A stretch of 64,000 bases of DNA. Origin: Abyssibacter profundi (lineage in GTDB: Bacteria > Pseudomonadota > Gammaproteobacteria > Nevskiales > OUC007). The notes under the pieces were generated by a model, which saw only the letters and a program-made list of their open reading frames with translations, was not told the origin of the DNA and searched no databases. The stretch lies in contig NZ_QEQK01000009.1 of NCBI RefSeq assembly GCF_003151135.1, forward strand, positions 93,302 through 157,301, given 5' to 3'. Within the stretch, counting starts at the first letter, position 1, and every line of letters begins with the position of its first letter. This document shows positions 1-64,000 of this stretch, in pieces. Made by a program: the position numbers and the translations under genes.

Positions 1-182
1 GCACGCTGGGCGACCTTGATCACGGCGATCCGCCGCAGCACATCGCGGGCAAACCGCCGCTGATTGCCGGCATTCCGCCAGCTGGTAATCAGCCCTTGGG
101 CTTCATAAAAGTGCACGGTGGACACCGCCACACCACCGCGTCGGGCCACCTCACCCACGGATAACGGCTGTCGGGTATCCAT
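1..182 (-). CDS. soxR: Redox-sensitive MerR-family regulator SoxR (partial, cut by the left window edge)
   Basis: The minus strand from the ATG at 182 reads open to the window edge, giving about 60 residues of an N-terminal MerR helix-turn-helix. The stretch around residues 9-60 ([20 protein letters not shown], then [15 protein letters not shown], then [15 protein letters not shown]) is closely SoxR-like, including the HFYE and GNQRR signatures. SoxR is a [2Fe-2S] transcription factor that senses redox-cycling compounds; its cluster cysteines lie in the C-terminal part outside this window, so they cannot be checked. It follows hslO in the same direction with a gap of about 40 bp. This pairs a redox sensor with a redox-activated chaperone, but co-transcription is inference. 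Confidence 0.87.
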
Positions 183-222
183 CCCCTTGGACTGGCCCGT
201 CACCGCCGCGCCAGCACCAGCG

Positions 223-1086
223 CTAGTGCTTGCTCTGCGACGGAGGCTCTGCCCGGGCCGCCGTGAACAGGGCACGCGCGTCATCGGCCTCATAGACGTA
301 GGCTTGGCCGCAAAATTCGCAGGCAGCCTCGACGCGGCCCTGTTCCTGGATCAGCGCTTCGACATCCTCCTCGCCCAGCGAGAGCAACAAGGTGCCAATA
401 CGCTCGCGCGAACAGCGGCAGGCCAGCGTCACCGGACGATTGTCGTGGCGACGCAACCCCAAGGTGCCGAACAGCTTGCGCAGCAGGTCATCCGGATCCG
501 ATGCCAGCAACTCCTGATCACCCAGCGTGTCGGCCAGCGTGGTCACGGTCTCGAAGCCATCCAGCGACCCGGCCTCACCGGGCAGCCGTTGGATGAGCAG
601 GCCTGCCGCAACAGCCGGGTCGGCGCCCAGCCAGAGCCGCGTCGGCAACTGTTCGGATTGAGCAAAGTAGCCTTCGAGGTCCCGTGCCAGCGACGCACCC
701 CCCGCAGCCACGATGGCCTGGTAGCGGTCCATGCCCGATTCCGGATCCACCATGACGGCGCACTGCGCGCCGGCGACCGCAGTCGCCCAGTCACCCGGCA
801 TCGTCTCCGGCGTGGTCTGCAACATGGAGCGCAGGTGCAGCTGGTGGTCGATCTGGGCGACCAGTAATGGCAGATGCTGTCCGCCCTGCATCTGCAGATT
901 CATGCGCCCTTTGAACTTGAGATTTGCAGCCAGCAGCGGCAGCGCCGCGGTGGCCTCACCCAGGATGGACCGTTCGGCCCCGTCGAGCCCGAACCGCTGC
1001 CACCAGTCCTGCCAGGATTCATCCAGCCGGACCAGTGCACCGCGCACCGGGAGTTCGGTGAAGTCGAATCGAATCAGCTGCCCCAT
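223..1086 (-). CDS. hslO: Redox-regulated chaperone Hsp33
   Basis: This 287-residue protein matches Hsp33, a cytosolic holdase that is switched on by oxidation and binds unfolding proteins during oxidative stress. The C-terminal redox-switch zinc site is visible as C223-x-C225 and C256-x-x-C259. The start MGQLIRFDF fits the family. The gene lies about 20 bp downstream of gatB on the same strand, so it may be expressed from the gatCAB transcript. Identity is secure from length, domain order and the four cysteines. Confidence 0.96.
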
Positions 1087-1105
1087 CGGATCATCCCGGG
1101 CTTGA

Positions 1106-2542
1106 TCAGCCCTGCAGTTTTTCCTTGAGCAGGCGATTGACCTCGCCCGGGTTGGCCTTGCCCTTGGTCGCCTTCATCGCCTGGCCCACAAAGTAGCCAA
1201 ACAGCTTGTCCTTGCCGGAGCGGTACTGCTCCAGCTGGGTCGGGTTGGCTGCTATGACCTCATCGAGAATCTTGCCCAGTGCATCGGGGTCGGTGATCTG
1301 CTTGAGGCCCTTGGACTCGATGATCTCATCCGCCGACCCCTCGCCGGCCCACATGGCGATGAACACATCCTTGGCGATCTTGCCGGAAATAGTGTTGTCC
1401 GCAATGCGCATGACCAGCCCCGCCAGCGCCTTGGCATCCACCTTGGATTCGCCGATATCCAGACCATCGGCATTGAGCGAGGCTGCCAAATCACCCATGA
1501 CCCAGTTAGCCGTCAGCTTGGCGTTCACCGTCCCGGCATACTCGACTGCCTGCTCGTAGTAATCGGCAAGTTCGCGGGTCGATGTCAGCACCCCGGCATC
1601 GTAGGCCGACAGGCCATACTGCTCGACGAACCGGTCCCGCTTGGCGTCCGGCAGCTCCGGCATTGTCGTGCGCGCCGCAATGATGTCGGACTCGGTGGTC
1701 ACAACCGGTAACAGGTCCGGGTCCGGGAAGTAGCGATAATCATTCGCCTCTTCCTTGGACCGCATCGCGCGGGTCTCGCCGGTCTGGGTGTTGAACAGGC
1801 GGGTTTCCTGGATGACCTCACCGCCGGATTCGATCACGTCGATCTGACGCTCGATCTCGTAGTTAATCGCCTTTTCGACAAACCGGAAGGAATTCAGGTT
1901 TTTGGTTTCGGTGCGGGTGCCGAACTCGGTGGCACCCTGACGACGCACGGACACGTTGGCGTCGCAGCGGAATGAGCCTTCCTGCATGTTGCCGTCACAG
2001 ATCTCGAGATAGCGCACAAGCGAGTGCAGTTTCTTGAGATAGGCCACGGCCTCCGCCGCCGAGCGGATGTCGGGCTCGGAGACGATTTCAATCAATGGCG
2101 TGCCGGCCCGGTTCAGGTCGATGCCCGAGCCACTGCCGAAACCTTCATGCATGGACTTACCCGCATCCTCTTCCAGATGCGCACGGGTGATGCCGATGCG
2201 CTTGGTCTCGCCGTCCACCTCGATATCCAGATGTCCGTTGGCGACGATCGGCAGCTCGTACTGGCTGATCTGATAGCCCTTGGGCAGGTCCGGATAAAAA
2301 TAATGTTTGCGGGCAAAGACGCAGCGCGGCGCGATATCGGCATCAACAGACAGGCCGAATTTGATGGCCATGCGCACGGCTTCTTCATTCAGCACCGGCA
2401 GCACACCCGGCATACCCAGGTCGATGGCGCAGGCCTGGGTATTCGGTTCGGCCCCATAGGCCGTCGACGCGCCCGAGAAAATCTTGCTCTTAGTCTGTAG
2501 CTGGACATGGACTTCCAGCCCGATGACAACTTCCCAACTCAT
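1106..2542 (-). CDS. gatB: Asp-tRNA(Asn)/Glu-tRNA(Gln) amidotransferase subunit B
   Basis: This is the 478-residue GatB subunit, which binds and phosphorylates misacylated Glu-tRNA(Gln) or Asp-tRNA(Asn) and passes it to GatA for amidation. The N-terminus ([20 protein letters not shown]) and the cradle segment with [14 protein letters not shown] are characteristic. The C-terminus carries the YqeY-like tRNA-binding domain ending in [13 protein letters not shown]. Its ATG overlaps the stop codon of the upstream lipoprotein gene by 4 bp, which implies translational coupling. Presence of gatCAB suggests indirect Gln-tRNA and/or Asn-tRNA synthesis. Confidence 0.97.
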
Positions 2543-3012
2543 TCGGAGATCTCCAGGCCGGTCCGCTCAATCAGTTCTGCAACCGACCAATCATTCCGGC
2601 AGGTGGGCGCCTGATCGCTGGCACCCGACAAAGTGTAGTGAAGGGTTTGCGGCTGCCAGCCACGCTGCGCGGCCGGCTTGAATTTCCACTTATGCAAGGC
2701 CTTGGCGGCGCTAGACTCGAAGGTTTCAGGCGGCTTGGCGTCCACCGTGCGCACGGCGCTCACCCGGCCGTCCGCCTCGACCAGCACGACGGTGGACACA
2801 CAACCCTGCTGACCATCGCGCGCCTCAGCGCGGGGATACAGCGGGGCAATGCGCACCAGCGGCTGGGTGTCGATGACCGGCAATGGCGGAAACACATCGG
2901 GCACCGTCTGAGGCTCTGGCGCAACAGCCACCGGCTCGGCCAGAGGCTCCGACGACGTCGCACAACCCGCAAGCCCTGCGGCGAGCACTGCAATCAGCCC
3001 GGCTCGACGCAT
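2539..3012 (-). CDS. Small lipoprotein with TonB C-terminal-like domain
   Basis: The 157-residue product begins with a lipoprotein signal peptide whose lipobox LAGC places the lipidated cysteine at residue 17. After a proline-rich linker, residues ~52-120 ([49 protein letters not shown]) match the TonB C-terminal fold, which contacts outer-membrane proteins or peptidoglycan. There is no N-terminal anchor helix like that of true TonB, so it is not an energy transducer. It lies between gatA and gatB, starts 2 bp before the gatA stop region, and overlaps gatB by 4 bp. Specific function is unknown. Confidence 0.8.
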
Positions 3013-3014
3013 GC

Positions 3015-4478
3015 TCAGAACCCAGCCGGCCGAGCCTTGTGATGCTCGGTCATGCCCTGGAACTGATGCGCCAGATTCAGAATGCCCGCCTCATCAAAGG
3101 CCTTGCCAATCAGTTGCACCCCAACCGGCTTGCCATCGACCAGCCCGGCCGGCATGGACAATGCCGGCAGACCCGCCAGGTTTGCGGCAATGGTGTAGAT
3201 GTCGTTCAGGTACATCGCCACCGGGTCATCGGTCTTGTCGCCCAGGGCAAAGGCCGGCCCCTGCGTTGTCGGCCCGATGATGGCGTCAACCTGCTCGAAC
3301 GCGCGGGCAAAGTCATCGGCGATGAGGTGCCGAACCTGCTGCGCTTTCAGGTAGTAGGCGTCGTAGTAGCCCGCAGACAGCACATAGGTTCCGACCATGA
3401 TGCGACGCTGCACCTCGCGCCCGAAGCCTTCCCCGCGCGAACGCTTGTACAGCGCTTCCAGTGAGTCGGCGCCCTCGGCCCGATGGCCGTAGCGCACGCC
3501 GTCATAACGCGCCAGATTGGAGCTGGCTTCAGCCGGTGCCACGACGTAGTACGTGGGGACCGACAAATGCATGTTCGGCATCGAGATTTCGACAATCTCG
3601 GCCCCCTGCTGGCGATACACCTCCAGCGCGGCCTCCAGTGCGGCTCGCGCACCGTCATCAAGGCCCTCGGCGAGAAATTCCTTGGGCAGGCCCAGCTTGC
3701 GGCCAGCCAGGGGCGCATCCAGCGCGGCCCGGTAATCAGGCACCGGTGCGTCAACGGAAGTGGAATCGGCAGGATCGAAGCCCGCCATGGCCTGCAACAC
3801 CAACGCGGCATCGGCTGCCGTCCGAGTGATCGGCCCTGCCTGGTCCAGGCTGGAGGCAAACGCGATCATGCCGTAGCGCGAACAACGGCCATAAGTCGGT
3901 TTCAGGCCGGTGAGGTTGGTCAGCGCCGCTGGCTGGCGAATCGACCCCCCGGTGTCCGTGCCTGTCGAAAACGGCGCCAGGCCGCCGGCCACCGCGGCGA
4001 CCGAACCGCCGGACGAGCCGCCAGGCACCAGATTGGCCTCCACGCCCCAGGGATTCTTCACCGGGCCGAAGTGACTGGTTTCGTTGGACGAGCCCATGGC
4101 GAATTCGTCCATGTTCGTCTTGCCCAGCATCACCACACCGGCCGCGGCCAGCTGGCGCACGACCGTCGCGTCATAGGGCGCGGTGAAGTTCGCCAGCATC
4201 TTCGAACCGCAGGTCGTGCGAACGCCCTGGGTACAGAAGATGTCCTTGTGCGCCATGGGCACGCCGGTCAGCACACCGGCGTCGCCCGCCGCGCGCTGCT
4301 GGTCGGCAGCGTCGGCCGCCGCCAGCGCCTGCTCGGCTGTGACGGTGATGTAACTGTTCAACGCCTGATCGTGGCTCTCGATCCGGCGCAAGTAGTGTTC
4401 GGTGAGTTCCCGGCTAGAGAACCGTTTGTCAGCCAGCCCCTCGGCCAGCTCGGTCACGCTCAGTGCATGCAATTCCAT
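3015..4478 (-). CDS. gatA: Asp-tRNA(Asn)/Glu-tRNA(Gln) amidotransferase subunit A
   Basis: This 487-residue amidase-signature enzyme releases ammonia from glutamine and channels it to GatB. The catalytic Ser-cisSer-Lys triad is visible: K78 in [10 protein letters not shown]155 in PGGSSGGS and S179 in [12 protein letters not shown]. Length and start ([15 protein letters not shown]) fit the family. It sits about 20 bp after gatC and just before the TonB-C lipoprotein gene on the same strand. Confidence 0.97.
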
Positions 4479-4499
4479 GTTGGATTCCGTCTGGCCTGG

Positions 4500-4787
4500 T
4501 TACTCGATGACGCGCGGGACGCGGTACAGGCCGCGCTCGGTGGCCGGCGCGAGCGCCTGGAAACGCTCGCGCTGGTCGGTTTCGCTAACAGCATCCGGCC
4601 GCAGGCGCTGGACCATATCCAGCGGATGCGCCATGGGCGAAACATCGGTGGTATCGGCCTGGTTGAGCTGATCCACCATGGCCAGAATGTCATTCAGGTT
4701 GCTGGAGTAGCGCTCCACATCGGCTTCGTCGAGTTCCAGACGCGCCAGATGCGCGACGGTACGCAGCTGATCTTCGGTAAGACTCAT
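4500..4787 (-). CDS. gatC: Asp-tRNA(Asn)/Glu-tRNA(Gln) amidotransferase subunit C
   Basis: GatC is the small belt subunit that stabilises the GatA-GatB complex. The 95-residue product starts MSLTEDQLRTVAHLARLELD, the usual GatC N-terminus, and carries the conserved P-M-A-H-P-L-D-M-V segment near residue 60. The reading frame is open further upstream to 4913, but the extra 42 residues resemble no GatC, so the ATG at 4787 is chosen. It is the first gene of the gat operon and is divergent from mreB. Confidence 0.95.
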   Translation of the reverse strand: MSLTEDQLRTVAHLARLELDEADVERYSSNLNDILAMVDQLNQADTTDVSPMAHPLDMVQRLRPDAVSETDQRERFQALAPATERGLYRVPRVIE

Positions 4788-4872
4788 GAAATAGGGCCCA
4801 GTCGGCGGGTTAACGCGGTGATGACGCGGCAGAACGCCGCGAAACGGCGAAGAAAGGTAGCATAGGGCCTGC

Positions 4873-6014
<1,142 letters not shown>

Positions 6015-6063
6015 GGCGGCATCGGCCCGGCGATTGCATCACGACTAGAGCAATCGCATGTAA

Positions 6064-6098
6064 GCCGCTGAACGCGGGAATTTTTCTGCTTCAGCGGC
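6064..6098 (+). terminator. Perfect 9-bp inverted repeat between mreB and mreC
   Basis: GCCGCTGAA (6064-6072) and TTCAGCGGC (6090-6098) form a perfect 9-bp stem around a 17-nt loop, 50 nt after the mreB stop. No uridine run follows directly (TTTTTT lies 17 nt later). It may be a partial terminator, an mRNA-stability element or a protein-binding site that adjusts MreB levels relative to MreCD. Confidence 0.4.
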
Positions 6099-6099
6099 G

Positions 6100-6129
6100 T
6101 TGTCATTGCGTCAATTTTTTGTCTACACT
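6100..6129 (+). promoter_or_regulatory. Strong candidate sigma70 promoter for mreC
   Basis: TTGTCA (6100-6105; 5 of 6 matches to the -35 consensus) and TACACT (6124-6129; 4 of 6 for -10) lie 18 bp apart just after the mreB-mreC inverted repeat. Transcription would begin near 6136. This argues that the mreC start lies downstream of it, although the frame is open from 6100. Confidence 0.55.
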
Positions 6130-6165
6130 TGTGAGCCAAGTCGCACTCATCCGGAGTGTTCTGAC

Positions 6166-7113
6166 TTGGACGGGCGATTTGGGGTGGACGACCTACATAA
6201 CGATTCAATCCGGCCACTGTTTCCGCGCGGGCCCTCACTCGGCCTGAAGGCGATACTGCTTGCCATCATGTCCATTGGCCTCATGTTCGCCGATGACCGG
6301 ACAGATACGCTCAATCCCGTTCGCTCCTTTATCGCTGTAGCCGCCGTTCCCGTGCAGTGGATGGCCAGTCTTCCGAATCAGGCTGGCGAGGTGGCCGAGC
6401 ATTTCGCTTCCCGCCAATCCCTTCTTGAACAAAACGCCGAGCTGCGCGACCAGCAGCTGCATTTGCAGGCGCGCCTGCAAAAGCTGGATGGTCTGGCCGC
6501 TGAGAACGCGCGAATCCGTGCGCTGCTGCTCTCGTCCAAGCGCCTGCATGAGCAGGTACTGATCGGCGAGATCGTCTCTTCAAGCATGGACCCATACCGT
6601 CACTATGTGACCCTCAACAAGGGTGGTATGGAAGGCGTGTACAAGGGCCAGCCGCTCATCGATGCCCACGGCGTCATGGGCCAGGTGGTCGAAGTCACGC
6701 CGATGAGTTCCACCGCCATCCTGGTCACCGACCCCAATCACGGCATCCCGGTGGAGATTAATCGCACGGGCCTGCAGACGGTCGCCCACGGCGCCGGCGA
6801 CAGCCGTGGTCTGGCCCTGCCGTTTCTACCGGCGAATGCCGACGTCCAGGTTGGCGATCTGCTGGTCAGCTCGGGCCTGGGCGGTCGCTACCCGGCAGGT
6901 TATCCCGTCGGCGTGGTCTACGATGTCCAGCACGAATCGGGCGAGCATTTTCTGGACGTATCGGCACGGCCGGCGGCCCGCCTGAACCAGGGGCGTGAGT
7001 TGCTGCTGGTCTGGAAGGACGGCGCCCCGCCGGTCACCAATGTGGCCGAACAGCTGGATCAGCGTCGCGATGCCGGGCTTCCCGCCTTCGCGCAGTCCGC
7101 TTCCCCGCAGTGA
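6166..7113 (+). CDS. mreC: Rod shape-determining protein MreC
   Basis: MreC is the bitopic periplasmic scaffold of the elongasome. The product has a transmembrane helix (LKAILLAIMSIGLMFAD), a coiled coil (ENAELRDQQLHLQARLQKLD) and the MreC beta domain with YRHYVTLNKGGMEGVYKG and ILVTDPNHGIPVEINRTG. The start is uncertain: no ATG precedes the conserved SIRPLFPRGPSLGL segment. A TTG at 6166 has a GGAG Shine-Dalgarno 9 nt upstream and is used here; GTG at 6184 is the alternative. The frame opens at 6100, but a promoter overlaps that segment. The stop overlaps the mreD GTG. Confidence 0.92.
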   Translation: MDGRFGVDDLHNDSIRPLFPRGPSLGLKAILLAIMSIGLMFADDRTDTLNPVRSFIAVAAVPVQWMASLPNQAGEVAEHFASRQSLLEQNAELRDQQLHLQARLQKLDGLAAENARIRALLLSSKRLHEQVLIGEIVSSSMDPYRHYVTLNKGGMEGVYKGQPLIDAHGVMGQVVEVTPMSSTAILVTDPNHGIPVEINRTGLQTVAHGAGDSRGLALPFLPANADVQVGDLLVSSGLGGRYPAGYPVGVVYDVQHESGEHFLDVSARPAARLNQGRELLLVWKDGAPPVTNVAEQLDQRRDAGLPAFAQSASPQ

Positions 7114-7598
7114 GCGACGACCGCCGGGCATCGGCCCCGTTGATTCTGATCAGCATTTTGCTGGCGTTGGTGCTGTCCAAGATCATGCTTCCGGACCCGC
7201 TGGCGGTGCTGCGGCCGGCCATGGTGCCCATGATCGTTTTCTACTGGCTGCTGATGGTGCCCGATCGCTTCGGCCTGACGATGGCGGCGGTGCTGGGGCT
7301 GGTGTTGGATGTCCTCACAGGCACGTTACTGGGCGCCCATGCGTTTGCGCTCACGGTCTCCGGCTATCTGGTCGCTCGCATGGCGCTCATCGTGCGATTC
7401 TGGCCGGCTTGGCAGCAAAGTCTGGCCCTGTTGCCCATGTGGGGTCTCTACGCGTTCCTGATGTTCTGGATCGACGGGGTCACGCATCGCAATGCTGACG
7501 CCCTGCTACGCTTCGCGCCCGTGCTGACCACGGCCATTGCTTGGCCACTGTTGTGCGGCGTGATGAGCTGGGCCAATCCCCCCACCGAAGACGCCTGA
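7110..7598 (+). CDS. mreD: Rod shape-determining protein MreD
   Basis: This 162-residue inner-membrane protein has about five hydrophobic helices and the MreD pattern PAMVPMIVFYWLLMVPDRFG and VLGLVLDVLTGTLLGAHA. MreD partners MreC in the elongasome. The GTG start overlaps the mreC stop by 4 bp, so the two are translationally coupled. Confidence 0.93.
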   Translation: MSDDRRASAPLILISILLALVLSKIMLPDPLAVLRPAMVPMIVFYWLLMVPDRFGLTMAAVLGLVLDVLTGTLLGAHAFALTVSGYLVARMALIVRFWPAWQQSLALLPMWGLYAFLMFWIDGVTHRNADALLRFAPVLTTAIAWPLLCGVMSWANPPTEDA

Positions 7599-7692
7599 GC
7601 GTTTGCGGGGGCCGCTCCGCTCGCGCTCCACGACCCGCCCCACCCGACCATCATGACCCCAAGCCACTCCGCCGACAGTCGCCTGTCCCGTC

Positions 7693-9546
7693 GTGTCTGA
7701 GATCAAGTCGATCAAGAACCCGTTCGCCGAACGCCAGCTCACGCTGGTACGGGCGATCATCGCAGGCATTGGTGTTGTCGGCCTGACCCTGGTGCTCGTC
7801 GGGCGGCTGGGTCAGCTGCAGGTCATGGACCACGCCGTCTACGCCACGCGCTCCGATGACAACCGCATGCGTGTCCGCATCATCGCGCCGGCCCGTGGCC
7901 TGATCTACGACCGCACGGGCGTGGTTCTCGCGGAGAACCTGCCGACCTATCAGTTGGAAATCGTCCCCGAGCAAGTCCACGACGTGGAAGACACGGTCAC
8001 CGCCCTGGCCGAGCTCATCGATATTCCCGACCGTGACCGGGAACGTTTTTACCGGCGGGTGGACCAGGAACCGGCCTTCAGCAGCATTCCGCTGCGCACG
8101 CGGCTGACGCCGGAAGAGGTCGCCGCGTTCGAGGTCAATCGCCAGGACTTCCGCGGCGTGGAAATTCATGCCGCGCTGACCCGCCGCTATCCCTTGGGCC
8201 AGCTTGCCGCTCACGTCGTGGGGTACGTCGGCTCCCTGTCCGAGGCTGATGCGGCCCGGCTGGACCCGCGCCGCTATCGAGGCACCCAGCGCATCGGCAA
8301 GGTCGGCGTGGAAGCCGCCCACGAGTCGCTGCTGCATGGCGAGCCCGGCAGCAAGATCATCGAGGCCAATGCCCAGGGTCGCACCTTGCGTGACCTGGAC
8401 TACCAGCGACCCAGTGCCGGTGAGAATCTGTACCTGACGCTGGACGCGCGGATCCAGGAAGCCGCTGTCACCGCATTGGGTCAACACGATGGCGCCGTGG
8501 TGGCCATCGATCCGAACAATGGCGACATCCTGGCGCTGGTCAGCCGCCCGTCCTTCGACCCCCACCTGTTCGTCGATGGCATTGATTACGTCACCTACGC
8601 CGGACTCAATGCCGACCCGGGCCGGCCGCTATTCAACCGTGCACTGCAAGGTCAGTACCCGCCCGGCTCCACGGTGAAACCGGTCATGGCGCTGGCAGGC
8701 CTGGAAGCCGGGGTGACCACGCCTCGCCACCGCGAGATGTGCATCGGTTACTTCATGCTGCCCAATAACGAGCGGCGCTACCGCGATTGGAAACGCAGCG
8801 GCCACGGCCTGGTCGACATGCACGATGCCATTGCCCAATCCTGCGACGTGTACTTCTACCAACTGGCCCTGGACATCGGGATCGACCAGATCCACGACTT
8901 TCTCGGCCTGTTCGGGCTGGGCAGCACACTGGGCGTGGATCTGCCGGGCGAAAAGCCTGGCCTGCTGCCCTCGCGCGACTGGAAGCGCGCCGTGCGTAAC
9001 GAAACCTGGTACCCGGGCGAGACCCTGAACGTCGGCATCGGCCAGGGCTTCATGACCACCACGCCACTGCAACTGGCCCATATGACGGCCATGCTGGCCA
9101 CTCGAGGCCAGGGGTACCGGCCCCGCATCCTGTCGGCGAAGCAAATACCCAGTACGGGTGAGGTCATCAGCTACGAGCCGACACCCTTGCCGCCCATGCA
9201 CCTCGGCGACGAGGCATATTGGGACAAGGTGGCCGCGTCCATGGAAGCCGTGATGCACACCCCACGGGGAACCGCCACCAGCTCCGGTGCCGGTGCCAGT
9301 TATCGCATTGCCGGCAAGTCCGGCACCGCGCAGGTCACCGGCCTTTCGCAGGAGGACGACCAGGCACCGGATCTGCTGGATGTCCCCCGCGAGCTCCGTG
9401 ACCACGCCCTGTTCGTGGCCTACGCGCCGTCAGACAATCCACAGATTGCCGTGGCGGTCATCGCCGAACATGCCGGTAGCGGCGGCCGGGTGGCAGGCCC
9501 GATTGCACGTGCGGTGATGGACGCCCGCTTGGAGCCTTCGCCATGA
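7693..9546 (+). CDS. mrdA: Peptidoglycan transpeptidase PBP2
   Basis: Penicillin-binding protein 2 is the class B transpeptidase that cross-links sidewall peptidoglycan with RodA. It has an N-terminal membrane anchor (residues ~20-42), a pedestal/dimerisation domain with RGLIYDRTG, and a transpeptidase domain carrying S326-T-V-K329, an SCD motif near residue 385 and KSGTAQV near the C-terminus. At 617 residues it matches the family. The GTG at 7693 is the first usable start; an ATG at 7653 is out of frame. Its stop overlaps the rodA start by 4 bp. Confidence 0.97.
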   Translation: MSEIKSIKNPFAERQLTLVRAIIAGIGVVGLTLVLVGRLGQLQVMDHAVYATRSDDNRMRVRIIAPARGLIYDRTGVVLAENLPTYQLEIVPEQVHDVEDTVTALAELIDIPDRDRERFYRRVDQEPAFSSIPLRTRLTPEEVAAFEVNRQDFRGVEIHAALTRRYPLGQLAAHVVGYVGSLSEADAARLDPRRYRGTQRIGKVGVEAAHESLLHGEPGSKIIEANAQGRTLRDLDYQRPSAGENLYLTLDARIQEAAVTALGQHDGAVVAIDPNNGDILALVSRPSFDPHLFVDGIDYVTYAGLNADPGRPLFNRALQGQYPPGSTVKPVMALAGLEAGVTTPRHREMCIGYFMLPNNERRYRDWKRSGHGLVDMHDAIAQSCDVYFYQLALDIGIDQIHDFLGLFGLGSTLGVDLPGEKPGLLPSRDWKRAVRNETWYPGETLNVGIGQGFMTTTPLQLAHMTAMLATRGQGYRPRILSAKQIPSTGEVISYEPTPLPPMHLGDEAYWDKVAASMEAVMHTPRGTATSSGAGASYRIAGKSGTAQVTGLSQEDDQAPDLLDVPRELRDHALFVAYAPSDNPQIAVAVIAEHAGSGGRVAGPIARAVMDARLEPSP

Positions 9547-10658
9547 GCCAGGGTCAGCCCGATCAATCCGGCTTCCAGCGACTGCTGCTGCAGCTACACA
9601 TCGATGCGATTCTGCTGGGTCTCATCCTCATCGTTATGACACTGGGCCTGTTCGTGTTGTATAGCGCCAGTGGCGAGAGCAGCGCCGCCGTTGTCGGCCA
9701 GCTCAAACGCATCGCACTGGGTCTGGTGGTGATGCTCGGCCTGGCACAGGTCAATCCGGACACCTTTCGTGGCGTGGCGCCATGGGTGTATGCCGGCGGT
9801 CTCGTGCTGCTGGTGCTGGTCTTGCTTCTGGGCGATACCGCCAAGGGCGCGCAGCGTTGGCTGGATCTCGGCGTGATTCGGTTCCAGCCTTCGGAGCTGA
9901 TGAAGCTGGCCGTCCCCATGGTGCTGGCCAGCTATCTGCACGCGCGGACGTTGCCGCCGCGTTTCCGAACGGTGCTGGCCGGCACAACGCTGCTCGTGCT
10001 GCCCACCGCGCTCATCATGCAACAGCCTGATCTGGGCACCGCGCTGATGATTGGTATCAGTGGCGGGTTCGTCTTGTACATGGCCGGCCTGCGCTGGCGG
10101 ATTATCGGCGGTGTCGCCCTGGCGGGTGCCGCTGCGTTACCGCTGCTGTGGTCTCAAATGCACGGGTACCAGCGCGAACGCGTCCTCACCTTCCTCAACC
10201 CGGCTCGCGACCCTGGCGGCGCGGGGTATCACATCACCCAGTCGAAGGTCGCCATCGGCTCAGGCGGACTGTTCGGCAAAGGATGGCTGAACGGGACCCA
10301 GGCCCAGCTGGATTTCCTGCCGGAATCGGCCACGGACTTCATCTTTGCCGTCTACGCCGAAGAAGTCGGGCTGCTCGGCGTGTTGTTGCTACTGATTCTG
10401 TACCTCGCCATTGTCGGCCGCGGACTGTTTATTGCGGTCAAGGGCCAGGACTCCTTCCAGCGCCTGCTGGCCGGAAGCCTGAGTCTGGTGTTCTTCTTCT
10501 ACGTCTTCGTCAACATCGGCATGGTCATTGGCCTGCTGCCGGTGGTCGGCGTGCCCCTGCCCCTGATCAGCCAGGGGGGGACCTCAATGGTAAGCTTGCT
10601 CGCCGGAATGGGGGTGTTGATGTCGATCCATACACATCGCCGTCTGCTCGCAAGTTAA
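9543..10658 (+). CDS. rodA: SEDS peptidoglycan glycosyltransferase RodA
   Basis: RodA polymerises lipid II glycan strands in the elongasome together with PBP2. The 371-residue product has about ten transmembrane helices and SEDS signatures such as KGAQRWLDLGVIRFQPSELMK, the P-x-x-L-P-E-S-A-T-D-F-I-F region near 255-270 and the C-terminal LPLISQGGTSM. ATG overlaps the mrdA TGA, showing coupling with its partner. Confidence 0.97.
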   Translation: MSQGQPDQSGFQRLLLQLHIDAILLGLILIVMTLGLFVLYSASGESSAAVVGQLKRIALGLVVMLGLAQVNPDTFRGVAPWVYAGGLVLLVLVLLLGDTAKGAQRWLDLGVIRFQPSELMKLAVPMVLASYLHARTLPPRFRTVLAGTTLLVLPTALIMQQPDLGTALMIGISGGFVLYMAGLRWRIIGGVALAGAAALPLLWSQMHGYQRERVLTFLNPARDPGGAGYHITQSKVAIGSGGLFGKGWLNGTQAQLDFLPESATDFIFAVYAEEVGLLGVLLLLILYLAIVGRGLFIAVKGQDSFQRLLAGSLSLVFFFYVFVNIGMVIGLLPVVGVPLPLISQGGTSMVSLLAGMGVLMSIHTHRRLLAS

Positions 10659-10670
10659 ATCGGACTTTTG

Positions 10671-11669
10671 ATGATCAGGAAAGGACTGGGCTTGGCCCTG
10701 GTAGTCGCCTGCAGCACGGCTGCAGCCGACTACTCCGCGCACCCCAAGGCCGGGGAACTGCTGGAAACGCTTCGGTCGAAGTACGCCTTTGACGTGGAAG
10801 CCCTGCAGGCCACCCGCGAGGCGCTCATCGACGCCAAGCGCGTGGACAAGCTCATCAAGCAAGAGCGCAATGCCCCCGAGCGAACCTGGACCTGGTTCGA
10901 CTATCGCCCCATCCACGTCAACCCGAAGAACATCGCCAACGGTCAGGCGTTCGTTCGCCAGCATCAGGCGCGTTTCGACGCCGCCGAGGCTCGCTGGGGA
11001 GTACCGGGCGCCGTGGTCGCGGCCATTATGGGCGCCGAGACCAAGTACGGTGGTTACACGGGGCCGCATCGCATTCTCGATTCCCTGGCGACACAGGGTT
11101 TCGACCACCCGACACGCACCCCCTTCTTTTTCAATGAACTGGTCGAGTTCTTCGTCCTCTGCCAGGAGCTGGGGATGGACCCGCGGGCGCCGAAGGGGTC
11201 CTACGCAGGCGCCATGGGCCTATCGCAGTTCATGCCCAGCAACTACCGCCGACTGGCGGTGGATTTCGACAACAGCGGTCACGTCGATCTATGGGACGTT
11301 GACGACGCCATCGGCAGCACGGCGAATTATCTGGTGCACTACCGCGGCGCTGGCAAGGGCTGGCAGCGCGGCGAACCCGTGGCCGTGCCCGCGCAGCTAA
11401 CCGAGCCCATGCCGCAATGGGCCAAGACCAACACCAAGTTCCCAAGCAGCACCGTCGGCGAACTCACCCGCCTGGGCTTTCGCCCGTCGATTCCACTCGA
11501 TGACGACATGCCGGCCGGCATTATCGCGCTGGAGATCGAGCCTGGCCGCACGGCCTATTGGATCGGGCTGCAAAATTTCTATGCATTAATGTCATACAAC
11601 CCGCGGACCTTCTACGCCATGTCCGTGTTCGAACTCAGCGAGGCGATCGCGTCCCATGACTCACCGTAA
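10671..11669 (+). CDS. mltB: Membrane-bound lytic murein transglycosylase B
   Basis: MltB cleaves the glycan backbone to form 1,6-anhydromuropeptides. The catalytic glutamate is E123 in GAETKYGGYTG, and the family motif GAMGLSQFMPSNYR follows. The N-terminus carries a signal peptide with a possible lipobox (VVAC, C14), so the protein may be a lipoprotein like E. coli MltB. ATG at 10671 is preferred over the TTG one codon earlier. The coding end overlaps rlpA by 14 bp. Confidence 0.94.
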   Translation: MIRKGLGLALVVACSTAAADYSAHPKAGELLETLRSKYAFDVEALQATREALIDAKRVDKLIKQERNAPERTWTWFDYRPIHVNPKNIANGQAFVRQHQARFDAAEARWGVPGAVVAAIMGAETKYGGYTGPHRILDSLATQGFDHPTRTPFFFNELVEFFVLCQELGMDPRAPKGSYAGAMGLSQFMPSNYRRLAVDFDNSGHVDLWDVDDAIGSTANYLVHYRGAGKGWQRGEPVAVPAQLTEPMPQWAKTNTKFPSSTVGELTRLGFRPSIPLDDDMPAGIIALEIEPGRTAYWIGLQNFYALMSYNPRTFYAMSVFELSEAIASHDSP

Positions 11670-12579
11670 AAATGCCGCGGCGGCGACCGCGGCCCTCGCA
11701 GCGCTGCTGCTCAGCGGCTGCTTCGGCGGCAAGCACATCGGTCCTTCGGATGGCCCGCCCAGCGATCCGGAAGTGAATCCGTGGAACGTTCCGGAAGCCG
11801 TGCCCAAGTATGAACCCCGCAGCAAGTACGGCAACCCGGACAGCTATGTCGTGGCGGGCAAGCGCTACTACGTCAAGGACAGTGCAGCCGGCTATCGCGA
11901 AGTGGGTGGGGCGTCCTGGTATGGCTCCAAATTCCATGGGCGTCGCACCTCCAGCGGCGAGCCCTTCGACATGTACAAGATGACCGCTGCGCATCGAACG
12001 CTGCCCATTCCCAGCTACGTGCGTGTGCGCAATCTGGAAAATGACCGCGAGGTCATTGTGCGCGTGAACGATCGCGGACCGTTCCACGACGACCGGATCA
12101 TCGACTTGTCCTGGGTGGCCGCCGTGCGGCTTGGCCTGGAGCAGCAGGGTTCGGCGCGGGTGGAGGTCGAAGCCATCACTCCGGATGCCGGCACCCAGGC
12201 CGTAGAGATCGAACCCATCGAGCCCGCACGCCCCCTGCCCGCCACACCGATCGCCTCCCCGGTACCACCGCCGAGCGTGACGCCTCCACCGGCGCCCGAA
12301 CCTCGACCCGAGGCGATCAACCCGATCCAGCCGGGCGAGTTGAGCTATCTGCAGGTGGGCGCGTTTGCTGACCTGGAGAATGCCAACCGCATGGCAAACC
12401 GCCTGCGAACCGAAGGCTTCCCGCAAGTCATTGTTCGGTCGGTCAAGATTCGCGGCCAGATTGTCCACCGCGTGCTAACCGGTCCGTTCGTCAACGAATC
12501 GGACCGCAATGCCGCCAAGAACGTCTTGGCCAGCCGCGGTTACGAAACCTATGTCATTCGCGACGATCAGACCCCCTGA
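11656..12579 (+). CDS. rlpA: Septal-ring lytic transglycosylase/lipoprotein RlpA
   Basis: The 307-residue product has a lipobox LLSGC with lipidated C22, a double-psi beta-barrel domain (ASWYGSKFHGRRTSSGEPFDMY through VNDRGPFHDDRIIDLS, ~90-170), a proline-rich linker and a C-terminal SPOR domain (~230-305) that binds denuded glycan. In Pseudomonas RlpA cleaves naked glycan strands during daughter-cell separation. It overlaps the mltB end by 14 bp and sits in the usual mltB-rlpA-dacA order. Confidence 0.95.
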   Translation: MTHRKNAAAATAALAALLLSGCFGGKHIGPSDGPPSDPEVNPWNVPEAVPKYEPRSKYGNPDSYVVAGKRYYVKDSAAGYREVGGASWYGSKFHGRRTSSGEPFDMYKMTAAHRTLPIPSYVRVRNLENDREVIVRVNDRGPFHDDRIIDLSWVAAVRLGLEQQGSARVEVEAITPDAGTQAVEIEPIEPARPLPATPIASPVPPPSVTPPPAPEPRPEAINPIQPGELSYLQVGAFADLENANRMANRLRTEGFPQVIVRSVKIRGQIVHRVLTGPFVNESDRNAAKNVLASRGYETYVIRDDQTP

Positions 12580-12613
12580 TCCGCCCGACCCGCTCCACCA
12601 GACCTGACTGCTC

Positions 12614-13765
12614 ATGATGCGTTCCCTGCTGATTTTCGTCGCCCCGCTGTTGCTCGGCCTGGCCCAAACCACCGTTGCCCTGGCGGCGGCCATGCCGACC
12701 CCCGAGCCGCCCAGCTTTGACGCCACCAGCTACCTGCTCGTCGATTTCCATAGCGGCCAGGAGCTGGCCGCGCGCGACCCCGACATGCGGGTGGAGCCGG
12801 CCAGCATTACCAAGCTGATGACCTCCTACATCGCATTTTCGGAGATCCAGAAAGGCAACCTGTCGCTGGAGGAAGAGGTCACGATCAGCGAAACCGCCTG
12901 GCGCACCGGAGGGTCTCGGATGTTCGTGGAGGTCGGCTCCGCGGTCACGGTAGAGAACCTGCTGCGCGGGATCATCATCCAGTCCGGTAACGATGCCAGT
13001 GTTGCGCTGGCCGAACATATTGCCGGGAGCGAAAGCGCGTTTGCCGAGTGGATGAACAGCTACGCACGCGACTTGGGCATGACGGGCTCCAACTTCGTCA
13101 ACGCCACCGGCTGGCCGCATGCCGATCACTACGTCACGGCCCGCGACATCGCCACACTGGCCAAATCGCTCATCGACAATTTCCCCGAGCATTACGCGCT
13201 CTACTCGGAAAAAGTCTTCGAATACAACAGCATCAAGCAGTACAACCGCAACAAGCTGCTGTGGCGCGATGATTCGGTCGATGGCCTGAAAACAGGACAT
13301 ACCGAGTCCGCGGGCTACTGCCTGGTGTCCTCGGCCGAGCGCGATGGCATGCGGCTGATTTCCGTCGTGCTGGGCACCGGCAGCGAAAGCGCCCGGGCCA
13401 GTGCCAGCCAGTCGCTGCTGAACTACGGCTTCCGCTTCTTTGACACCCGTCGCCTGTATGAGGCCGGCGAGCCGATCACCACGGTGCGCCCCTGGAAGGG
13501 CGCTTTCGATGCCCTGGACCTGGGTGTCGAGAATGATTTGTACGTCACGGTTCCCCGGGGCCGAATCGGCGATATCGTCGTGCAGCCAGACGTAGCCGAT
13601 CAACTCATCGCCCCGATCCAGGGCGGGACCGTGCTTGGCGAGCTGCATATCGGCCTGGACGGCGAGCGCATTGCCAGCGAGCCGCTGGTCGCACTGCGCG
13701 ATGTTCCGAAAGGCGGCCTATGGCGTCAGCTGGTTGATGAAGTGCGCCTGCTCATCGCACGCTAG
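12614..13765 (+). CDS. dacA: D-alanyl-D-alanine carboxypeptidase (PBP5/6 type)
   Basis: This 383-residue low-molecular-weight PBP removes the terminal D-Ala from pentapeptide stems and so limits cross-linking. Active-site motifs are S64-I-T-K67, S124-G-N and K226-T-G. A signal peptide ends near residue 26, and the C-terminal beta domain is followed by an amphipathic tail (GLWRQLVDEVRLLIAR) of the type that anchors PBP5 to the membrane. dacA, dacC and dacD products cannot be told apart from sequence alone, so the symbol reflects position in the conserved cluster. Confidence 0.94.
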   Translation: MMRSLLIFVAPLLLGLAQTTVALAAAMPTPEPPSFDATSYLLVDFHSGQELAARDPDMRVEPASITKLMTSYIAFSEIQKGNLSLEEEVTISETAWRTGGSRMFVEVGSAVTVENLLRGIIIQSGNDASVALAEHIAGSESAFAEWMNSYARDLGMTGSNFVNATGWPHADHYVTARDIATLAKSLIDNFPEHYALYSEKVFEYNSIKQYNRNKLLWRDDSVDGLKTGHTESAGYCLVSSAERDGMRLISVVLGTGSESARASASQSLLNYGFRFFDTRRLYEAGEPITTVRPWKGAFDALDLGVENDLYVTVPRGRIGDIVVQPDVADQLIAPIQGGTVLGELHIGLDGERIASEPLVALRDVPKGGLWRQLVDEVRLLIAR

Positions 13766-13794
13766 CCGCCCGCACGACTCGACGAGATTTCCGC

Positions 13795-14076
13795 ATGGCC
13801 CGCAAGACTGATGCGTCACAAGACACGCTGCTCGAATTTCCCTGTGACTACCCAGTCAAGGTCTTCGGTGGCAACACGCCCGACTTCACCCGGCACGTGC
13901 GTGACCTGCTGGCCCCGATCATTGGCGTGGTCGCCGACGATGCTGTCGACACGCGCATGAGCAAGGGCAATCGCTACCTGGCGGTGACCATCCGTTTTGA
14001 GGCCACCAGCAAAGATCAGGTAGATGCGGTCTATGAGGCGCTCACCGCAGATACGCGCGTGGTCATGGCCCTGTGA
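13795..14076 (+). CDS. ybeD: YbeD/DUF493 family protein
   Basis: This 93-residue product matches the UPF0250/YbeD family (DUF493), a small ferredoxin-like, possibly regulatory fold found between dacA and lipB in Gammaproteobacteria. Typical segments are LLEFPCDYPVKVFG near the N-terminus and SKGNRYLAVTIRF in the middle. Its stop overlaps the lipB GTG by 4 bp. The biochemical role is unknown. Confidence 0.93.
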   Translation: MARKTDASQDTLLEFPCDYPVKVFGGNTPDFTRHVRDLLAPIIGVVADDAVDTRMSKGNRYLAVTIRFEATSKDQVDAVYEALTADTRVVMAL

Positions 14077-14726
14077 GCCGCCCGGTTCGCGTTCGTTGGC
14101 TGGGTCGCCAGCCCTACGAGCCGATTTATGCGCGGATGCGCCAGTTCACCGCCGACCGGCACGCAGGCGATGACGATGAGCTCTGGCTGCTGGAGCACGA
14201 GCCGGTCTTCACCCAGGGGCGCGTGGGCGACGCCGCCCATTTGCTCAATCCGGGTGATATTCCGGTGGTACAGACCAACCGTGGTGGACAGGCGACCTAC
14301 CACGGCCCCGGCCAGCTCATGGTCTATGTATTGCTCGATCTCCGGCGCCACGGCCTTGGGGTGCGCGCCGTCGTCGAGGGCCTGGAAGGGGCTGTCATCG
14401 ACGCCGTGGCGCCTGATGACATCAACGCCTACATCAAAGATGGCGCGCCCGGTGTGTATGTCGACGATGCCAAGTTGGCCTCGTTGGGGCTGCGCGTCGA
14501 ACGATTCCGCAGCTACCACGGCTTGGCCGTCAACGTGGCCATGGACCTGGAGCCCTTCAGCCGCATCAACCCCTGTGGCTATGCTGGCCAGCAAATGACA
14601 CAGACCAGTACGCTTGGCGGCCCGACCACTGTCCCCGCCATGGCACAACGCCTGTTGCCGGCACTCGGCGCGCGGCTGGGCCTGCAATGGTCGGACGATT
14701 GGAGTGACCCCACGTTTTGGCGATAA
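14073..14726 (+). CDS. lipB: Octanoyl-[ACP]:protein N-octanoyltransferase LipB
   Basis: LipB moves octanoate from ACP to lipoyl domains in lipoate synthesis. The acyl-enzyme cysteine is C168 in INPCGYAG, paired with the catalytic lysine K134 in DAKLASLGLRV; the signature RGGQATYHGPGQL starts at residue 70. The GTG start overlaps ybeD. The usual neighbour lipA (lipoyl synthase) does not follow; mlaC does. Confidence 0.95.
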   Translation: MSRPVRVRWLGRQPYEPIYARMRQFTADRHAGDDDELWLLEHEPVFTQGRVGDAAHLLNPGDIPVVQTNRGGQATYHGPGQLMVYVLLDLRRHGLGVRAVVEGLEGAVIDAVAPDDINAYIKDGAPGVYVDDAKLASLGLRVERFRSYHGLAVNVAMDLEPFSRINPCGYAGQQMTQTSTLGGPTTVPAMAQRLLPALGARLGLQWSDDWSDPTFWR

Positions 14727-14880
14727 TCGAAACCGTGACCGGCGCCAGGGTTTCGTCGACCCGGATTGGGAACACCCCGGCGCCCCAGCGGTCTGTCTTG
14801 AGGACTGCGATCACGCTCCCCATTTTGATCTCCGCGGCCCGTGAAGGGCTGTGACCGCACACAGCACAGGAGTGCTACTG

Positions 14881-15489
14881 ATGAAAGCCATTTGGACCGC
14901 TGCAGCTGCGATGCTGTTGTCCGTTTCTGTCGCCCAGGCGGCCACCAACGTCACGCCTCCGGACGAGCTGGCCCGCAATACGGCCAATGCCCTGCTTGAA
15001 GAACTCAAGACCAACAAGGAAAGCTTCAAACAGAATCCCGAGCAGCTGTATGCCGTGGTCGATCGCATCGTGCTGCCGCACTTTGATTTCGACTACGTCT
15101 CCAAGCTGGTTCTGGCGCGTTACTGGCGCAAGGCAACGCCGGAGCAGCGCACGCGCTTCCAGCAAGCGTTTCGCTCTCAGCTGGTGAGCTTCTACGGTGA
15201 CGCCTTGCTGGACTACAGCGACGAAACCGTGCGTTGGGAAGACGCTCCTGTGCCGGAAGATGCCACCGATGTGACCGTGAAATCCGAGATCGTCCCCAAG
15301 GGAGGCGACCCGATTCAGATCAGCTACGCCACCCACCTGACCGACGGCCAGTGGAAGGTGTACGACGTCACCGTGGATGGCATCAGCCTGGTCACCAATT
15401 ACCGCGGTCAGTTCGCCGCAGAGATTCGCCGCAACGGTCTGGACGCCTTGATTCAGCGTCTGGAGTCCGAGAGCAACGCGACCAGCTAA
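14881..15489 (+). CDS. mlaC: Periplasmic phospholipid-binding protein MlaC
   Basis: MlaC shuttles phospholipids between outer-membrane MlaA and the inner-membrane MlaFEDB ABC transporter. The 202-residue product has a signal peptide ending near AQAA and the Tol2/MlaC core (YAVVDRIVLPHFDFDYVSKLVLARYWRKATPEQ). ATG at 14881 is chosen over an in-frame ATG at 14851 because AGGAG lies 7 nt upstream and the signal peptide begins there. No mlaFED genes are present, so the rest of the system must be elsewhere. Confidence 0.93.
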   Translation: MKAIWTAAAAMLLSVSVAQAATNVTPPDELARNTANALLEELKTNKESFKQNPEQLYAVVDRIVLPHFDFDYVSKLVLARYWRKATPEQRTRFQQAFRSQLVSFYGDALLDYSDETVRWEDAPVPEDATDVTVKSEIVPKGGDPIQISYATHLTDGQWKVYDVTVDGISLVTNYRGQFAAEIRRNGLDALIQRLESESNATS

Positions 15490-15520
15490 GGGTCTCGTCG
15501 TCCAAGCAAAGGGAGTGGCC

Positions 15521-16219
15521 ATGCGCCTGATTGCACTGCTCATCGCGGCCGGGGTGTCCGCGGGATGTGCCCATTCACCGACCTACGATCCGCTGGATCC
15601 GCTGGAGCCGGTCAACCGCGGCATCTACAAGTTCAACGATGCGGCCGACACGTACGTGTTGCGACCGGTGGCCAAGGGCTATGTGGCCGTCACACCGACA
15701 TTCGTGCGCACCGGGGTGACGAATTTCTTCAGCAACCTCACCTACCCGCTGACCATTGTGAACCAGTTCCTGCAGGGTAAACCGGCAGATGGGTTCAGCG
15801 ATGTGGGTCGGTTCCTGATCAACAGCACCCTGGGCATCGGTGGGCTGTTCGACCCGGCTACGCCGCTGGGTCTGGAGAAACACGACGAGGACTTCGGTCA
15901 AACCTTCGGCACCTGGGGCGTCGGACACGGCTGGTATCTCATGCTGCCCTTCCTCGGGCCCAGCACCAATCGCGACCTGACCGGACGGCTGTTCGCCATC
16001 CCGCTGAACCCTACCTACTACTCGGATGAAAGCGAGTGGATTCTCGGCCTGTCCGCGCTGGACATCGTGAACACGCGCGCCATGCTGCTGAATGCGGATC
16101 GACTGGTCCGCAATCAGTACGACCCGTACGTGTTCATCCGCGATGCCTATCTACAGCGTCGGCGGGCACAGGTTTACGACGGCAATCCGCCGCGCGAGGA
16201 CTTCGACTTCGACGAATAG
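15521..16219 (+). CDS. mlaA: Outer-membrane lipoprotein MlaA (VacJ)
   Basis: MlaA forms the doughnut-shaped channel that removes mislocalised phospholipids from the outer leaflet. The product has a lipobox (VSAGC, cysteine 16), the DPLEPVNRGIYKFND motif, TNFFSNL and GLGGLFD-like GIGGLFDPATPLGL segments. ATG at 15521 is preferred to the GTG at 15515 because GGGAG is 5 nt upstream of it. It lies 30 bp after mlaC in a two-gene unit closed by a hairpin terminator. Confidence 0.94.
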   Translation: MRLIALLIAAGVSAGCAHSPTYDPLDPLEPVNRGIYKFNDAADTYVLRPVAKGYVAVTPTFVRTGVTNFFSNLTYPLTIVNQFLQGKPADGFSDVGRFLINSTLGIGGLFDPATPLGLEKHDEDFGQTFGTWGVGHGWYLMLPFLGPSTNRDLTGRLFAIPLNPTYYSDESEWILGLSALDIVNTRAMLLNADRLVRNQYDPYVFIRDAYLQRRRAQVYDGNPPREDFDFDE

Positions 16220-16273
16220 GCTGGCGACTTGGTTGAACGGTTCAGGCAGCACCGATCAATTCGCAGCACCTAG

Positions 16274-16297
16274 ACGGCCCGGTTTTCACCGGGCCGT
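16274..16297. terminator. Hairpin terminator between mlaA and the GntP-type permease
   Basis: ACGGCCCGG (16274-16282) and CCGGGCCGT (16289-16297) form a perfect 9-bp GC-rich stem with a TTTTCA loop. It sits between convergent gene ends (mlaA ends 16219; the permease ends 16323), so it may stop transcription both ways. No long U-tract follows. Confidence 0.6.
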
Positions 16298-16322
16298 TGC
16301 CGTTCGGGCCGGCGGCGAACTG

Positions 16323-17702
16323 TCAATACACTGCGCTGAGCACCAGCACAGAGGTCAGCGTCACCACGAACGGAATACCGATGGTCACCATGGCAATGTC
16401 CTTGTAAGCCTGTCGGTGCGTCAGCCCGCAGATCGTCAGCAGCGTGATCACCGCACCATTGTGCGGCAAGGTGTCAAAGCCACCACAGGCCATGGACGCA
16501 ATGCGGTGCATCAGCTCACGCGGGATGTTCAGATCCGCGGCGAGCTGATTGTAGGTGTCGCCTAATGCCGCCAGCGCAATCGAAAGTCCCCCGGACGCCG
16601 AACCCGTAATCCCGGCCAGCACGTTGATCGCGACCATCTCGGAGATCAGCGGATTGCCAGGCGCCACATTGACCACGGCATTCTTGACCAGCACAAAGGC
16701 CGACAGGCTGGCGATGGTGGTGCCGTAGCCCACCTCCGAAGCGGTGTTGAATGTGGGCAGCAGCGAGCCGTTGGCGGCCAGTTTCAGCGAGCCATTGAGC
16801 TGATCCCAGCTGCGATAGTGAATCAGGATCACCGACAGATTGGCGACGAGTAGAGCGACAATCATGGCCCATAACCCGCGCAGCTTGCCGATGTCGGTGT
16901 TCCCGAACTCTTCCGTAGCCAGATAAGCCGTATCCCAGTTCGGGATCAGCCATTCCACCAGCGCAAAATTCACGCCGATGACCAGCACAATCGGCAGCAC
17001 CGCCACGGCAAAGCCCGGCGTGGGTCCGTCGAACTGCGCGGGTTCGTTGCTGTGACCGCGGCCATACCCCTCCCCGGCCGCCCGGGCCTGACGATAGCGC
17101 CGATTCAGCCACCAAACGCCGCCGCCCATCATGCCCAGACCGCCCAGCAGCCCGAGCACGGGCGCGGCAAAGGCCGTTGTTTCGAAATAGGGCATGGGGA
17201 TGAGGTTGTGGATTTGCGCGGTGCCCGGCAGGCAGGTCATCGCAAACGTAAAGGCTCCCAACGCCAAGGTGCCGCCGATCAACCGCTTGGGAATGTCCAA
17301 CTCGCGGAACAGGGCAGCCGCCAGCGGATACACCGAGAACGCGACGACAAATGCAGAGACACCGCCGTACTCGAGCAGGCCACAGGCCAACACGATCGCG
17401 AGAATGCCGTGGCGCGCCCCGAGTCGGCGAACAAAGGTTTGGGCGATGGCACGGGCACAGCCCGAATCTTCCATGAGCTTGCCGAAGATGGCCCCCAGCA
17501 AAAAGATCGGGAAGTACTTCACCGCAAAACCACCCATGGCCGTCATGAACACCTGGGTGTAGGCGCCCAGTAGCGGTACACCGCCGTTGAGCACGCAGGC
17601 CAGCATCGCCAGCACGGGTGCCAGCACAATCACGGACACACCGCGATAGGCCAACCACATCAACAAAACCAATGACAACAGAATGCCGGCGATGCCGATC
17701 AT
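16323..17702 (-). CDS. GntP-family permease (hydroxy-acid:H+ symporter type)
   Basis: This 459-residue inner-membrane protein has about 12 hydrophobic segments and the GntP/citrate-transporter pattern (KYFPIFLLGAIFGKLMEDSG, GLLEYGGVSAFVVAFSVYPL, ASMACGGFDTLPHNGAVITL). The family imports gluconate, related sugar acids or short hydroxy acids with protons. It is divergent from the valine-degradation operon, which hints at a hydroxy acid such as 3-hydroxyisobutyrate or 3-hydroxybutyrate, but substrate is inference. Confidence 0.85.
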   Translation of the reverse strand: MIGIAGILLSLVLLMWLAYRGVSVIVLAPVLAMLACVLNGGVPLLGAYTQVFMTAMGGFAVKYFPIFLLGAIFGKLMEDSGCARAIAQTFVRRLGARHGILAIVLACGLLEYGGVSAFVVAFSVYPLAAALFRELDIPKRLIGGTLALGAFTFAMTCLPGTAQIHNLIPMPYFETTAFAAPVLGLLGGLGMMGGGVWWLNRRYRQARAAGEGYGRGHSNEPAQFDGPTPGFAVAVLPIVLVIGVNFALVEWLIPNWDTAYLATEEFGNTDIGKLRGLWAMIVALLVANLSVILIHYRSWDQLNGSLKLAANGSLLPTFNTASEVGYGTTIASLSAFVLVKNAVVNVAPGNPLISEMVAINVLAGITGSASGGLSIALAALGDTYNQLAADLNIPRELMHRIASMACGGFDTLPHNGAVITLLTICGLTHRQAYKDIAMVTIGIPFVVTLTSVLVLSAVY

Positions 17703-17811
17703 GTGAACTCCCCTCCCCGCAACGGATGCTTGTTGTTATGTGATCGCGGTGGCCCCCACGGCGTGTCGCAGCGCAGCATCACCGCGCCATGAAGTCAACG
17801 CGTTTTCCACC

Positions 17812-17851
17812 TATGATAGCCGCCATCAGACCCGGGACCGACCGGGCTTTT
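17812..17851 (+). promoter_or_regulatory. Candidate -10 element and leader hairpin ahead of mmsA
   Basis: TATGAT (17812-17817) matches 5 of 6 bases of the -10 consensus, but no clear -35 is seen. Just downstream, CCCGG (17831-17835) and CCGGG (17842-17846) can pair, followed by CTTTTA. This lies within the likely leader of mmsA and could be a weak attenuator. The mmsA Shine-Dalgarno CAGGAGA follows. Confidence 0.3.
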
Positions 17852-17867
17852 ACATTCAGGAGACCCC

Positions 17868-19364
17868 ATGAGCGAACGCCTCCCACTGTTCCTCGAAGGC
17901 CGCTTCGTGCAGAGCAGCAGCGACCAGAGCATTCCCGTCACCAATCCGGCGACTCAGGCCGTGCTGACAGAAGCCCCGGCGGCGACCACCGAAGAGATGG
18001 ATCGTGCCATTGCCAGCGCCCAGGCGGCGTTCGAGCAATGGAAGCACACGGCCCCCTCGGCTCGGGCGCGGCTATTCATGCGCTATCAACAGCTCCTCAA
18101 GGACCACCACGATGAATTGGGCGAGCTGCTGGCACAGGAAACCGGCAAGAACTTTGAAGATGCCAAGGGCGACGTCTGGCGCGGCATCGAAGTCGTCGAG
18201 CAGATGTGCAACATCCCCTCGCTACTCATGGGCGAGACCGTGGACAACGTGGCCACCGGCGTGGACACGCATTCGCATGTCCAGCCCCTGGGTGTCTCGC
18301 TGGCCATTACGCCGTTCAATTTCCCGGCCATGATCCCGCTGTGGTTCTTCCCCACAGCGATTGCCGCTGGCAATGCCTGCATTCTCAAGCCCAGCGAGCA
18401 GGACCCGATGACGCCCAACCGGCTGGCCGAGTTGTTCGTCGAAGCCGGTTTCCCGCCTGCCCTGCTGCAGGTCATCCATGGTGGGAAGCAGCAGGTGCAG
18501 TACCTGATGGAGCACGAGGGCATTGCCACCGTGTCGTTTGTCGGGTCGGTGCCGGTGGCCGAGCATGTCTACCGCACCGCCACCCAACACCTGAAGCGGG
18601 CCCAGTGCTTCGCCGGGGCCAAGAACCACATGGTGGTGATGCCCGATGCGGACAAGCAACAGGTCATCAACAACATTGTCGGTGCCTCCGTCGGCGCCGC
18701 CGGGCAGCGCTGCATGGCGATCTCGGTCGCCGTGCTGGTCGGCGAAACGCGGGAATGGGTGACCGATATCCGCCAAGCACTGGCCCAGGTCCACCCAGGA
18801 CACTGGGACCAGCCGGACGCCGCTTACGGCCCATTGATTTCTCCGGCCGCCAAGGCACGGGTCGAGTCGTTGATCCAGCAGGGCGTCGACGAAGGGGCGA
18901 CCCTGGAGCTGGATGGCCGCGGCTGTCAGGTCGAAGGCTACCCCGACGGCAACTGGGTGGGACCGACGCTGTTCTCGCAGGTCAGCCCGGACATGACCAT
19001 CTACCAGGAAGAGATTTTCGGCCCGGTGCTATGTCTGGTGGAGGCGGCCGATCTTGACGAGGCGCTGACCCTGATCAACAACAACCCCTACGGCAACGGC
19101 ACCTCGCTATTTACAGCGTCGGGCGCGGCCGCCCGCAAGTTCGTTTCGGAGGTCAAGGTTGGCCAGGTGGGCATTAACATCCCCATTCCCGTGCCACTGC
19201 CCTTCTTCAGCTTCACCGGCTGGCGACGCAGTTTCTTTGGCGATCAGCACGCCTACGGCAAGCAGGCGATCCGCTTCTTCACCGAAACCAAGACCGTCAC
19301 CTCGCGCTGGTTCGATTCCGGCATGCCCGCCTCCGGCCCCAACATGTCGATCAACCTGCGCTAA
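17868..19364 (+). CDS. mmsA: Methylmalonate-semialdehyde dehydrogenase (CoA-acylating)
   Basis: MmsA oxidises methylmalonate semialdehyde to propionyl-CoA, the last step of valine breakdown. This 498-residue aldehyde dehydrogenase has the catalytic C282 in AGQRCMAIS, the oxyanion asparagine in [13 protein letters not shown] and the C-terminal [17 protein letters not shown]-like segment typical of MMSDH (here [17 protein letters not shown]). A GGAG ribosome-binding site precedes the ATG. It is the first gene of the operon ending with mmsB. Confidence 0.95.
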
Positions 19365-19816
19365 TGCCTCAGGGGCTGGAACACTGGGCAGCACGCAGTG
19401 TCATCGTCCTGGCGCTGGCCGTAGCGTATTTGTGGCTGGTGAGCCACAGCATCGGCTGGGTGTCGCAAATAGGCTGGTCGCTACAGCCGCAGCCAACTTG
19501 GTGGATGTACACACAGCTAGGCATCACCCATTTACTGGCCGTGCTCATCGCCGCCTTGCCCATCGCCATGCTGGTCGCACTGAGCATCTCCCAGCAACCG
19601 TTGCGACATGCACTGGCACTGGCCACACCGACGGCGGCAACGCTGGTCTATGACGTCTTCATCGGCTACCCGGAGGCATTGCTGGGCCCCAGATCAACGG
19701 GGGAAGTCGTGCTGTCTTTGATCAGTGTCCTCATGCTGCTGACCATGCCGGCTGCGCTGACCTGGCTGATCCAGCGCTGGCGCCCCGCCCCTGGTCATCC
19801 AGCGGTACTGACATGA
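19364..19816 (+). CDS. Hypothetical inner-membrane protein (about 4 TM helices)
   Basis: I do not recognise this 150-residue protein. It has four hydrophobic stretches (approximately residues 10-32, 50-75, 82-100 and 115-135) and no signature motif. The ATG shares one base with the mmsA stop, and its own end overlaps the next gene by 4 bp, so it is fully embedded in the valine operon. Base composition is like its neighbours. It could be an auxiliary membrane factor, but there is no direct evidence. Confidence 0.7.
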   Translation: MPQGLEHWAARSVIVLALAVAYLWLVSHSIGWVSQIGWSLQPQPTWWMYTQLGITHLLAVLIAALPIAMLVALSISQQPLRHALALATPTAATLVYDVFIGYPEALLGPRSTGEVVLSLISVLMLLTMPAALTWLIQRWRPAPGHPAVLT

Positions 19817-20370
19817 ACCGTGCGCTTGCACGCCTGCTGGGCAACACGCTTGCCCTGCTCGTAGCGGGGCCCGCCGCCGCCGAGGTCGTAGCGCAATCAT
19901 CCAGCGGCTTTCTGGTCCGGCACCAAGTCATGGTCGATCTGCCGCCGCTGCAAGCCTATCGCACGTTGACCGATCTCCATCGCTGGTGGAATCCGGCGCA
20001 TACCTGGTCGGGCGATGCCGCCCATCTTCGGCTGGAAGCCCGCGTCGGTGGCTGCTGGTGTGAGCGCTGGATTGAGAACGGGCAAACAGTGGATATCGAA
20101 CACATGCGAATTCGTGCTGCGCGACCCGGCGCACTGCTGCGAGCAACCGGCGGCTTGGGACCGCTGCAAGAATTGAGCGTCAGCGGAACGCTGAGCTGGA
20201 CCCTCGAAGCCGGCGACGCCGGCCAAAGCATTGTGACCATGGAATACACGGTCTCCGGGTGGACGCCCGACGGACTGGATGCCTGGGCAGAGCCCGTGGA
20301 CTTCGTCCTTGGCGAACAAAGTCAGCGCTACGCGCGTCTAATCAACACCGGCCATGCGGACGCCCCATGA
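19813..20370 (+). CDS. Exported SRPBCC/START-like domain protein
   Basis: The 185-residue product starts with a signal peptide (ALARLLGNTLALLVAGPAAA) followed by an SRPBCC-type ligand-binding fold: the LPPLQAYRTLTDLHRWWNPAHTW segment and GLGPLQELSVSGTLSWTLE are typical of this superfamily (as in AHSA1/START-like proteins). An exported SRPBCC protein is unusual, since most are cytosolic. It overlaps both neighbours by 4 bp. The ligand is unknown; a hydrophobic small molecule is only a guess from the fold. Confidence 0.72.
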   Translation: MNRALARLLGNTLALLVAGPAAAEVVAQSSSGFLVRHQVMVDLPPLQAYRTLTDLHRWWNPAHTWSGDAAHLRLEARVGGCWCERWIENGQTVDIEHMRIRAARPGALLRATGGLGPLQELSVSGTLSWTLEAGDAGQSIVTMEYTVSGWTPDGLDAWAEPVDFVLGEQSQRYARLINTGHADAP

Positions 20371-21527
20371 ATTTCGAACTCTCTGACGACCAGCAGGCGC
20401 TGGTCGACGCGGCCCGGGATTTCTCGGTCAAGGCGTTGGCGCCACAGGCTGCAGAATGGGATGCCCAATGCCATTTTCCGGTGGATGTGCTGCGCGAGGC
20501 CGCCGAACTGGGCCTGCTGGGACTCTATACACCGGAGGCCGCCGGCGGCTTAGGGCTGTCGCGGTTGGATTCGGTCCTCATCGTGGAAGAGCTCGCGCGC
20601 GGCTGCACCTCCACCACCGCCTACATGACCATCCACAACATGTGTGCGTGGATGCTCGGCGCCTTTGGCAGCCCGGCCATTCACGAGCGCTTCGTCAGCC
20701 CTCTGGTGAGCGGTGAGCAACTGGCCTCCTACTGCCTGACCGAGCCTGGCAACGGTTCGGATGCCGCCAACCTCAAGACCACGGCGCGGCGCGACGGCGA
20801 CCATTACGTCGTCAACGGCGCCAAATGCTTCATCTCCGGCGCAGGCTCCACCCAGGTGCTGGCGCTCATGGCCCGGACCGGTGGCCCCGGACCCAAGGGG
20901 ATCTCCTGTCTGGCCGTGCCGGCGGATCTCGATGGCATCAGTTTCGGCAAAAAGGAAACCAAGCTGGGCTGGAACTCCCAGCCGACGCGAACCATCAGCT
21001 TCGAAGACGTCCGGGTGCCGGTCGACTGCCTTGTCGGAGAGGAAGGCCAAGGCTTCACGTTCGCCATGAAAGGCCTGGATGGTGGACGTCTGAACATCGC
21101 CACCTGCTCGGTGGGCACAGCGCAGGCGGCCTTGGACACCACCGTGGCCTACGTGAAAGGCCGCAAGCAGTTCGGTCAGGCCGTGGCCGACTTTCAGGCC
21201 ACCCAGTTTCGCCTGGCCGACATGCAAACCGATTTGATCGCCGCCCGGCAGATGATTCGCCTGGCCGCCAGCAAGCTGGACGCCGCCCACCCGGAGGCCA
21301 CCGCCTACTGCGCCATGGCCAAGCGCTTCGCCACCGATGCCTGCTTCGATATCTGCAACGCGGCGCTGCAGCTGCACGGCGGTTACGGCTATATCCGCGA
21401 ATATCCCATCGAGCGGATGGTGCGCGATACCCGCGTCCACCAGATTCTTGAAGGTACGAACGAGATCATGCGCGTCATTGTGGGGCGCAGACTCCTGCTG
21501 GACCACACCCTGGAGATGTTGAGATGA
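20367..21527 (+). CDS. Acyl-CoA dehydrogenase, likely isobutyryl-CoA dehydrogenase
   Basis: This 386-residue FAD enzyme most likely oxidises isobutyryl-CoA to methacrylyl-CoA in valine degradation. The start MNFELSDDQQALVDAARDF is typical, with acyl-CoA dehydrogenase motifs CLTEPGNGSDAANLKT and LQLHGGYGYIREYPIERMVRD. The catalytic base is E362 in ILEGTNEIMR, the position used by short/branched-chain enzymes. The frame is open to 20259, but ATG at 20367 overlaps the upstream stop and fits the family. Substrate is inferred from operon context. Confidence 0.93.
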   Translation: MNFELSDDQQALVDAARDFSVKALAPQAAEWDAQCHFPVDVLREAAELGLLGLYTPEAAGGLGLSRLDSVLIVEELARGCTSTTAYMTIHNMCAWMLGAFGSPAIHERFVSPLVSGEQLASYCLTEPGNGSDAANLKTTARRDGDHYVVNGAKCFISGAGSTQVLALMARTGGPGPKGISCLAVPADLDGISFGKKETKLGWNSQPTRTISFEDVRVPVDCLVGEEGQGFTFAMKGLDGGRLNIATCSVGTAQAALDTTVAYVKGRKQFGQAVADFQATQFRLADMQTDLIAARQMIRLAASKLDAAHPEATAYCAMAKRFATDACFDICNAALQLHGGYGYIREYPIERMVRDTRVHQILEGTNEIMRVIVGRRLLLDHTLEMLR

Positions 21528-22300
21528 CGGACCAACTACAAGTCGCAATCGATGGCAGTGTCGCGGTGCTCACCATCGACAACCCGCCGGCCAACACCTG
21601 GACGCTGGAGTCGCTCAACGCCCTGCCCGACCTGCTGGCCGACCTCGAATCCGACGAGTCGATCCGCGCTTTGGTGGTCACGGGCGCCGGCGAAAAATTC
21701 TTCTCCGCAGGCGCCGAATTACGGACCTTCGCGGACGGCGATGTGGCTATTGCCAGCGAAATGGCCCGCGCCTTCGGCTTTGCGTTCGAAGCGCTTGCCG
21801 AATGCGATTTGGTCACCATCGCGGCCATTAACGGCTACGCCATGGGCGGCGGCCTGGAGACGGCCTTGGCCTGCGACATGCGCATCGCCGAGTCCCATGC
21901 CCAGATGGCGCTCCCCGAAGCCAGCGTTGGGCTGCTGCCCTGCGCAGGCGGCACCCAGCGCCTGCCATGGCTGGTCGGAGAAGGCTGGGCCAAGCGCATG
22001 ATTCTCTGCGGCGAGCGTGTGGATGCCGACACGGCGCTGGACATTGGCCTGGTCGAGGAAGTCGTGGACCGCGGCGAGGCGGTCGCCGTGGCCCAGGAAC
22101 TGGCGGGCCGCGTGCAGCGACAGGCGCCCGGCAGTGTCGTGGCCTGTAAACGGTTGATCCACGCCGCCGAGCGTCAGCCGCTGCAAACGGCGCTGGCCAT
22201 GGAACGCGAGGAATTCGTCGAGTTGTTCAACTCCGATGACCAACTCGAAGGCGTGACCGCGTTTCTGGAAAAGCGCGCACCGGAATGGACCAACGGATAG
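21524..22300 (+). CDS. Enoyl-CoA hydratase/isomerase (crotonase) family protein
   Basis: In the operon this 258-residue crotonase would hydrate methacrylyl-CoA to 3-hydroxyisobutyryl-CoA. The oxyanion hole (GYAMGGGLETALACD) and the first catalytic glutamate (E132 in ALPEASVGLLP) are present. The position equivalent to the second glutamate (rat ECH E164) reads R158 in GEGWAKRMIL, so it may be an isomerase, use a different mechanism, or be a non-canonical hydratase. It overlaps the dehydrogenase gene by 4 bp and lies 4 bp before the hydrolase gene. Confidence 0.88.
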   Translation: MTDQLQVAIDGSVAVLTIDNPPANTWTLESLNALPDLLADLESDESIRALVVTGAGEKFFSAGAELRTFADGDVAIASEMARAFGFAFEALAECDLVTIAAINGYAMGGGLETALACDMRIAESHAQMALPEASVGLLPCAGGTQRLPWLVGEGWAKRMILCGERVDADTALDIGLVEEVVDRGEAVAVAQELAGRVQRQAPGSVVACKRLIHAAERQPLQTALAMEREEFVELFNSDDQLEGVTAFLEKRAPEWTNG

Positions 22301-22304
22301 CCGC

Positions 22305-23405
22305 ATGACCGACCACCCGATCCTGATCGAACAACGTGGCGCGCTGGGCCGACTCACGCTGAATGCGCCCAAGGCGTTGAACTCGCTGAGCCGTCCCATG
22401 GCCCAGGCGCTGCAAGCCCAGCTGGACGCCTGGGCTGACGACCCGACCATTGCCGTGGTCTGGCTGGATGGCAGCGGCGACAAAGCGTTCTGCGCCGGCG
22501 GTGATATCCGCGCCATGTACGACGCCATGCAGACGGTATCCGTCGGGCAGCGTGTACCCGAGACCGAAGCCTTCTTCGTTGATGAATACCGGTTGGACTA
22601 CCGAATTCATACCTATCCCAAGCCCATCGTGGTCTGGGGCAGCGGCATCGTCATGGGCGGGGGCATCGGCCTGATGTGTGGGGCGGCGCACCGCCTAGTC
22701 ACGGAGACCTCCCGCCTGGCCATGCCGGAAATCACCATCGGCCTTTATCCGGATGTCGGAGGTTCCTGGTTCTTGAATCGCATGCCCGGTGGCCTGGGCG
22801 TATTCCTTGGATTGACCGGCGCCCAGGTCAATGCCACCGATGCCATCGCACTGGACCTGGCCGATCGGATGGTGGCCAGCGATCAGCGCGAGGCCTTGCT
22901 CGGCGCCTTGTCCGAGGCGACGTATGGCGACCAGGCCGAGACGGTCCTGCGCGACATTCTTCGCGACTTCGAACGGGCCGCCGATGGCCTGCGACCGCAC
23001 AGTCAGATCAACCCGCACCGCGAGCACATCCGCAGGCTGACCGATCACGCTGCCGTGGCGGATTGCGTGGCGGCCATCTCGGCGGTCGAGACAGAAGATC
23101 GCTGGCTGGGCCGCGCGGTGGCGACCCTGCGCAAGGGCTGCCCGATGACGGCGCATCTGGTTGACGCTCAAATTCGCCGCAGCCGCCATGCGTCGCTGGC
23201 CGAAGTCTTTCGCATGGAGCTGGTGATGTCCGCACGCTGCTGCATGGGGCCGGATTTTCGTGAGGGTATCCGCGCCCTGCTCATCGACAAGGATGGCGCG
23301 CCACAGTGGTCGCATGCCGATGTTGCCGCAGTCCCGGCGGCGCAGGTCGAACAACACTTCGCGCCACCCTGGTCCGGCGATTCGCCGCTGGCGGACCTGG
23401 GCTAG
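22305..23405 (+). CDS. 3-hydroxyisobutyryl-CoA hydrolase
   Basis: This crotonase-fold thioesterase releases 3-hydroxyisobutyrate from its CoA ester, a step needed to avoid build-up of reactive methacrylyl-CoA. The 366-residue length and the HIBCH signatures AFCAGGDIRAMYD and PEITIGLYPDVGGSWFLNR fit, with the catalytic pair E142 and D150. It follows the enoyl-CoA hydratase by 4 bp and precedes mmsB by 42 bp. Confidence 0.93.
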   Translation: MTDHPILIEQRGALGRLTLNAPKALNSLSRPMAQALQAQLDAWADDPTIAVVWLDGSGDKAFCAGGDIRAMYDAMQTVSVGQRVPETEAFFVDEYRLDYRIHTYPKPIVVWGSGIVMGGGIGLMCGAAHRLVTETSRLAMPEITIGLYPDVGGSWFLNRMPGGLGVFLGLTGAQVNATDAIALDLADRMVASDQREALLGALSEATYGDQAETVLRDILRDFERAADGLRPHSQINPHREHIRRLTDHAAVADCVAAISAVETEDRWLGRAVATLRKGCPMTAHLVDAQIRRSRHASLAEVFRMELVMSARCCMGPDFREGIRALLIDKDGAPQWSHADVAAVPAAQVEQHFAPPWSGDSPLADLG

Positions 23406-23447
23406 ACCACCCACAGACCGGCCCGAGCCGGCATTTGAGGAGACGAC

Positions 23448-24374
23448 ATGACCCGCATTGCATTTATCGGCCTCGGCAACATGGGTGGCCCCATGGCGGC
23501 CAACCTGGCCCAGGCCGGGCACGATGTACAGGCTTTCGACCTGTCTGAAACCGCCTGCGCGGCAGCGCGTGACGCCGGCTGCCGAGTTGCTGACTCCACG
23601 GCCCAGGCCGTCGAAGCAGCCGAGGTGGTGGTTTCCATGCTGCCATCGGGCGCGATCGTGGAATCGGTTTATCTCGGCGACGACGGACTGCTGGCCCGAC
23701 TGCCGGAAAATACACTGATCATCGACAGCTCCACGATTGCCGCTGACACGGCACGCCGCGTCGCCCAGGCCGCCAAGCATCGCGGCCTGCGCATGATCGA
23801 TGCGCCGGTTTCCGGTGGTGTGGCCGCTGCCGCCGCCGGAACACTCACCTTCATCTGCGGTGGCAGCGAGGCGGATATCGACGCCGCCCGCCCGGTGCTA
23901 GGCGCCATGGGCAAGAACGTGCTGCGTGCGGGTGACTCTGGCGCCGGCCAGATCGCCAAGATCTGCAACAACATGCTGCTGGCCGTGCATATGATCGGCA
24001 CTGCAGAAGCCCTGGCACTGGGTGAAACGCATGGCGTCGACCCGTCGGTACTCTCCGAGATCATGCTCGCCAGTTCGGGCCGCAACTGGTCGCTGGAAGT
24101 CTACAACCCCTGGCCTGGCGTCATGGAAAACGCCCCCGCCTCCAAGGGCTACCAGGGCGGCTTCATGGTCGACCTGATGCATAAAGATCTGGGACTGGCG
24201 CTGGATGCCGCCCAGCACGAAGGCGCCTCCACCCCCATGGGCGCGCTGGCCCGTTCGCTCTATGCCTTGCATCGGCAAGCCGGCCACGGCCGATTGGACT
24301 TCTCATCGATCCAATCGCTGCTGCGCGCGCAGACCGACGCCGACCAGTCACCTGGCGTTGACCACAGCACTTGA
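23448..24374 (+). CDS. mmsB: 3-hydroxyisobutyrate dehydrogenase
   Basis: MmsB oxidises 3-hydroxyisobutyrate to methylmalonate semialdehyde with NAD+, feeding MmsA. The 308-residue product has the Rossmann motif [14 protein letters not shown], the substrate motif [16 protein letters not shown] and the catalytic lysine K171 in [18 protein letters not shown] precedes the ATG. It closes the valine operon, with a stem-loop before sodC downstream. Confidence 0.95.
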
Positions 24375-24443
24375 TTCGCGCCGCGACGGCACGCAGTCTG
24401 CTAACACAACGCTGGCCACGCCATTATTCGCCGGGAACACGAC

Positions 24444-24474
24444 CGGCCCGGGCGTGGTCCACCTGACCGGGCCG
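24444..24474 (+). terminator. Stem-loop between mmsB and sodC
   Basis: CGGCCCGG (24444-24451) and CCGGGCCG (24467-24474) form a perfect 8-bp stem about 70 nt after mmsB. No U-tract follows, so it may end the valine operon or structure the sodC leader. Confidence 0.4.
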
Positions 24475-24510
24475 CCGGATACCACCGTTTCACAGCAAGG
24501 AGGCTGCTAC

Positions 24511-25038
24511 ATGACTCGCACCCTATCCACGTTATCCCTTTGCGCCGCGCTGGCGGCCTGTGCCGGCTCGGCCGGCGCTGCCAGCTCCGTCACCCTGTCG
24601 TCTGTCAGCACGGACGGTGTGGGCGAGGCCCTCGGCACCGTCACTTTTGAACAAACCGAGTACGGCCTGGTCCTCAAGCCCGACCTGCAGGGCCTGGCGC
24701 CTGGGCTGCACGGTTTTCATCTGCATGAAAATGGCAGTTGCGAACCGGCGGATAAGAACGGCACAACCGTGGCAGCCGCCGCTGCAGGCAGCCATTACGA
24801 CCCCAAGGGAACTGGCCAGCACGGCACCCCCTGGGGCAATGGCCACCTGGGTGACCTGCCGCCACTGTTCGTCGCCGATGACGGGACCGCCAGCCATGCC
24901 GTCCTGGCGCCACGCCTGACCAAGCAGGACCTCAAGGGCCGCGCCCTGATGATTCACGCGGGCGGCGACAACTTTTCCGATACGCCGAAGAAGCTGGGTG
25001 GTGGTGGCAGCCGGGTGGCCTGCGGCGTCATCAGCTAA
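24511..25038 (+). CDS. sodC: Periplasmic Cu/Zn superoxide dismutase
   Basis: SodC removes superoxide in the periplasm. The 175-residue product has a signal sequence ([16 protein letters not shown]), metal ligands in HGFHLHENG (H70, H72), SHYDP (H95), [15 protein letters not shown] and MIHAGGDNF (H149), and the conserved disulfide pair C77-C171. LAAC at residue 17 could act as a lipobox, so it may be a lipoprotein. A strong AAGGAGG site precedes the ATG; the open frame from 24205 is not used because it overlaps mmsB. Confidence 0.95.
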
Positions 25039-25044
25039 GCCAGC

Positions 25045-25296
25045 ATGTCTGCAGCAACCGCCTTTTGGCTGGTCGCGCTACCCACACTGGCTGCGCTGGC
25101 CGCGGTTGGAGCCCTGCTGGCCATCAAGGTTCGACGCCGCCGCGATGCGGCGTCGGACCCGCAGCCCAGCGATGTCGTGCCGGCCAAACCCATGAGCCAG
25201 ACACAGGCCCATCGCCTGCTCCGACGCTACATCTGGGCGGTGGCCACCGTCGTCGCCCTACTGGGCCTGTTACTGCTCGGACTGGCCGCAGGCTAG
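25045..25296 (+). CDS. Small membrane protein, two TM helices
   Basis: This 83-residue hydrophobic product has two predicted membrane helices (approximately residues 7-27 and 62-82) separated by a basic, arginine-rich loop with proline-rich residues. It starts 6 bp after sodC, so it is probably co-transcribed with it. I do not recognise a family. Confidence 0.6.
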   Translation: MSAATAFWLVALPTLAALAAVGALLAIKVRRRRDAASDPQPSDVVPAKPMSQTQAHRLLRRYIWAVATVVALLGLLLLGLAAG

Positions 25297-25432
25297 GCGC
25301 ACTCTCGATGTGGTGGGCCTGCCTGCTTCATCCAGACACCCGGTCTGCTCGAATCAACATGCAGGCGGCCAGCTGCGATAAATTGGTGACATCTGGCCGG
25401 TCTGCCTCAATACAAGACATCGAGAAGCCACC

Positions 25433-26500
25433 ATGGATGACACCGTCAACACCCGACGCGCTGCAGTACAGGACTATTACGGTCAGGTGCTTCAGGGCTC
25501 CGACGACCTGAAAACCAACGCCTGCTGCACCACCGTCAGCCACCCCCGCCATGTCCGTGAGGCCTTGAGCCAGGTCCACGATGAAGTGCTGATGAAGTAC
25601 TACGGCTGCGGACTGGCCATTCCCGATCAGCTCGACGGCATGCGCGTGCTGGACCTGGGCTCGGGCTCCGGTCGCGACGCCTATGTGGTCGCCCGCCTGG
25701 TCGGCGATCAGGGTTCAGTGGTCGGTATCGACATGACCCCCGAGCAGCTGGCCGTCGCCCGCCGTCACGAGGCCTACCACGCCGAGCAATGGGGTTACGC
25801 CCAGCCCAACACGCAGTTTCTCGAAGGCGACATCGAACGGCTGGATGCCGTCGGCCTGGCCGATGCCGACTTCGACATCATCATCTCCAACTGCGTCATC
25901 AACCTCGCCATGGACAAGGCCGCGGTGTTGCGGGAAGCACATCGCGTGCTCAAACCCGGTGGTGAGCTGTACTTCAGCGACATCTACGCCGACCGGCGCA
26001 TTCCGGACACCCTGGTCAACGACCCGGTGCTCTACGGTGAGTGCCTCTCCGGAGCCTTGTACTGGAACGATTTCCATCATCTGGCCAAGCGCAATGGCTT
26101 TGACGATCCGCGCATCGTGCATTCCGAGCCTCTGGAGATACTCAACGAAGCCGTGAGCGAGAAGCTGGGCGATATTCGCTTCTGGTCGGTGACCTACCGC
26201 CTGTTCAAACTCGAGGGACTGGAACCGGCCTGCGAGGACTACGGTCAGGCGGTGAAGTATCTGGGCAGCATCGAACACTGCGCTGCGGCGTTTGACCTCG
26301 ATGCGCATCACCACTTCCCAACGGGCAAGATCATGCCCGTGTGCGGTAACACCTGGCGCATGTTGGCCGACACCCGTTTTGCCGAACATTTCGAGTTCAT
26401 CGGTGATTTCTCCACGCACTACGGCATCTTCCCGGACTGCGGCACCGATGTGCCCTATGCCTCGCAGACGGACGCCTCCGGCGCCGCGGCCTGCTGCTAA
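25433..26500 (+). CDS. arsM: Arsenite S-adenosylmethionine methyltransferase (ArsM-type)
   Basis: ArsM methylates As(III) with SAM to mono-, di- and trimethylated species. The 355-residue product has the SAM motif [14 protein letters not shown] (residues 72-85) and the DI-x-SNCVINL motif. The three As(III)-binding cysteines known from algal ArsM (C72, C174, C224) align with C59 (YYGCGLAIP), C154 (SNCVINL) and C204 (GECLSGALY), with equal C154-C204 spacing; C31/C32 match the N-terminal cysteine region. A C-terminal domain and terminal CC resemble longer, eukaryote-like ArsM. Its stop overlaps the next gene by 1 bp. Confidence 0.93.
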
Positions 26501-27441
26501 TGGACGGTGGCACGGAACACCCGCTGAAGTTCAGCGATCCACTGCGCACGGCCAAGGGCGAAACCCGCGCCTGGGTCGATCCCATCGCCCTGAGGACGCT
26601 CTGGTTTAACACCGGCACGCTGTGCAACCTGGCCTGCGTCAATTGCTACATCGAATCCACACCCAGCAATGACGCGCTGGTCTATCTGACGGCTGCGGAG
26701 GTGGCCGGCTACCTGGACGAGATTGAGCGCGAGCAGCTCGGCACCGAAGAAATCGGCTTCACCGGCGGCGAGCCATTCATGAACCCGGACTTTATGCCCA
26801 TGCTGGAAGACACGCTGGCCCGAGGTTTTCGCGCCCTGGTGCTGACCAACGCCATGCGCCCCATGGAAAAGCGTGCCGAGACCCTGCTGGAACTGCAGCA
26901 GCGCTACGGTGACCAGCTTGAAGTTCGCGTGTCTGTCGACCATTACGCGCAGCCACAACACGAAACCGAGCGCGGCCCGCGCAGCTGGGCACCCATGCTC
27001 AAAGGGCTGCGATGGTTGTCGTCCCAGGGCTTCAACCTGTCCGCAGCGGGCCGCACCTGTTGGGGAGAAGATGACGCTGCCATGCGCGAAGGATTTCGGC
27101 AGCTGTTCGCCGACGAGAACATCCACATCAATGTGGACGACCCGCATCATCTAATCCTGTTCCCGGAAATGGATGAACAGGCTGAAGTACCGGAGATCAC
27201 CACGGCCTGCTGGGGCATTCTCAATGTCAGCCCGGATGACATGATGTGCGCCACCTCGCGCATGGTCATCCACCGCAAGGGTGAACCGCATCCCGTGGTC
27301 GCCGCCTGCACCTTGCTGCCGTATGACGCTGGCTTCGAGCTGGGCCGCAGCCTCAAACAGTCGCTGCGACCCGTCCGCCTCAATCACCCCCATTGCGCGA
27401 AGTTCTGTGTGCTGGGTGGAGGCGCCTGCTCGGCCACCTAG
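26500..27441 (+). CDS. Radical SAM enzyme with a C-terminal auxiliary-cluster-like cysteine set
   Basis: The 313-residue product carries the radical SAM [4Fe-4S] motif C42-x3-C46-x2-C49 (LCNLACVNCYIES) and the SAM-binding GGE at 89-91 (GFTGGEPF). Beyond residue 230 it has C237, C250, C270, C299, C303 and C310, a spacing like SPASM-type auxiliary iron-sulphur domains, though this is by eye. It is fused by overlap to arsM upstream and is followed by a GT2 gene. It lacks the CNQSCTHCH-type region of ArsS and the RCCLKC motif of ArsL, so its reaction is unproven. Confidence 0.85.
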   Translation: MDGGTEHPLKFSDPLRTAKGETRAWVDPIALRTLWFNTGTLCNLACVNCYIESTPSNDALVYLTAAEVAGYLDEIEREQLGTEEIGFTGGEPFMNPDFMPMLEDTLARGFRALVLTNAMRPMEKRAETLLELQQRYGDQLEVRVSVDHYAQPQHETERGPRSWAPMLKGLRWLSSQGFNLSAAGRTCWGEDDAAMREGFRQLFADENIHINVDDPHHLILFPEMDEQAEVPEITTACWGILNVSPDDMMCATSRMVIHRKGEPHPVVAACTLLPYDAGFELGRSLKQSLRPVRLNHPHCAKFCVLGGGACSAT

Positions 27442-27444
27442 CCC

Positions 27445-28158
27445 ATGCTCAGCATCATTCTGCCGACCAGCGAGGAAATGGCGCTGGGCTGGCTGCCGGA
27501 CACGCTGCAACAGCTCATGTCGGCTCCGCACATCGAATGCATCGTGGTCGACAACAACAGCCGTGACGGGACAGCCGACTGTGCCCGCGACGCCGGTTGC
27601 CGACTCATCAACTGTCCGGACAGCAGTCGGGCACAACGGCTCAATGTCGGCATCGAGGCCGCCCGCTATGAGCGCGTGCTATTACACCACCCGCGCAGCC
27701 GCCTCGAGCCGACGGCCATACCCGCCCTGCTGGCGCTGGACCGCTCGATCCCGTGGGGGGGCTTTACCCATGCCTTCGATCACGCGCACCCGCTGTTGGA
27801 CTGGACCTCGTATTACTCCAACCGGATCCGCATGGACCGCAGCGGCATCGTGTATCTGGACCATTGCATCTTCTTTTATCGCAGCCTGTTGGCTGCGCCG
27901 GCCGTGCCCGAACGCTACATCTTCGAAGACACGGCGCTGTCGCTGCGGCTACGCCGCCTCGGGCCACCGCGGCGATTGGCTCCGCGCGCGATCACTTCGT
28001 CGATTCGATACGCGCGCAATGGCGTCTGGCGCCAGGCCACGATGAACCAGGTCATGAAGCTTGGCTACGCGGCCCGGATGCCCGATCCGTGGCTTAATCG
28101 CATCTATGAACGGGGGCTGGGCCTAAATGGGGCGACCCGGCCGAACCGCCCGCAGTAA
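27445..28158 (+). CDS. Glycosyltransferase family 2 protein (TIGR04283-like)
   Basis: This 237-residue protein has the GT-A start MLSIILPTSEE, the VVDNNSRDGTADCARDAG nucleotide-sugar segment and SRAQRLNVGIEAAR...LLHHPRSRLEP, which resembles the TIGR04283 family that often accompanies arsenosugar radical SAM enzymes. The C-terminal IFEDTALSLRLRRLGP is also in that style. It lies 3 bp after the radical SAM gene. The role would be transfer of a sugar to the arsenic-bearing product, which is inference from context. Confidence 0.82.
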   Translation: MLSIILPTSEEMALGWLPDTLQQLMSAPHIECIVVDNNSRDGTADCARDAGCRLINCPDSSRAQRLNVGIEAARYERVLLHHPRSRLEPTAIPALLALDRSIPWGGFTHAFDHAHPLLDWTSYYSNRIRMDRSGIVYLDHCIFFYRSLLAAPAVPERYIFEDTALSLRLRRLGPPRRLAPRAITSSIRYARNGVWRQATMNQVMKLGYAARMPDPWLNRIYERGLGLNGATRPNRPQ

Positions 28159-28224
28159 GCCGACGCGGTTGCCGCGCGCCGCTGCACTATCCACAACCTT
28201 CGACGCCCTGCTGGAGACGACTTC

Positions 28225-29448
28225 GTGCGCTGGATTGCCCTCTTTGCCTTGCTGATCGCATTGGCCGCTGGCCTGGCCTGGTATGGCCTGCAGGCGCGTT
28301 GGTTCACCGACCCCGTCTGGCCGTATCTACATATCGCCAAGTCCGCTGCGCTGGTGGCTGTCGCCGCCCTGGTCACCGGCCTGCTCGGGCGACTGGCTGC
28401 CGGCATCGCCTGCGGACAGCTGGGCTGGCAACGGCGACTGCGTGAACGGGCGGGCGCCGAGCCGGACGAACCGCTACGTGAAGTGACCTGGGCCCATTGG
28501 GCGCTGGTTAGCATTATCTGGATCGCCATTCCCCTGGCCCTGCTCGACCAATGGGGACTGGGCGCGGTCAGCGAGCAGGCCATCGAGCGCTTGCTGAACT
28601 CCGGTATCCGCATCGGGGACATCCACCTCGTCCCCGGCCAGATGTTGCTGGGCGCTGTCGTGTTCTTTGCCCTGGTCACCCTGTTCCGCTGGCTCGCCCA
28701 TCGGCTCGAGACGACCTGGCTCGCCCGCACCCCGCTGGATGCCTCGCTGCGCGAATCGGTCGCCACCCTGTTTGGCTACGCTGCCTTCGTGATCGCTGTG
28801 CTTGTTGGCCTGGCGATCGGCGGCGTCGACCTGACCAAGTTCGCGATCATCGCTGGCGCGCTGGGCGTCGGCATCGGCTTTGGCCTGCAGAACATCGTCA
28901 ACAATTTCGTCTCGGGTCTGATTCTGCTCTTCGAGCGACCGATCCGCACAGGCGACTTTATCGAGGTCAACGGCACCGAAGGCTATGTCCGCAAGGTGCG
29001 GATTCGCGCAACCGAAATCGAAACGCTCAACCGGCAGCACGTCATCGTGCCCAACTCCGACCTGCTGTCGAACCACGTGACCAACTGGATGCTCCGGGAT
29101 ACCTATGGCCGGATTACGGTGGGTGTCGGCGTGGCCTATGGCAGCGACACCACGCTGGTGCAGCGCCTGCTGCTTCAGGCCGCCGAGGATCACCCCCTGG
29201 TGCTAGGCGGTGACCAGAACCTGGCACCCAAACCGCTGGTCTGGTTTTCGAACTTCGGCGACTCATCCCTGGACTTCGAACTCAAGTGCCATGTCCGCGA
29301 TGTCACCAAACGCTATCTCATCGCCAGTGAACTGCGCTTTGCCATCGACCAGGCATTCCGGGCGCACGGGGTCACCATTCCGTTTCCCCAGCGCGACCTG
29401 TGGTTCAAGAACCCACCGGGCGCGGAGCCCGCGTCCACACCGGACTAA
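28225..29448 (+). CDS. MscS-family mechanosensitive ion channel
   Basis: MscS channels release solutes during hypo-osmotic shock. The 407-residue product has several N-terminal TM helices, the pore-lining TM3-like segment IAGALGVGIGFGLQNIVNNFVSG near 215 and the beta/vestibule region with FERPIRTGDFIEVNGTEGYVRKVRIRATEIETLN. The GTG at 28225 has GGAGACG upstream. A gap of about 65 bp from the GT2 gene leaves it uncertain whether it belongs to the ars operon. Confidence 0.93.
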   Translation: MRWIALFALLIALAAGLAWYGLQARWFTDPVWPYLHIAKSAALVAVAALVTGLLGRLAAGIACGQLGWQRRLRERAGAEPDEPLREVTWAHWALVSIIWIAIPLALLDQWGLGAVSEQAIERLLNSGIRIGDIHLVPGQMLLGAVVFFALVTLFRWLAHRLETTWLARTPLDASLRESVATLFGYAAFVIAVLVGLAIGGVDLTKFAIIAGALGVGIGFGLQNIVNNFVSGLILLFERPIRTGDFIEVNGTEGYVRKVRIRATEIETLNRQHVIVPNSDLLSNHVTNWMLRDTYGRITVGVGVAYGSDTTLVQRLLLQAAEDHPLVLGGDQNLAPKPLVWFSNFGDSSLDFELKCHVRDVTKRYLIASELRFAIDQAFRAHGVTIPFPQRDLWFKNPPGAEPASTPD

Positions 29449-29482
29449 CGGCCTCCGCGCCACCGGCAGATCGGACCCGGCG

Positions 29483-32400
29483 CTATCCGACCCAGCGGCG
29501 GGCGTTGCGGAACATCCGCATCCACGGGCCATACTCGCCCCAGGCCGGGTCGCGCCAGGAATTGCTGAGACTGCGAATCACCCGCTCGGGGTGCGGCATC
29601 ATGATCAGGGCGCGGCCGTTGGCCGCGGTCACACCGGCAATCCCGGCAGGCGAACCGTTGGGGTTGGCGGGATAGGTTTCGGTCACCCCGCCCCGGTTGT
29701 CCACGTACTGCAACGCGATGCCGCCGCTGGCCGTCAGCTGCGCCTGGGCATCGGTCGATGCGAACAAGGCCCGTCCCTCGCCATGCGAAACCGCCACCGG
29801 CATGCGCGAACCCTGCATGCCTTCAAGGAATAGCGAATCGCTGGATTCGGGAATCTGCACCATCGCTACCCGCCCTTCGAACTGCTCCGAGGCGTTCCGG
29901 ACAAAATGCGGCCACTGTTCGGCCCCCGGGATGAGATCACGCAGCTCCGCCATCATCTGACAGCCGTTGCAAATGCCCAGCAGGAATCGATCATCGCGCT
30001 CCGCAAACTGGCGGAACCGCTCGGCCAAGGTGGCGTGGAAGCGGATCGACCCGGCCCAGCCACGACCTGCACCCAGCACGTCACCGTAGGAGAACCCACC
30101 CGGCGCCACCAATCCGGCAAAACCATCCAGATGCTGGCCGCGATCGAGTAGATCCGACATATGCACATCCACCGCTTCAAAGCCGGCGGCATGGAACGCA
30201 AAGGCCATCTCGCGGGCGCTGTTCACGCCCTGCTCGCGCAGCACAGCCACGCGAGGCCGCGACAGATTCAGGTAGGGCGCGGCGACATCGTCATCGACGT
30301 CGAAACTGAGCTTGGCATGCAAACCCGGGTCGGCATCATCCAGCAGCGCCGCGTACTCGCTGTCCGCGCCCGCCGGATTGTCGCGCAGACGCTGCATCTG
30401 CCAGCTGGTCTCGGCCCAGGCCTGTTGCAGCGTGCTCCGGGTGGCCTCGAACAGCGACTGCTCGCCGTCACGCAGACGGATCAGGCCGTCATCAGTGGCC
30501 CGGCCCAGCGCGGTCACCGTCGCACCCGCCTGGGTAAACGCCTGCTCAACCGAGGCGCGATCGTCTGCAGCCACCTCGATCACAGCGCCTAGTTCCTCAT
30601 TGAACAGCATCGGCACCGCCGGCTGGCCCGCCAGATCAATGTCCAGACCGCAACGGCTGGCGAAAGCCATCTCCAGCAGCGTGGCCAGCAGTCCACCATC
30701 CGAACGGTCGTGATAGGCCAGCAACCGCCCGGCCTGACGCTGCGCGATCAGCGTGTCGACAAAGGCCTTGAAGCCCGCGGGATCATCCAGATCTGGCGGT
30801 ACATCCCCGATCTGACCGTAGACCTGGGTCAGGGCGCTGGCCCCTAGCCGCATGCCGGCACCCGCCGGCGTGACGAGCAACAGCCCGGTGTCACGCCGCC
30901 CGGACAATACGGGCGTGAGCGTCTGACGCACATCCTCGACCGCAGAAAAAGCCGTGACGATCAGAGACATCGGCGCACTCATCTGACGCGCCTGGCCGTC
31001 TGACTGCCACCGCGTGCGCATGGACAGCGAATCCTTGCCCACGGGAATGGCCACACCCAGCGCCGGACAGAGCTCGGCGCCGACGGCGCGGACCGCATCG
31101 TACAAGCGCGCATCCTCGCCGGGCTCGCCGCAGGCAGCCATCCAGTTGGCGGACAGGCGAATCCGATCCAGCCTTGGCACATCGGCGGCCAGAAGATTGG
31201 TGATGGCCTCCCCCACCGCCATGCGCGCAGAGGCCGCGGCATTGAGCAGCGCGACGGGGGTGCGCTCGCCCATGGCCATGGCTTCGCCCACATGGCCGGT
31301 GTAGCCCCCGGCGGTCACGGCGCAGTCAGCCACCGGCGTCTGCCAGGGCCCCACCATCTGGTCACGCGCGACCAGCCCGGTGATGCAGCGATCGCCGATC
31401 GTGATCAGAAATTGCTTGGAGCCAACACCAGGCAAACGCAGCACGCGGTCGATGGCATCGGCCAATTCGACCTGTTCGCCACGCCAACCGTCGCCGGGCG
31501 AGGCCAGCCGGGTGACGTCCCGATGCATTTTGGGTGTCTTGCCCAGCAGAACCGGCATGGGCATATCCACCGCATGCCCACCCGCATGATCGAGCACTTC
31601 AAGCTGCGGACGGGCCTTGGCCTCGCCCACCACGGCAAACGGACAACGCTCGCGTTCGGCAATGGCCGCGAAACCCGCCAGAGACTCGCCGGCAATCGCC
31701 AACACATAGCGTTCCTGCGACTCGTTGCTCCAGATTTCCATCGGCGACAACGAGGGGTCGGCCGAATGGACATCGCTGAGCCGGATCAGACCACCGCGGC
31801 CGTCCTCATCGATGATTTCAGGCAGGGCATTGGAAATACCGCCGGCGCCCACGTCGTGAATGGAGAGAATCGGATTGGACTCGCCCTGGGCACAGCAGCG
31901 GTCGATGACTTCCTGCGCCCGACGCTGCATTTCCGGATTGGCCCGTTGCACGGACGCGAAGTCCAGCGACTCCTGCCCCTCGCCGGCGCCGACGGAGCTG
32001 GCCGCGCCGCCGCCGAGGCCGATGAGCATGGCCGGGCCGCCCAGCACGATCAGTTTGGCGTCCACTGGAACCGGCAGCTTCTCCACATGCCCGTCCCGCA
32101 CACTGCCCAGGCCACCGGCAATCATGATCGGCTTGTGGTAGCCACGCAGCTCGCCATTGACGGTTTGCTCAAAGCTGCGGAAATACCCCGTCAGGTTCGG
32201 GCGGCCGAACTCGTTGTTGTAGCTGGCCGCCCCGATGGGCCCTTCCAGCATGATCTGCAGCGCGCTGGCCATATGGCCGGGCTTGCCAACATCGACCTCC
32301 CAAGGCCGCGGCAGGCCCGGCAGCTTGAGATTCGAGACCGAAAACCCGCAAAGCCCGGCCTTGGTATAGCCCCCACGACCCGTGGCTGCCTCGTCACGAA

Positions 32401-33313
32401 TCTCGCCACCGGCACCGGTGGCGGCACCCGGGTCTGGCGAAATCGCCGTCGGGTGGTTATGCGTCTCGACCTTGATCGAGATATGCGACGGCTCCTCGGA
32501 CAGCACGTAAGCCGGATCGCCCCCCACGCGGAACTGGCCGCTCGGGACAGCCTCCAGCACCGCCGCGTTGTCCTTGTAGGCGGAGAGAATGCCCCCCGGT
32601 GAAGCGGCATAGCTGGCACGAATCATGTCGAATAGCGACTGATCCTGCGGCTCGCCGTCAATGGTGAAACGGGCGTTGAAGATTTTGTGGCGGCAGTGCT
32701 CGGAGTTGATCTGCGCGAACATCATCAGTTCGGCGTCGGTTGGCGGGCGGCCGGCCTCGCGGTAGAAATCGGCCAGATACGCCAACTCGTCCTCGGACAA
32801 GGCCAGTCCCAGTTCCGCGTCGGCGGCTCGCAGCGAGGCCAGCGCATCATCGCCCAGCGGGATATGACGCAGCGGCCGACGCGCCGGTGTCGCGAAGACG
32901 TCGTCCAGATTATCCAGCACCGAACGGGTCTGTTCGGTCATGCGATCGTGCAGCCGCGGCAAGGCCGCCGCATCGGGCGCGGCGGTCAACATCAGCAGGC
33001 GTCCCCGCTCCAGACGCCGCACATCCAGCCCACAGACCCGGGCAATGTCCGTGGCCTTGCTTGACCAGGGCGACAGCGTGCCGGCGCGAGGCAGGACGTA
33101 ACAGGGCTCGTCGCCCTCGGGCGCCTGAGTCGTCACCCCGGGGAGCAGTTGTTCGAGCACGGACCAGTCCACAGCCTCGCCGGCATCGACCAGATAAACC
33201 CAGGCCGAGTCCTGGACGCGGGCGGCGCTGCCCGCCTCTTCCAGTGCCGCGTTCAGGCGCTCCAGACGGAAGTCGGACAAGGCCGCCTGGCCGAGCAGCA
33301 TGCGAGTGGTCAT
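29483..33313 (-). CDS. purL: Phosphoribosylformylglycinamidine synthase (large, single-chain)
   Basis: PurL makes FGAM from FGAR, ATP and glutamine in purine synthesis. The 1276-residue single-chain form holds an N-terminal PurS-like domain, the two-part FGAM synthetase core ([60 protein letters not shown]) and a C-terminal glutamine amidotransferase with the catalytic cysteine in [14 protein letters not shown] at 33313 ([20 protein letters not shown]) fits the family; the open frame to 33556 does not. It faces mscS with a 34-bp gap between gene ends. Confidence 0.97.
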
Positions 33314-33357
33314 CAGTGCGTTCCTGTAGCTAACGTCGTCAATCGAAAGACCATGCG

Positions 33358-34125
33358 TCAGCGCATGGCCAGTTGTCGCCAATCCAGGCCATCCGCCTGG
33401 TCGGCTAGCTGGACCCAGTCCGGGTCCACCGCCAGCGCGGTCGCAGCGGCTTGCTGCGCCAATGCCGGCGAGTTGTTCTGTTCGGAAAGATGCGCCAGTA
33501 CCAGGTGCTGGAGGCGCTCGGCACCGATGTCCGCCAGTAGCGCGGCCGACTGGCAATTGCTCAGATGCCCCAAACGTCCACCCACCCGGGTTTTGAGGCT
33601 GGGCGGATACGGCCCTCGCGCCAGCATGTCGACATCGTGATTGAACTCAATGGCCAGAGCGTCGCAGGGCGCCAGCATGTCGCGGATATGCGGGGTGATA
33701 CAGCCGGCATCCGACAGCACACCCAAACGCCATTGGCCGTCGTGAAACACGAACTGGCAGGGCTGGCGGGCATCGTGCGGCACGGGATACGGCAGCACCT
33801 CCAGCGCATCGATGGTCAAAGGGCTGTGACCGTCAATCACCCGCACATCGACAGCCGGGTGCATCTTGCCGGCTGCCCGCGTGCCCAGCGTCATGTAAAC
33901 GGCCAGCCCGTGGCGTCTGGCCAGGGCGCTCACACCACCGATGTGGTCGCCGTGCTCATGCGTGACCAGCACCGCTGCCAGATCCGCTGCCTCCAGCCCC
34001 AGTCGCTGCAGCCTGCGCTCGGCCTCGCTGGCCGGAAAGCCGCAATCCAGCAGGACATGCGTGGCCCCGGCACTGATCACGGCCGCATTGCCGCGACTGC
34101 CACTGCCGAGGTAGGCAAACCGCAT
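33358..34125 (-). CDS. MBL-fold metal-dependent hydrolase (WalJ/YycJ-like)
   Basis: This 255-residue metallo-beta-lactamase-fold protein has the start [17 protein letters not shown] and the metal motif T-H56-E-H58-G-D60-H61-IGG. This family includes WalJ/YycJ, tied to cell wall and DNA-repair phenotypes in Gram-positives, and many unassigned hydrolases; the substrate is not known here. Its ATG touches the end of the DUF1820 gene, and it ends about 45 bp before purL. Active-site residues appear intact. Confidence 0.88.
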
Positions 34126-34457
34126 CAGCTGGGGTCTGACTTGCCCTGGGTATACAGGGGAAACGGCGTCACGTTGGAAGAATCCCCCACCGGGGTCATC
34201 TTGGCGCTACCACGCTTGTCGACCTCGTCGATGCGCACGACGGCATGCATGGGGATAAAGGAGCGCTTGACGTTATCGAATTCCGCCGCGAGCTTCTCCT
34301 CGGACGGATCGATCACCACCGAACTGCGCTCACCAAAGACCAGCTCCTCGATTTCGATGAAGCCGTATAGGTCACTGGATGCCACGCTGCGGGCATAGAC
34401 TTCGTAGAGTTGGCCTTTATTGATAAAGGCGACTCGATAAAGGCGTTGTTGTTTCAC
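34125..34457 (-). CDS. DUF1820 family protein
   Basis: The 110-residue protein begins MKQQRLYRVAFINKGQLYEVYARSV and contains FGFIEIEELVFGE-like YGFIEIEELVFGE plus a hydrophilic C-terminus, matching the DUF1820 family conserved in Gammaproteobacteria. Function is unknown; the family is usually adjacent to RNA or MBL-type genes. It is the first gene of a run leading to the MBL-fold gene, sharing its last base with that start. Confidence 0.88.
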   Translation of the reverse strand: MKQQRLYRVAFINKGQLYEVYARSVASSDLYGFIEIEELVFGERSSVVIDPSEEKLAAEFDNVKRSFIPMHAVVRIDEVDKRGSAKMTPVGDSSNVTPFPLYTQGKSDPS

Positions 34458-34860
34458 GAGCTTGCAGGCTGGATGGGCAGCGCGAATGCCCAGGAAACGC
34501 GACTGGCAGACCGCGGGGCTGCCGAGCCGCGGATTATAGCAACCCCCCGCACCGCCTTGGTCACCGGCCGCCCGGCGGGACCGCCCGGAAAACGGCCTCG
34601 CGGCTGCACAGCACGCCGAGTCTCCCCGACCACGCCGACGCCCCTGTGATCAACCGTCCGCACCGTGGGCGGATGCCGCCCACGCATTGTTCAAAACAGG
34701 CACACCCCGACCCATCCGCGCCCGGGCTGTCAGAACATCGAGTGCAGGGTCTGCGGAACACCATCGCTGGATACGAGTCACAGAGGTACGGAGGGAGGGC
34801 GCAACCAACGGGCCGCTGGAACGCGGCGTGTTGTGACCATCGAAACCTGGAGGACATTGG
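34458..34860. other. Divergent intergenic region with a perfect hairpin
   Basis: This 403-bp gap separates the DUF1820 gene (minus) from the SDR gene (plus). I see no gene in it. It contains a perfect 8-bp stem GTGGGCGG (34665-34672) and CCGCCCAC (34676-34683) around a 3-nt loop. Promoters for both genes should be here, but I could not pick clear hexamers. The SDR ribosome-binding site CTGGAGG lies just before its ATG. Confidence 0.6.
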
Positions 34861-35727
34861 ATGACCGACCAGATTCACCCCCCATTTCCCGACCAGAACA
34901 TGCGGCCACCCGGTCGGGAATCCAACATGAACCCGCAACCCCGCTTTACCGGGGCCGCGTATCGCCCCGCCGACAAGCTCAAGAACCGCACCGCCCTGAT
35001 TACCGGCGGCGATTCCGGCATCGGGCGCTCGGTGGCGACCCTGTTCGCCCGCGAGGGTGCCGACGTCGCCATCGTCTACCTGCCGGAGGAACAGGCGGAC
35101 GCAGAGACCACGGCCCGCCACATCCAGGATGCCGGGCGCCAGGCCCTGCTCATCCCTGGCGATGTGGCGGACCCCGCGTTCTGCGAGCAAGCGGTCGCAC
35201 GCACCGTGGACACCCTGGGTGGAGTCGATGTGCTGGTGAACAACGCGGCCTATCAGCGCCACCGCGACAGCCTCGATGGGGTCAGCATCGAGCAGTGGGA
35301 CACCACGTTCCGGACCAACGTATTCGGCTATTTCTACATGGCCAAATTCGCCGTGCCCCACATGCCGCCAGGCAGCGCGATCATCAACACCGGCTCGGTG
35401 ACCGGCTTGGAGGGCAAGTCCCGTCTGCTGGATTACTCTGCCACCAAGGGAGCGATCCACGCCCTGACCAAATCGCTGGCCCAGTCGCTGGTCGATCAGC
35501 AGATTCGCGTGAACTGCGTGGCGCCCGGCCCCGTGTGGACACCGCTGAACCCGGCGGAGCGCGATGACGAGGACATCCGGGACTTCGGCGAGGCCACGCC
35601 CATGGGCCGCCCCGGCCAGCCCGAAGAAATGGCCCCGGCCTATGTGTTCTTCGCGAGCCATGCCGACTCCAGCTACATCACCGGACACGTCCTGCCCGTG
35701 CTCGGTGGGGAGACCACGGCGGGATGA
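34861..35727 (+). CDS. SDR-family oxidoreductase (YghA-like)
   Basis: This 288-residue short-chain dehydrogenase has an NAD(P)-binding TGGDSGIG motif near residue 42, the VLVNNAAYQ structural motif and the active-site S-x(n)-YxxxK (GSVTGLEGKSRLLDYSATKGA). The N-terminal extension with the PFPDQNMRPPGRES region is typical of the YghA/YhdF-like subgroup of general stress SDRs. CTGGAGG precedes the ATG. It opens a cassette with a GNAT gene, overlapping it by 4 bp. Confidence 0.92.
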   Translation: MTDQIHPPFPDQNMRPPGRESNMNPQPRFTGAAYRPADKLKNRTALITGGDSGIGRSVATLFAREGADVAIVYLPEEQADAETTARHIQDAGRQALLIPGDVADPAFCEQAVARTVDTLGGVDVLVNNAAYQRHRDSLDGVSIEQWDTTFRTNVFGYFYMAKFAVPHMPPGSAIINTGSVTGLEGKSRLLDYSATKGAIHALTKSLAQSLVDQQIRVNCVAPGPVWTPLNPAERDDEDIRDFGEATPMGRPGQPEEMAPAYVFFASHADSSYITGHVLPVLGGETTAG

Positions 35728-36047
35728 GCGACCGCCATCCGCAGACGCCGCCGGCAGTGCTCAAGGAGCAATCCACGCGGGGTGGTCGTTACTACATCCC
35801 GCTGGACGGCACCCGGGCCACGGCCGAACTGACCTGGCGCCGCAATCCCGACGGCAGCATCACGGCCGACCACACCTACGTGCCTGACGAATGGCGTGGC
35901 CAAGGGCTGGCGCACCGGCTGGTCGACGCATTAATGCAGGACGCCCAGACCCTTGGATGGCAGGTCATTCCGGTCTGCTCGTACGTGCGGGCTGCATCGC
36001 GCCGCAACCCGGACTGGCAGGCCCTGACGGCCAACCGCCCGGTCTAG
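35724..36047 (+). CDS. GNAT N-acetyltransferase-like protein (YjdJ/NATD1-like)
   Basis: This small 107-residue protein has the YjdJ-type GNAT core with the acetyl-CoA loop VPDEWRGQGLAHRLVDALMQDAQ and a C-terminal VIPVCSYVRAASRRNPDW, as in the DUF-like Gcn5-related family. Substrate unknown. The ATG overlaps the SDR stop by 4 bp, so the two are coupled. Confidence 0.85.
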   Translation: MSDRHPQTPPAVLKEQSTRGGRYYIPLDGTRATAELTWRRNPDGSITADHTYVPDEWRGQGLAHRLVDALMQDAQTLGWQVIPVCSYVRAASRRNPDWQALTANRPV

Positions 36048-36123
36048 CCGTGCAACCCGACCGGCCCGTTGACGCCAAACGGCGCAGCGGGCCCTCTCAT
36101 TCAAACCCACAGGAGTGTGTCTT

Positions 36124-36738
36124 ATGTCCATACATCAACCCATTCCCGTTGACAGCATCAAGGAAGACGAAACCAAGGCCCACCAGCGCCCGCATGACGA
36201 CGTGCTGGGCCGGGTGCTCGAGGACCATGCCGAAATCAAACGCCGCTTCAACGCCATTTCTCGGGCGGGTTCGGTCGCTGATAAGCGCGAGGCCTTGCAC
36301 GCGCTGATTCACAAGCTGGTCGTGCATGAAACCGCCGAGCAGGAAATTCTGCATCCCCTGACCCGCTCCGCGAGCAATGGTGCGGATGTGGCGGAACGCC
36401 GCATTGAGGAAGAGTCACAGGCCGAGGAGCTGCTTGCGCGCCTGGAACGTCTGGATGTGGATGATCCGGAGTTCGACTCTTTGATCACCCGGCTGCGCGA
36501 CGACGTCATCCAGCACGCCGAAGCCGAGGAACACACGGAGTTCCCGAAAATCGAGCAGTCCGTATCGCCGGACAAACTGGAGTCGCTGGCGTCGATCTAC
36601 CGAGCTGCCGAAGCCACGGCACCGACGCGTCCGCATCCGAACGGGCCCACGTCTGCCGCTGGCAACCTTGCGCTTGGCCCCCTAGTCGCCATCGCCGATC
36701 GTGCGCGCGACGCCATCCGTCAGGCCCGCAAGCAGTAA
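36124..36738 (+). CDS. Hemerythrin HHE-domain protein
   Basis: This 204-residue protein carries a hemerythrin-like HHE fold with metal-binding histidines and acidics in VLEDHAEIKRRFNAI, LIHKLVVHETAEQEILHPL and VIQHAEAEEHTEFPKIE. Such proteins can bind diiron and sense or buffer oxygen, nitric oxide or iron. ATG at 36124 is chosen because AGGAG lies 8 nt upstream; an in-frame ATG at 36115 is earlier. A C-terminal extension of about 60 residues is basic and unstructured. Confidence 0.88.
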   Translation: MSIHQPIPVDSIKEDETKAHQRPHDDVLGRVLEDHAEIKRRFNAISRAGSVADKREALHALIHKLVVHETAEQEILHPLTRSASNGADVAERRIEEESQAEELLARLERLDVDDPEFDSLITRLRDDVIQHAEAEEHTEFPKIEQSVSPDKLESLASIYRAAEATAPTRPHPNGPTSAAGNLALGPLVAIADRARDAIRQARKQ

Positions 36739-36750
36739 TCCATCACCACA

Positions 36751-36774
36751 GGTCCCGACGACAGCGTCGGGGCC
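36751..36774 (+). terminator. Hairpin between the hemerythrin gene and the next gene
   Basis: GGTCCCGACG (36751-36760) and CGTCGGGGCC (36765-36774) form a 10-bp stem with one G-U pair and a 4-nt loop, just after the hemerythrin stop. No U-run follows. It could be a partial terminator or an mRNA-stability stem. Confidence 0.45.
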
Positions 36775-36797
36775 TCAGGTCTGCAAGGAGCAGCGTT

Positions 36798-37253
36798 ATG
36801 AGCAAACTCAGCGAACAATCCACCGGCAATCAACGCAGCGAAGCCGGCATGTTCTATCCCACCGGCTATCTGGTTGTGGGCTTCGACCACGAAGGCGACG
36901 CGACGGCTGCGCACGACTACCTGAGCAATGCAGGGTTTCAGGCCGATGACCTCACCATTGTTCCGGCCGAGCAAATGCGCGAAGCCGCCGAAGAGAATCT
37001 GCGCAAGCCCGGCCTGTTCGCGTCCATTGGCGCGAGCCTGCCCGTTCGAGAAAAGCAACTCGAACTGGCACGCCGCGGCTGCGAGTTCATTCTGGTGAAC
37101 GCACCCTCCGATGCAGCCGAAGCACGTGCCCGGCAGGCACTCGCTCACCTGCCGGTGCGCTATGCGGTCAAGTATCGGCACCTGGTCATCGAAGACATGC
37201 GCAGCCAGATCGTTTCCACGCAACCGCACAGCGATGCGGCCCGCGGTGCCTGA
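36798..37253 (+). CDS. Uncharacterised small protein, possibly YflT-like
   Basis: The 151-residue product has a conserved-looking core PTGYLVVGFDHEGDATAAHDYLSNAGFQADDLTIVP that resembles the general-stress YflT fold, though I cannot confirm this. The rest is polar with no TM segment. AAGGAG lies upstream of the ATG. It follows the hemerythrin gene and precedes a small basic protein, consistent with a stress cassette. Function unknown. Confidence 0.65.
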   Translation: MSKLSEQSTGNQRSEAGMFYPTGYLVVGFDHEGDATAAHDYLSNAGFQADDLTIVPAEQMREAAEENLRKPGLFASIGASLPVREKQLELARRGCEFILVNAPSDAAEARARQALAHLPVRYAVKYRHLVIEDMRSQIVSTQPHSDAARGA

Positions 37254-37273
37254 CCCGCATCAGGAGAGACACG

Positions 37274-37582
37274 ATGCCCCAAGCATGGACACCAAAAGAC
37301 GAACGCCAGTACGAACACGTCAAACAAAGCGAGTTGGAGCGCGGCCGCAGGGTGGATGAGGCGAAGTCCATCGCCGCCCGCACCGTGAACAACCAGCGCC
37401 GGGAGGACGGCCGCACGCCCAATACCACCACCCAGGGCACGGGCAACCCCAACACGCGGCTGGAGTCTCGCACCGTCGAGCAGCTTCGCAACCGCGCTGC
37501 CGAACTCCAGATCACGGGCCGCAGTCGGATGAACAAGCAAGATTTGGTGGACGCCATTCGCCATCACCCGTCCCAACGCTGA
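37274..37582 (+). CDS. Small basic protein with Rho-N/SAP-like C-terminus
   Basis: The 102-residue product starts MPQAWTPKDERQYEHVKQSE and contains RGRRVDEAKSIAARTVNNQRR and GRTPNTTTQGTGNPNTRLESRT, followed by a helix-extended-loop-helix motif (VEQLRNRAAELQITGRSRMNKQDLVDAIR) like the Rho termination factor N-terminal domain, which binds nucleic acid. Similar proteins are annotated plasmid stabilisation proteins, but there is no toxin or antitoxin signature here. It sits 20 bp after the preceding gene. Confidence 0.72.
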   Translation: MPQAWTPKDERQYEHVKQSELERGRRVDEAKSIAARTVNNQRREDGRTPNTTTQGTGNPNTRLESRTVEQLRNRAAELQITGRSRMNKQDLVDAIRHHPSQR

Positions 37583-37718
37583 CCGCAGGCCAGCTTCGAT
37601 CGCAGCCGTCGTCATGACGCCAGCCGTCAGCGCCTGCCCAGCTTTAGTTTTGTGCCTGGACGTCGTTAAGGACTCATCGCACCTCCATCGTCCGCAGAGA
37701 ACAGGCAAGGCGAACCCG

Positions 37719-38627
37719 ATGAAGCTTTTGGTAATCGACGACTGTCCCACCGATCAGGCCCTGATCCGTAGCATGTTGAGTTCAGCCTGTCCGGAGAGCG
37801 ACATCAGTGTCGCCGAGGACGCCGTTGACCTCACCAGCGAGCAGTTCACCGCGGGCTACGACTGTGTATTGCTCGACTACCGGCTACCCAGCACGACCGG
37901 CCTGGACCTGTTGGCTCAGGCGCGCGCAACCGCCGTGCAAACCCCGCCGGTGATCATGCTCAGCGGCGAGAGCGACCTGCGACTGGCCGTGGAAGCCATG
38001 AAACTGGGAAGCAGCGACTTTCTTCCCAAACAGGATCTAAATTCGGCGCTGCTGGCCGAAGCGATCAGCAATGCGGTTCGTCGGGCTCGAGCAGCCGCGA
38101 GACCCGCGCATCGACATGACCCTGTATCCATCCCCGAACCCTCTTTGCACTTGCATGACCAAGCGCTTCGAATGGCGGTCCGTCAGCACATTGCGGGCCA
38201 GCCGCAATCATCCGGCGGATGCGGACTATTGGTCATGGACACCACCTTTACGCCGGCCTATGGCGCACCCTTGAATGATGGTGAATCCACCGCCCTGCTG
38301 CGCCAGGCCGAGCAACGGCTCACCGCCGCTCTGCGGGCCGGGGACATGGTCCACCGAATCGGCCCAGGCCGGGTGGCCATTTTGTTGGCAGGCTGCGCCA
38401 CCGAACCGGCCATCATCGCAGCGCGTGACCGGATTCGCCGGCGGTTGATGGGGCCATATCCGCTCACCCCGACTCGCCAGGCCAGCGCCCGAGCCGACAT
38501 CGGCATGGCCGTGTATCCCGCCAATGGCACCAACGAAGCCGAGCTCATCCGGCATGCACTGGACTCGCTGAGCGAGCAGCGCTGTATCTGCGTCACGCCT
38601 GTCGCCAAGCCGTCTCTCTCGCATTAG
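37719..38627 (+). CDS. Response regulator with a degenerate GGDEF-like domain
   Basis: The receiver domain (residues 1-125) has the acidic pair D7-D8, phosphorylation site D53 in LLDYRLP and K104 in FLPKQD. Residues ~165-300 look like a GGDEF domain: LRAGDMVHRIGPGRVAILLAG aligns with the active-site loop, but GGDEF reads GPGRV, so it cannot form cyclic-di-GMP in the usual way. RADIGMAVYPANGTNEAELIRHALDS matches the C-terminal GGDEF pattern. ATG at 37719 (MKLLVIDD) is chosen over open frame to 37614. No partner histidine kinase is nearby. Confidence 0.85.
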   Translation: MKLLVIDDCPTDQALIRSMLSSACPESDISVAEDAVDLTSEQFTAGYDCVLLDYRLPSTTGLDLLAQARATAVQTPPVIMLSGESDLRLAVEAMKLGSSDFLPKQDLNSALLAEAISNAVRRARAAARPAHRHDPVSIPEPSLHLHDQALRMAVRQHIAGQPQSSGGCGLLVMDTTFTPAYGAPLNDGESTALLRQAEQRLTAALRAGDMVHRIGPGRVAILLAGCATEPAIIAARDRIRRRLMGPYPLTPTRQASARADIGMAVYPANGTNEAELIRHALDSLSEQRCICVTPVAKPSLSH

Positions 38628-38704
38628 ACCCCGAGCCACACCAGCCAGCGGGTCCAAAAACGACGGGTTGCTAGACTGCTGCGCCCGCTGCCCGGAGTCC
38701 GCTC

Positions 38705-39547
38705 GTGCTCAGTTACCGCCACGGTTTTCATGCCGGCAACCATGCCGACGTACTCAAGCATGCGGTTCTGACGGCCATCATTGAGTATCTGCAGCGTAAA
38801 CCTGCGCCGGTTTATCTGATCGACACCCACGCAGGTGCGGCGCAGCACAGGCTCGACAGCGAGCAGGCGCGTAAAACCGGCGAAGCCACGCGAGGCATCG
38901 GCCGGCTGTGGAACGCCGATTCGCCGCCGGCCTTGCTGCAGCGCTACCTGGGCGTGCTGCATCACTTCAACCCGTCGGGCGAGCTGCAGGTCTACCCCGG
39001 ATCAAGCGCGATCATGCAGTCCCTGATGCGCGATGTGGACCGGCTGCGCGCCTTCGATTTGCATCCCACCGAACATCAGAATCTGACCACCCAGTTTCGC
39101 GGCCAGCGCGCGGTGCGCATCGAACACGGCGATGGTTTCAAAGGCCTGCTCGGGCAGGTTCCCCCCGCCAGCCGCCGGGGTCTGGTGCTCATGGATCCGT
39201 CCTACGAAAACAAGCAGGACTTCTCGGCAGTGGCTTCGTCAGTGGAGGCTGCCATCCGCCGTTTTGCGACCGGCACCTATGTCGTCTGGTACCCGCGGCT
39301 GGCCAGACAAAGTGCGGATGCCATGCTGCGCAGGCTGCACCGATTGGCACCCGACAACTGGCTGCAGGTCGAGCTCAACGTCAAGCGCCAACCCAGCGAC
39401 GGCTTTGGCATGTTCGGCAGCGGGCTGTATGTCATCAACCCGCCCTGGACCCTGCCCTCGCAACTGGCCGAGGCGCTGCCCTGGCTGGTCAAGACACTGG
39501 GCGAGGACGACCACGCCGGGTATCACCTGGATCACAAGATCCAGTAG
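38705..39547 (+). CDS. rlmJ: 23S rRNA (adenine(2030)-N6)-methyltransferase RlmJ
   Basis: RlmJ methylates A2030 of 23S rRNA. The 280-residue product has the family N-terminus LSYRHGFHAGNHADVLKHAVL and SAM/target motif MDPSYENKQDF (usually DPPY). The start is a GTG (38705). It is a short stand-alone transcription unit with a small intergenic gap to the DUF4169 gene. Confidence 0.93.
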   Translation: MLSYRHGFHAGNHADVLKHAVLTAIIEYLQRKPAPVYLIDTHAGAAQHRLDSEQARKTGEATRGIGRLWNADSPPALLQRYLGVLHHFNPSGELQVYPGSSAIMQSLMRDVDRLRAFDLHPTEHQNLTTQFRGQRAVRIEHGDGFKGLLGQVPPASRRGLVLMDPSYENKQDFSAVASSVEAAIRRFATGTYVVWYPRLARQSADAMLRRLHRLAPDNWLQVELNVKRQPSDGFGMFGSGLYVINPPWTLPSQLAEALPWLVKTLGEDDHAGYHLDHKIQ

Positions 39548-39594
39548 ACCCCCGGCAGCAGCTACACTGGACGCAGTCAGCATCACGGCAAGTC

Positions 39595-39795
39595 ATGGGT
39601 AAGGTCACGAATCTCAATCGCGTTCGCAAGCGTAAGGCCCGCGAAACGGCCGCGCGGGTCGCGGACGAGAATCGCGTGCGATTCGGCCGCCCAGCAGCCC
39701 AGCGCAAGCAGGAGGCCAAGGAGCGCGACCAGGCCGATCGCCGCTTGGATCAGCACCGGCGCGAATCGACCGACCACGACGACTCAGCCAGCTAG
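39595..39795 (+). CDS. DUF4169 family protein
   Basis: A short 66-residue ORF starting at ATG 39595 (MGKVTNLNRVRKRKARETAA) and running to 39795. It is very basic and matches the DUF4169 family, short proteins with an N-terminal NLNxVRKxKARxxAxxxAxxNRxxFGR motif; function is unknown. It is located between rlmJ and the LysE exporter. Confidence 0.85.
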   Translation: MGKVTNLNRVRKRKARETAARVADENRVRFGRPAAQRKQEAKERDQADRRLDQHRRESTDHDDSAS

Positions 39796-39816
39796 CCCGC
39801 CGCCGCCTCGCTCCCC

Positions 39817-40434
39817 ATGCAGGACACCACCGTCTTGCTGGCCTTTGCTGCCAGTTTCTTTTTCATCGCGGCGTCACCCGGCCTTTGCATGACGCTGGCC
39901 ATGTCACTGGGCATTCGCCTGGGCCTGCGGCGTACGCTGTGGATGATGGCGGGCGAGCTGGTCGGTGTGGGTCTGGTGGCGGCTGCGGCCGTGTTGGGTG
40001 TCGGCAGCCTGATACTCGGTGCGCCCGTCGCCTTTGCCCTCTTCAAGATCGCCGGCGCGGCCTATCTGTTCTGGTCGGGTTGGCAGTGCTGGCTCAGCCC
40101 GCCGCCGACGTTGGAGGCAACGGCGGCCACCGGGGACCAGAGCCGGGCTCAGCTGGCGTTGCAGGGGTTTGTCACGGCCGCCTCCAACCCCAAGGCCTGG
40201 GCCTTTAATGCGGCCCTGCTGCCTCCGTTCATCGACCCCGCCCGGGCGCTGGCGCCACAGCTGACCGCCCTGCTGGTCATTCTCCTGTGTATCGAATTCG
40301 TCTGCCTGCTGGCCTACGCGCAGGGCGGGCGCACGCTGGCGCGTTGGCTGACCCGTGGCGGGCACGCCCGCTGGCTCAACCGCGTTTCCGCCGTGCTGAT
40401 GTGGGCCGTCGGTATCTGGCTGCTGGCCAGCTAG
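39817..40434 (+). CDS. LysE/RhtB-family amino acid exporter
   Basis: The 205-residue product has about six TM segments and LysE/RhtB motifs: FFFIAASPGLCMTLAMSLGIRLGLRRT near residue 14 and ASNPKAWAFNAALLPPFI near 122. The family exports amino acids, homoserine or related small molecules. It starts about 20 bp after the DUF4169 gene. The substrate is not known from the sequence. Confidence 0.9.
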   Translation: MQDTTVLLAFAASFFFIAASPGLCMTLAMSLGIRLGLRRTLWMMAGELVGVGLVAAAAVLGVGSLILGAPVAFALFKIAGAAYLFWSGWQCWLSPPPTLEATAATGDQSRAQLALQGFVTAASNPKAWAFNAALLPPFIDPARALAPQLTALLVILLCIEFVCLLAYAQGGRTLARWLTRGGHARWLNRVSAVLMWAVGIWLLAS

Positions 40435-40532
40435 CGCCGCTGTCGTTTCCCCGCCATGCCGCGGGTCGCCTGCAAGCGAGTAGACTTTCACGCCAGATAC
40501 AGCCGTACAGCAGAATACGCAGGGGGACACCG

Positions 40533-41588
40533 GTGAGAACATGGATTGGCCTGGTCGCGCTACTGGGCATGGGGTTGGCATGGGCGCAACCGCCCGCAAC
40601 CCCGGTACAGGTGGACCCCGTCCGGGTGGCCAGCACGGCTGGACAGCTACGGATCGTCGCCCGCGTGGTCGCGCCCGAAGCCGGCGAGATCGCCGCCCGC
40701 ACCGCCGGCACAATTATTCGCTATGCCGTCGATGTCGGCGACACCGTGCGCACCGGGGCGGTGCTGGCCGAACTGGACCGCAAATCGCAGACTTCGACAC
40801 TGGCACTGGCCAAGGCGGATCTCGCCCGGGCTGAGGCGCAGGCCGTCCTCGCCCGGGAACAAATGCAGCGCGTCCAGGCCCTGCGGGGTTCTTCAGCGTT
40901 CTCCGAATCACTGCTGGACCAACGCACGGCCGAGCTGGGCGTGGCCGAAGCCGATGTACAGCTGGCCCGTGTCAATGTGGCTTCCGCACAGACTGACTAC
41001 GACTGGGGCCTGGTCAAGGCGCCGTTTCCCGGTGTCGTCACCGCGCGGCCCAGCAATGTCGGCGCCTGGGTCAACCGCGGCCAGCCCGTGGTCAACCTGG
41101 TCAATCCCGCCGCTTTTGAAATCGAGGCTGACGTACCGGCCAATCGTCTACGCGGACTGGATGCCGGTACGCCGGTGACGGTCGAGCTGGCCGGCGCCTC
41201 GGTACCCGGCCGCATCCGCGCCATCGTGCCGGCCGAGAACCCCGCCACCCGCACGCGCCCGATCCGGGTCACCGCAGAGATCCCAGCGGATCTTGAGGGG
41301 CTGGCCGCGAATGCCTCGGCCCGGGTGCTATTGCCACTGGCCGGCACCTCGGACGCGCTCACCGTCCACAAGGATGCGATCAACCGACGTGGAGACGCCG
41401 CCACCGTCTACGTGGTCGAGGATGGCCAGGCCGCCGTTCGCCCGGTCACGCTCGGCGAAGCGGTGGGCAACCGGCTCGTCGTGCGTGAGGGGCTGGCCGC
41501 CGGAGAACTGGTGGTCATTCGCGGAAACGAGCGCCTACGGCCCGGCCAGGCCGTGCGCTTTGAGCCGCCCGGCGGAGCCGATTCGTGA
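40533..41588 (+). CDS. Efflux RND periplasmic adaptor (membrane fusion protein)
   Basis: This 351-residue protein links an inner-membrane RND pump to an outer-membrane channel. It has a signal peptide (WIGLVALLGMGLAWAQPP), a lipoyl half-motif (GEIAARTAGTIIRYAVDVGDTVRTGAVLAELDRKS), a short coiled coil and a second lipoyl half (VKAPFPGVVTARPSNVGAWV). GTG at 40533 is chosen because it starts the signal peptide and follows an AGGGGGA site; the open frame to 40287 is not used. The stop overlaps the permease GTG by 4 bp. Confidence 0.92.
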   Translation: MRTWIGLVALLGMGLAWAQPPATPVQVDPVRVASTAGQLRIVARVVAPEAGEIAARTAGTIIRYAVDVGDTVRTGAVLAELDRKSQTSTLALAKADLARAEAQAVLAREQMQRVQALRGSSAFSESLLDQRTAELGVAEADVQLARVNVASAQTDYDWGLVKAPFPGVVTARPSNVGAWVNRGQPVVNLVNPAAFEIEADVPANRLRGLDAGTPVTVELAGASVPGRIRAIVPAENPATRTRPIRVTAEIPADLEGLAANASARVLLPLAGTSDALTVHKDAINRRGDAATVYVVEDGQAAVRPVTLGEAVGNRLVVREGLAAGELVVIRGNERLRPGQAVRFEPPGGADS

Positions 41589-44500
41589 ACCTGATTCGCG
41601 GCGCCATCACCCGCCCCATCGCGGTGATTAGCATCGTGCTGATGACCGTCATGTTCGGCGTGCTCGCACTGTCCACCATTCCGGTGCAGCTGGCGCCGGA
41701 TGTGCAGAATCCGGTCATCAATATCCAGACCATCTGGCCAGGCGCCGCGCCTGCCGAGATCGAGCGGGAGATCATCAACCAGCAGGAAGAGGTCCTCGCC
41801 GGTGTCGAAGGCCTGGCGGAGATGACCTCCGCCTCGCGGGATTCGGTCGGCGAGATCACGCTGGAGTTCAATGTCGGCACCGACATGGACAAAGCCCTGC
41901 TGCTCGTGGCCAGCCGATTGGACCGGGTGCCCAGCTATCCGGCCGAAGCGCTCAAGCCCACGCTGCAAACGGCAGGGGCACAGGATAATCCGATCACCTG
42001 GATGTCGCTGCTGCGCACGGGTGACAACAGCCGCCCCATGCACACCTATGGCGATTTCGCCAACGATGTCGTCAAAGAGCGCATCGAGCGCGTGCCGGGC
42101 GTGGGCTTTGTCAATGTTTATGGCGGGACCGAGCGGGAGCTGCAAGTCATCATCGATGCCCAGCGCATGGCCAGTTACGGCATCACCATCGGGCAGATGC
42201 TCAGCACGCTGCGGTCGGCCAATGTCTCGCTGTCGGCCGGCGATATCGAAGAGGGCAAGCGGCGCTACGTCGTGCGGTCCGAGGGTGAACTCAATGACCC
42301 CCAGGCCATTGCCGATGTCCTGCTGCGCAGCGCCCGCGATCCGCTGACTGGCGCCATCGCCCGGGTCACCGTGGGCGATGTCGCCACGCTGGCTTTTGAT
42401 TACACCGAACCCGGCGCCCATATTCGCGATTTCGGCGAATCCACCATTGCCGTCAACGCCGTGCGTGAAACCGGCGCCAACGTGATTCAGGTGATGGCCG
42501 GCATCCGCACCGCCGTGGAAGAGCTCAATGCCGGCCCACTGGCCCGTGAGCAACTCAAGCTCAAGATCAACTACGACGAGACGGTCTACATCACCTCGGC
42601 CATCGAACTGGTGCAGACCAACATCTGGGTCGGTGGCACGCTGGCCGCGCTGATGCTGATGCTGTTCCTGCGGTCGCTGGGTGCAACCGCCATCGTCTCG
42701 GTTGCGATTCCGGTCTCGGTGGTCGGCAGCTTTGTCGCCATGGCGGCGCTGGGCCGCTCGATCAACGTGGTCTCGCTGGCGGGCCTGGCCTTTGCCGTCG
42801 GCATGGTGGTTGATGCCGCCATCGTGGTGCTGGAGAACATCTACCGGCTGCGGCAATCCGGCCTGCCGGTTCGCGAGGCCGCGTACCGCGGGGCCTCCGA
42901 AGTCTGGGGCGCTGTGCTGGTCTCGGCACTGACCACCGTCATGGTGTTCATCCCCATCCTGGTCATGGAACTGGAGGTCGGCCAGCTGTTCCGCGACATT
43001 GCCGTGGCCATTTCGGTGGCGGTGATGCTGTCGCTGCTGGTGGCCGTGACCGTCATCCCGGCCCTTTCCGTCAAGCTGCTGGGTGGCCGGGTGCGGAGCA
43101 CCGCCTCACGTCCACTGCCGGTCGTCGACGCCTTTGCCCGGCGATTCTCAGGCGGGATTCTGGCCTATACACGCTGGGCCATTGCCACACGGGCCCGGGC
43201 GCTGGCCGTGGCAGCACTGATCTGTGGGGTCAGTGGTCTTCTGACCACGCTGCTCATGCCCAAGCTGGAATACCTGCCGGAGGGCAACCGCAACTTCGTG
43301 TTCGGTTTCATCATCCCCCCGCCGGGATACAACCTGGAAACCGTTAACGCCATCGCCTCGTCCATCGAGGATGACCTGCGCCCGCTCTGGGCACCGGTAA
43401 CCGGCCCGGAGCCCACTGAGCAAGGCATTCCGAAACTGGAGTCGTTCTTCTTCGTCACCCTGCGCAATCGGGCATTCCTCGGAGGCCAGGCCACGGAGGA
43501 AACCGAGGCCTACAAGCTGATTGACCCTTTGCGAGGCCCAGCCTTTAAGGAACCCGGCACCTTCGGCTTCGTGCTGCAGCCGTCGATCTTCGGGCGCGGT
43601 GTTGGCGGAGCGCGCTCGGTGGACTTGGACATCACCGGGCCCGACCTCGAAACGATTCTGGGGATCGCACTGCAAGCCGTCGGCCGGCTGAACGAAGCCC
43701 TGCCCTTTGCGCAGGGCAACCAGATGACGCCGCAACCCGGACTGGAGCTGGGCGCCCCCGAAGTCCGCGTTCGCCCTGATCGCACCCGCCTCGCCGATGC
43801 CGGCGTCTCGGCCCAAGAGCTGTCGCTTACGGTCGATGCGTATAACGATGGTATCCGCGTCGCCGAGGTCACCGTCGGCAATGACCGTCTAAACCTGATG
43901 CTCATGGGGCCGGAGGGTGGCATTGAGCAAACCCAGGGCATCGCCTCGCTCCCAGTGATCACCGCAGACGGCACCATTACCACGGTGGGCGAACTGGCAC
44001 GGGTTGAGCTCACGCAGGGCCCCACGGAAATTCGCCATCGCGCACGCGCCCGCACGGTGACGCTACAGGTCCGACCGGCTGCCCAGTACCCGCTGGAGCA
44101 AGCCATGGACATCCTGCGTGATGAAGTCATCGCGCCAATGGCTGAAGCCGGCCTGCCGCCGGGCGTCAACCTGACCCTGTCGGGCACGGCGGATAAGCTG
44201 GACGTCACTTGGAACGCCATGCAGCTGCAATTGCTTGTCGCCCTTGTGATCGTCTATCTGGTCATGGCCATCCTGTTCGAAAGCTTTTTCTACCCGCTTA
44301 TCATCGTGCTATCGGTGCCACTGGCCACCGCGGGGGCCTTCCTGCTGCTGTGGCTGGTCAATGTGGCCATGATGGGCAGCGGCCCCTACGCTGAACTCGG
44401 GCTTTGGGCACGCATGACCGAGGCGGCGACGAACGCGCCGGCGCTGAAGTTCGACATGCTGACGCTATTGGGTTTTGTGATCCTGATCGGCATTGTCGTC

Positions 44501-44824
44501 AACAACGCCATCCTGCTGGTCCACCAGACCCTGCACCACCTGCGCGACGAGGCCATGGCCGTTCGAGACGCCATCCTCACCGCCACCAGCAACCGCATCC
44601 GCCCGATCTTCATGTCCAGCCTGACATCGATTTTCGGCATGCTGCCGCTGGTGCTGTTTCCCGGTGCCGGCTCGGAGCTTTATCGCGGCCTGGGCGTGGT
44701 GGTGCTCGGCGGCTTGAGCCTGTCGTCAGTGCTCACGCTGACCATCATCCCGCCGCTGCTGTCGTTGGCGATTACGGCCAAGGAGTCGGTCATGCCGGCA
44801 GCGGCCGAGTCCGCTAGCGGCTAG
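41585..44824 (+). CDS. Efflux RND transporter permease
   Basis: This 1079-residue RND pump (AcrB/HAE1 relative) has about 12 TM helices and two large periplasmic loops. In TM4 the proton-relay region reads GMVVDAAIVVLENI (D410, then A411 where AcrB has a second Asp), and in TM10 GIVVNNAILLV (N973) where AcrB has K940, so the relay is not AcrB-like. This variant is seen in some RND families. It is coupled to its adaptor by a 4-bp overlap; no TolC-type gene accompanies them. Confidence 0.92.
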   Translation: MNLIRGAITRPIAVISIVLMTVMFGVLALSTIPVQLAPDVQNPVINIQTIWPGAAPAEIEREIINQQEEVLAGVEGLAEMTSASRDSVGEITLEFNVGTDMDKALLLVASRLDRVPSYPAEALKPTLQTAGAQDNPITWMSLLRTGDNSRPMHTYGDFANDVVKERIERVPGVGFVNVYGGTERELQVIIDAQRMASYGITIGQMLSTLRSANVSLSAGDIEEGKRRYVVRSEGELNDPQAIADVLLRSARDPLTGAIARVTVGDVATLAFDYTEPGAHIRDFGESTIAVNAVRETGANVIQVMAGIRTAVEELNAGPLAREQLKLKINYDETVYITSAIELVQTNIWVGGTLAALMLMLFLRSLGATAIVSVAIPVSVVGSFVAMAALGRSINVVSLAGLAFAVGMVVDAAIVVLENIYRLRQSGLPVREAAYRGASEVWGAVLVSALTTVMVFIPILVMELEVGQLFRDIAVAISVAVMLSLLVAVTVIPALSVKLLGGRVRSTASRPLPVVDAFARRFSGGILAYTRWAIATRARALAVAALICGVSGLLTTLLMPKLEYLPEGNRNFVFGFIIPPPGYNLETVNAIASSIEDDLRPLWAPVTGPEPTEQGIPKLESFFFVTLRNRAFLGGQATEETEAYKLIDPLRGPAFKEPGTFGFVLQPSIFGRGVGGARSVDLDITGPDLETILGIALQAVGRLNEALPFAQGNQMTPQPGLELGAPEVRVRPDRTRLADAGVSAQELSLTVDAYNDGIRVAEVTVGNDRLNLMLMGPEGGIEQTQGIASLPVITADGTITTVGELARVELTQGPTEIRHRARARTVTLQVRPAAQYPLEQAMDILRDEVIAPMAEAGLPPGVNLTLSGTADKLDVTWNAMQLQLLVALVIVYLVMAILFESFFYPLIIVLSVPLATAGAFLLLWLVNVAMMGSGPYAELGLWARMTEAATNAPALKFDMLTLLGFVILIGIVVNNAILLVHQTLHHLRDEAMAVRDAILTATSNRIRPIFMSSLTSIFGMLPLVLFPGAGSELYRGLGVVVLGGLSLSSVLTLTIIPPLLSLAITAKESVMPAAAESASG

Positions 44825-44981
44825 CGGCTCAGAAGGCGGCGCCGGCTCAATGCGATGCAATCCTGCGGCCCGGACAAGCGGCGTGCCGGGTCGCCCCGCT
44901 GACGAAACGATGTGCTGCGCCGGCGCCTGAGTCACGCACGCACCGTCGGACGATCCACCCCGTGCCGCGACCGCAGCGGGA

Positions 44982-45794
44982 TCAGCCTGCCCCCGCGCCT
45001 GCAAAGTCCATCACGGCCTGCACAACGCCTTCGTCTCGCAGCAAGCGGGCATGTCCGAGGTCATGCGTCATATAGGCGCGCGCGCCACGCCAGTGGCGAG
45101 TGATCCGTTCTGCACTGGTCGCAGGCACAAGACGGTCATCCACGTCATGAATCGCAAGCAACGGCCGCCCCTCGGCTTTCGCCAGCATCCGAACATCCAC
45201 CGAGGCGATGGGCAGGCGAGTCACCGACTCGATGGTCTGACGCAGTGTTCGCCGGGCGCGATGACCCAACCCAATAAAGGCCGCGAACCTGTCGATGGGC
45301 CCGGCGACCGCATCGGGTGTAGCCACGGTGACCAGTTGTCGCGCATTCAGCCCCTGGTGCACCGCCAACATCGCCGCGATGCCGCCCATGGAGTGGCCAA
45401 TCAGCACATCAGGCGTGCCCAGCTCAGTCGCGGCAACATGCAATGCACGGGCGAACAGCGCGGGATTGGAGTACCGCCCCTCTGCCGTCCCGTGGCCCGG
45501 TGGGTCCACCGTCACGACCGTCCAGCCCGCACGGTGCAACGCCGGGACCAGAGCGGAAAACTGGGTGTAATGGCCCTCCCATCCGGCGATGAGCATGGCC
45601 ATCCGATCTCCACCCTGCCAGACGCGGAGAAAGGCACCATCCGCAGCAAACGCCCTGTCGGGGGGCGCCATCGATTCAGTCCGACTTTGGCGCGCTCTCG
45701 CACCCGGCGTAAAAAAGCGCTGCGCCGCCCAACGACCCGTCACACCTGGGGCCAGCAGACTGCAGGTTCCGATCATCCATTTCATCGCGTTCAT
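44982..45794 (-). CDS. Alpha/beta hydrolase
   Basis: This 270-residue enzyme has the nucleophile elbow GHSMGGIAAM, the oxyanion region VDPPGHGTAEGR, an acidic residue in DVDDRLVP and a likely catalytic histidine in HDLGHARLL, typical of carboxylesterase/lipase or serine hydrolase proteins. It has a hydrophobic N-terminal stretch. It is the last gene of the minus-strand run led by tetR and the RND exporter, 10 bp after the OM barrel gene. Confidence 0.88.
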   Translation of the reverse strand: MNAMKWMIGTCSLLAPGVTGRWAAQRFFTPGARARQSRTESMAPPDRAFAADGAFLRVWQGGDRMAMLIAGWEGHYTQFSALVPALHRAGWTVVTVDPPGHGTAEGRYSNPALFARALHVAATELGTPDVLIGHSMGGIAAMLAVHQGLNARQLVTVATPDAVAGPIDRFAAFIGLGHRARRTLRQTIESVTRLPIASVDVRMLAKAEGRPLLAIHDVDDRLVPATSAERITRHWRGARAYMTHDLGHARLLRDEGVVQAVMDFAGAGAG

Positions 45795-45803
45795 TCAAAG
45801 TAC

Positions 45804-47108
45804 CTAGAATCCATACTCGACCCCGACGACCAGCCGGTCACGGTGGTCGAACTGGCCGTAGCGACCGTCTTCATTGCCGTAGAACACGTCCGCTTCGAAG
45901 CGGACAATCAGATTCGCGCGATAGTCGAAACTAATCGCAGGTGAAAGAAGACCATCACCTCGATCAATATCGTGGATCAGCAGCCCGCCAACCTTGAGCA
46001 CGTCGTTCATGAACCGGCGTTCCAGTAATAGGGTCACGTCCGTCTCAACGCTGCGACGTCGCGCCGCCGATCGCCCCCGGTCGAACCAGCTTTGAAAGAA
46101 CTGGGCAGAGACCAGCGTGTCTCGCAGACCCATCCAATCCACACCCACCACATACGCCAGCTCACCGCCACGGACGACGCCATCGACGCTGCTTGCGGGG
46201 TGACCGAAAACGTAGCGATCCGTGGTGTAGCCCATCTCTGTTCTCAGAGTGAAGTCACCAAAGGCATTGGAGGCCGTAGCGCCGACGGTCTGCGTCCGCT
46301 CATACGCTGTCTGGATCCGTACGCCGTTCTCAGTTCGCAGCACCCGCACCACCGGCTGGTCTGCGTAATGAAACAGGTAGTTGAACGTGACATCCCAGCC
46401 GCTGAATCGAGCCGACCACTGCGTCCCGACATCCGCATCTCGCAACGGTCGATCCGGTTTGTCGAACTGCCGACCTAGGACCACGTCATCCGCAGCGAGC
46501 GTTGGCCGAAATTCCGACGCCTCAAAGGCGTACACGCCCTCCTCGCTAGGAAGTTCGTGATAGGTCTGGTCGAGAATCAGCAGCCACTGGGCCAACCAGC
46601 GGTCACCGACCGGGACCTCCCACTTCACGCTCCACAGAGGAATCCTGGAATCTTCGAAGTCGTCCAGAATGAATTCCCGAAAGCTCTGCGGGTTTACACG
46701 ATCCAAGACTTTCAGCCCATCGGATTGTCCCCACACAACCTGCTGCTTACCCAGACGCAGATAATGGTCGCCCCAATAGGCCTCGGCGTAGAGTTCACGG
46801 AGTTCTGCCTCTGCATCATCGCCGGCGAGCATTCGGCGGTTCCACGCGCCCACCGTGCGTTGCTCCGGGCGCTGAGGCTCCAATCGATCCACCGCATCAG
46901 CGCGCAGCCGACCCACCGCGGTCCAATCGATGCCCCACGGTGAGCGCCAATCCAAAACGGGAAGCACCGTCAGCTCGCTTTTCTGTGTACGGCCATCGCC
47001 TGTCTCGACGGCATGGGCGACATCCACGATGCCACCGACCCGTAGACTGGCCTGGACGGGTGTCACGACCGATAACGCCAACACCCACACACCGGCTCGA
47101 GCGCTCAT
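45804..47108 (-). CDS. DUF1302-like outer-membrane beta-barrel protein
   Basis: The 434-residue product has a signal peptide (GVWVLALSVVTPVQA) and alternating beta-strand pattern with many aromatic girdle residues, ending in Phe (LVVGVEYGF), the hallmark of outer-membrane barrels. The motif YLRLGKQQVVWGQSDGLKVLDRVNP matches DUF1302-type porins. Its ATG overlaps the stop of the upstream exporter gene by 4 bp, so the two are coupled. It is a candidate outer-membrane exit or acceptor for the exporter; this role is inferred from context. Confidence 0.85.
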   Translation of the reverse strand: MSARAGVWVLALSVVTPVQASLRVGGIVDVAHAVETGDGRTQKSELTVLPVLDWRSPWGIDWTAVGRLRADAVDRLEPQRPEQRTVGAWNRRMLAGDDAEAELRELYAEAYWGDHYLRLGKQQVVWGQSDGLKVLDRVNPQSFREFILDDFEDSRIPLWSVKWEVPVGDRWLAQWLLILDQTYHELPSEEGVYAFEASEFRPTLAADDVVLGRQFDKPDRPLRDADVGTQWSARFSGWDVTFNYLFHYADQPVVRVLRTENGVRIQTAYERTQTVGATASNAFGDFTLRTEMGYTTDRYVFGHPASSVDGVVRGGELAYVVGVDWMGLRDTLVSAQFFQSWFDRGRSAARRRSVETDVTLLLERRFMNDVLKVGGLLIHDIDRGDGLLSPAISFDYRANLIVRFEADVFYGNEDGRYGQFDHRDRLVVGVEYGF

Positions 47109-50100
47109 GGCCGATACCCGCGCCGCAGCGAACGCTCTTCGAATACCCCATCATCCAGTTCCAGGTCGTAAATCACGTCACTGACGATCAGCTCTGTTTG
47201 ATGACCTGTTTTGTGGTTCTCGACCCGAATGTTGTGAACCGTCCAAATTCCGTCGACCTGTCGTAATGCATCGAACCAGGCCGTCTTGAGCAGATTGCCC
47301 TGGGTGTCCCAATTGTCAGATTTGCGAATCGTGTGGGTCTCGGAGTCGACGTACCAGCGCGCGCGGGCGTAGCCCAATTCTTCAGCAACCGCCTGGCTGA
47401 CGGGCACACCCTCCACGACATGGACGTCAACACGACCGATGCGGTCCATGCCCGCATGGCTGAAGCGCCAATCGTCCAGGCTGACCTTGTTCTGACGCTT
47501 CAGGTCCTCGTAGGTCAGGTCTGTCCCCAGGAAATAATCCCCGCGATCAGACGCTGAAATGCGTCGGGTTTTACGCAAAGCGGGCAGGTACAGCCACTGG
47601 TCATCCTCGCGGTCGGGGCTCGCGTAATCGTGGGTCAGGAACGCGGTATCGCGCACATTTGTTGGTTCCAGGTAGTACAGAACCTGCCGCTTGTCCTCAC
47701 CGTAGTACTTACGCAGCGACACGGTCTGCTGCTCCCGTGTCCGGCCGCGCCGGTCGGTCAGCTTCAGCGTGATATGGGATCTCAGAGTCTGACCTTCGGG
47801 ACGTTGATCGACGCCGGCCATGATCTGGTCTGCATCCTGGGCGCTGGATTGCGTACTCACCCCCACCAAGCCGACGCCCACCAGCAGCCAGGGCAAGAGC
47901 AGATTGGCCACCGAGACCGGCTTCGACGAGTCCGCCCGGTTGGCGCCGAACAAGGCTTTAGGCTTGAGCACACTGATCAGCGCCGGCATGGCCGTCAGAC
48001 TGATGACAAAGCTGGTGGTCACGGCAATCGCAACCAGCAGGCCGAAATCCTGCAGCGGCGGCACTTTGGACGTCATCAACACGCCGAACCCCAATGCCAA
48101 AGCCAGCAAGTTGAATAACAAGGCCCGACCCGTTGTTGTGAACAGCGCGACAACGGCATCGGCGTAATCGAGGCGCTCATCACGAATCAAGCTGCGAAGC
48201 CGGTCCAGGCTGTGAATTGCGAAGTCCACCCCCAAGCCAATGGCAATGGCAGCGAACATCGAGGTCCCGACGCCGATCCAGATGCCCGTGTACCCCATCA
48301 CCGCAAACACCATCAGCACCGCGAAAGCCACCGGCAAGGTTGCCAGCACACCCAGCACGACGGAGCGGAAGAAGACAACCGAAGCCAGCAGAACCAACCC
48401 CAGCGCCAGTGCCATACCCTGCGCCGTGTTGGAGCCCAGTGGAGCCATCCACGAGTAGCTCAGATCCAATGCACCTGTGGAAACCCCCTGAATGGCCTCG
48501 TTGTTGAATGTATCGGCCAAGTAGGATTTGAGCCCCAACACCACCGGCTCGATTTGCCGGAAGTTGTCGCTTTGCAACTGACCACGGACGTGCGCCAGCC
48601 GGTAGTCGTAATCCACAACTTCCTCAAAATCGGTGGGCTCACCCGATGCCGTGTAAAGCAGAAAATACTGTGCGATGAGGAAGGGATCGTCGGGCAGCGC
48701 GTAGAACGCGGAGTCATCGGCATTCACCGACTGGTGCATCTCCTTGATGTAATCGACGATGGAGGTGGTATTTGCGAACCCGCCCTCGGCTTGCATCCAG
48801 GCCTGAAGCGCTTCGATGCGCGCCAGATTGTCAGGTAGGAACAGATCTTCCGGATTGGGCGTGGTAATCGCCACGTCCAGGTAATAGGTCCCATCCAATC
48901 GTTGATTAATCTCCGTATCCGCGACCCGGAGTGGCTCGCTGACCTCAAAGGCATGTATCCGTTGATCGTTGAACTCCACCCGGCTGACCCCGATCAGCGC
49001 CAGGACGAACAAGCCGGTCACGATCCACAACGTGGTTGCTGGCGCCGAGGCGACTGCCCGCCCAGCCAACTCCATCAGCCGCGTGAACGCATCCGGCCGC
49101 CCGGTGGACCGAGGTTTCAGCGCACCGGATGGCTTGGGTGAAAGAAGCGACAGCAAGGCCGGCAGCAAGGTGAGGGTCCATAGCCAAGCTGCGGCGATCC
49201 CGATCGCGGCAAAGACCCCATAGGACTGCATCGGGGGTAACCCTGCCGCAGCGGCTAGCCCCATAAACCCCGCTACGGTTGTCAGCGTTGTCAACGTCAC
49301 CGGGCGCCACATGACCGCCATCGCCCGAGCGACCGCCTCCCGCCCTTGCAGCTTCGGATTGTTGGCGACTTCCTCGTAGTACTGACTGAAGATATGAATG
49401 GAATCGCAAACCGCGATGCCGATTAGAATCACTGGCAACGAGTTCGTGATGACATACATGGGCACCCCTGCCGCAGCCATCGACCCAAGCCCAACCGCCG
49501 CCGTCCCCACCACGATGAGGTTCGGCAGCAACGCTCCGGCCAGGGTGCGATAGGCAATGATCAACACGATGGTGATCAGAATTGCCGCGATCGGGTTCAG
49601 GCGGCTGGCGTCTGCATCAATGTAGGCAGACAAGTATCCGGAGACCGCCCCCTGACCCGCGACATGCAGGCTGGCACCCGCCGGGACGAGACCTTCCCGA
49701 TCCGCCTGCTCCGTCAGGTTGAGCAGTTTGAAGTAGATAGCCTCGGCATCCTGCTCGCTCAGCAGCTCTGCGATGATCAAAGTCGCGCTGCCATCCCGGG
49801 CCACCAGGGTGCCGTTCAGCAACGGAAAGCCCTGCACCTGGCTTGCAATGGCGTCGGCCTGCGCCTGAGTCTCTGGAATCGCCTCCCAGAACGGCTCAAC
49901 CAGCATCCCATCAGCCGTACCGACAATATTGTTCTCGGTCGCCAGGCTGGTCACCCGGTCGGGATCGACACCTTCAATCGTTCTGACTTGATCGGTCAGC
50001 CACTGCAACAACGCTATATTGCCCGGGGTGTACACCCCGTACCGTCCGTCATCCACGATGGCGATCACCATGGGATCTTTCAGGCCGAACACGTCTTCAA

Positions 50101-50305
50101 CGTGGTCACGGAACGCCAATGCCGGACTGGCATCCGGGACAAAGGCTTCTGGCGTCGTGTCTTTGGTGAGCTTGCCCAGCTGGCTACCCATCAACCCGAT
50201 CGCCCCGAGGGCGGCCGCAATGATCAGCCAGCGGAACTGCAGCAGCCGAAGGAAAAACCGTTCAGCGCCGACCGCCGTGGGCGGCATTTTGCGTCTATTA
50301 CTCAT
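47105..50305 (-). CDS. MMPL/RND exporter fused to a LolA-like periplasmic domain
   Basis: This 1066-residue protein is a natural fusion. Residues 1-790 form an MMPL/RND transporter with two six-helix bundles, including the TM4-type GIAVCDSIHIFSQYYEE and TM10-type GLGVDFAIHSLDRL charged residues. A 13th hydrophobic segment (residues ~799-820) resembles a retained signal peptide. Residues ~825-1066 match LolA-like outer-membrane lipoprotein-sorting proteins (YYLEPTNVRDTAFLTHDY, WLYLPALRKTRRISASDR). The topology puts the LolA-like part in the periplasm. Downstream, the OM barrel overlaps it by 4 bp. Confidence 0.9.
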   Translation of the reverse strand: MSNRRKMPPTAVGAERFFLRLLQFRWLIIAAALGAIGLMGSQLGKLTKDTTPEAFVPDASPALAFRDHVEDVFGLKDPMVIAIVDDGRYGVYTPGNIALLQWLTDQVRTIEGVDPDRVTSLATENNIVGTADGMLVEPFWEAIPETQAQADAIASQVQGFPLLNGTLVARDGSATLIIAELLSEQDAEAIYFKLLNLTEQADREGLVPAGASLHVAGQGAVSGYLSAYIDADASRLNPIAAILITIVLIIAYRTLAGALLPNLIVVGTAAVGLGSMAAAGVPMYVITNSLPVILIGIAVCDSIHIFSQYYEEVANNPKLQGREAVARAMAVMWRPVTLTTLTTVAGFMGLAAAAGLPPMQSYGVFAAIGIAAAWLWTLTLLPALLSLLSPKPSGALKPRSTGRPDAFTRLMELAGRAVASAPATTLWIVTGLFVLALIGVSRVEFNDQRIHAFEVSEPLRVADTEINQRLDGTYYLDVAITTPNPEDLFLPDNLARIEALQAWMQAEGGFANTTSIVDYIKEMHQSVNADDSAFYALPDDPFLIAQYFLLYTASGEPTDFEEVVDYDYRLAHVRGQLQSDNFRQIEPVVLGLKSYLADTFNNEAIQGVSTGALDLSYSWMAPLGSNTAQGMALALGLVLLASVVFFRSVVLGVLATLPVAFAVLMVFAVMGYTGIWIGVGTSMFAAIAIGLGVDFAIHSLDRLRSLIRDERLDYADAVVALFTTTGRALLFNLLALALGFGVLMTSKVPPLQDFGLLVAIAVTTSFVISLTAMPALISVLKPKALFGANRADSSKPVSVANLLLPWLLVGVGLVGVSTQSSAQDADQIMAGVDQRPEGQTLRSHITLKLTDRRGRTREQQTVSLRKYYGEDKRQVLYYLEPTNVRDTAFLTHDYASPDREDDQWLYLPALRKTRRISASDRGDYFLGTDLTYEDLKRQNKVSLDDWRFSHAGMDRIGRVDVHVVEGVPVSQAVAEELGYARARWYVDSETHTIRKSDNWDTQGNLLKTAWFDALRQVDGIWTVHNIRVENHKTGHQTELIVSDVIYDLELDDGVFEERSLRRGYRP

Positions 50306-50309
50306 AACT

Positions 50310-50327
50310 ACCTACCGTTCGTTAGGT
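50310..50327. promoter_or_regulatory. Candidate TetR operator upstream of the RND exporter
   Basis: ACCTACCG-TT-CGTTAGGT is an 18-bp palindrome with one mismatch per arm, starting 5 bp upstream of the exporter ATG at 50305. It overlaps the likely ribosome-binding site. Its TACCT/AGGT half-site is shared with a palindrome just upstream of tetR. Confidence 0.55.
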
Positions 50328-50348
50328 TTCAAAGGCGTAGAAAACACC

Positions 50349-50954
50349 TCACGGCGTCATCACGTCCAAGGTATTGCGGCAGAACCGGGAAAAAACCGCC
50401 GCTCCGGACTCCTCTGGTTCCAGCCGCGCCCGAGAGCTCACCAGCGCGCCTTGAACCGCGGATGCAAACCACTCGGCCGCTGCCCAATCCGTCATCTTGG
50501 CGGGCACAGCCACACTGCCGTCATCGCGACCCAAGGCCATCGAATCTGACAAGAACGCAACCTGCACACGCATGGTGGCCCGCGCCGCGGCGCGAACCGT
50601 TTCAGGCAAGTGTCCCCACCCGCCGGCGAACGCGCCGGCCGGGCACAGCACCTCGCCCGCACCCAAGCGCTCCAGGTACAGATCGAAGCAATACGCGTTC
50701 AGCCGCTGCATGCCGGTTAAGGCCGACTTCGACTGCACCCATGCGCGCACGCCCTCGCGTGCCCGGTCGAGCATTGCAACTGCCAAGGCTTCCTTCGATT
50801 CGAAGTGGTGGTAAACACTGGCTTTACGGATACCCACCTGCTCCGCCAAGTCCCGGTAACTAAACCCATCATAGGATTGCGACTGTACGAGTTGTTCAGC
50901 CGCATCCAGGATGTCTTCGCGCGTGTTTCCACGAGATGTGCGAGGTCTATTCAT
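50349..50954 (-). CDS. TetR/AcrR family transcriptional regulator
   Basis: The 201-residue regulator has an N-terminal helix-turn-helix (FSYRDLAEQVGIRKASVYHHFESKEALA, ~30-58) and a variable ligand-binding C-terminal domain. It sits 43 bp before the exporter gene on the same strand. A palindrome lies just ahead of its own ATG and another ahead of the exporter, consistent with autoregulation and control of the whole module. The ligand is unknown. Confidence 0.9.
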   Translation of the reverse strand: MNRPRTSRGNTREDILDAAEQLVQSQSYDGFSYRDLAEQVGIRKASVYHHFESKEALAVAMLDRAREGVRAWVQSKSALTGMQRLNAYCFDLYLERLGAGEVLCPAGAFAGGWGHLPETVRAAARATMRVQVAFLSDSMALGRDDGSVAVPAKMTDWAAAEWFASAVQGALVSSRARLEPEESGAAVFSRFCRNTLDVMTP

Positions 50955-50958
50955 CGGG

Positions 50959-50976
50959 CTACCTTACGACAGGTAG
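50959..50976. promoter_or_regulatory. Candidate TetR operator upstream of tetR
   Basis: CTACCT (50959-50964) and AGGTAG (50971-50976) are perfect 6-bp inverted arms around TACGAC, 5 bp upstream of the tetR ATG. Arms share the TACCT half-site with the palindrome at 50310-50327, suggesting one repressor for both sites. Confidence 0.55.
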
Positions 50977-51415
50977 GCTCGTTTCTGCAAACGGATGTCC
51001 ATCCAATGGTCACCTCCGAGCCTAGCGAATCGATCTGACACCGAGCGGTGCTCGGTGTCTGCACTCGCCTGCCGGGAGTTGATGCCCGAGGCCCACTCCT
51101 GGGAGTCGACTCTGTCGAGGGCCTGCACCGATACGCAGGAACGGGACATCGTCTGCCCTGACGCCCGGGGAACAAGCCTTCAGGTGTTAGCCGATAAGGG
51201 CGCCAGTACTGTGACTCTTGAAATACGCGCACGCGGACGGGGCGGAAACAGCCTTATCGGGTTCGGTGTCGATTTTGAGTAGAAAACGAGGCGTCATGAC
51301 CGCCGCTGGCGAACATCACCGACGGCAGCATCGGCGCTGGCTGTGACATGTAGCCGGCACCGGGTTCGGTCATGTCGACGACAAAACCGATCTGCGCCTG
51401 ATGGGCCGGGTAGGT

Positions 51416-51437
51416 AACCCGAACCGCTGTTCGGGTT
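51416..51437 (-). terminator. Hairpin downstream of the quinone-reductase gene
   Basis: AACCCGAAC (51416-51424) and GTTCGGGTT (51429-51437) form a perfect 9-bp stem with a 4-nt loop, 35 nt beyond the stop of the zinc-type dehydrogenase gene on the minus strand. No strong U-tract is visible on that strand. Confidence 0.45.
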
Positions 51438-51471
51438 TCCTATTCCGACTGTTCATGACCAGCCGGGTGAT

Positions 51472-52599
51472 TCAGGTCCCGGCAGGTGTCACCAGGAACT
51501 TGTCTCCGGTCGCCTGCTGGCTGTAGCGCTGAATGGCTTCCAGCTGCAGCGCGCCCGGCAGGTCCACTTGCTGGGCGTAATGACTGGCAAAGGTGGTTTT
51601 TAATCCGCCCATGACCCGGGCGAACAGTTTGCCGACCTCGGCCTGGCCGATGCGGGCCAAGTGATTCGGCAGCAGAAAGCCGCCCACGCCCCAGGCCATG
51701 CCGTAGGCACGGTTTAGCTGCGTGGGTGAGCGATCCAGCCCGCCGTACAGGTACACCTGCTTGTGGGTGGTCGATCCGTAAACACTGTACTGGCTGGCAT
51801 CCCGGCTGAGCGCTGCTTCCATTGCAGTCAGAATCTGGCTGGCCAGGTGTCCGCCGCCGGTTGCGTCGAATCCCAGCGTGGCCCCGGTTGTGGCGACGGC
51901 CTCGACCAGCTGCGGCATGAAGTCCTCGTCGCTGGAGTTCACGACGTGTCGGGCACCCAGGCCGCGAAGCAGCTCGACCTGTTGGGGCTTGCGCACAATA
52001 TTGACCAGCTCAACACCATCTTCCATGCAAATGCGATTCAGCATCTGACCCAGGTTGGACGCAGCTGCGGTGTGGACGAGCGCCTGATGCCCTTCGCGGC
52101 GCATGACATCCACCATGCTCAGCGCAGTCATGGGGTTTACCACGCTGGATGCGGCCTCGCGGGCGGTCACGCCTTCTGGGACTACGAGGCAATCGCTGGC
52201 CCGTGCCACGCGGTAGTCCGCGAACATGCCGCCAGCCATGGTGGCGACCGTTTTACCCAACATCGCCTCGGCCTTCGCACCGGCCGCAACCACGGTGCCG
52301 GCGCCCTCGTTGCCCACGGGCATGGCCTTGCCGACACGCGCCTTAAGCATGCGCATCATCGCCGCAGGAATCTGCGCCTCAAACACCGGATTCTCTGCCG
52401 TGCCCGTCTGTCGCCCGGTCGACAGGTCGGCAAAGGCAAACAGCACGGCCTGGTCAGAGGGGTTCATCGGCGCTGCTTCCACACGGATGAGCACTTCGTC
52501 TTCGCCCAGAGGCTTGATTGCGGTGGTCTGCAAGGACAGCTCCAGCGTCGCTTGTTCCGTGACGGTAGAAACGAGCCGGGTGGATTGGTCGATGGTCAT
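51472..52599 (-). CDS. Zinc-type alcohol dehydrogenase/quinone oxidoreductase superfamily (MDR) protein
   Basis: This 375-residue MDR-family enzyme has the N-terminal GroES-like domain (EDEVLIRVEAAPMNPSDQAVL, PVGNEGAGTVVAAG) and a Rossmann-type nucleotide domain (LVHTAAASNLGQMLNRIC, LGFDATGGG). Zinc-ligand cysteines typical of alcohol dehydrogenases are not evident, so it is closer to NAD(P)H quinone reductases. GGAGAAC precedes the ATG. It is a single gene with its own hairpin downstream; substrate unknown. Confidence 0.85.
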   Translation of the reverse strand: MTIDQSTRLVSTVTEQATLELSLQTTAIKPLGEDEVLIRVEAAPMNPSDQAVLFAFADLSTGRQTGTAENPVFEAQIPAAMMRMLKARVGKAMPVGNEGAGTVVAAGAKAEAMLGKTVATMAGGMFADYRVARASDCLVVPEGVTAREAASSVVNPMTALSMVDVMRREGHQALVHTAAASNLGQMLNRICMEDGVELVNIVRKPQQVELLRGLGARHVVNSSDEDFMPQLVEAVATTGATLGFDATGGGHLASQILTAMEAALSRDASQYSVYGSTTHKQVYLYGGLDRSPTQLNRAYGMAWGVGGFLLPNHLARIGQAEVGKLFARVMGGLKTTFASHYAQQVDLPGALQLEAIQRYSQQATGDKFLVTPAGT

Positions 52600-52643
52600 G
52601 GGTTCTCCTGATTCAGGTCTGTGAAATCGGTGCTGCAGCGTGC

Positions 52644-53969
52644 TCAGTGCCCGGCCCGATCGTACGCGCCGCTATCGCAGCGCCGTGGGCGTATGCGATC
52701 ACGTTGGTCGTTGGCCGGGCAACGGTCTGCGATGCCGTTGCCCAGCGCGGGGCTCCCGGCCAGCAGTGAATAGGTCGGGGTGTGCCCGCCATGGTCGGCC
52801 AGCGCGCCCAACATCGGGTCGGTATCGGGCAAGTCGTTGGCGTTATCGAGAAAGCAGGAATCGTCGTCGGACACATTGCCCCCGAATGAATAAATGCGGG
52901 AAATGGTCTGCTTGCAGTTGGCCGCGCCCCGGGTCGAGCTATTGCCCGCAATAATCGTGTTGATCAACTCCACCGGACGCCCGATGACTTCGTCGTCCTG
53001 TCCATTGAGCAGACCACCCGGGTCGCCCTGGTAAGACGTGGCGATGTTGATGCCGCCGCCACCGATGACGGCGTGATTATTGACGATGGTGGAGTTAATG
53101 ATGGTGACGGGACCACCGCCCCGCGCGTCGATTCCCCCGCCTTCGCCCTGGGTGCCGCCATCGCCGGTGCTGTCGGTGCAACAAGACTCCAGAATCCGAT
53201 TGCCGGTAATGGTCGAGTTGATGACCAGGCCGGCGGCATCGAAGCGAATGCCCCCACCCTCGCTCTCCGCAACATTGTTGCTAATCGTGCTGGATTCGAT
53301 GATCGCGGAGCTGCTGGGCGTGTTGAAAATGCCGCCACCGTACCCGGCGAAGTTTTCCGTGATCAGACAGCGCTGCACGATGAGTTGGCCCTGATTGAAG
53401 ATCCCGCTGGCGGTGCCACCCCGGATGGTGACATCTGCCACTGTCAGGACCGCATTCGGGCCCACGCCGAATACGCGATCGATCCCATTGCCATCGATCA
53501 CCGTGTGCCCGGCGCCAGCACCCCGGATATTGGTCGAGCCCAGCACCGACAGCATGCCGGCGTCCGACGTCCCTTCGGCCACGACGGTCGGCACCAGCGG
53601 CGGATCGATAAAGCGGTAGTGCCCCGGCGGGAGGATGATGACGTTGGTCCGGGTTAATGGATTGGTGCTGAACAGAATCGTCGCGTTGGATTCCTGAACG
53701 GCGGCGCGCAGACTGCAGACCCCCTCGGCCGTCGCGCAGCGGCCATCACCCGGCATGGCATCAGGCTGATCCGACTCGCTATTGACGACGAATGTCCCCG
53801 GAGAGGCCGGGCTGTAGGGTGTCCGGTCCGGCTCGCTGGCGCTGGCCGGGCCGTCGCCTGTGTCGGCACCCTGGCTACCGGTGGCGTTGCAGCCGTGCAT
53901 CAGCAGGGCCGCGACTCCGAGCAGGAGCAGGCGCGTTGTCCGATGCACGATGAGCTGTGTGTTGTTCAT
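52644..53969 (-). CDS. Choice-of-anchor Q beta-helix lipoprotein (copy 1)
   Basis: This 441-residue exported protein has a signal peptide with a possible lipobox (LLMHGC, C27) and the CSLRAAVQESNA motif typical of choice-of-anchor Q proteins. The body repeats beta-helix turns such as IINSTIVNNHAVIGGGGINI and ends with DTDPMLGALADHGGHTPTYSLLAGSPALGNG. The right-handed beta-helix fold is used by surface adhesins and polysaccharide-active proteins. It lies 12 bp after its paralogue and may be a duplicate. Function unknown. Confidence 0.85.
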   Translation of the reverse strand: MNNTQLIVHRTTRLLLLGVAALLMHGCNATGSQGADTGDGPASASEPDRTPYSPASPGTFVVNSESDQPDAMPGDGRCATAEGVCSLRAAVQESNATILFSTNPLTRTNVIILPPGHYRFIDPPLVPTVVAEGTSDAGMLSVLGSTNIRGAGAGHTVIDGNGIDRVFGVGPNAVLTVADVTIRGGTASGIFNQGQLIVQRCLITENFAGYGGGIFNTPSSSAIIESSTISNNVAESEGGGIRFDAAGLVINSTITGNRILESCCTDSTGDGGTQGEGGGIDARGGGPVTIINSTIVNNHAVIGGGGINIATSYQGDPGGLLNGQDDEVIGRPVELINTIIAGNSSTRGAANCKQTISRIYSFGGNVSDDDSCFLDNANDLPDTDPMLGALADHGGHTPTYSLLAGSPALGNGIADRCPANDQRDRIRPRRCDSGAYDRAGH

Positions 53970-53981
53970 GGTTGGCCGCTC

Positions 53982-55346
53982 CTATTCCGTTGCCTCGAAG
54001 GCACCGATGTCACAGCCAAAATCGGCGTCACGCGCCACGCCGCGCTGATCGCGAAGCGTGCAGGTCGCCGGGTTGCCGGCGCCTCGCGCGGGGCTTGCGG
54101 GCATGAGAGCCAAGGTGTCGGTTGGCCCGCCATGGTTGGCGAGTTCGCCCAACATGGGCTCCAGAGCGACCAGATCGCCGGCCTGATCAAGGCCGCAACT
54201 GCCGTCGGAATCCAGGTTGTGCCCCTGGGACAGAATGCGGGACAGGCCCACGGTGGCCAGGCAATCACCCTGCGCCACCTCAGCCACGTTGTGGGCGATG
54301 ATCGTGTTTTCGAGAATGACGTCGAAATGAGGAACCGCAAGCGCACCGGTCACCGGGTCGGGGAGCGCATCGACATAGGCTGTATCGAAATGCAGCCCTG
54401 CACCGCCATCGTGGGCCTCGTTAAAGGCAATGGTGGAATTGCGGATGACGGTGCCGATGCCGCGGATATCCACCCCACCTCCCTGAGCGAAGGTGAACGG
54501 CACCCCCGTCCCCATGAGCACGGGATCCGCCAGGCCCAGGGCTTTGTTATGGCTAATGGTCGAGTTGGTGATCGTGCCGCGGGTGTCGATGCGGATTCCG
54601 CCAGCCTGTCCCTTGGCAATATTGTGGCTGACCGTGCTGTCGTTCAGCGTCAGGCTGCCCATGGGGTTAACGAAAATTCCACCGCCACCGCTCGACTGGT
54701 TGCCATAGATATGGACGCGCTCAAGCACGAGATGCGCCTGGGCGTAGATCCCGCCGCCCATGGTATTGCCGGCTCCGCCGGTGATGCTCAAATCGGTCAG
54801 ACGGCTGTCGGCGCCACGCGACAGCTCGAAAACCCGGTCGAGCTGCTGCCCGTCGATCAAGGTTTCGCGCGCACCGGCGCCGTGAATGCTCATCGGTGCC
54901 GCAATATTCAGTGAGCCGGTGGCGTCGCTGGCGACAATCGGCCGGGCCAGCACATCACCCAACCCGACATCTCCAGTCGATAAGGCATTCGGCAGGCTGA
55001 GCGCATAAACGCCCGGCGGGAGCAGAATCGTATGCGGCTCGCCAGTGGCATTCACGACGCTCGCACTGGCCTCCATGATGGCCGCACGCAAGCTGCAAAC
55101 GCCCTCGGCCGAGGCACAAACACCATCACCGGGGTTCGCGTCCACTTGGTCCAGTTCGCTGTCGACCCGCAAGGCATGCTCGAAGGCATCGTCCGCTGCA
55201 CTCACCGGCTGGCCGGCCGCGGTACCTGGCTGTCCCGTGCCGCCACATCCAGCGAGCCCAATGGCCAGCAGCGCCGTACAGATCGGCTGCAACACCCGTT
55301 CAGCACCCAGCGAGTCCGTGACACGCCGCTCCGTTCCGTGATTCAT
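53982..55346 (-). CDS. Choice-of-anchor Q beta-helix lipoprotein (copy 2)
   Basis: A paralogue of the downstream gene: 454 residues with a clear lipobox (GLAGC, C34), VCASAEGVCSLRAAIMEASAS, beta-helix segments (ITGGAGNTMGGGIYAQAHLV, SGGGGIFVNPMGSL) and the C-terminal ATCTLRDQRGVARD...CDIGAFEATE that is typical of the family end. It is the first gene of the pair and divergent from a TetR gene, with two palindromes in the shared promoter region. Confidence 0.86.
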   Translation of the reverse strand: MNHGTERRVTDSLGAERVLQPICTALLAIGLAGCGGTGQPGTAAGQPVSAADDAFEHALRVDSELDQVDANPGDGVCASAEGVCSLRAAIMEASASVVNATGEPHTILLPPGVYALSLPNALSTGDVGLGDVLARPIVASDATGSLNIAAPMSIHGAGARETLIDGQQLDRVFELSRGADSRLTDLSITGGAGNTMGGGIYAQAHLVLERVHIYGNQSSGGGGIFVNPMGSLTLNDSTVSHNIAKGQAGGIRIDTRGTITNSTISHNKALGLADPVLMGTGVPFTFAQGGGVDIRGIGTVIRNSTIAFNEAHDGGAGLHFDTAYVDALPDPVTGALAVPHFDVILENTIIAHNVAEVAQGDCLATVGLSRILSQGHNLDSDGSCGLDQAGDLVALEPMLGELANHGGPTDTLALMPASPARGAGNPATCTLRDQRGVARDADFGCDIGAFEATE

Positions 55347-55423
55347 GTCGATCGTCTCCGTTTTGTTGTTATCCGGATGTCTAGTACGCGGCCCCCGCGC
55401 ACACGCTCCGGTTTTGCCTCCTG

Positions 55424-55439
55424 GTCACCACTTGGTGAC
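55424..55439. promoter_or_regulatory. Candidate operator 1 between the beta-helix genes and tetR
   Basis: GTCACCA-CT-TGGTGAC is a palindrome with perfect 7-bp arms. It lies in the divergent region between the beta-helix lipoprotein and tetR, 28 bp centre to centre from a second, related palindrome. Confidence 0.6.
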
Positions 55440-55450
55440 TCGACATCGAA

Positions 55451-55468
55451 AGTAACCAAGTGGTGACT
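55451..55468. promoter_or_regulatory. Candidate operator 2 between the beta-helix genes and tetR
   Basis: AGTAACCA-AG-TGGTGACT is an 18-bp palindrome with one mismatch, sharing the core ACCA/TGGT half-sites with operator 1. The pair is the best candidate for binding by the adjacent TetR regulator. Confidence 0.6.
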
Positions 55469-55528
55469 CCAGTGTCAATCTGATCTAGCCTTGGAATCTG
55501 CGTTCCACCGAATGTGCAGGAGCACACC

Positions 55529-56206
55529 GTGCCCGCCCAGGCGACATCGCCCTCCGGACCCGCCACGTCGACTTCACGCACCGCAGCGCCCAGCGGTCGC
55601 GAGCGCCTGCTGCGCGCCGCCCTCAAGCTCAGCGCTCAGCGCCGCTCCATCGCCAACATCGGTTTACGAGAACTGGCCCGGGAAGCCGGTTTGCACCACA
55701 CCGCGATCTATCGGCATTTCAAGTCCGTCGACGATGTGGCGACCACGTTGGTGCACACACTGTCCAGCCAGTTGAGAGCAGACCTGCGGCGCACGCGACG
55801 TGCGGCGGTGGAGGATGGCCAGGACATGATCCGGGCATCGACGCAGCGATACTTTGACTATGTGCTACAGCACCCACAGGGCGTCATCTTCTGTGCACGA
55901 GAAGTGCACGGCGCCCTGCCCACTCTGCGTCAGGCACTCCAAGCCATGCTGGATGATTTTGCGATGGACAGCGCGGATGACCTGGCCGAACTCACCCCCG
56001 AGTTGGAGCTGCCTGACCGTGAGACGGTGCTGGTGCTCACTCGCCTGATCGCGGAGCACACGCTATATGCCGCCATGGATTATCTGGAACATCCCGGACA
56101 GCGCGCGCAGATCGTGAACCGCGCCACGCTGTTTTCCGAGTGGTTGATCGCAGGCGCCAGCCGGCCTGCTGCGGCGCCAACGCCACGGAGCAAGCCGGCG
56201 GGTTAA
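55529..56206 (+). CDS. TetR/AcrR family transcriptional regulator
   Basis: The 225-residue regulator has a TetR helix-turn-helix (ANIGLRELAREAGLHHTAIYRHFKSVDDVA) and a WHG-type C-terminal ligand domain. GTG at 55529 is used because AGGAG lies 6 nt upstream; an in-frame GTG at 55514 is earlier. It is divergent from the beta-helix gene pair, with two palindromes between, so it likely represses them and itself. A terminator-like hairpin overlaps its stop. Confidence 0.88.
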   Translation: MPAQATSPSGPATSTSRTAAPSGRERLLRAALKLSAQRRSIANIGLRELAREAGLHHTAIYRHFKSVDDVATTLVHTLSSQLRADLRRTRRAAVEDGQDMIRASTQRYFDYVLQHPQGVIFCAREVHGALPTLRQALQAMLDDFAMDSADDLAELTPELELPDRETVLVLTRLIAEHTLYAAMDYLEHPGQRAQIVNRATLFSEWLIAGASRPAAAPTPRSKPAG

Positions 56207-56224
56207 CCCATTCCGTCATGGGTT
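56205..56224 (+). terminator. Hairpin at the tetR stop
   Basis: AACCCAT (56205-56211) and ATGGGTT (56218-56224) form a perfect 7-bp stem with a TCCGTC loop, overlapping the tetR TAA. It lies between convergent gene ends. A short T/C run follows, so termination is plausible. Confidence 0.45.
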
Positions 56225-56397
56225 TCGGCAGTCCCCCCATGCAATCCGCTTCGGATCATCCACGGGAGTCGCCACGGCCCATGTCATCCGTCGCTGGGCG
56301 ACCGATTCGGACGCCCCGGCCACCCCGTTGGACAGGCCTTGGGTGCGTCCGGCCCCATGCAGTCCTGGCTGATGAGGCCGGCCGATCTGCCGGGCGG

Positions 56398-59300
56398 CTA
56401 GCGCCGGCGCCGGCGCATGGCCACGCCGGCCAGCCCCAGCCACAACAACACCGGCATCGCAACGGCGCCCCCGGCACCGCTGCGCGCCGACGGCGTGACC
56501 GGGTTCTCTCCATCCGGGGGCTCGGGTGCGTTCGGGTTATCAACCACCACGGTCACGAGATTGCTCCAAGCCGAATCAATGGCGGTCGAGCCCACCGGCA
56601 ACCGCGTGCGCACGCGGTAGCAATACATCCCACTGGGTTGATCCGTGACGGTGTATGACAGCGCCGGAGTCGCGGTGACCCGATCCGACCAACTGGAGTT
56701 GGTGACGGCGATATTGTCGATGTACCAGCCCGCCGGCTGCCCGACATTGTAGGCATCGCTGGTCAGACGGAAGCGCAGCCGGATCGACTGTCCGGCATAG
56801 GCGGAGAGGTCCACGCTGCGCGTGCCGTCAAAAACGTCGGCCGGTGTCAGGCCGCCCGGCCCGGTGTAGGTCGCCACCGTGCTGAAGTCGCCACCATCGG
56901 CACTCACCTCCACCAGCCCGAAATCGTAGCCGGACTCCAGGCCCTGCCGTGTGGTAAAGGTCAGCATCGACGAGTGATCGGCGGGGATCTCCAGGCTGCC
57001 GATCATGGTGAGGGCCTCATCCTGTGCGGCTCCGTTCGGCACGTAGTAGGCCGTGCTGCCATCAGCCGGGTTGGGCTGAGACTGCCACTGTGGACTGCCG
57101 CTCCACCGGGCATTGGTGCCGGCAACCAACGGATCATCCGCGGCGTCGACAAAATCCGCCGTGCAGGCGCTGGTCTGCTGCAGGGTGTCCGGGCCAACCG
57201 CAGAGTCGGGCCGCGTCCAGCTCAGCGTGTACTCGCCGTCCGTATCCGGTTCGCTGTAGTCATCCTCCAACGCGAGCACCGGCACGCCGCCCACATCCTG
57301 GCTGCAGTCCGGGAAAATTTCGGTGGCAACCGTCGCGGTCGCCGGCTGGCCAGGCACCGGGCGGTCGGCCGTTACCCCTTCCAGCGAGGTCACAACAAAA
57401 CGCAGCGCCTCGGGTAACTTCCAGAGCCCATCGGGTCCATCCGGGTCCGGGTAGTTGTCGATATGCGTACAGCCATTGAATGTCGGCCGCGCCAGGGTAA
57501 AGGCCGCATCGCTGAAGTCCGGCGAATCATTGCCGGGATCGGGCACGGCATCGACGATGGTCTGGCCCGGATGATCCGCCGCACCCGTGTTGCCAAAACT
57601 GTGCTGCCGGTCGGAGTACACCAGCGAGACACCGCCCTCCCAGTTGGGACTGCCGCGGTCGGACTGTTCAAGGCCGTCGTAATCATTGCTGATACGGCTG
57701 CGCAGCTCGAGAAAGTACGCATGCTCGGTATCGGTGCCCAGCTCGGTGCTCACCCGCTGCCAACCATCGGGGAATAGCCGGTTTTCCTCGGCATCCGTGT
57801 CGAAATCGCTGTCGTAGACCACCGCGTCATCGGCCGTGATGCGAATGTCGTCGATGAACCAGCCACGCTGTACCGCCGCCGCATCGGTGAAGTAGGCAAA
57901 GCGCAGCATGATGCTCTGCCCGGCATAGGCCGTCAGGTCAAACTGGTCTTCGATGAAGCCGTGGTCGGGCGAGGCCGGGTAAGTCGCCTCCAGCCGGTTC
58001 GGATTGGCCAGGGTGTTCCCCCCACCGGCGTAGACCCCGGTGATGCCGTTGTCCAGCTGCGCAAAACAGCCGACGTTGTTGGGGTTGTAGCTGTTGTTGA
58101 TGGTCGTGCCGTTAGCCGACGGCAGCGTGGACCAAGTCTGCCCCCCATCGCTGGACACCAGCACAAAGGCGTAGTCCCAGTCCCATTCGATTTCGTACAG
58201 CGAATTGAAGGTCAGCGTCACGTTGCTGGCGCCGGCATGCTGGGCCAGGTCAGGTAGGAACACATCGAGCTTGTGACTACCGTCCGGCGGGCACCCGAAA
58301 TCGTTGCCGGCCCCCGAGAACCAGGCGTTGGCGCCAGAGGGCACCTGCTCGATCAGCAGGTCGGTTGGCAGGTCGAGCCGATAGGCATCGGCGTTGTGAA
58401 TCCCCGGCCCGGTCAACACGTATGGCGTGCCATCCGGCCGACGCCAGTGGATTTCGCCAGTGTCGTACTTGGATTCGCGCAGCGTGATCTCACCGCCCTC
58501 CAACACCCGCGGCACGATCCAGCCCAGGAAGGCCCGCGCGTACACCGTCATGTACTGGAAGTAGTCCGATCCCATCAGCTCCCAGCGGCCCATGGCGTCG
58601 AAGCTGGTGCTGTAGAAATCCGGCAGGCCCAGCGAGTGCCCGTATTCATGCGCCACCACGGAGACCGCTTCGACCGCATCCTCGGGATTCACGTTGTACG
58701 GCCCCACGACGACGTAAACCGGAATCCCCGTATCCGTGGTTGTGAATTCCTTCCGGGATTCGTCCGTATAGAACAGCGGCTCGCCGAAATGCGTGGTCAG
58801 CTGGTCATTGGAAACATAGCCCGACACACCGTTTTCATCGGTGTAGTAGTAGCGGACGTCCGACTTGTGCGGCCAGATGTTGTTCGGCCCGGTCGGGTCG
58901 GTGCAGCCATGCCCGCCGCAGCCCGCGAACATGACATTAAAGAAATCGACGACGCCATCCTTGTCGGTATCGAAAGCGTTGTAGTCGATGTCCGGATCTG
59001 CCAACGATGCGGCGTCGTAGACAATCTTGGCCGTCGGCCCGCAACCGTCATCAATACTGCCCACCGGAGCGCCCGTCAGTGCGGTGCCTCCACTATCCGA
59101 CCCGTAGTACCCCTGGGTGCCCGGCAGCAGATACCAGCCGTCTTCCACCCGGTTCGCGTAAGCCGGCGTCCCATGCAGATCCGCCACCGTGGTGCCGGTG
59201 CAACTGCCATTGGGGTCCATGGTCGAGAATTTGTGCGAATACCCAGGGTCGAAGGCCTGTGTGCCGCTGCCCGACGGCGGGCTCACCGTACCGATGGGAT

Positions 59301-60018
59301 ATAGCTGACCAAAGGACATGTCCTGGAACAGCTGCCATAAGGATTCGCCGCTCTCGCGGGAATTCACCGCCTCGGACAAGGCCTCGGCCGTGTGGTTGCC
59401 GGTGCAGCCCGGGTACGGGTCATCCACTCCAACGCAGTGCTTGATGTCCTGGTACTGGACCATGACCAGCGGGAACGGCCGATCACCGAACCGTGCTGAC
59501 TCCAGCGTCGTGACCTTCGGGCCATGTGTCCGCAAAGCCAGCGCATCGCCAGCCACGGGCGTCACCACCACATCGGCCGACAAGTCCTTCCACATGACTT
59601 CGGGATCTTCATCCAGAGACTTGCCCCGGGCCTCGATCACGATTTGCCCGGCCTCGCCCGCCGCCAGCGGGCCCAAGGTGAAGCGCAAGGGCGCGCCGAC
59701 AGATCCGTCACCGCCGGCCGCGACCGGCGACGAAGACACCAGCACCGCCGCCTCGTTCAGCGTGACCTCAATGCCCGCGCCCGCCACGGCCGCATCGGCG
59801 CGGTAGCGAATCACCAGCGGATAAGCACCGCCTGGCGGCACCCAGCCGGCGTTGGTAAACACCTTGGCCTGGACGAACAGATCCGCCGCAGTGCCCTCGT
59901 TGTTCACCGGCGTGAACGGCGGCGCCACCACCGGTTCACCAGCAGCTGAGATCACGGCGACAAAGCCGGCGAGAAGCGTCGCGAACATCGCGCGAACAAA
60001 AGATGAGACAGTCGGCAC
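56398..60018 (-). CDS. Secreted M6-type (immune inhibitor A-like) metalloprotease with GlyGly-CTERM-like tail
   Basis: The 1206-residue product has a signal peptide (ends near ISAAGEP), and zinc protease motif H457-E-Y-G-H461 in VVAHEYGHSLGLPDF, typical of M6/immune inhibitor A enzymes. Downstream are two repeated jelly-roll-like segments ending in RFAYFTDAAAVQRGWFIDDIRI and RLTSDAYNVGQPAGWYIDNIAV, then a C-terminal SGAGGAVAMPVLLWLGLAGVAMRRRRR region (Gly-rich, hydrophobic, Arg-rich) as in GlyGly-CTERM proteins. GTG at 60018 has AGGGG 6 nt upstream; the open frame to 60405 lacks a plausible start. Confidence 0.88.
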   Translation of the reverse strand: MPTVSSFVRAMFATLLAGFVAVISAAGEPVVAPPFTPVNNEGTAADLFVQAKVFTNAGWVPPGGAYPLVIRYRADAAVAGAGIEVTLNEAAVLVSSSPVAAGGDGSVGAPLRFTLGPLAAGEAGQIVIEARGKSLDEDPEVMWKDLSADVVVTPVAGDALALRTHGPKVTTLESARFGDRPFPLVMVQYQDIKHCVGVDDPYPGCTGNHTAEALSEAVNSRESGESLWQLFQDMSFGQLYPIGTVSPPSGSGTQAFDPGYSHKFSTMDPNGSCTGTTVADLHGTPAYANRVEDGWYLLPGTQGYYGSDSGGTALTGAPVGSIDDGCGPTAKIVYDAASLADPDIDYNAFDTDKDGVVDFFNVMFAGCGGHGCTDPTGPNNIWPHKSDVRYYYTDENGVSGYVSNDQLTTHFGEPLFYTDESRKEFTTTDTGIPVYVVVGPYNVNPEDAVEAVSVVAHEYGHSLGLPDFYSTSFDAMGRWELMGSDYFQYMTVYARAFLGWIVPRVLEGGEITLRESKYDTGEIHWRRPDGTPYVLTGPGIHNADAYRLDLPTDLLIEQVPSGANAWFSGAGNDFGCPPDGSHKLDVFLPDLAQHAGASNVTLTFNSLYEIEWDWDYAFVLVSSDGGQTWSTLPSANGTTINNSYNPNNVGCFAQLDNGITGVYAGGGNTLANPNRLEATYPASPDHGFIEDQFDLTAYAGQSIMLRFAYFTDAAAVQRGWFIDDIRITADDAVVYDSDFDTDAEENRLFPDGWQRVSTELGTDTEHAYFLELRSRISNDYDGLEQSDRGSPNWEGGVSLVYSDRQHSFGNTGAADHPGQTIVDAVPDPGNDSPDFSDAAFTLARPTFNGCTHIDNYPDPDGPDGLWKLPEALRFVVTSLEGVTADRPVPGQPATATVATEIFPDCSQDVGGVPVLALEDDYSEPDTDGEYTLSWTRPDSAVGPDTLQQTSACTADFVDAADDPLVAGTNARWSGSPQWQSQPNPADGSTAYYVPNGAAQDEALTMIGSLEIPADHSSMLTFTTRQGLESGYDFGLVEVSADGGDFSTVATYTGPGGLTPADVFDGTRSVDLSAYAGQSIRLRFRLTSDAYNVGQPAGWYIDNIAVTNSSWSDRVTATPALSYTVTDQPSGMYCYRVRTRLPVGSTAIDSAWSNLVTVVVDNPNAPEPPDGENPVTPSARSGAGGAVAMPVLLWLGLAGVAMRRRRR

Positions 60019-60460
60019 GATGCGCCCCTGGAAACACAGATTGCGCCGGACGCTAGCAGACGGCCTTGCAATCCGGTATCCAAGCGCGCGAGCGTCATCA
60101 CAACCGCGTTGGCAAGCCGTTGTTTCAATGGAGAAAACCGGTCCCGCTGCGTGCACCCCCGTCGCAGCCAAGCCCCTGTGTGGGCTTTGATTCCCGCACG
60201 CAATTAGCCAACAGAAGACCGCCCCCCACCGACAGCGCGTCGCAGCGGGCGAGACCGCTCCGGTGATCCAGCCGCAGGTCATGCGTAGTGGCCGGACAGA
60301 CCCGGGCAGCCCACTGCCGAAGGCAGTCAGCAGGACTGATGGATGACGTATGCCACCAACCCCCACGGTCTCGCTCCTTTGGCGGCGACCTGGGGCCGTT
60401 GGCAACCTGCTCCGTCAATCTTTGCGACTAGCGACCGGTCACCCTGTCCCGGCCTGTCAA
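60019..60460. other. Intergenic region; possible structured leader of the metalloprotease gene
   Basis: This 442-bp gap lies upstream of the protease gene and downstream of the lipoprotein hydrolase gene, both on the minus strand. The frame is open across much of it, but I find no protein start with family support. On the minus strand 60410-60280 is rich in paired segments (for example GACTGCCTTCGGCAGT) and ends in a GGGCTGCCCGGGT-like stretch loosely resembling the 3' part of a cyclic-di-GMP-I riboswitch. This is weak. Confidence 0.4.
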
Positions 60461-62704
60461 TCAGTTCAGCGTGATCGACCGCGCGCTGCTGCCCTGCGGG
60501 GCACTGACCTCTTGTGTGCCCGCGTGGCTAACCAACGTCACCACGGCATCATGCGTCGAAGTGGTCGTGATCTCGATCTCCTGCCGCACGTCGATTGAGG
60601 TCGCATCCAGCCACACGGTGACACTCGCGACGCCCGTGAGATCAAGTTTCAAGCCGTTGCTCCGGTTCGGCAGATGAACCGGGTCTGTCCAGACCAAGCC
60701 ACTTGCGATGTGATGGTCAGGATCGTCCCGATACTCCTGATATGTGCGCGTGGCAGGCACCGCCTTGCCCGCTGAGAGATCGAACGCATCCACCCTGCCG
60801 ATCACAGCATCAGAAGCCACAGCAATCTCGGTCAACCAGTAGGCGCGGTCATGGGAGAGTCCCCACTGAGGGTTCGCGAACTCCGGATCGGCGGTATACG
60901 TGACATGCCAGGGGTAGGTAGGAGCCGGTCCGAAGCTGTCCAGGTACTCTCTTGCTGGCGCCCACTGGTCCTCGACGTAATGCCTGACATGTCCGTAGCC
61001 AGGAAAGATGCCTTGCTCGTGTCGGTAGCCGCGCTCCAGCATCGCCAAGTGGGTGGTTGACCAGTACGGCGTGCGATGGTCGGCAACACCCGACCAGAGC
61101 AGCAGCGGTACGTGGCGATGATTGTCGAGCAACGACTCGGCGAAGGTCCCAGCAACAATGCAGAACGCGCCGTTGAACAATGCGGGGTGACGCCCCGAAG
61201 TCTTCATCGTGCCCTCTCCACCCGTCGACGGACCGCCGACCAGCAGTTGACCGAAATCTACGTTGTAAAGCGTATCGATGTGAGACAGTGCTTCGAAGAC
61301 ATCGAGCTCGCCTGCGTTGTTATAGCGGGTTGCGGACGGCCCACGTGCCAACGGTGCCAGCACCAGGGCGTTACGCTTCTCCCCGAATTCCAGCATGAAG
61401 TTGGGAACGCTCAACATCTGGTTATGGGTTGAAGAGCCGCCATGGAGCTGTAGAAACAGCGGCGTTGGTTCGTCGAAAGAGAAATCACTGGGTATGTACA
61501 GTCCGTAAGGCTGCACGCGACCCGCTGTCACGACAGGCCCATCCTCCAGCACGCCTTCGCCGAAATCGAAGCGCGAGCCATACACCCCGTTGATCAGGCC
61601 CGATTTCGGGACATTCGAAAAGTCATCTTCACCCTGATCGAGCTTGAAGAAGTTGATGTCTGCGTGAAACGCAGAGATGTCCTTTCTTGCCAGCGCCTGA
61701 GCCTGGTTTGCATCGCGCCAGTAGCCCCAGTCCGGTGACTGGTACTGCTGAAAATCTTCAAGATTGTCGACCACTGCGGTCGGCTCCAGATCCAGCAGAC
61801 GCCCCCAGGGTTCCTGGTCGTGGCGGCGGAAGCCCACATCGAAGACTGGGGGCGGGTTTTGTAGGAAGGCGCCACCCGGATTGACCGCATCTGCACTTTC
61901 CTGAATCGCTTTGAACGCATTGGCCGCGGAGTCATAAAGGCCCGTCACAAGGTAGTGTCGCCAGGTCTCCATACCGGGGCTCAACGGCACCGTCAGCTCA
62001 ATCTGGTTGCGCTCCAGATCAACCGAAGTCGTAATCGCCTGACCCTCAGCACAGCCCGAGCAGGCCGATGACAGTTCCGCACCGGTTCCCCAGGTCACAA
62101 TGATGTGGTCCAGCCCCAGCGCCCCCAGTTCGCCAATTCCATAGCCCCAGTCGTGAGTGCCCGTCGAGGCATCACCGTCCGTATCAATACCGATGGCGAT
62201 GGCTGTCACATCCGGCGCAATCATCGTGTTCAGCGTAAGCCTGTACTTCAGCTGATCGCCGTCTTTGCGAACACGGAACTCCAGCAGATCAGCTGCGTTG
62301 AAGGCGTAGGTAGCCGTATCGGTCGGGTAATGCAGCCCGCCACCAGACCTATACAGCGCGCCGCCTGTATGTGGCCGGCTCGTAGGTTCTCCTGTCGCTG
62401 CGCCGAAATCGTCGAAAATGAACCCCTGGTAGACATACTCGCCCTGCGTATAGGCGCTGGCACCCATCACATACAGCGGATCCGCTTGCCAGACACCGAC
62501 GTTCTGGAATGGCGGCGCCAGCGGCGCATCCTCGTACAAGAACGCGGGACCAGGCCCCGGAGGCAATAGTTTTTGGCCCGGGTCAGCGCCGGCATCCGGG
62601 CCACCGGCCATCGGGCCCTGGCCTGTCTGCTGGTCGGGGCCGGTACCGCCGGTACAACCGGACAACACCAGTAACGCCACTGCACAGTGTCGAATCCACA
62701 TCAT
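60461..62704 (-). CDS. Secreted lipoprotein alpha/beta hydrolase (esterase/peptidase-like)
   Basis: The product is about 747 residues with a lipobox (VLSGC). Residues ~50-280 form a beta-rich domain like the glucodextranase C-terminal/DOMON type (IFDDFGAATG, FRVRKDGDQLKYRLTLN, GIDTDGDASTG). The rest is an alpha/beta-hydrolase of the prolyl oligopeptidase/esterase class: LFLQLHGGSS oxyanion motif, nucleophile S493 in VGGPSTGGEG, acid D in GVADHRTPYW and H in GYGHVRHY. ATG at 62704 or 62701 has GAGGAG upstream, better than 62716. Confidence 0.85.
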   Translation of the reverse strand: MMWIRHCAVALLVLSGCTGGTGPDQQTGQGPMAGGPDAGADPGQKLLPPGPGPAFLYEDAPLAPPFQNVGVWQADPLYVMGASAYTQGEYVYQGFIFDDFGAATGEPTSRPHTGGALYRSGGGLHYPTDTATYAFNAADLLEFRVRKDGDQLKYRLTLNTMIAPDVTAIAIGIDTDGDASTGTHDWGYGIGELGALGLDHIIVTWGTGAELSSACSGCAEGQAITTSVDLERNQIELTVPLSPGMETWRHYLVTGLYDSAANAFKAIQESADAVNPGGAFLQNPPPVFDVGFRRHDQEPWGRLLDLEPTAVVDNLEDFQQYQSPDWGYWRDANQAQALARKDISAFHADINFFKLDQGEDDFSNVPKSGLINGVYGSRFDFGEGVLEDGPVVTAGRVQPYGLYIPSDFSFDEPTPLFLQLHGGSSTHNQMLSVPNFMLEFGEKRNALVLAPLARGPSATRYNNAGELDVFEALSHIDTLYNVDFGQLLVGGPSTGGEGTMKTSGRHPALFNGAFCIVAGTFAESLLDNHRHVPLLLWSGVADHRTPYWSTTHLAMLERGYRHEQGIFPGYGHVRHYVEDQWAPAREYLDSFGPAPTYPWHVTYTADPEFANPQWGLSHDRAYWLTEIAVASDAVIGRVDAFDLSAGKAVPATRTYQEYRDDPDHHIASGLVWTDPVHLPNRSNGLKLDLTGVASVTVWLDATSIDVRQEIEITTTSTHDAVVTLVSHAGTQEVSAPQGSSARSITLN

Positions 62705-63116
62705 CTGTCTCCTCATGAGTCCACGGCTACGTCGAGGTCGTCCATGCGAACCCGATCGGCCGTGAATACGTTTGTCTGATACGACCGTATTCCTGAAGTG
62801 AAGGAGATGTCAAGATCGGGTAACGGCCTGCGGATGGGCAGGCAAAATGACGACTCGGCAGGCCCGACAGTCGGGTTTGCACCAACCGGAAAGAAGGTGG
62901 CGGGTGTGGCTGCAGCGCAGCTGCGCACAGACGCCAGTCGTCGCGGTGGCGATTGCCTCCGCTGGTGGATAAACGAAACGATGCCCCGAGGAGAGCCCCC
63001 CGCGGCGTGGCCGTGTCGGTTGCAATCTCTAGGACCCGGCGAATCGAAGACCACGCGCGAGTCGCACAGAGCCCAGGCCCGGCGCGAGACCTGGTCGCGT
63101 CGAGCCCCAGTGGACG
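62705..63116. other. Intergenic region with inverted repeats
   Basis: This ~412-bp gap lies between the lipoprotein hydrolase gene and the third tetR, both on the minus strand. No gene is supported. It contains GAATACG (62764-62770) with CGTATTC (62786-62792), a perfect 7-bp inverted repeat, and an inner ATACG-AC-CGTAT palindrome (62779-62790), about 60 bp upstream of the hydrolase start. These are candidate regulator sites. Confidence 0.5.
62764..62792. promoter_or_regulatory. Candidate operator upstream of the lipoprotein hydrolase gene
   Basis: GAATACG and CGTATTC are perfect 7-bp inverted arms, with an inner 12-bp palindrome ATACG-AC-CGTAT (62779-62790). A TetR gene lies immediately upstream on the same strand, so it may control this site, but the palindrome is not repeated near tetR. 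Confidence 0.4.
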
Positions 63117-63791
63117 CTAGCTGCGTAAACCGCCCTCGAGATACCGCATATGCAATTCCCGCAGCCGGTCTGCCGAGTCCTTTTCGACCAGCCGGGAGGC
63201 ACCGAATGGAGACCGCCACATGTAACTGCGGTAGGCCAGGCCGTTATACGCGTTGTTCATGTTCGCAATGATCTTGAACTTGAGTTCTTCCTCGTCGACA
63301 CCGGGAAACAGCGGAATCAACAGTTCCAGCATCCGGCGCATGCTCCGCCGATGAAAATCCGACGAGATGTCCTGGCCTTCGTGGCCAAAATCCCACCCTA
63401 GCCGAGCCACGAATCGCACTGCGCTGGTGCCCAGTTCAGGGTCCTCCAGCATTTCGATCACCGGCCCGAACGCCGCTTCAAGGACATCTCGAACGGTGTA
63501 GTCACCTTTGGCGCCCAGCGCATCGAGGCGCGGCATGGCCCGAGACTCGTACCACGCCTGCAACTGCTCGGCGATGGCGCGCACCAGGGTCTTTCGATCC
63601 CGAAAGTGGTAGTGCAATGCAGACGGATTCGACGCACCGCTGGCTCTGACAATGCTTCGTAGCGAGGGGCCATTGATGCCCTGACTCGCGAGCATCGTCA
63701 TCGCCTCACGCATCAATCGATCACGCAATGTGAAGTCATCGGTCGCCTGCACTGGCCGTTCTTTGACGGTCGAAGTGGATGCTGTTGGCAT
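63117..63791 (-). CDS. TetR/AcrR family transcriptional regulator
   Basis: The 224-residue regulator has the helix-turn-helix with ASQGINGPSLRSIVRASGASNPSALHYHFRDRKTLVRAI near residues 33-72 and a TetR_C-type C-terminus. It begins at ATG 63791. Upstream at 63824-63840 is a perfect 6-bp inverted repeat GTCAAG-AGTAG-CTTGAC. It precedes the lipoprotein hydrolase gene by about 400 bp on the same strand and is divergent from a possible gene at the right edge. Confidence 0.88.
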   Translation of the reverse strand: MPTASTSTVKERPVQATDDFTLRDRLMREAMTMLASQGINGPSLRSIVRASGASNPSALHYHFRDRKTLVRAIAEQLQAWYESRAMPRLDALGAKGDYTVRDVLEAAFGPVIEMLEDPELGTSAVRFVARLGWDFGHEGQDISSDFHRRSMRRMLELLIPLFPGVDEEELKFKIIANMNNAYNGLAYRSYMWRSPFGASRLVEKDSADRLRELHMRYLEGGLRS

Positions 63792-63823
63792 AGTTTTTTT
63801 GCTCAGTCAGTAACCCAGTGGCA

Positions 63824-63840
63824 GTCAAGAGTAGCTTGAC
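63824..63840. promoter_or_regulatory. Candidate operator in the tetR/right-edge divergent region
   Basis: GTCAAG-AGTAG-CTTGAC has perfect 6-bp arms and a 5-nt centre, about 33 bp upstream of the tetR ATG. It is placed to control tetR and the divergent gene beginning near 63931. Confidence 0.45.
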
Positions 63841-63930
63841 CTGAACAAGAAGAGCTTAATACATTCGAATCATACAAGCGCTCTTCCGCGCACAAAAAGC
63901 ATCTCGTACACCCACTGGAGACGAAAGAAG

Positions 63931-64000
63931 ATGCACCCATCAATCATGCTCCTCCAGGCGTCCATTGCCTGCGCTGAAAGCGATGCTGAGCGTCGTGAAT
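63931..64000 (+). CDS. Possible start of a gene (partial, cut by the right window edge)
   Basis: An ATG at 63931 preceded by an AAGAAG sequence opens a frame (MHPSIMLLQASIACAESDAE...) to the window end with no stop. About 23 residues are visible, too short to identify a family. It is divergent from tetR, the usual position for a TetR target gene. Confidence is low because the sequence is short. Confidence 0.35.
   Translation, partial: MHPSIMLLQASIACAESDAERRE

Follow-up and report, generated by a model that had tools for sequence, protein, structure and literature searches.

An open reading frame in the window, by which we mean the whole 64,000-nucleotide stretch of the Abyssibacter profundi contig NZ_QEQK01000009.1 that was analyzed, joins a 12-helix MMPL/HAE3-type RND exporter to a LolA-like carrier domain through a hydrophobic linker, and the gene for an outer-membrane barrel follows directly (Table 1). 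A single long protein is the probable product of this gene, and it may be cut into two working parts. The best explanation, which we hold to be probable by a modest measure, is that of a cut RND-carrier polyprotein whose pump, carrier, and neighboring DUF1302 barrel would form a line along which a lipid-like molecule is passed. Systems composed of an RND exporter, a LolA-like protein, and a DUF1302 barrel are widespread, with almost no known substrates, and the fusion provides independent evidence that the three act as one export line. Whether the joint is cut or left uncut decides between a free shuttle and a tethered hand-over, and its processing also bears directly on the reading of the homologues in Acinetobacter and Thalassolituus.

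Table 1. Features of the fusion cassette (window coordinates)
Feature	Coordinates	Strand	Basis or remark
RND-LolA_like fusion gene	47105-50305	(-)	Uninterrupted frame of 1066 codons (1066 aa), ATG to stop
MMPL/HAE3-type RND exporter, residues 1-786	47948..50305	(-)	Pfam, TIGR00921, Foldseek, AF2
Linker, residues 787-822	47840..47947	(-)	Putative SPase I site between SSA822 and Q823; alternative, 13th TM helix
LolA-like periplasmic carrier domain, residues 823-1066, PF17131	47105..47839	(-)	Pfam, PDB matches, model
DUF1302 outer-membrane barrel, 434 aa, own signal peptide	45804..47108	(-)	Pfam PF06980, 2.7e-14
Alpha/beta hydrolase, last cassette gene, 9 bases after barrel	44982..45794	(-)	Abhydrolase_1, 4.2e-11
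TetR-family regulator, 43 bases upstream of fusion	50349..50954	(-)	TetR_N, 3.5e-14

Architecture of the Fused Gene

The full-length AlphaFold2 (AF2) model of the fusion (mean pLDDT 91.5, pTM 0.86) places the 12 transmembrane (TM) helices of the RND part up to about residue 780, leaves residues 789-822 unordered, and starts the LolA-like domain at residue 825. An RND exporter naturally fused to a LolA-like domain is what the first-pass annotation had described, and the intact reading frame, the Pfam and structure matches, and the AF2 model, together with the homologous fusions presented below, show this observation to be right. Its boundaries hold in part: the domain start given as ~825 agrees with 823-825, but the exporter core ends near residue 786 and not at 790. 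The combination of MMPL and LolA-like parts in one uninterrupted frame with an outer-membrane barrel gene next to it is also found at the homologous loci L039 and L010.

In the exporter part, the Pfam MMPL family (PF03176) matches over two stretches (1e-32, 113.8 bits against a cut-off of 20.5). The NCBIfam HAE3 model TIGR00921 scores 207 bits (3.4e-61), under its curated cut-off of 351.9; judged by sequence, the exporter is related to, and not a member of, this narrow model. Foldseek returns MmpL5, MmpL4, and MmpL3 at an E value of about 1e-24, and the AF2 model has large periplasmic loops at residues ~45-218 and 441-611, after TM1 and TM7. Putative proton-relay acids are Asp301 in TM4 and Asp694 in TM10. 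The latter is invariant across the nine fusions, and position 301 is Asp in five of them and His in four distant ones. HpnN and the MmpL proteins are exporters of this kind and move lipids and other hydrophobes. AmeD, likewise an exporter of this kind, moves hydrophobes (PMC6394551).

The LolA-like assignment of the C-terminal domain, also made in the first-pass annotation, is borne out by profile, sequence, and structure comparisons. The Pfam family LolA_like (PF17131) matches residues 871-1062 (2.7e-50; 171 bits, where the cut-off is 30) and is covered in full length (profile positions 2-184 of 184), and the best solved sequence relatives (9tp6, 3bk5, and 4z48) span residues 825-1063. When modeled alone, the domain reaches a pLDDT of 93, and its closest structure matches are LolA3 of Porphyromonas gingivalis (9tp6, Z 32.4), 4z48 (Z 30.7), and 3bk5 (Z 29.5), as against Z 11-17 for true LolB and LolA. 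Within the LolA superfamily, the PF17131 proteins form a branch of their own.

The start codon of the barrel gene overlaps the stop of the fusion by 4 bases, in keeping with the earlier remark that an outer-membrane barrel is encoded downstream. The barrel follows the fusion in the window, in Microbulbifer, and in genomes G044 and G395, as well as in G597, where it falls below the Pfam cut-off. The whole cassette is kept in Microbulbifer, with identities to the window of 52% for the TetR regulator, 57% for the barrel, and 40% for the alpha/beta hydrolase. The presence of the hydrolase and the TetR regulator suggests that the cassette serves a regulated compound.

Two further neighborhoods lie near the cassette. 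An HlyD-type adaptor and an AcrB-type HAE1 pump are encoded on the opposite strand (40287-44824, +), convergent with the fusion cassette. On the same strand as the fusion, 52644-53969 and 53982-55346 (-) encode adjacent proteins whose N-termini resemble those of lipoproteins and whose sequences show features of a right-handed beta-helix; they share a CSLRAA motif and appear to be a tandem duplication, and Pfam calls Beta_helix only for the second.

Other Fusions and Two-Gene Relatives

Eight further fused proteins were found, from 64-68% identity down to 25%. The close ones are those of Microbulbifer mangrovi (L039, 67%), genome G044 (64%), and a metagenome-assembled proteobacterium (L040, 49%); the distant ones, at 25-27%, come from genomes G395, G146, G597, and G562 and from an Acinetobacter baumannii record (L080). 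In most relatives, the carrier comes from a gene adjacent to that of the exporter; such two-gene forms occur in G005, G259, G237, G252, G111, and L041. In these, the two genes often share a frame with one stop between them, or overlap, and the carrier starts with an ordinary signal peptide. The comparison with two-gene homologues proposed at first pass thus finds its closest case in G005, at 53% identity, where an in-frame TAA separates the RND part from the carrier and a signal peptide follows. Operons of the G005 type likewise encode exporter, carrier, and then a DUF1302 barrel in the order seen in the window, but exporter and carrier have separate genes, and the carrier protein begins with a signal peptide of its own.

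Because one in-frame stop sets the nearest two-gene relative apart, a sequencing or assembly error that joined two genes might be suspected. However, the three close fusions come from independent assemblies and show flanking synteny, and such homologous fusions eliminate a sequencing error as the source of the joint; we consider the chance of an artifact negligible. Programmed read-through of a stop was also discarded, since several relatives matched with one internal TAA proved to be ordinary same-frame two-gene pairs.

When 98 carrier domains are placed on a tree, the nine from fusions stand scattered among two-gene forms; six state changes are required, and well-supported branches force at least four. 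The tree was built by a quick method and has several open forks, and the number of fusion events is accordingly approximate, with some of the changes possibly being fissions. Repeated fusion would be the simplest reading of this tree. Two related loci were noted in passing. A two-gene RND and LolA_like pair (G000:C10:156013-159046, L092) lies on another contig of the genome that carries the fusion. Genome G044 has, on a contig of 5285 bases (G044:C2; L090, L077), another copy of the RND-LolA fusion that has diverged and seems to be broken, its exporter and carrier parts lying in separate frames.

The Linker as a Probable Internal Signal Peptide

The first-pass annotation took the hydrophobic linker with its SSAQ for a former signal peptide, and the arrangement of the linker agrees with this. 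In the window, an n-region with R790 and K795 is followed by a hydrophobic stretch (residues 800-816) and by a c-region of sequence STQSSA, and the joint reads GANRADSSKPVSVANLLLPWLLVGVGLVGVSTQSSA up to the putative cut and QDAD after it. The order of basic residues, hydrophobic stretch, [AVS]-x-Ala, and mature domain is kept in all nine fused linkers, which end in SSA, SVA, VQA, ARA, SHA, AHA, VEA, AAA, and AQA. The strict [AVS]-x-Ala motif is thus present in 9/9 fusions, compared with 196 of 733 RND TM segments (27%) at the same distance (Fisher p 8e-6, with the nine fusions not being independent data points). Among the leaders of separate carriers, 59 of 86 (69%) have it. In hydrophobicity, the nine linkers resemble the leaders of separate carriers (p 0.62) and lie below RND helices (p 0.003).

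The linker is also the least conserved part of the protein, with 18-36% identity among the three closest fusions versus 48-69% for the flanking domains, and Ala822 is the sole invariant linker column in an alignment of seven fusions (alignment A1). At the level of sequence, these features, with the -1 Ala retained amid this divergence, are those expected of a working signal peptide under selection. The conservation of the motif in the least conserved part of the chain therefore leads us to favor a cut polyprotein over a permanent tether formed by a 13th helix. A precedent for such processing is FbcH of Bradyrhizobium, a cytochrome b/c1 polyprotein in which an internal signal peptide is cut. 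There, too, a multihelix membrane protein is joined to a periplasmic protein via an internal signal peptide, but the proteins are unrelated to those described here, and the parallel extends to processing only.

The first-pass annotation had placed a 13th hydrophobic helix here, and in such an arrangement the uncut linker would hold the carrier at the periplasmic exit of the pump, allowing hand-over within one chain. The window linker would permit this: its 19-residue mean hydrophobicity of 1.98 lies in the range of true helices of the same protein (1.54-2.66), it contains a 28-residue uncharged run, the membrane orientation fits, and a fusion has no simpler purpose than permanent joining. A cleavage-site matrix of our own construction, applied to the nine fusions and to RND-only controls, ranks the linker region first in 6/9; of the other three, one has it in third place and two have it below fourth. 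The scores overlap those of the controls, and we take the matrix as supportive in six or seven of the nine but not decisive. Given the hydrophobicity of the window linker, this overlap, and the non-independence of the fusions, a permanent helix is therefore a less likely but plausible alternative; a permanent tether seems doubtful to us, because all nine linkers keep the strict signal peptidase motif at the right place, directly before the mature domain, which makes release by cleavage at least as likely. Moreover, several linkers (L040, L080, and L102) are either rather short or not very hydrophobic for a helix that is to sit stably in the membrane, and AF2 gives no helix in the linker (pLDDT under 50 across residues 789-822), a weak argument given the thin alignment there.

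Separate synthesis of the carrier, initiated immediately ahead of the linker signal peptide and in addition to the long product, would be a further way to obtain two proteins from one gene. In two fusions (L010 and L084), an ATG in frame and a Shine-Dalgarno-like sequence are retained ahead of the linker; the duplex energies, -6.0 and -7.1 kcal/mol, compare with a median of -6.9 kcal/mol for separate carrier genes, and an internal start is plausible in these two. By contrast, the window offers, ahead of the hydrophobic stretch, only GTG/TTG candidates whose upstream pairing is weak (-3.9 for the GTG at residue 799) and so no good candidate codon, and the six other fusions lack an ATG before the hydrophobic stretch of the signal, which leaves internal initiation unlikely. 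Less likely still, and very improbable in our view, is a lipoprotein-sorting machine in which the RND part frees lipoproteins to the LolA part in the manner of LolCDE and LolA. The PF17131 family name and the LolA fold of the carrier speak for it, and the first-pass annotation had used the lipoprotein-sorting label. However, the canonical LolA profile PF03548 has no match in the fusion in the Pfam search, and its sole match in the genome is another gene, a canonical LolA on G000:C8. LolA3, the nearest solved relative, forms no pair with LolB, nor does it have the arginine of LolA (PMC13103446). In addition, characterized MMPL/HAE3 pumps carry lipids or hydrophobes, and the A. baumannii homologue sits in a lipopeptide operon. 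For the fusion carrier, "lipoprotein-sorting" is a family name only, and the function it denotes is not supported.

Proposed Working of the Fusion

Sequence and models establish the fusion, its domains, the cassette, and the conserved cleavage motif, and from these we infer how the cut polyprotein might work, including its cleavage, the direction of transport, the cargo, and the use of the barrel. The gene is a fusion of both genes of an RND and LolA-like carrier operon. In its single polypeptide, an internal signal peptide would connect a proton-driven MMPL/HAE3 exporter of 12 helices to a carrier of LolA fold. As the C-terminus of the exporter is in the cytoplasm, the signal peptide would reinsert in an N-in/C-out orientation and the carrier would be delivered to the periplasm. 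Signal peptidase I would most likely cut after Ala822, so that pump and carrier would be made 1:1 in one place and would then be separate proteins. The pump would lift a lipid-like small molecule from the inner membrane, the greasy groove of the carrier would receive it from the pump, and from the carrier it would pass to the DUF1302 barrel encoded directly downstream. For the wider proposition, that RND-carrier fusions arose repeatedly and act as secretory polyproteins with a selected, cuttable signal, such that databases and papers which take them for single tethered transporters would be wrong, we find the case evenly balanced.

Comparison with Known Systems

The mycobacterial MmpL7-LppX pair is an example of an MmpL lipid exporter working with a carrier of LolA/B fold, but it is encoded by separate genes and LppX is a lipoprotein. 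The fused architecture itself is already published. In Thalassolituus oleivorans MIL-1, TOL_3187-TOL_3188 was reported in 2018 with the same fused architecture and a predicted porin next to it (PMC6304351). By this published description, TOL_3187 shares with the window both the RND-LolA fusion and the porin next door, and the window gene is a further case. TOL_3187 is induced 42-fold on n-C28 alkane, and its authors propose porin export (PMC6304351). In a partial search of the literature, we did not find the conserved cleavage motif across fusions or the polyprotein reading, and the same partial search returned nothing direct for an MMPL-LolA fusion under that wording or for bacterial internal signal peptides.

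The A. baumannii homologue (L080) is 26% identical to the window fusion, and its linker ends in SHA before DE. The genes that follow it encode proteins of 424, 621, and 255 aa, with domains as for A1S_0117, A1S_0118, and A1S_0119. In the report on the acinetin-505 operon, these are a porin-like protein of 424 aa and proteins of 621 and 254 aa, respectively (PMC5376624). Gene order and lengths thus match this operon, and we infer from them that the fused gene corresponds to A1S_0116. Like the window, L080 combines RND and LolA_like parts in a single chain, and the next gene encodes a porin-like barrel. This barrel is 26% identical to the window barrel and is matched to it by BLASTP, yet is not called DUF1302 by Pfam. 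Unlike the window, which has no such operon, it sits in an NRPS lipopeptide operon. The accessible parts of the papers on the acinetin-505 operon describe a protein of the L080 type only as an RND transporter (PMC5376624, PMC7997844). The L080 protein (L080:3377-7027) also has an extra N-terminal polyketide-cyclase-like domain (PF10604), making it a three-part protein.

AmeABCD of Castellaniella defragrans, the deletion of which lowers monoterpene tolerance, resembles the window cassette in combining an HAE3 RND exporter, a periplasmic protein of the LolA superfamily (DUF1329), and a DUF1302 barrel; it differs in having separate genes with no fusion, DUF1329 in place of PF17131, and the extra component AmeC (PMC6394551). 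Besides the short DUF1302 barrel of the fusion cassette, the genome that carries the window (G000) encodes nine full-length ones, a large set, and several of these lie near LolA_like or DUF1329-type matches.
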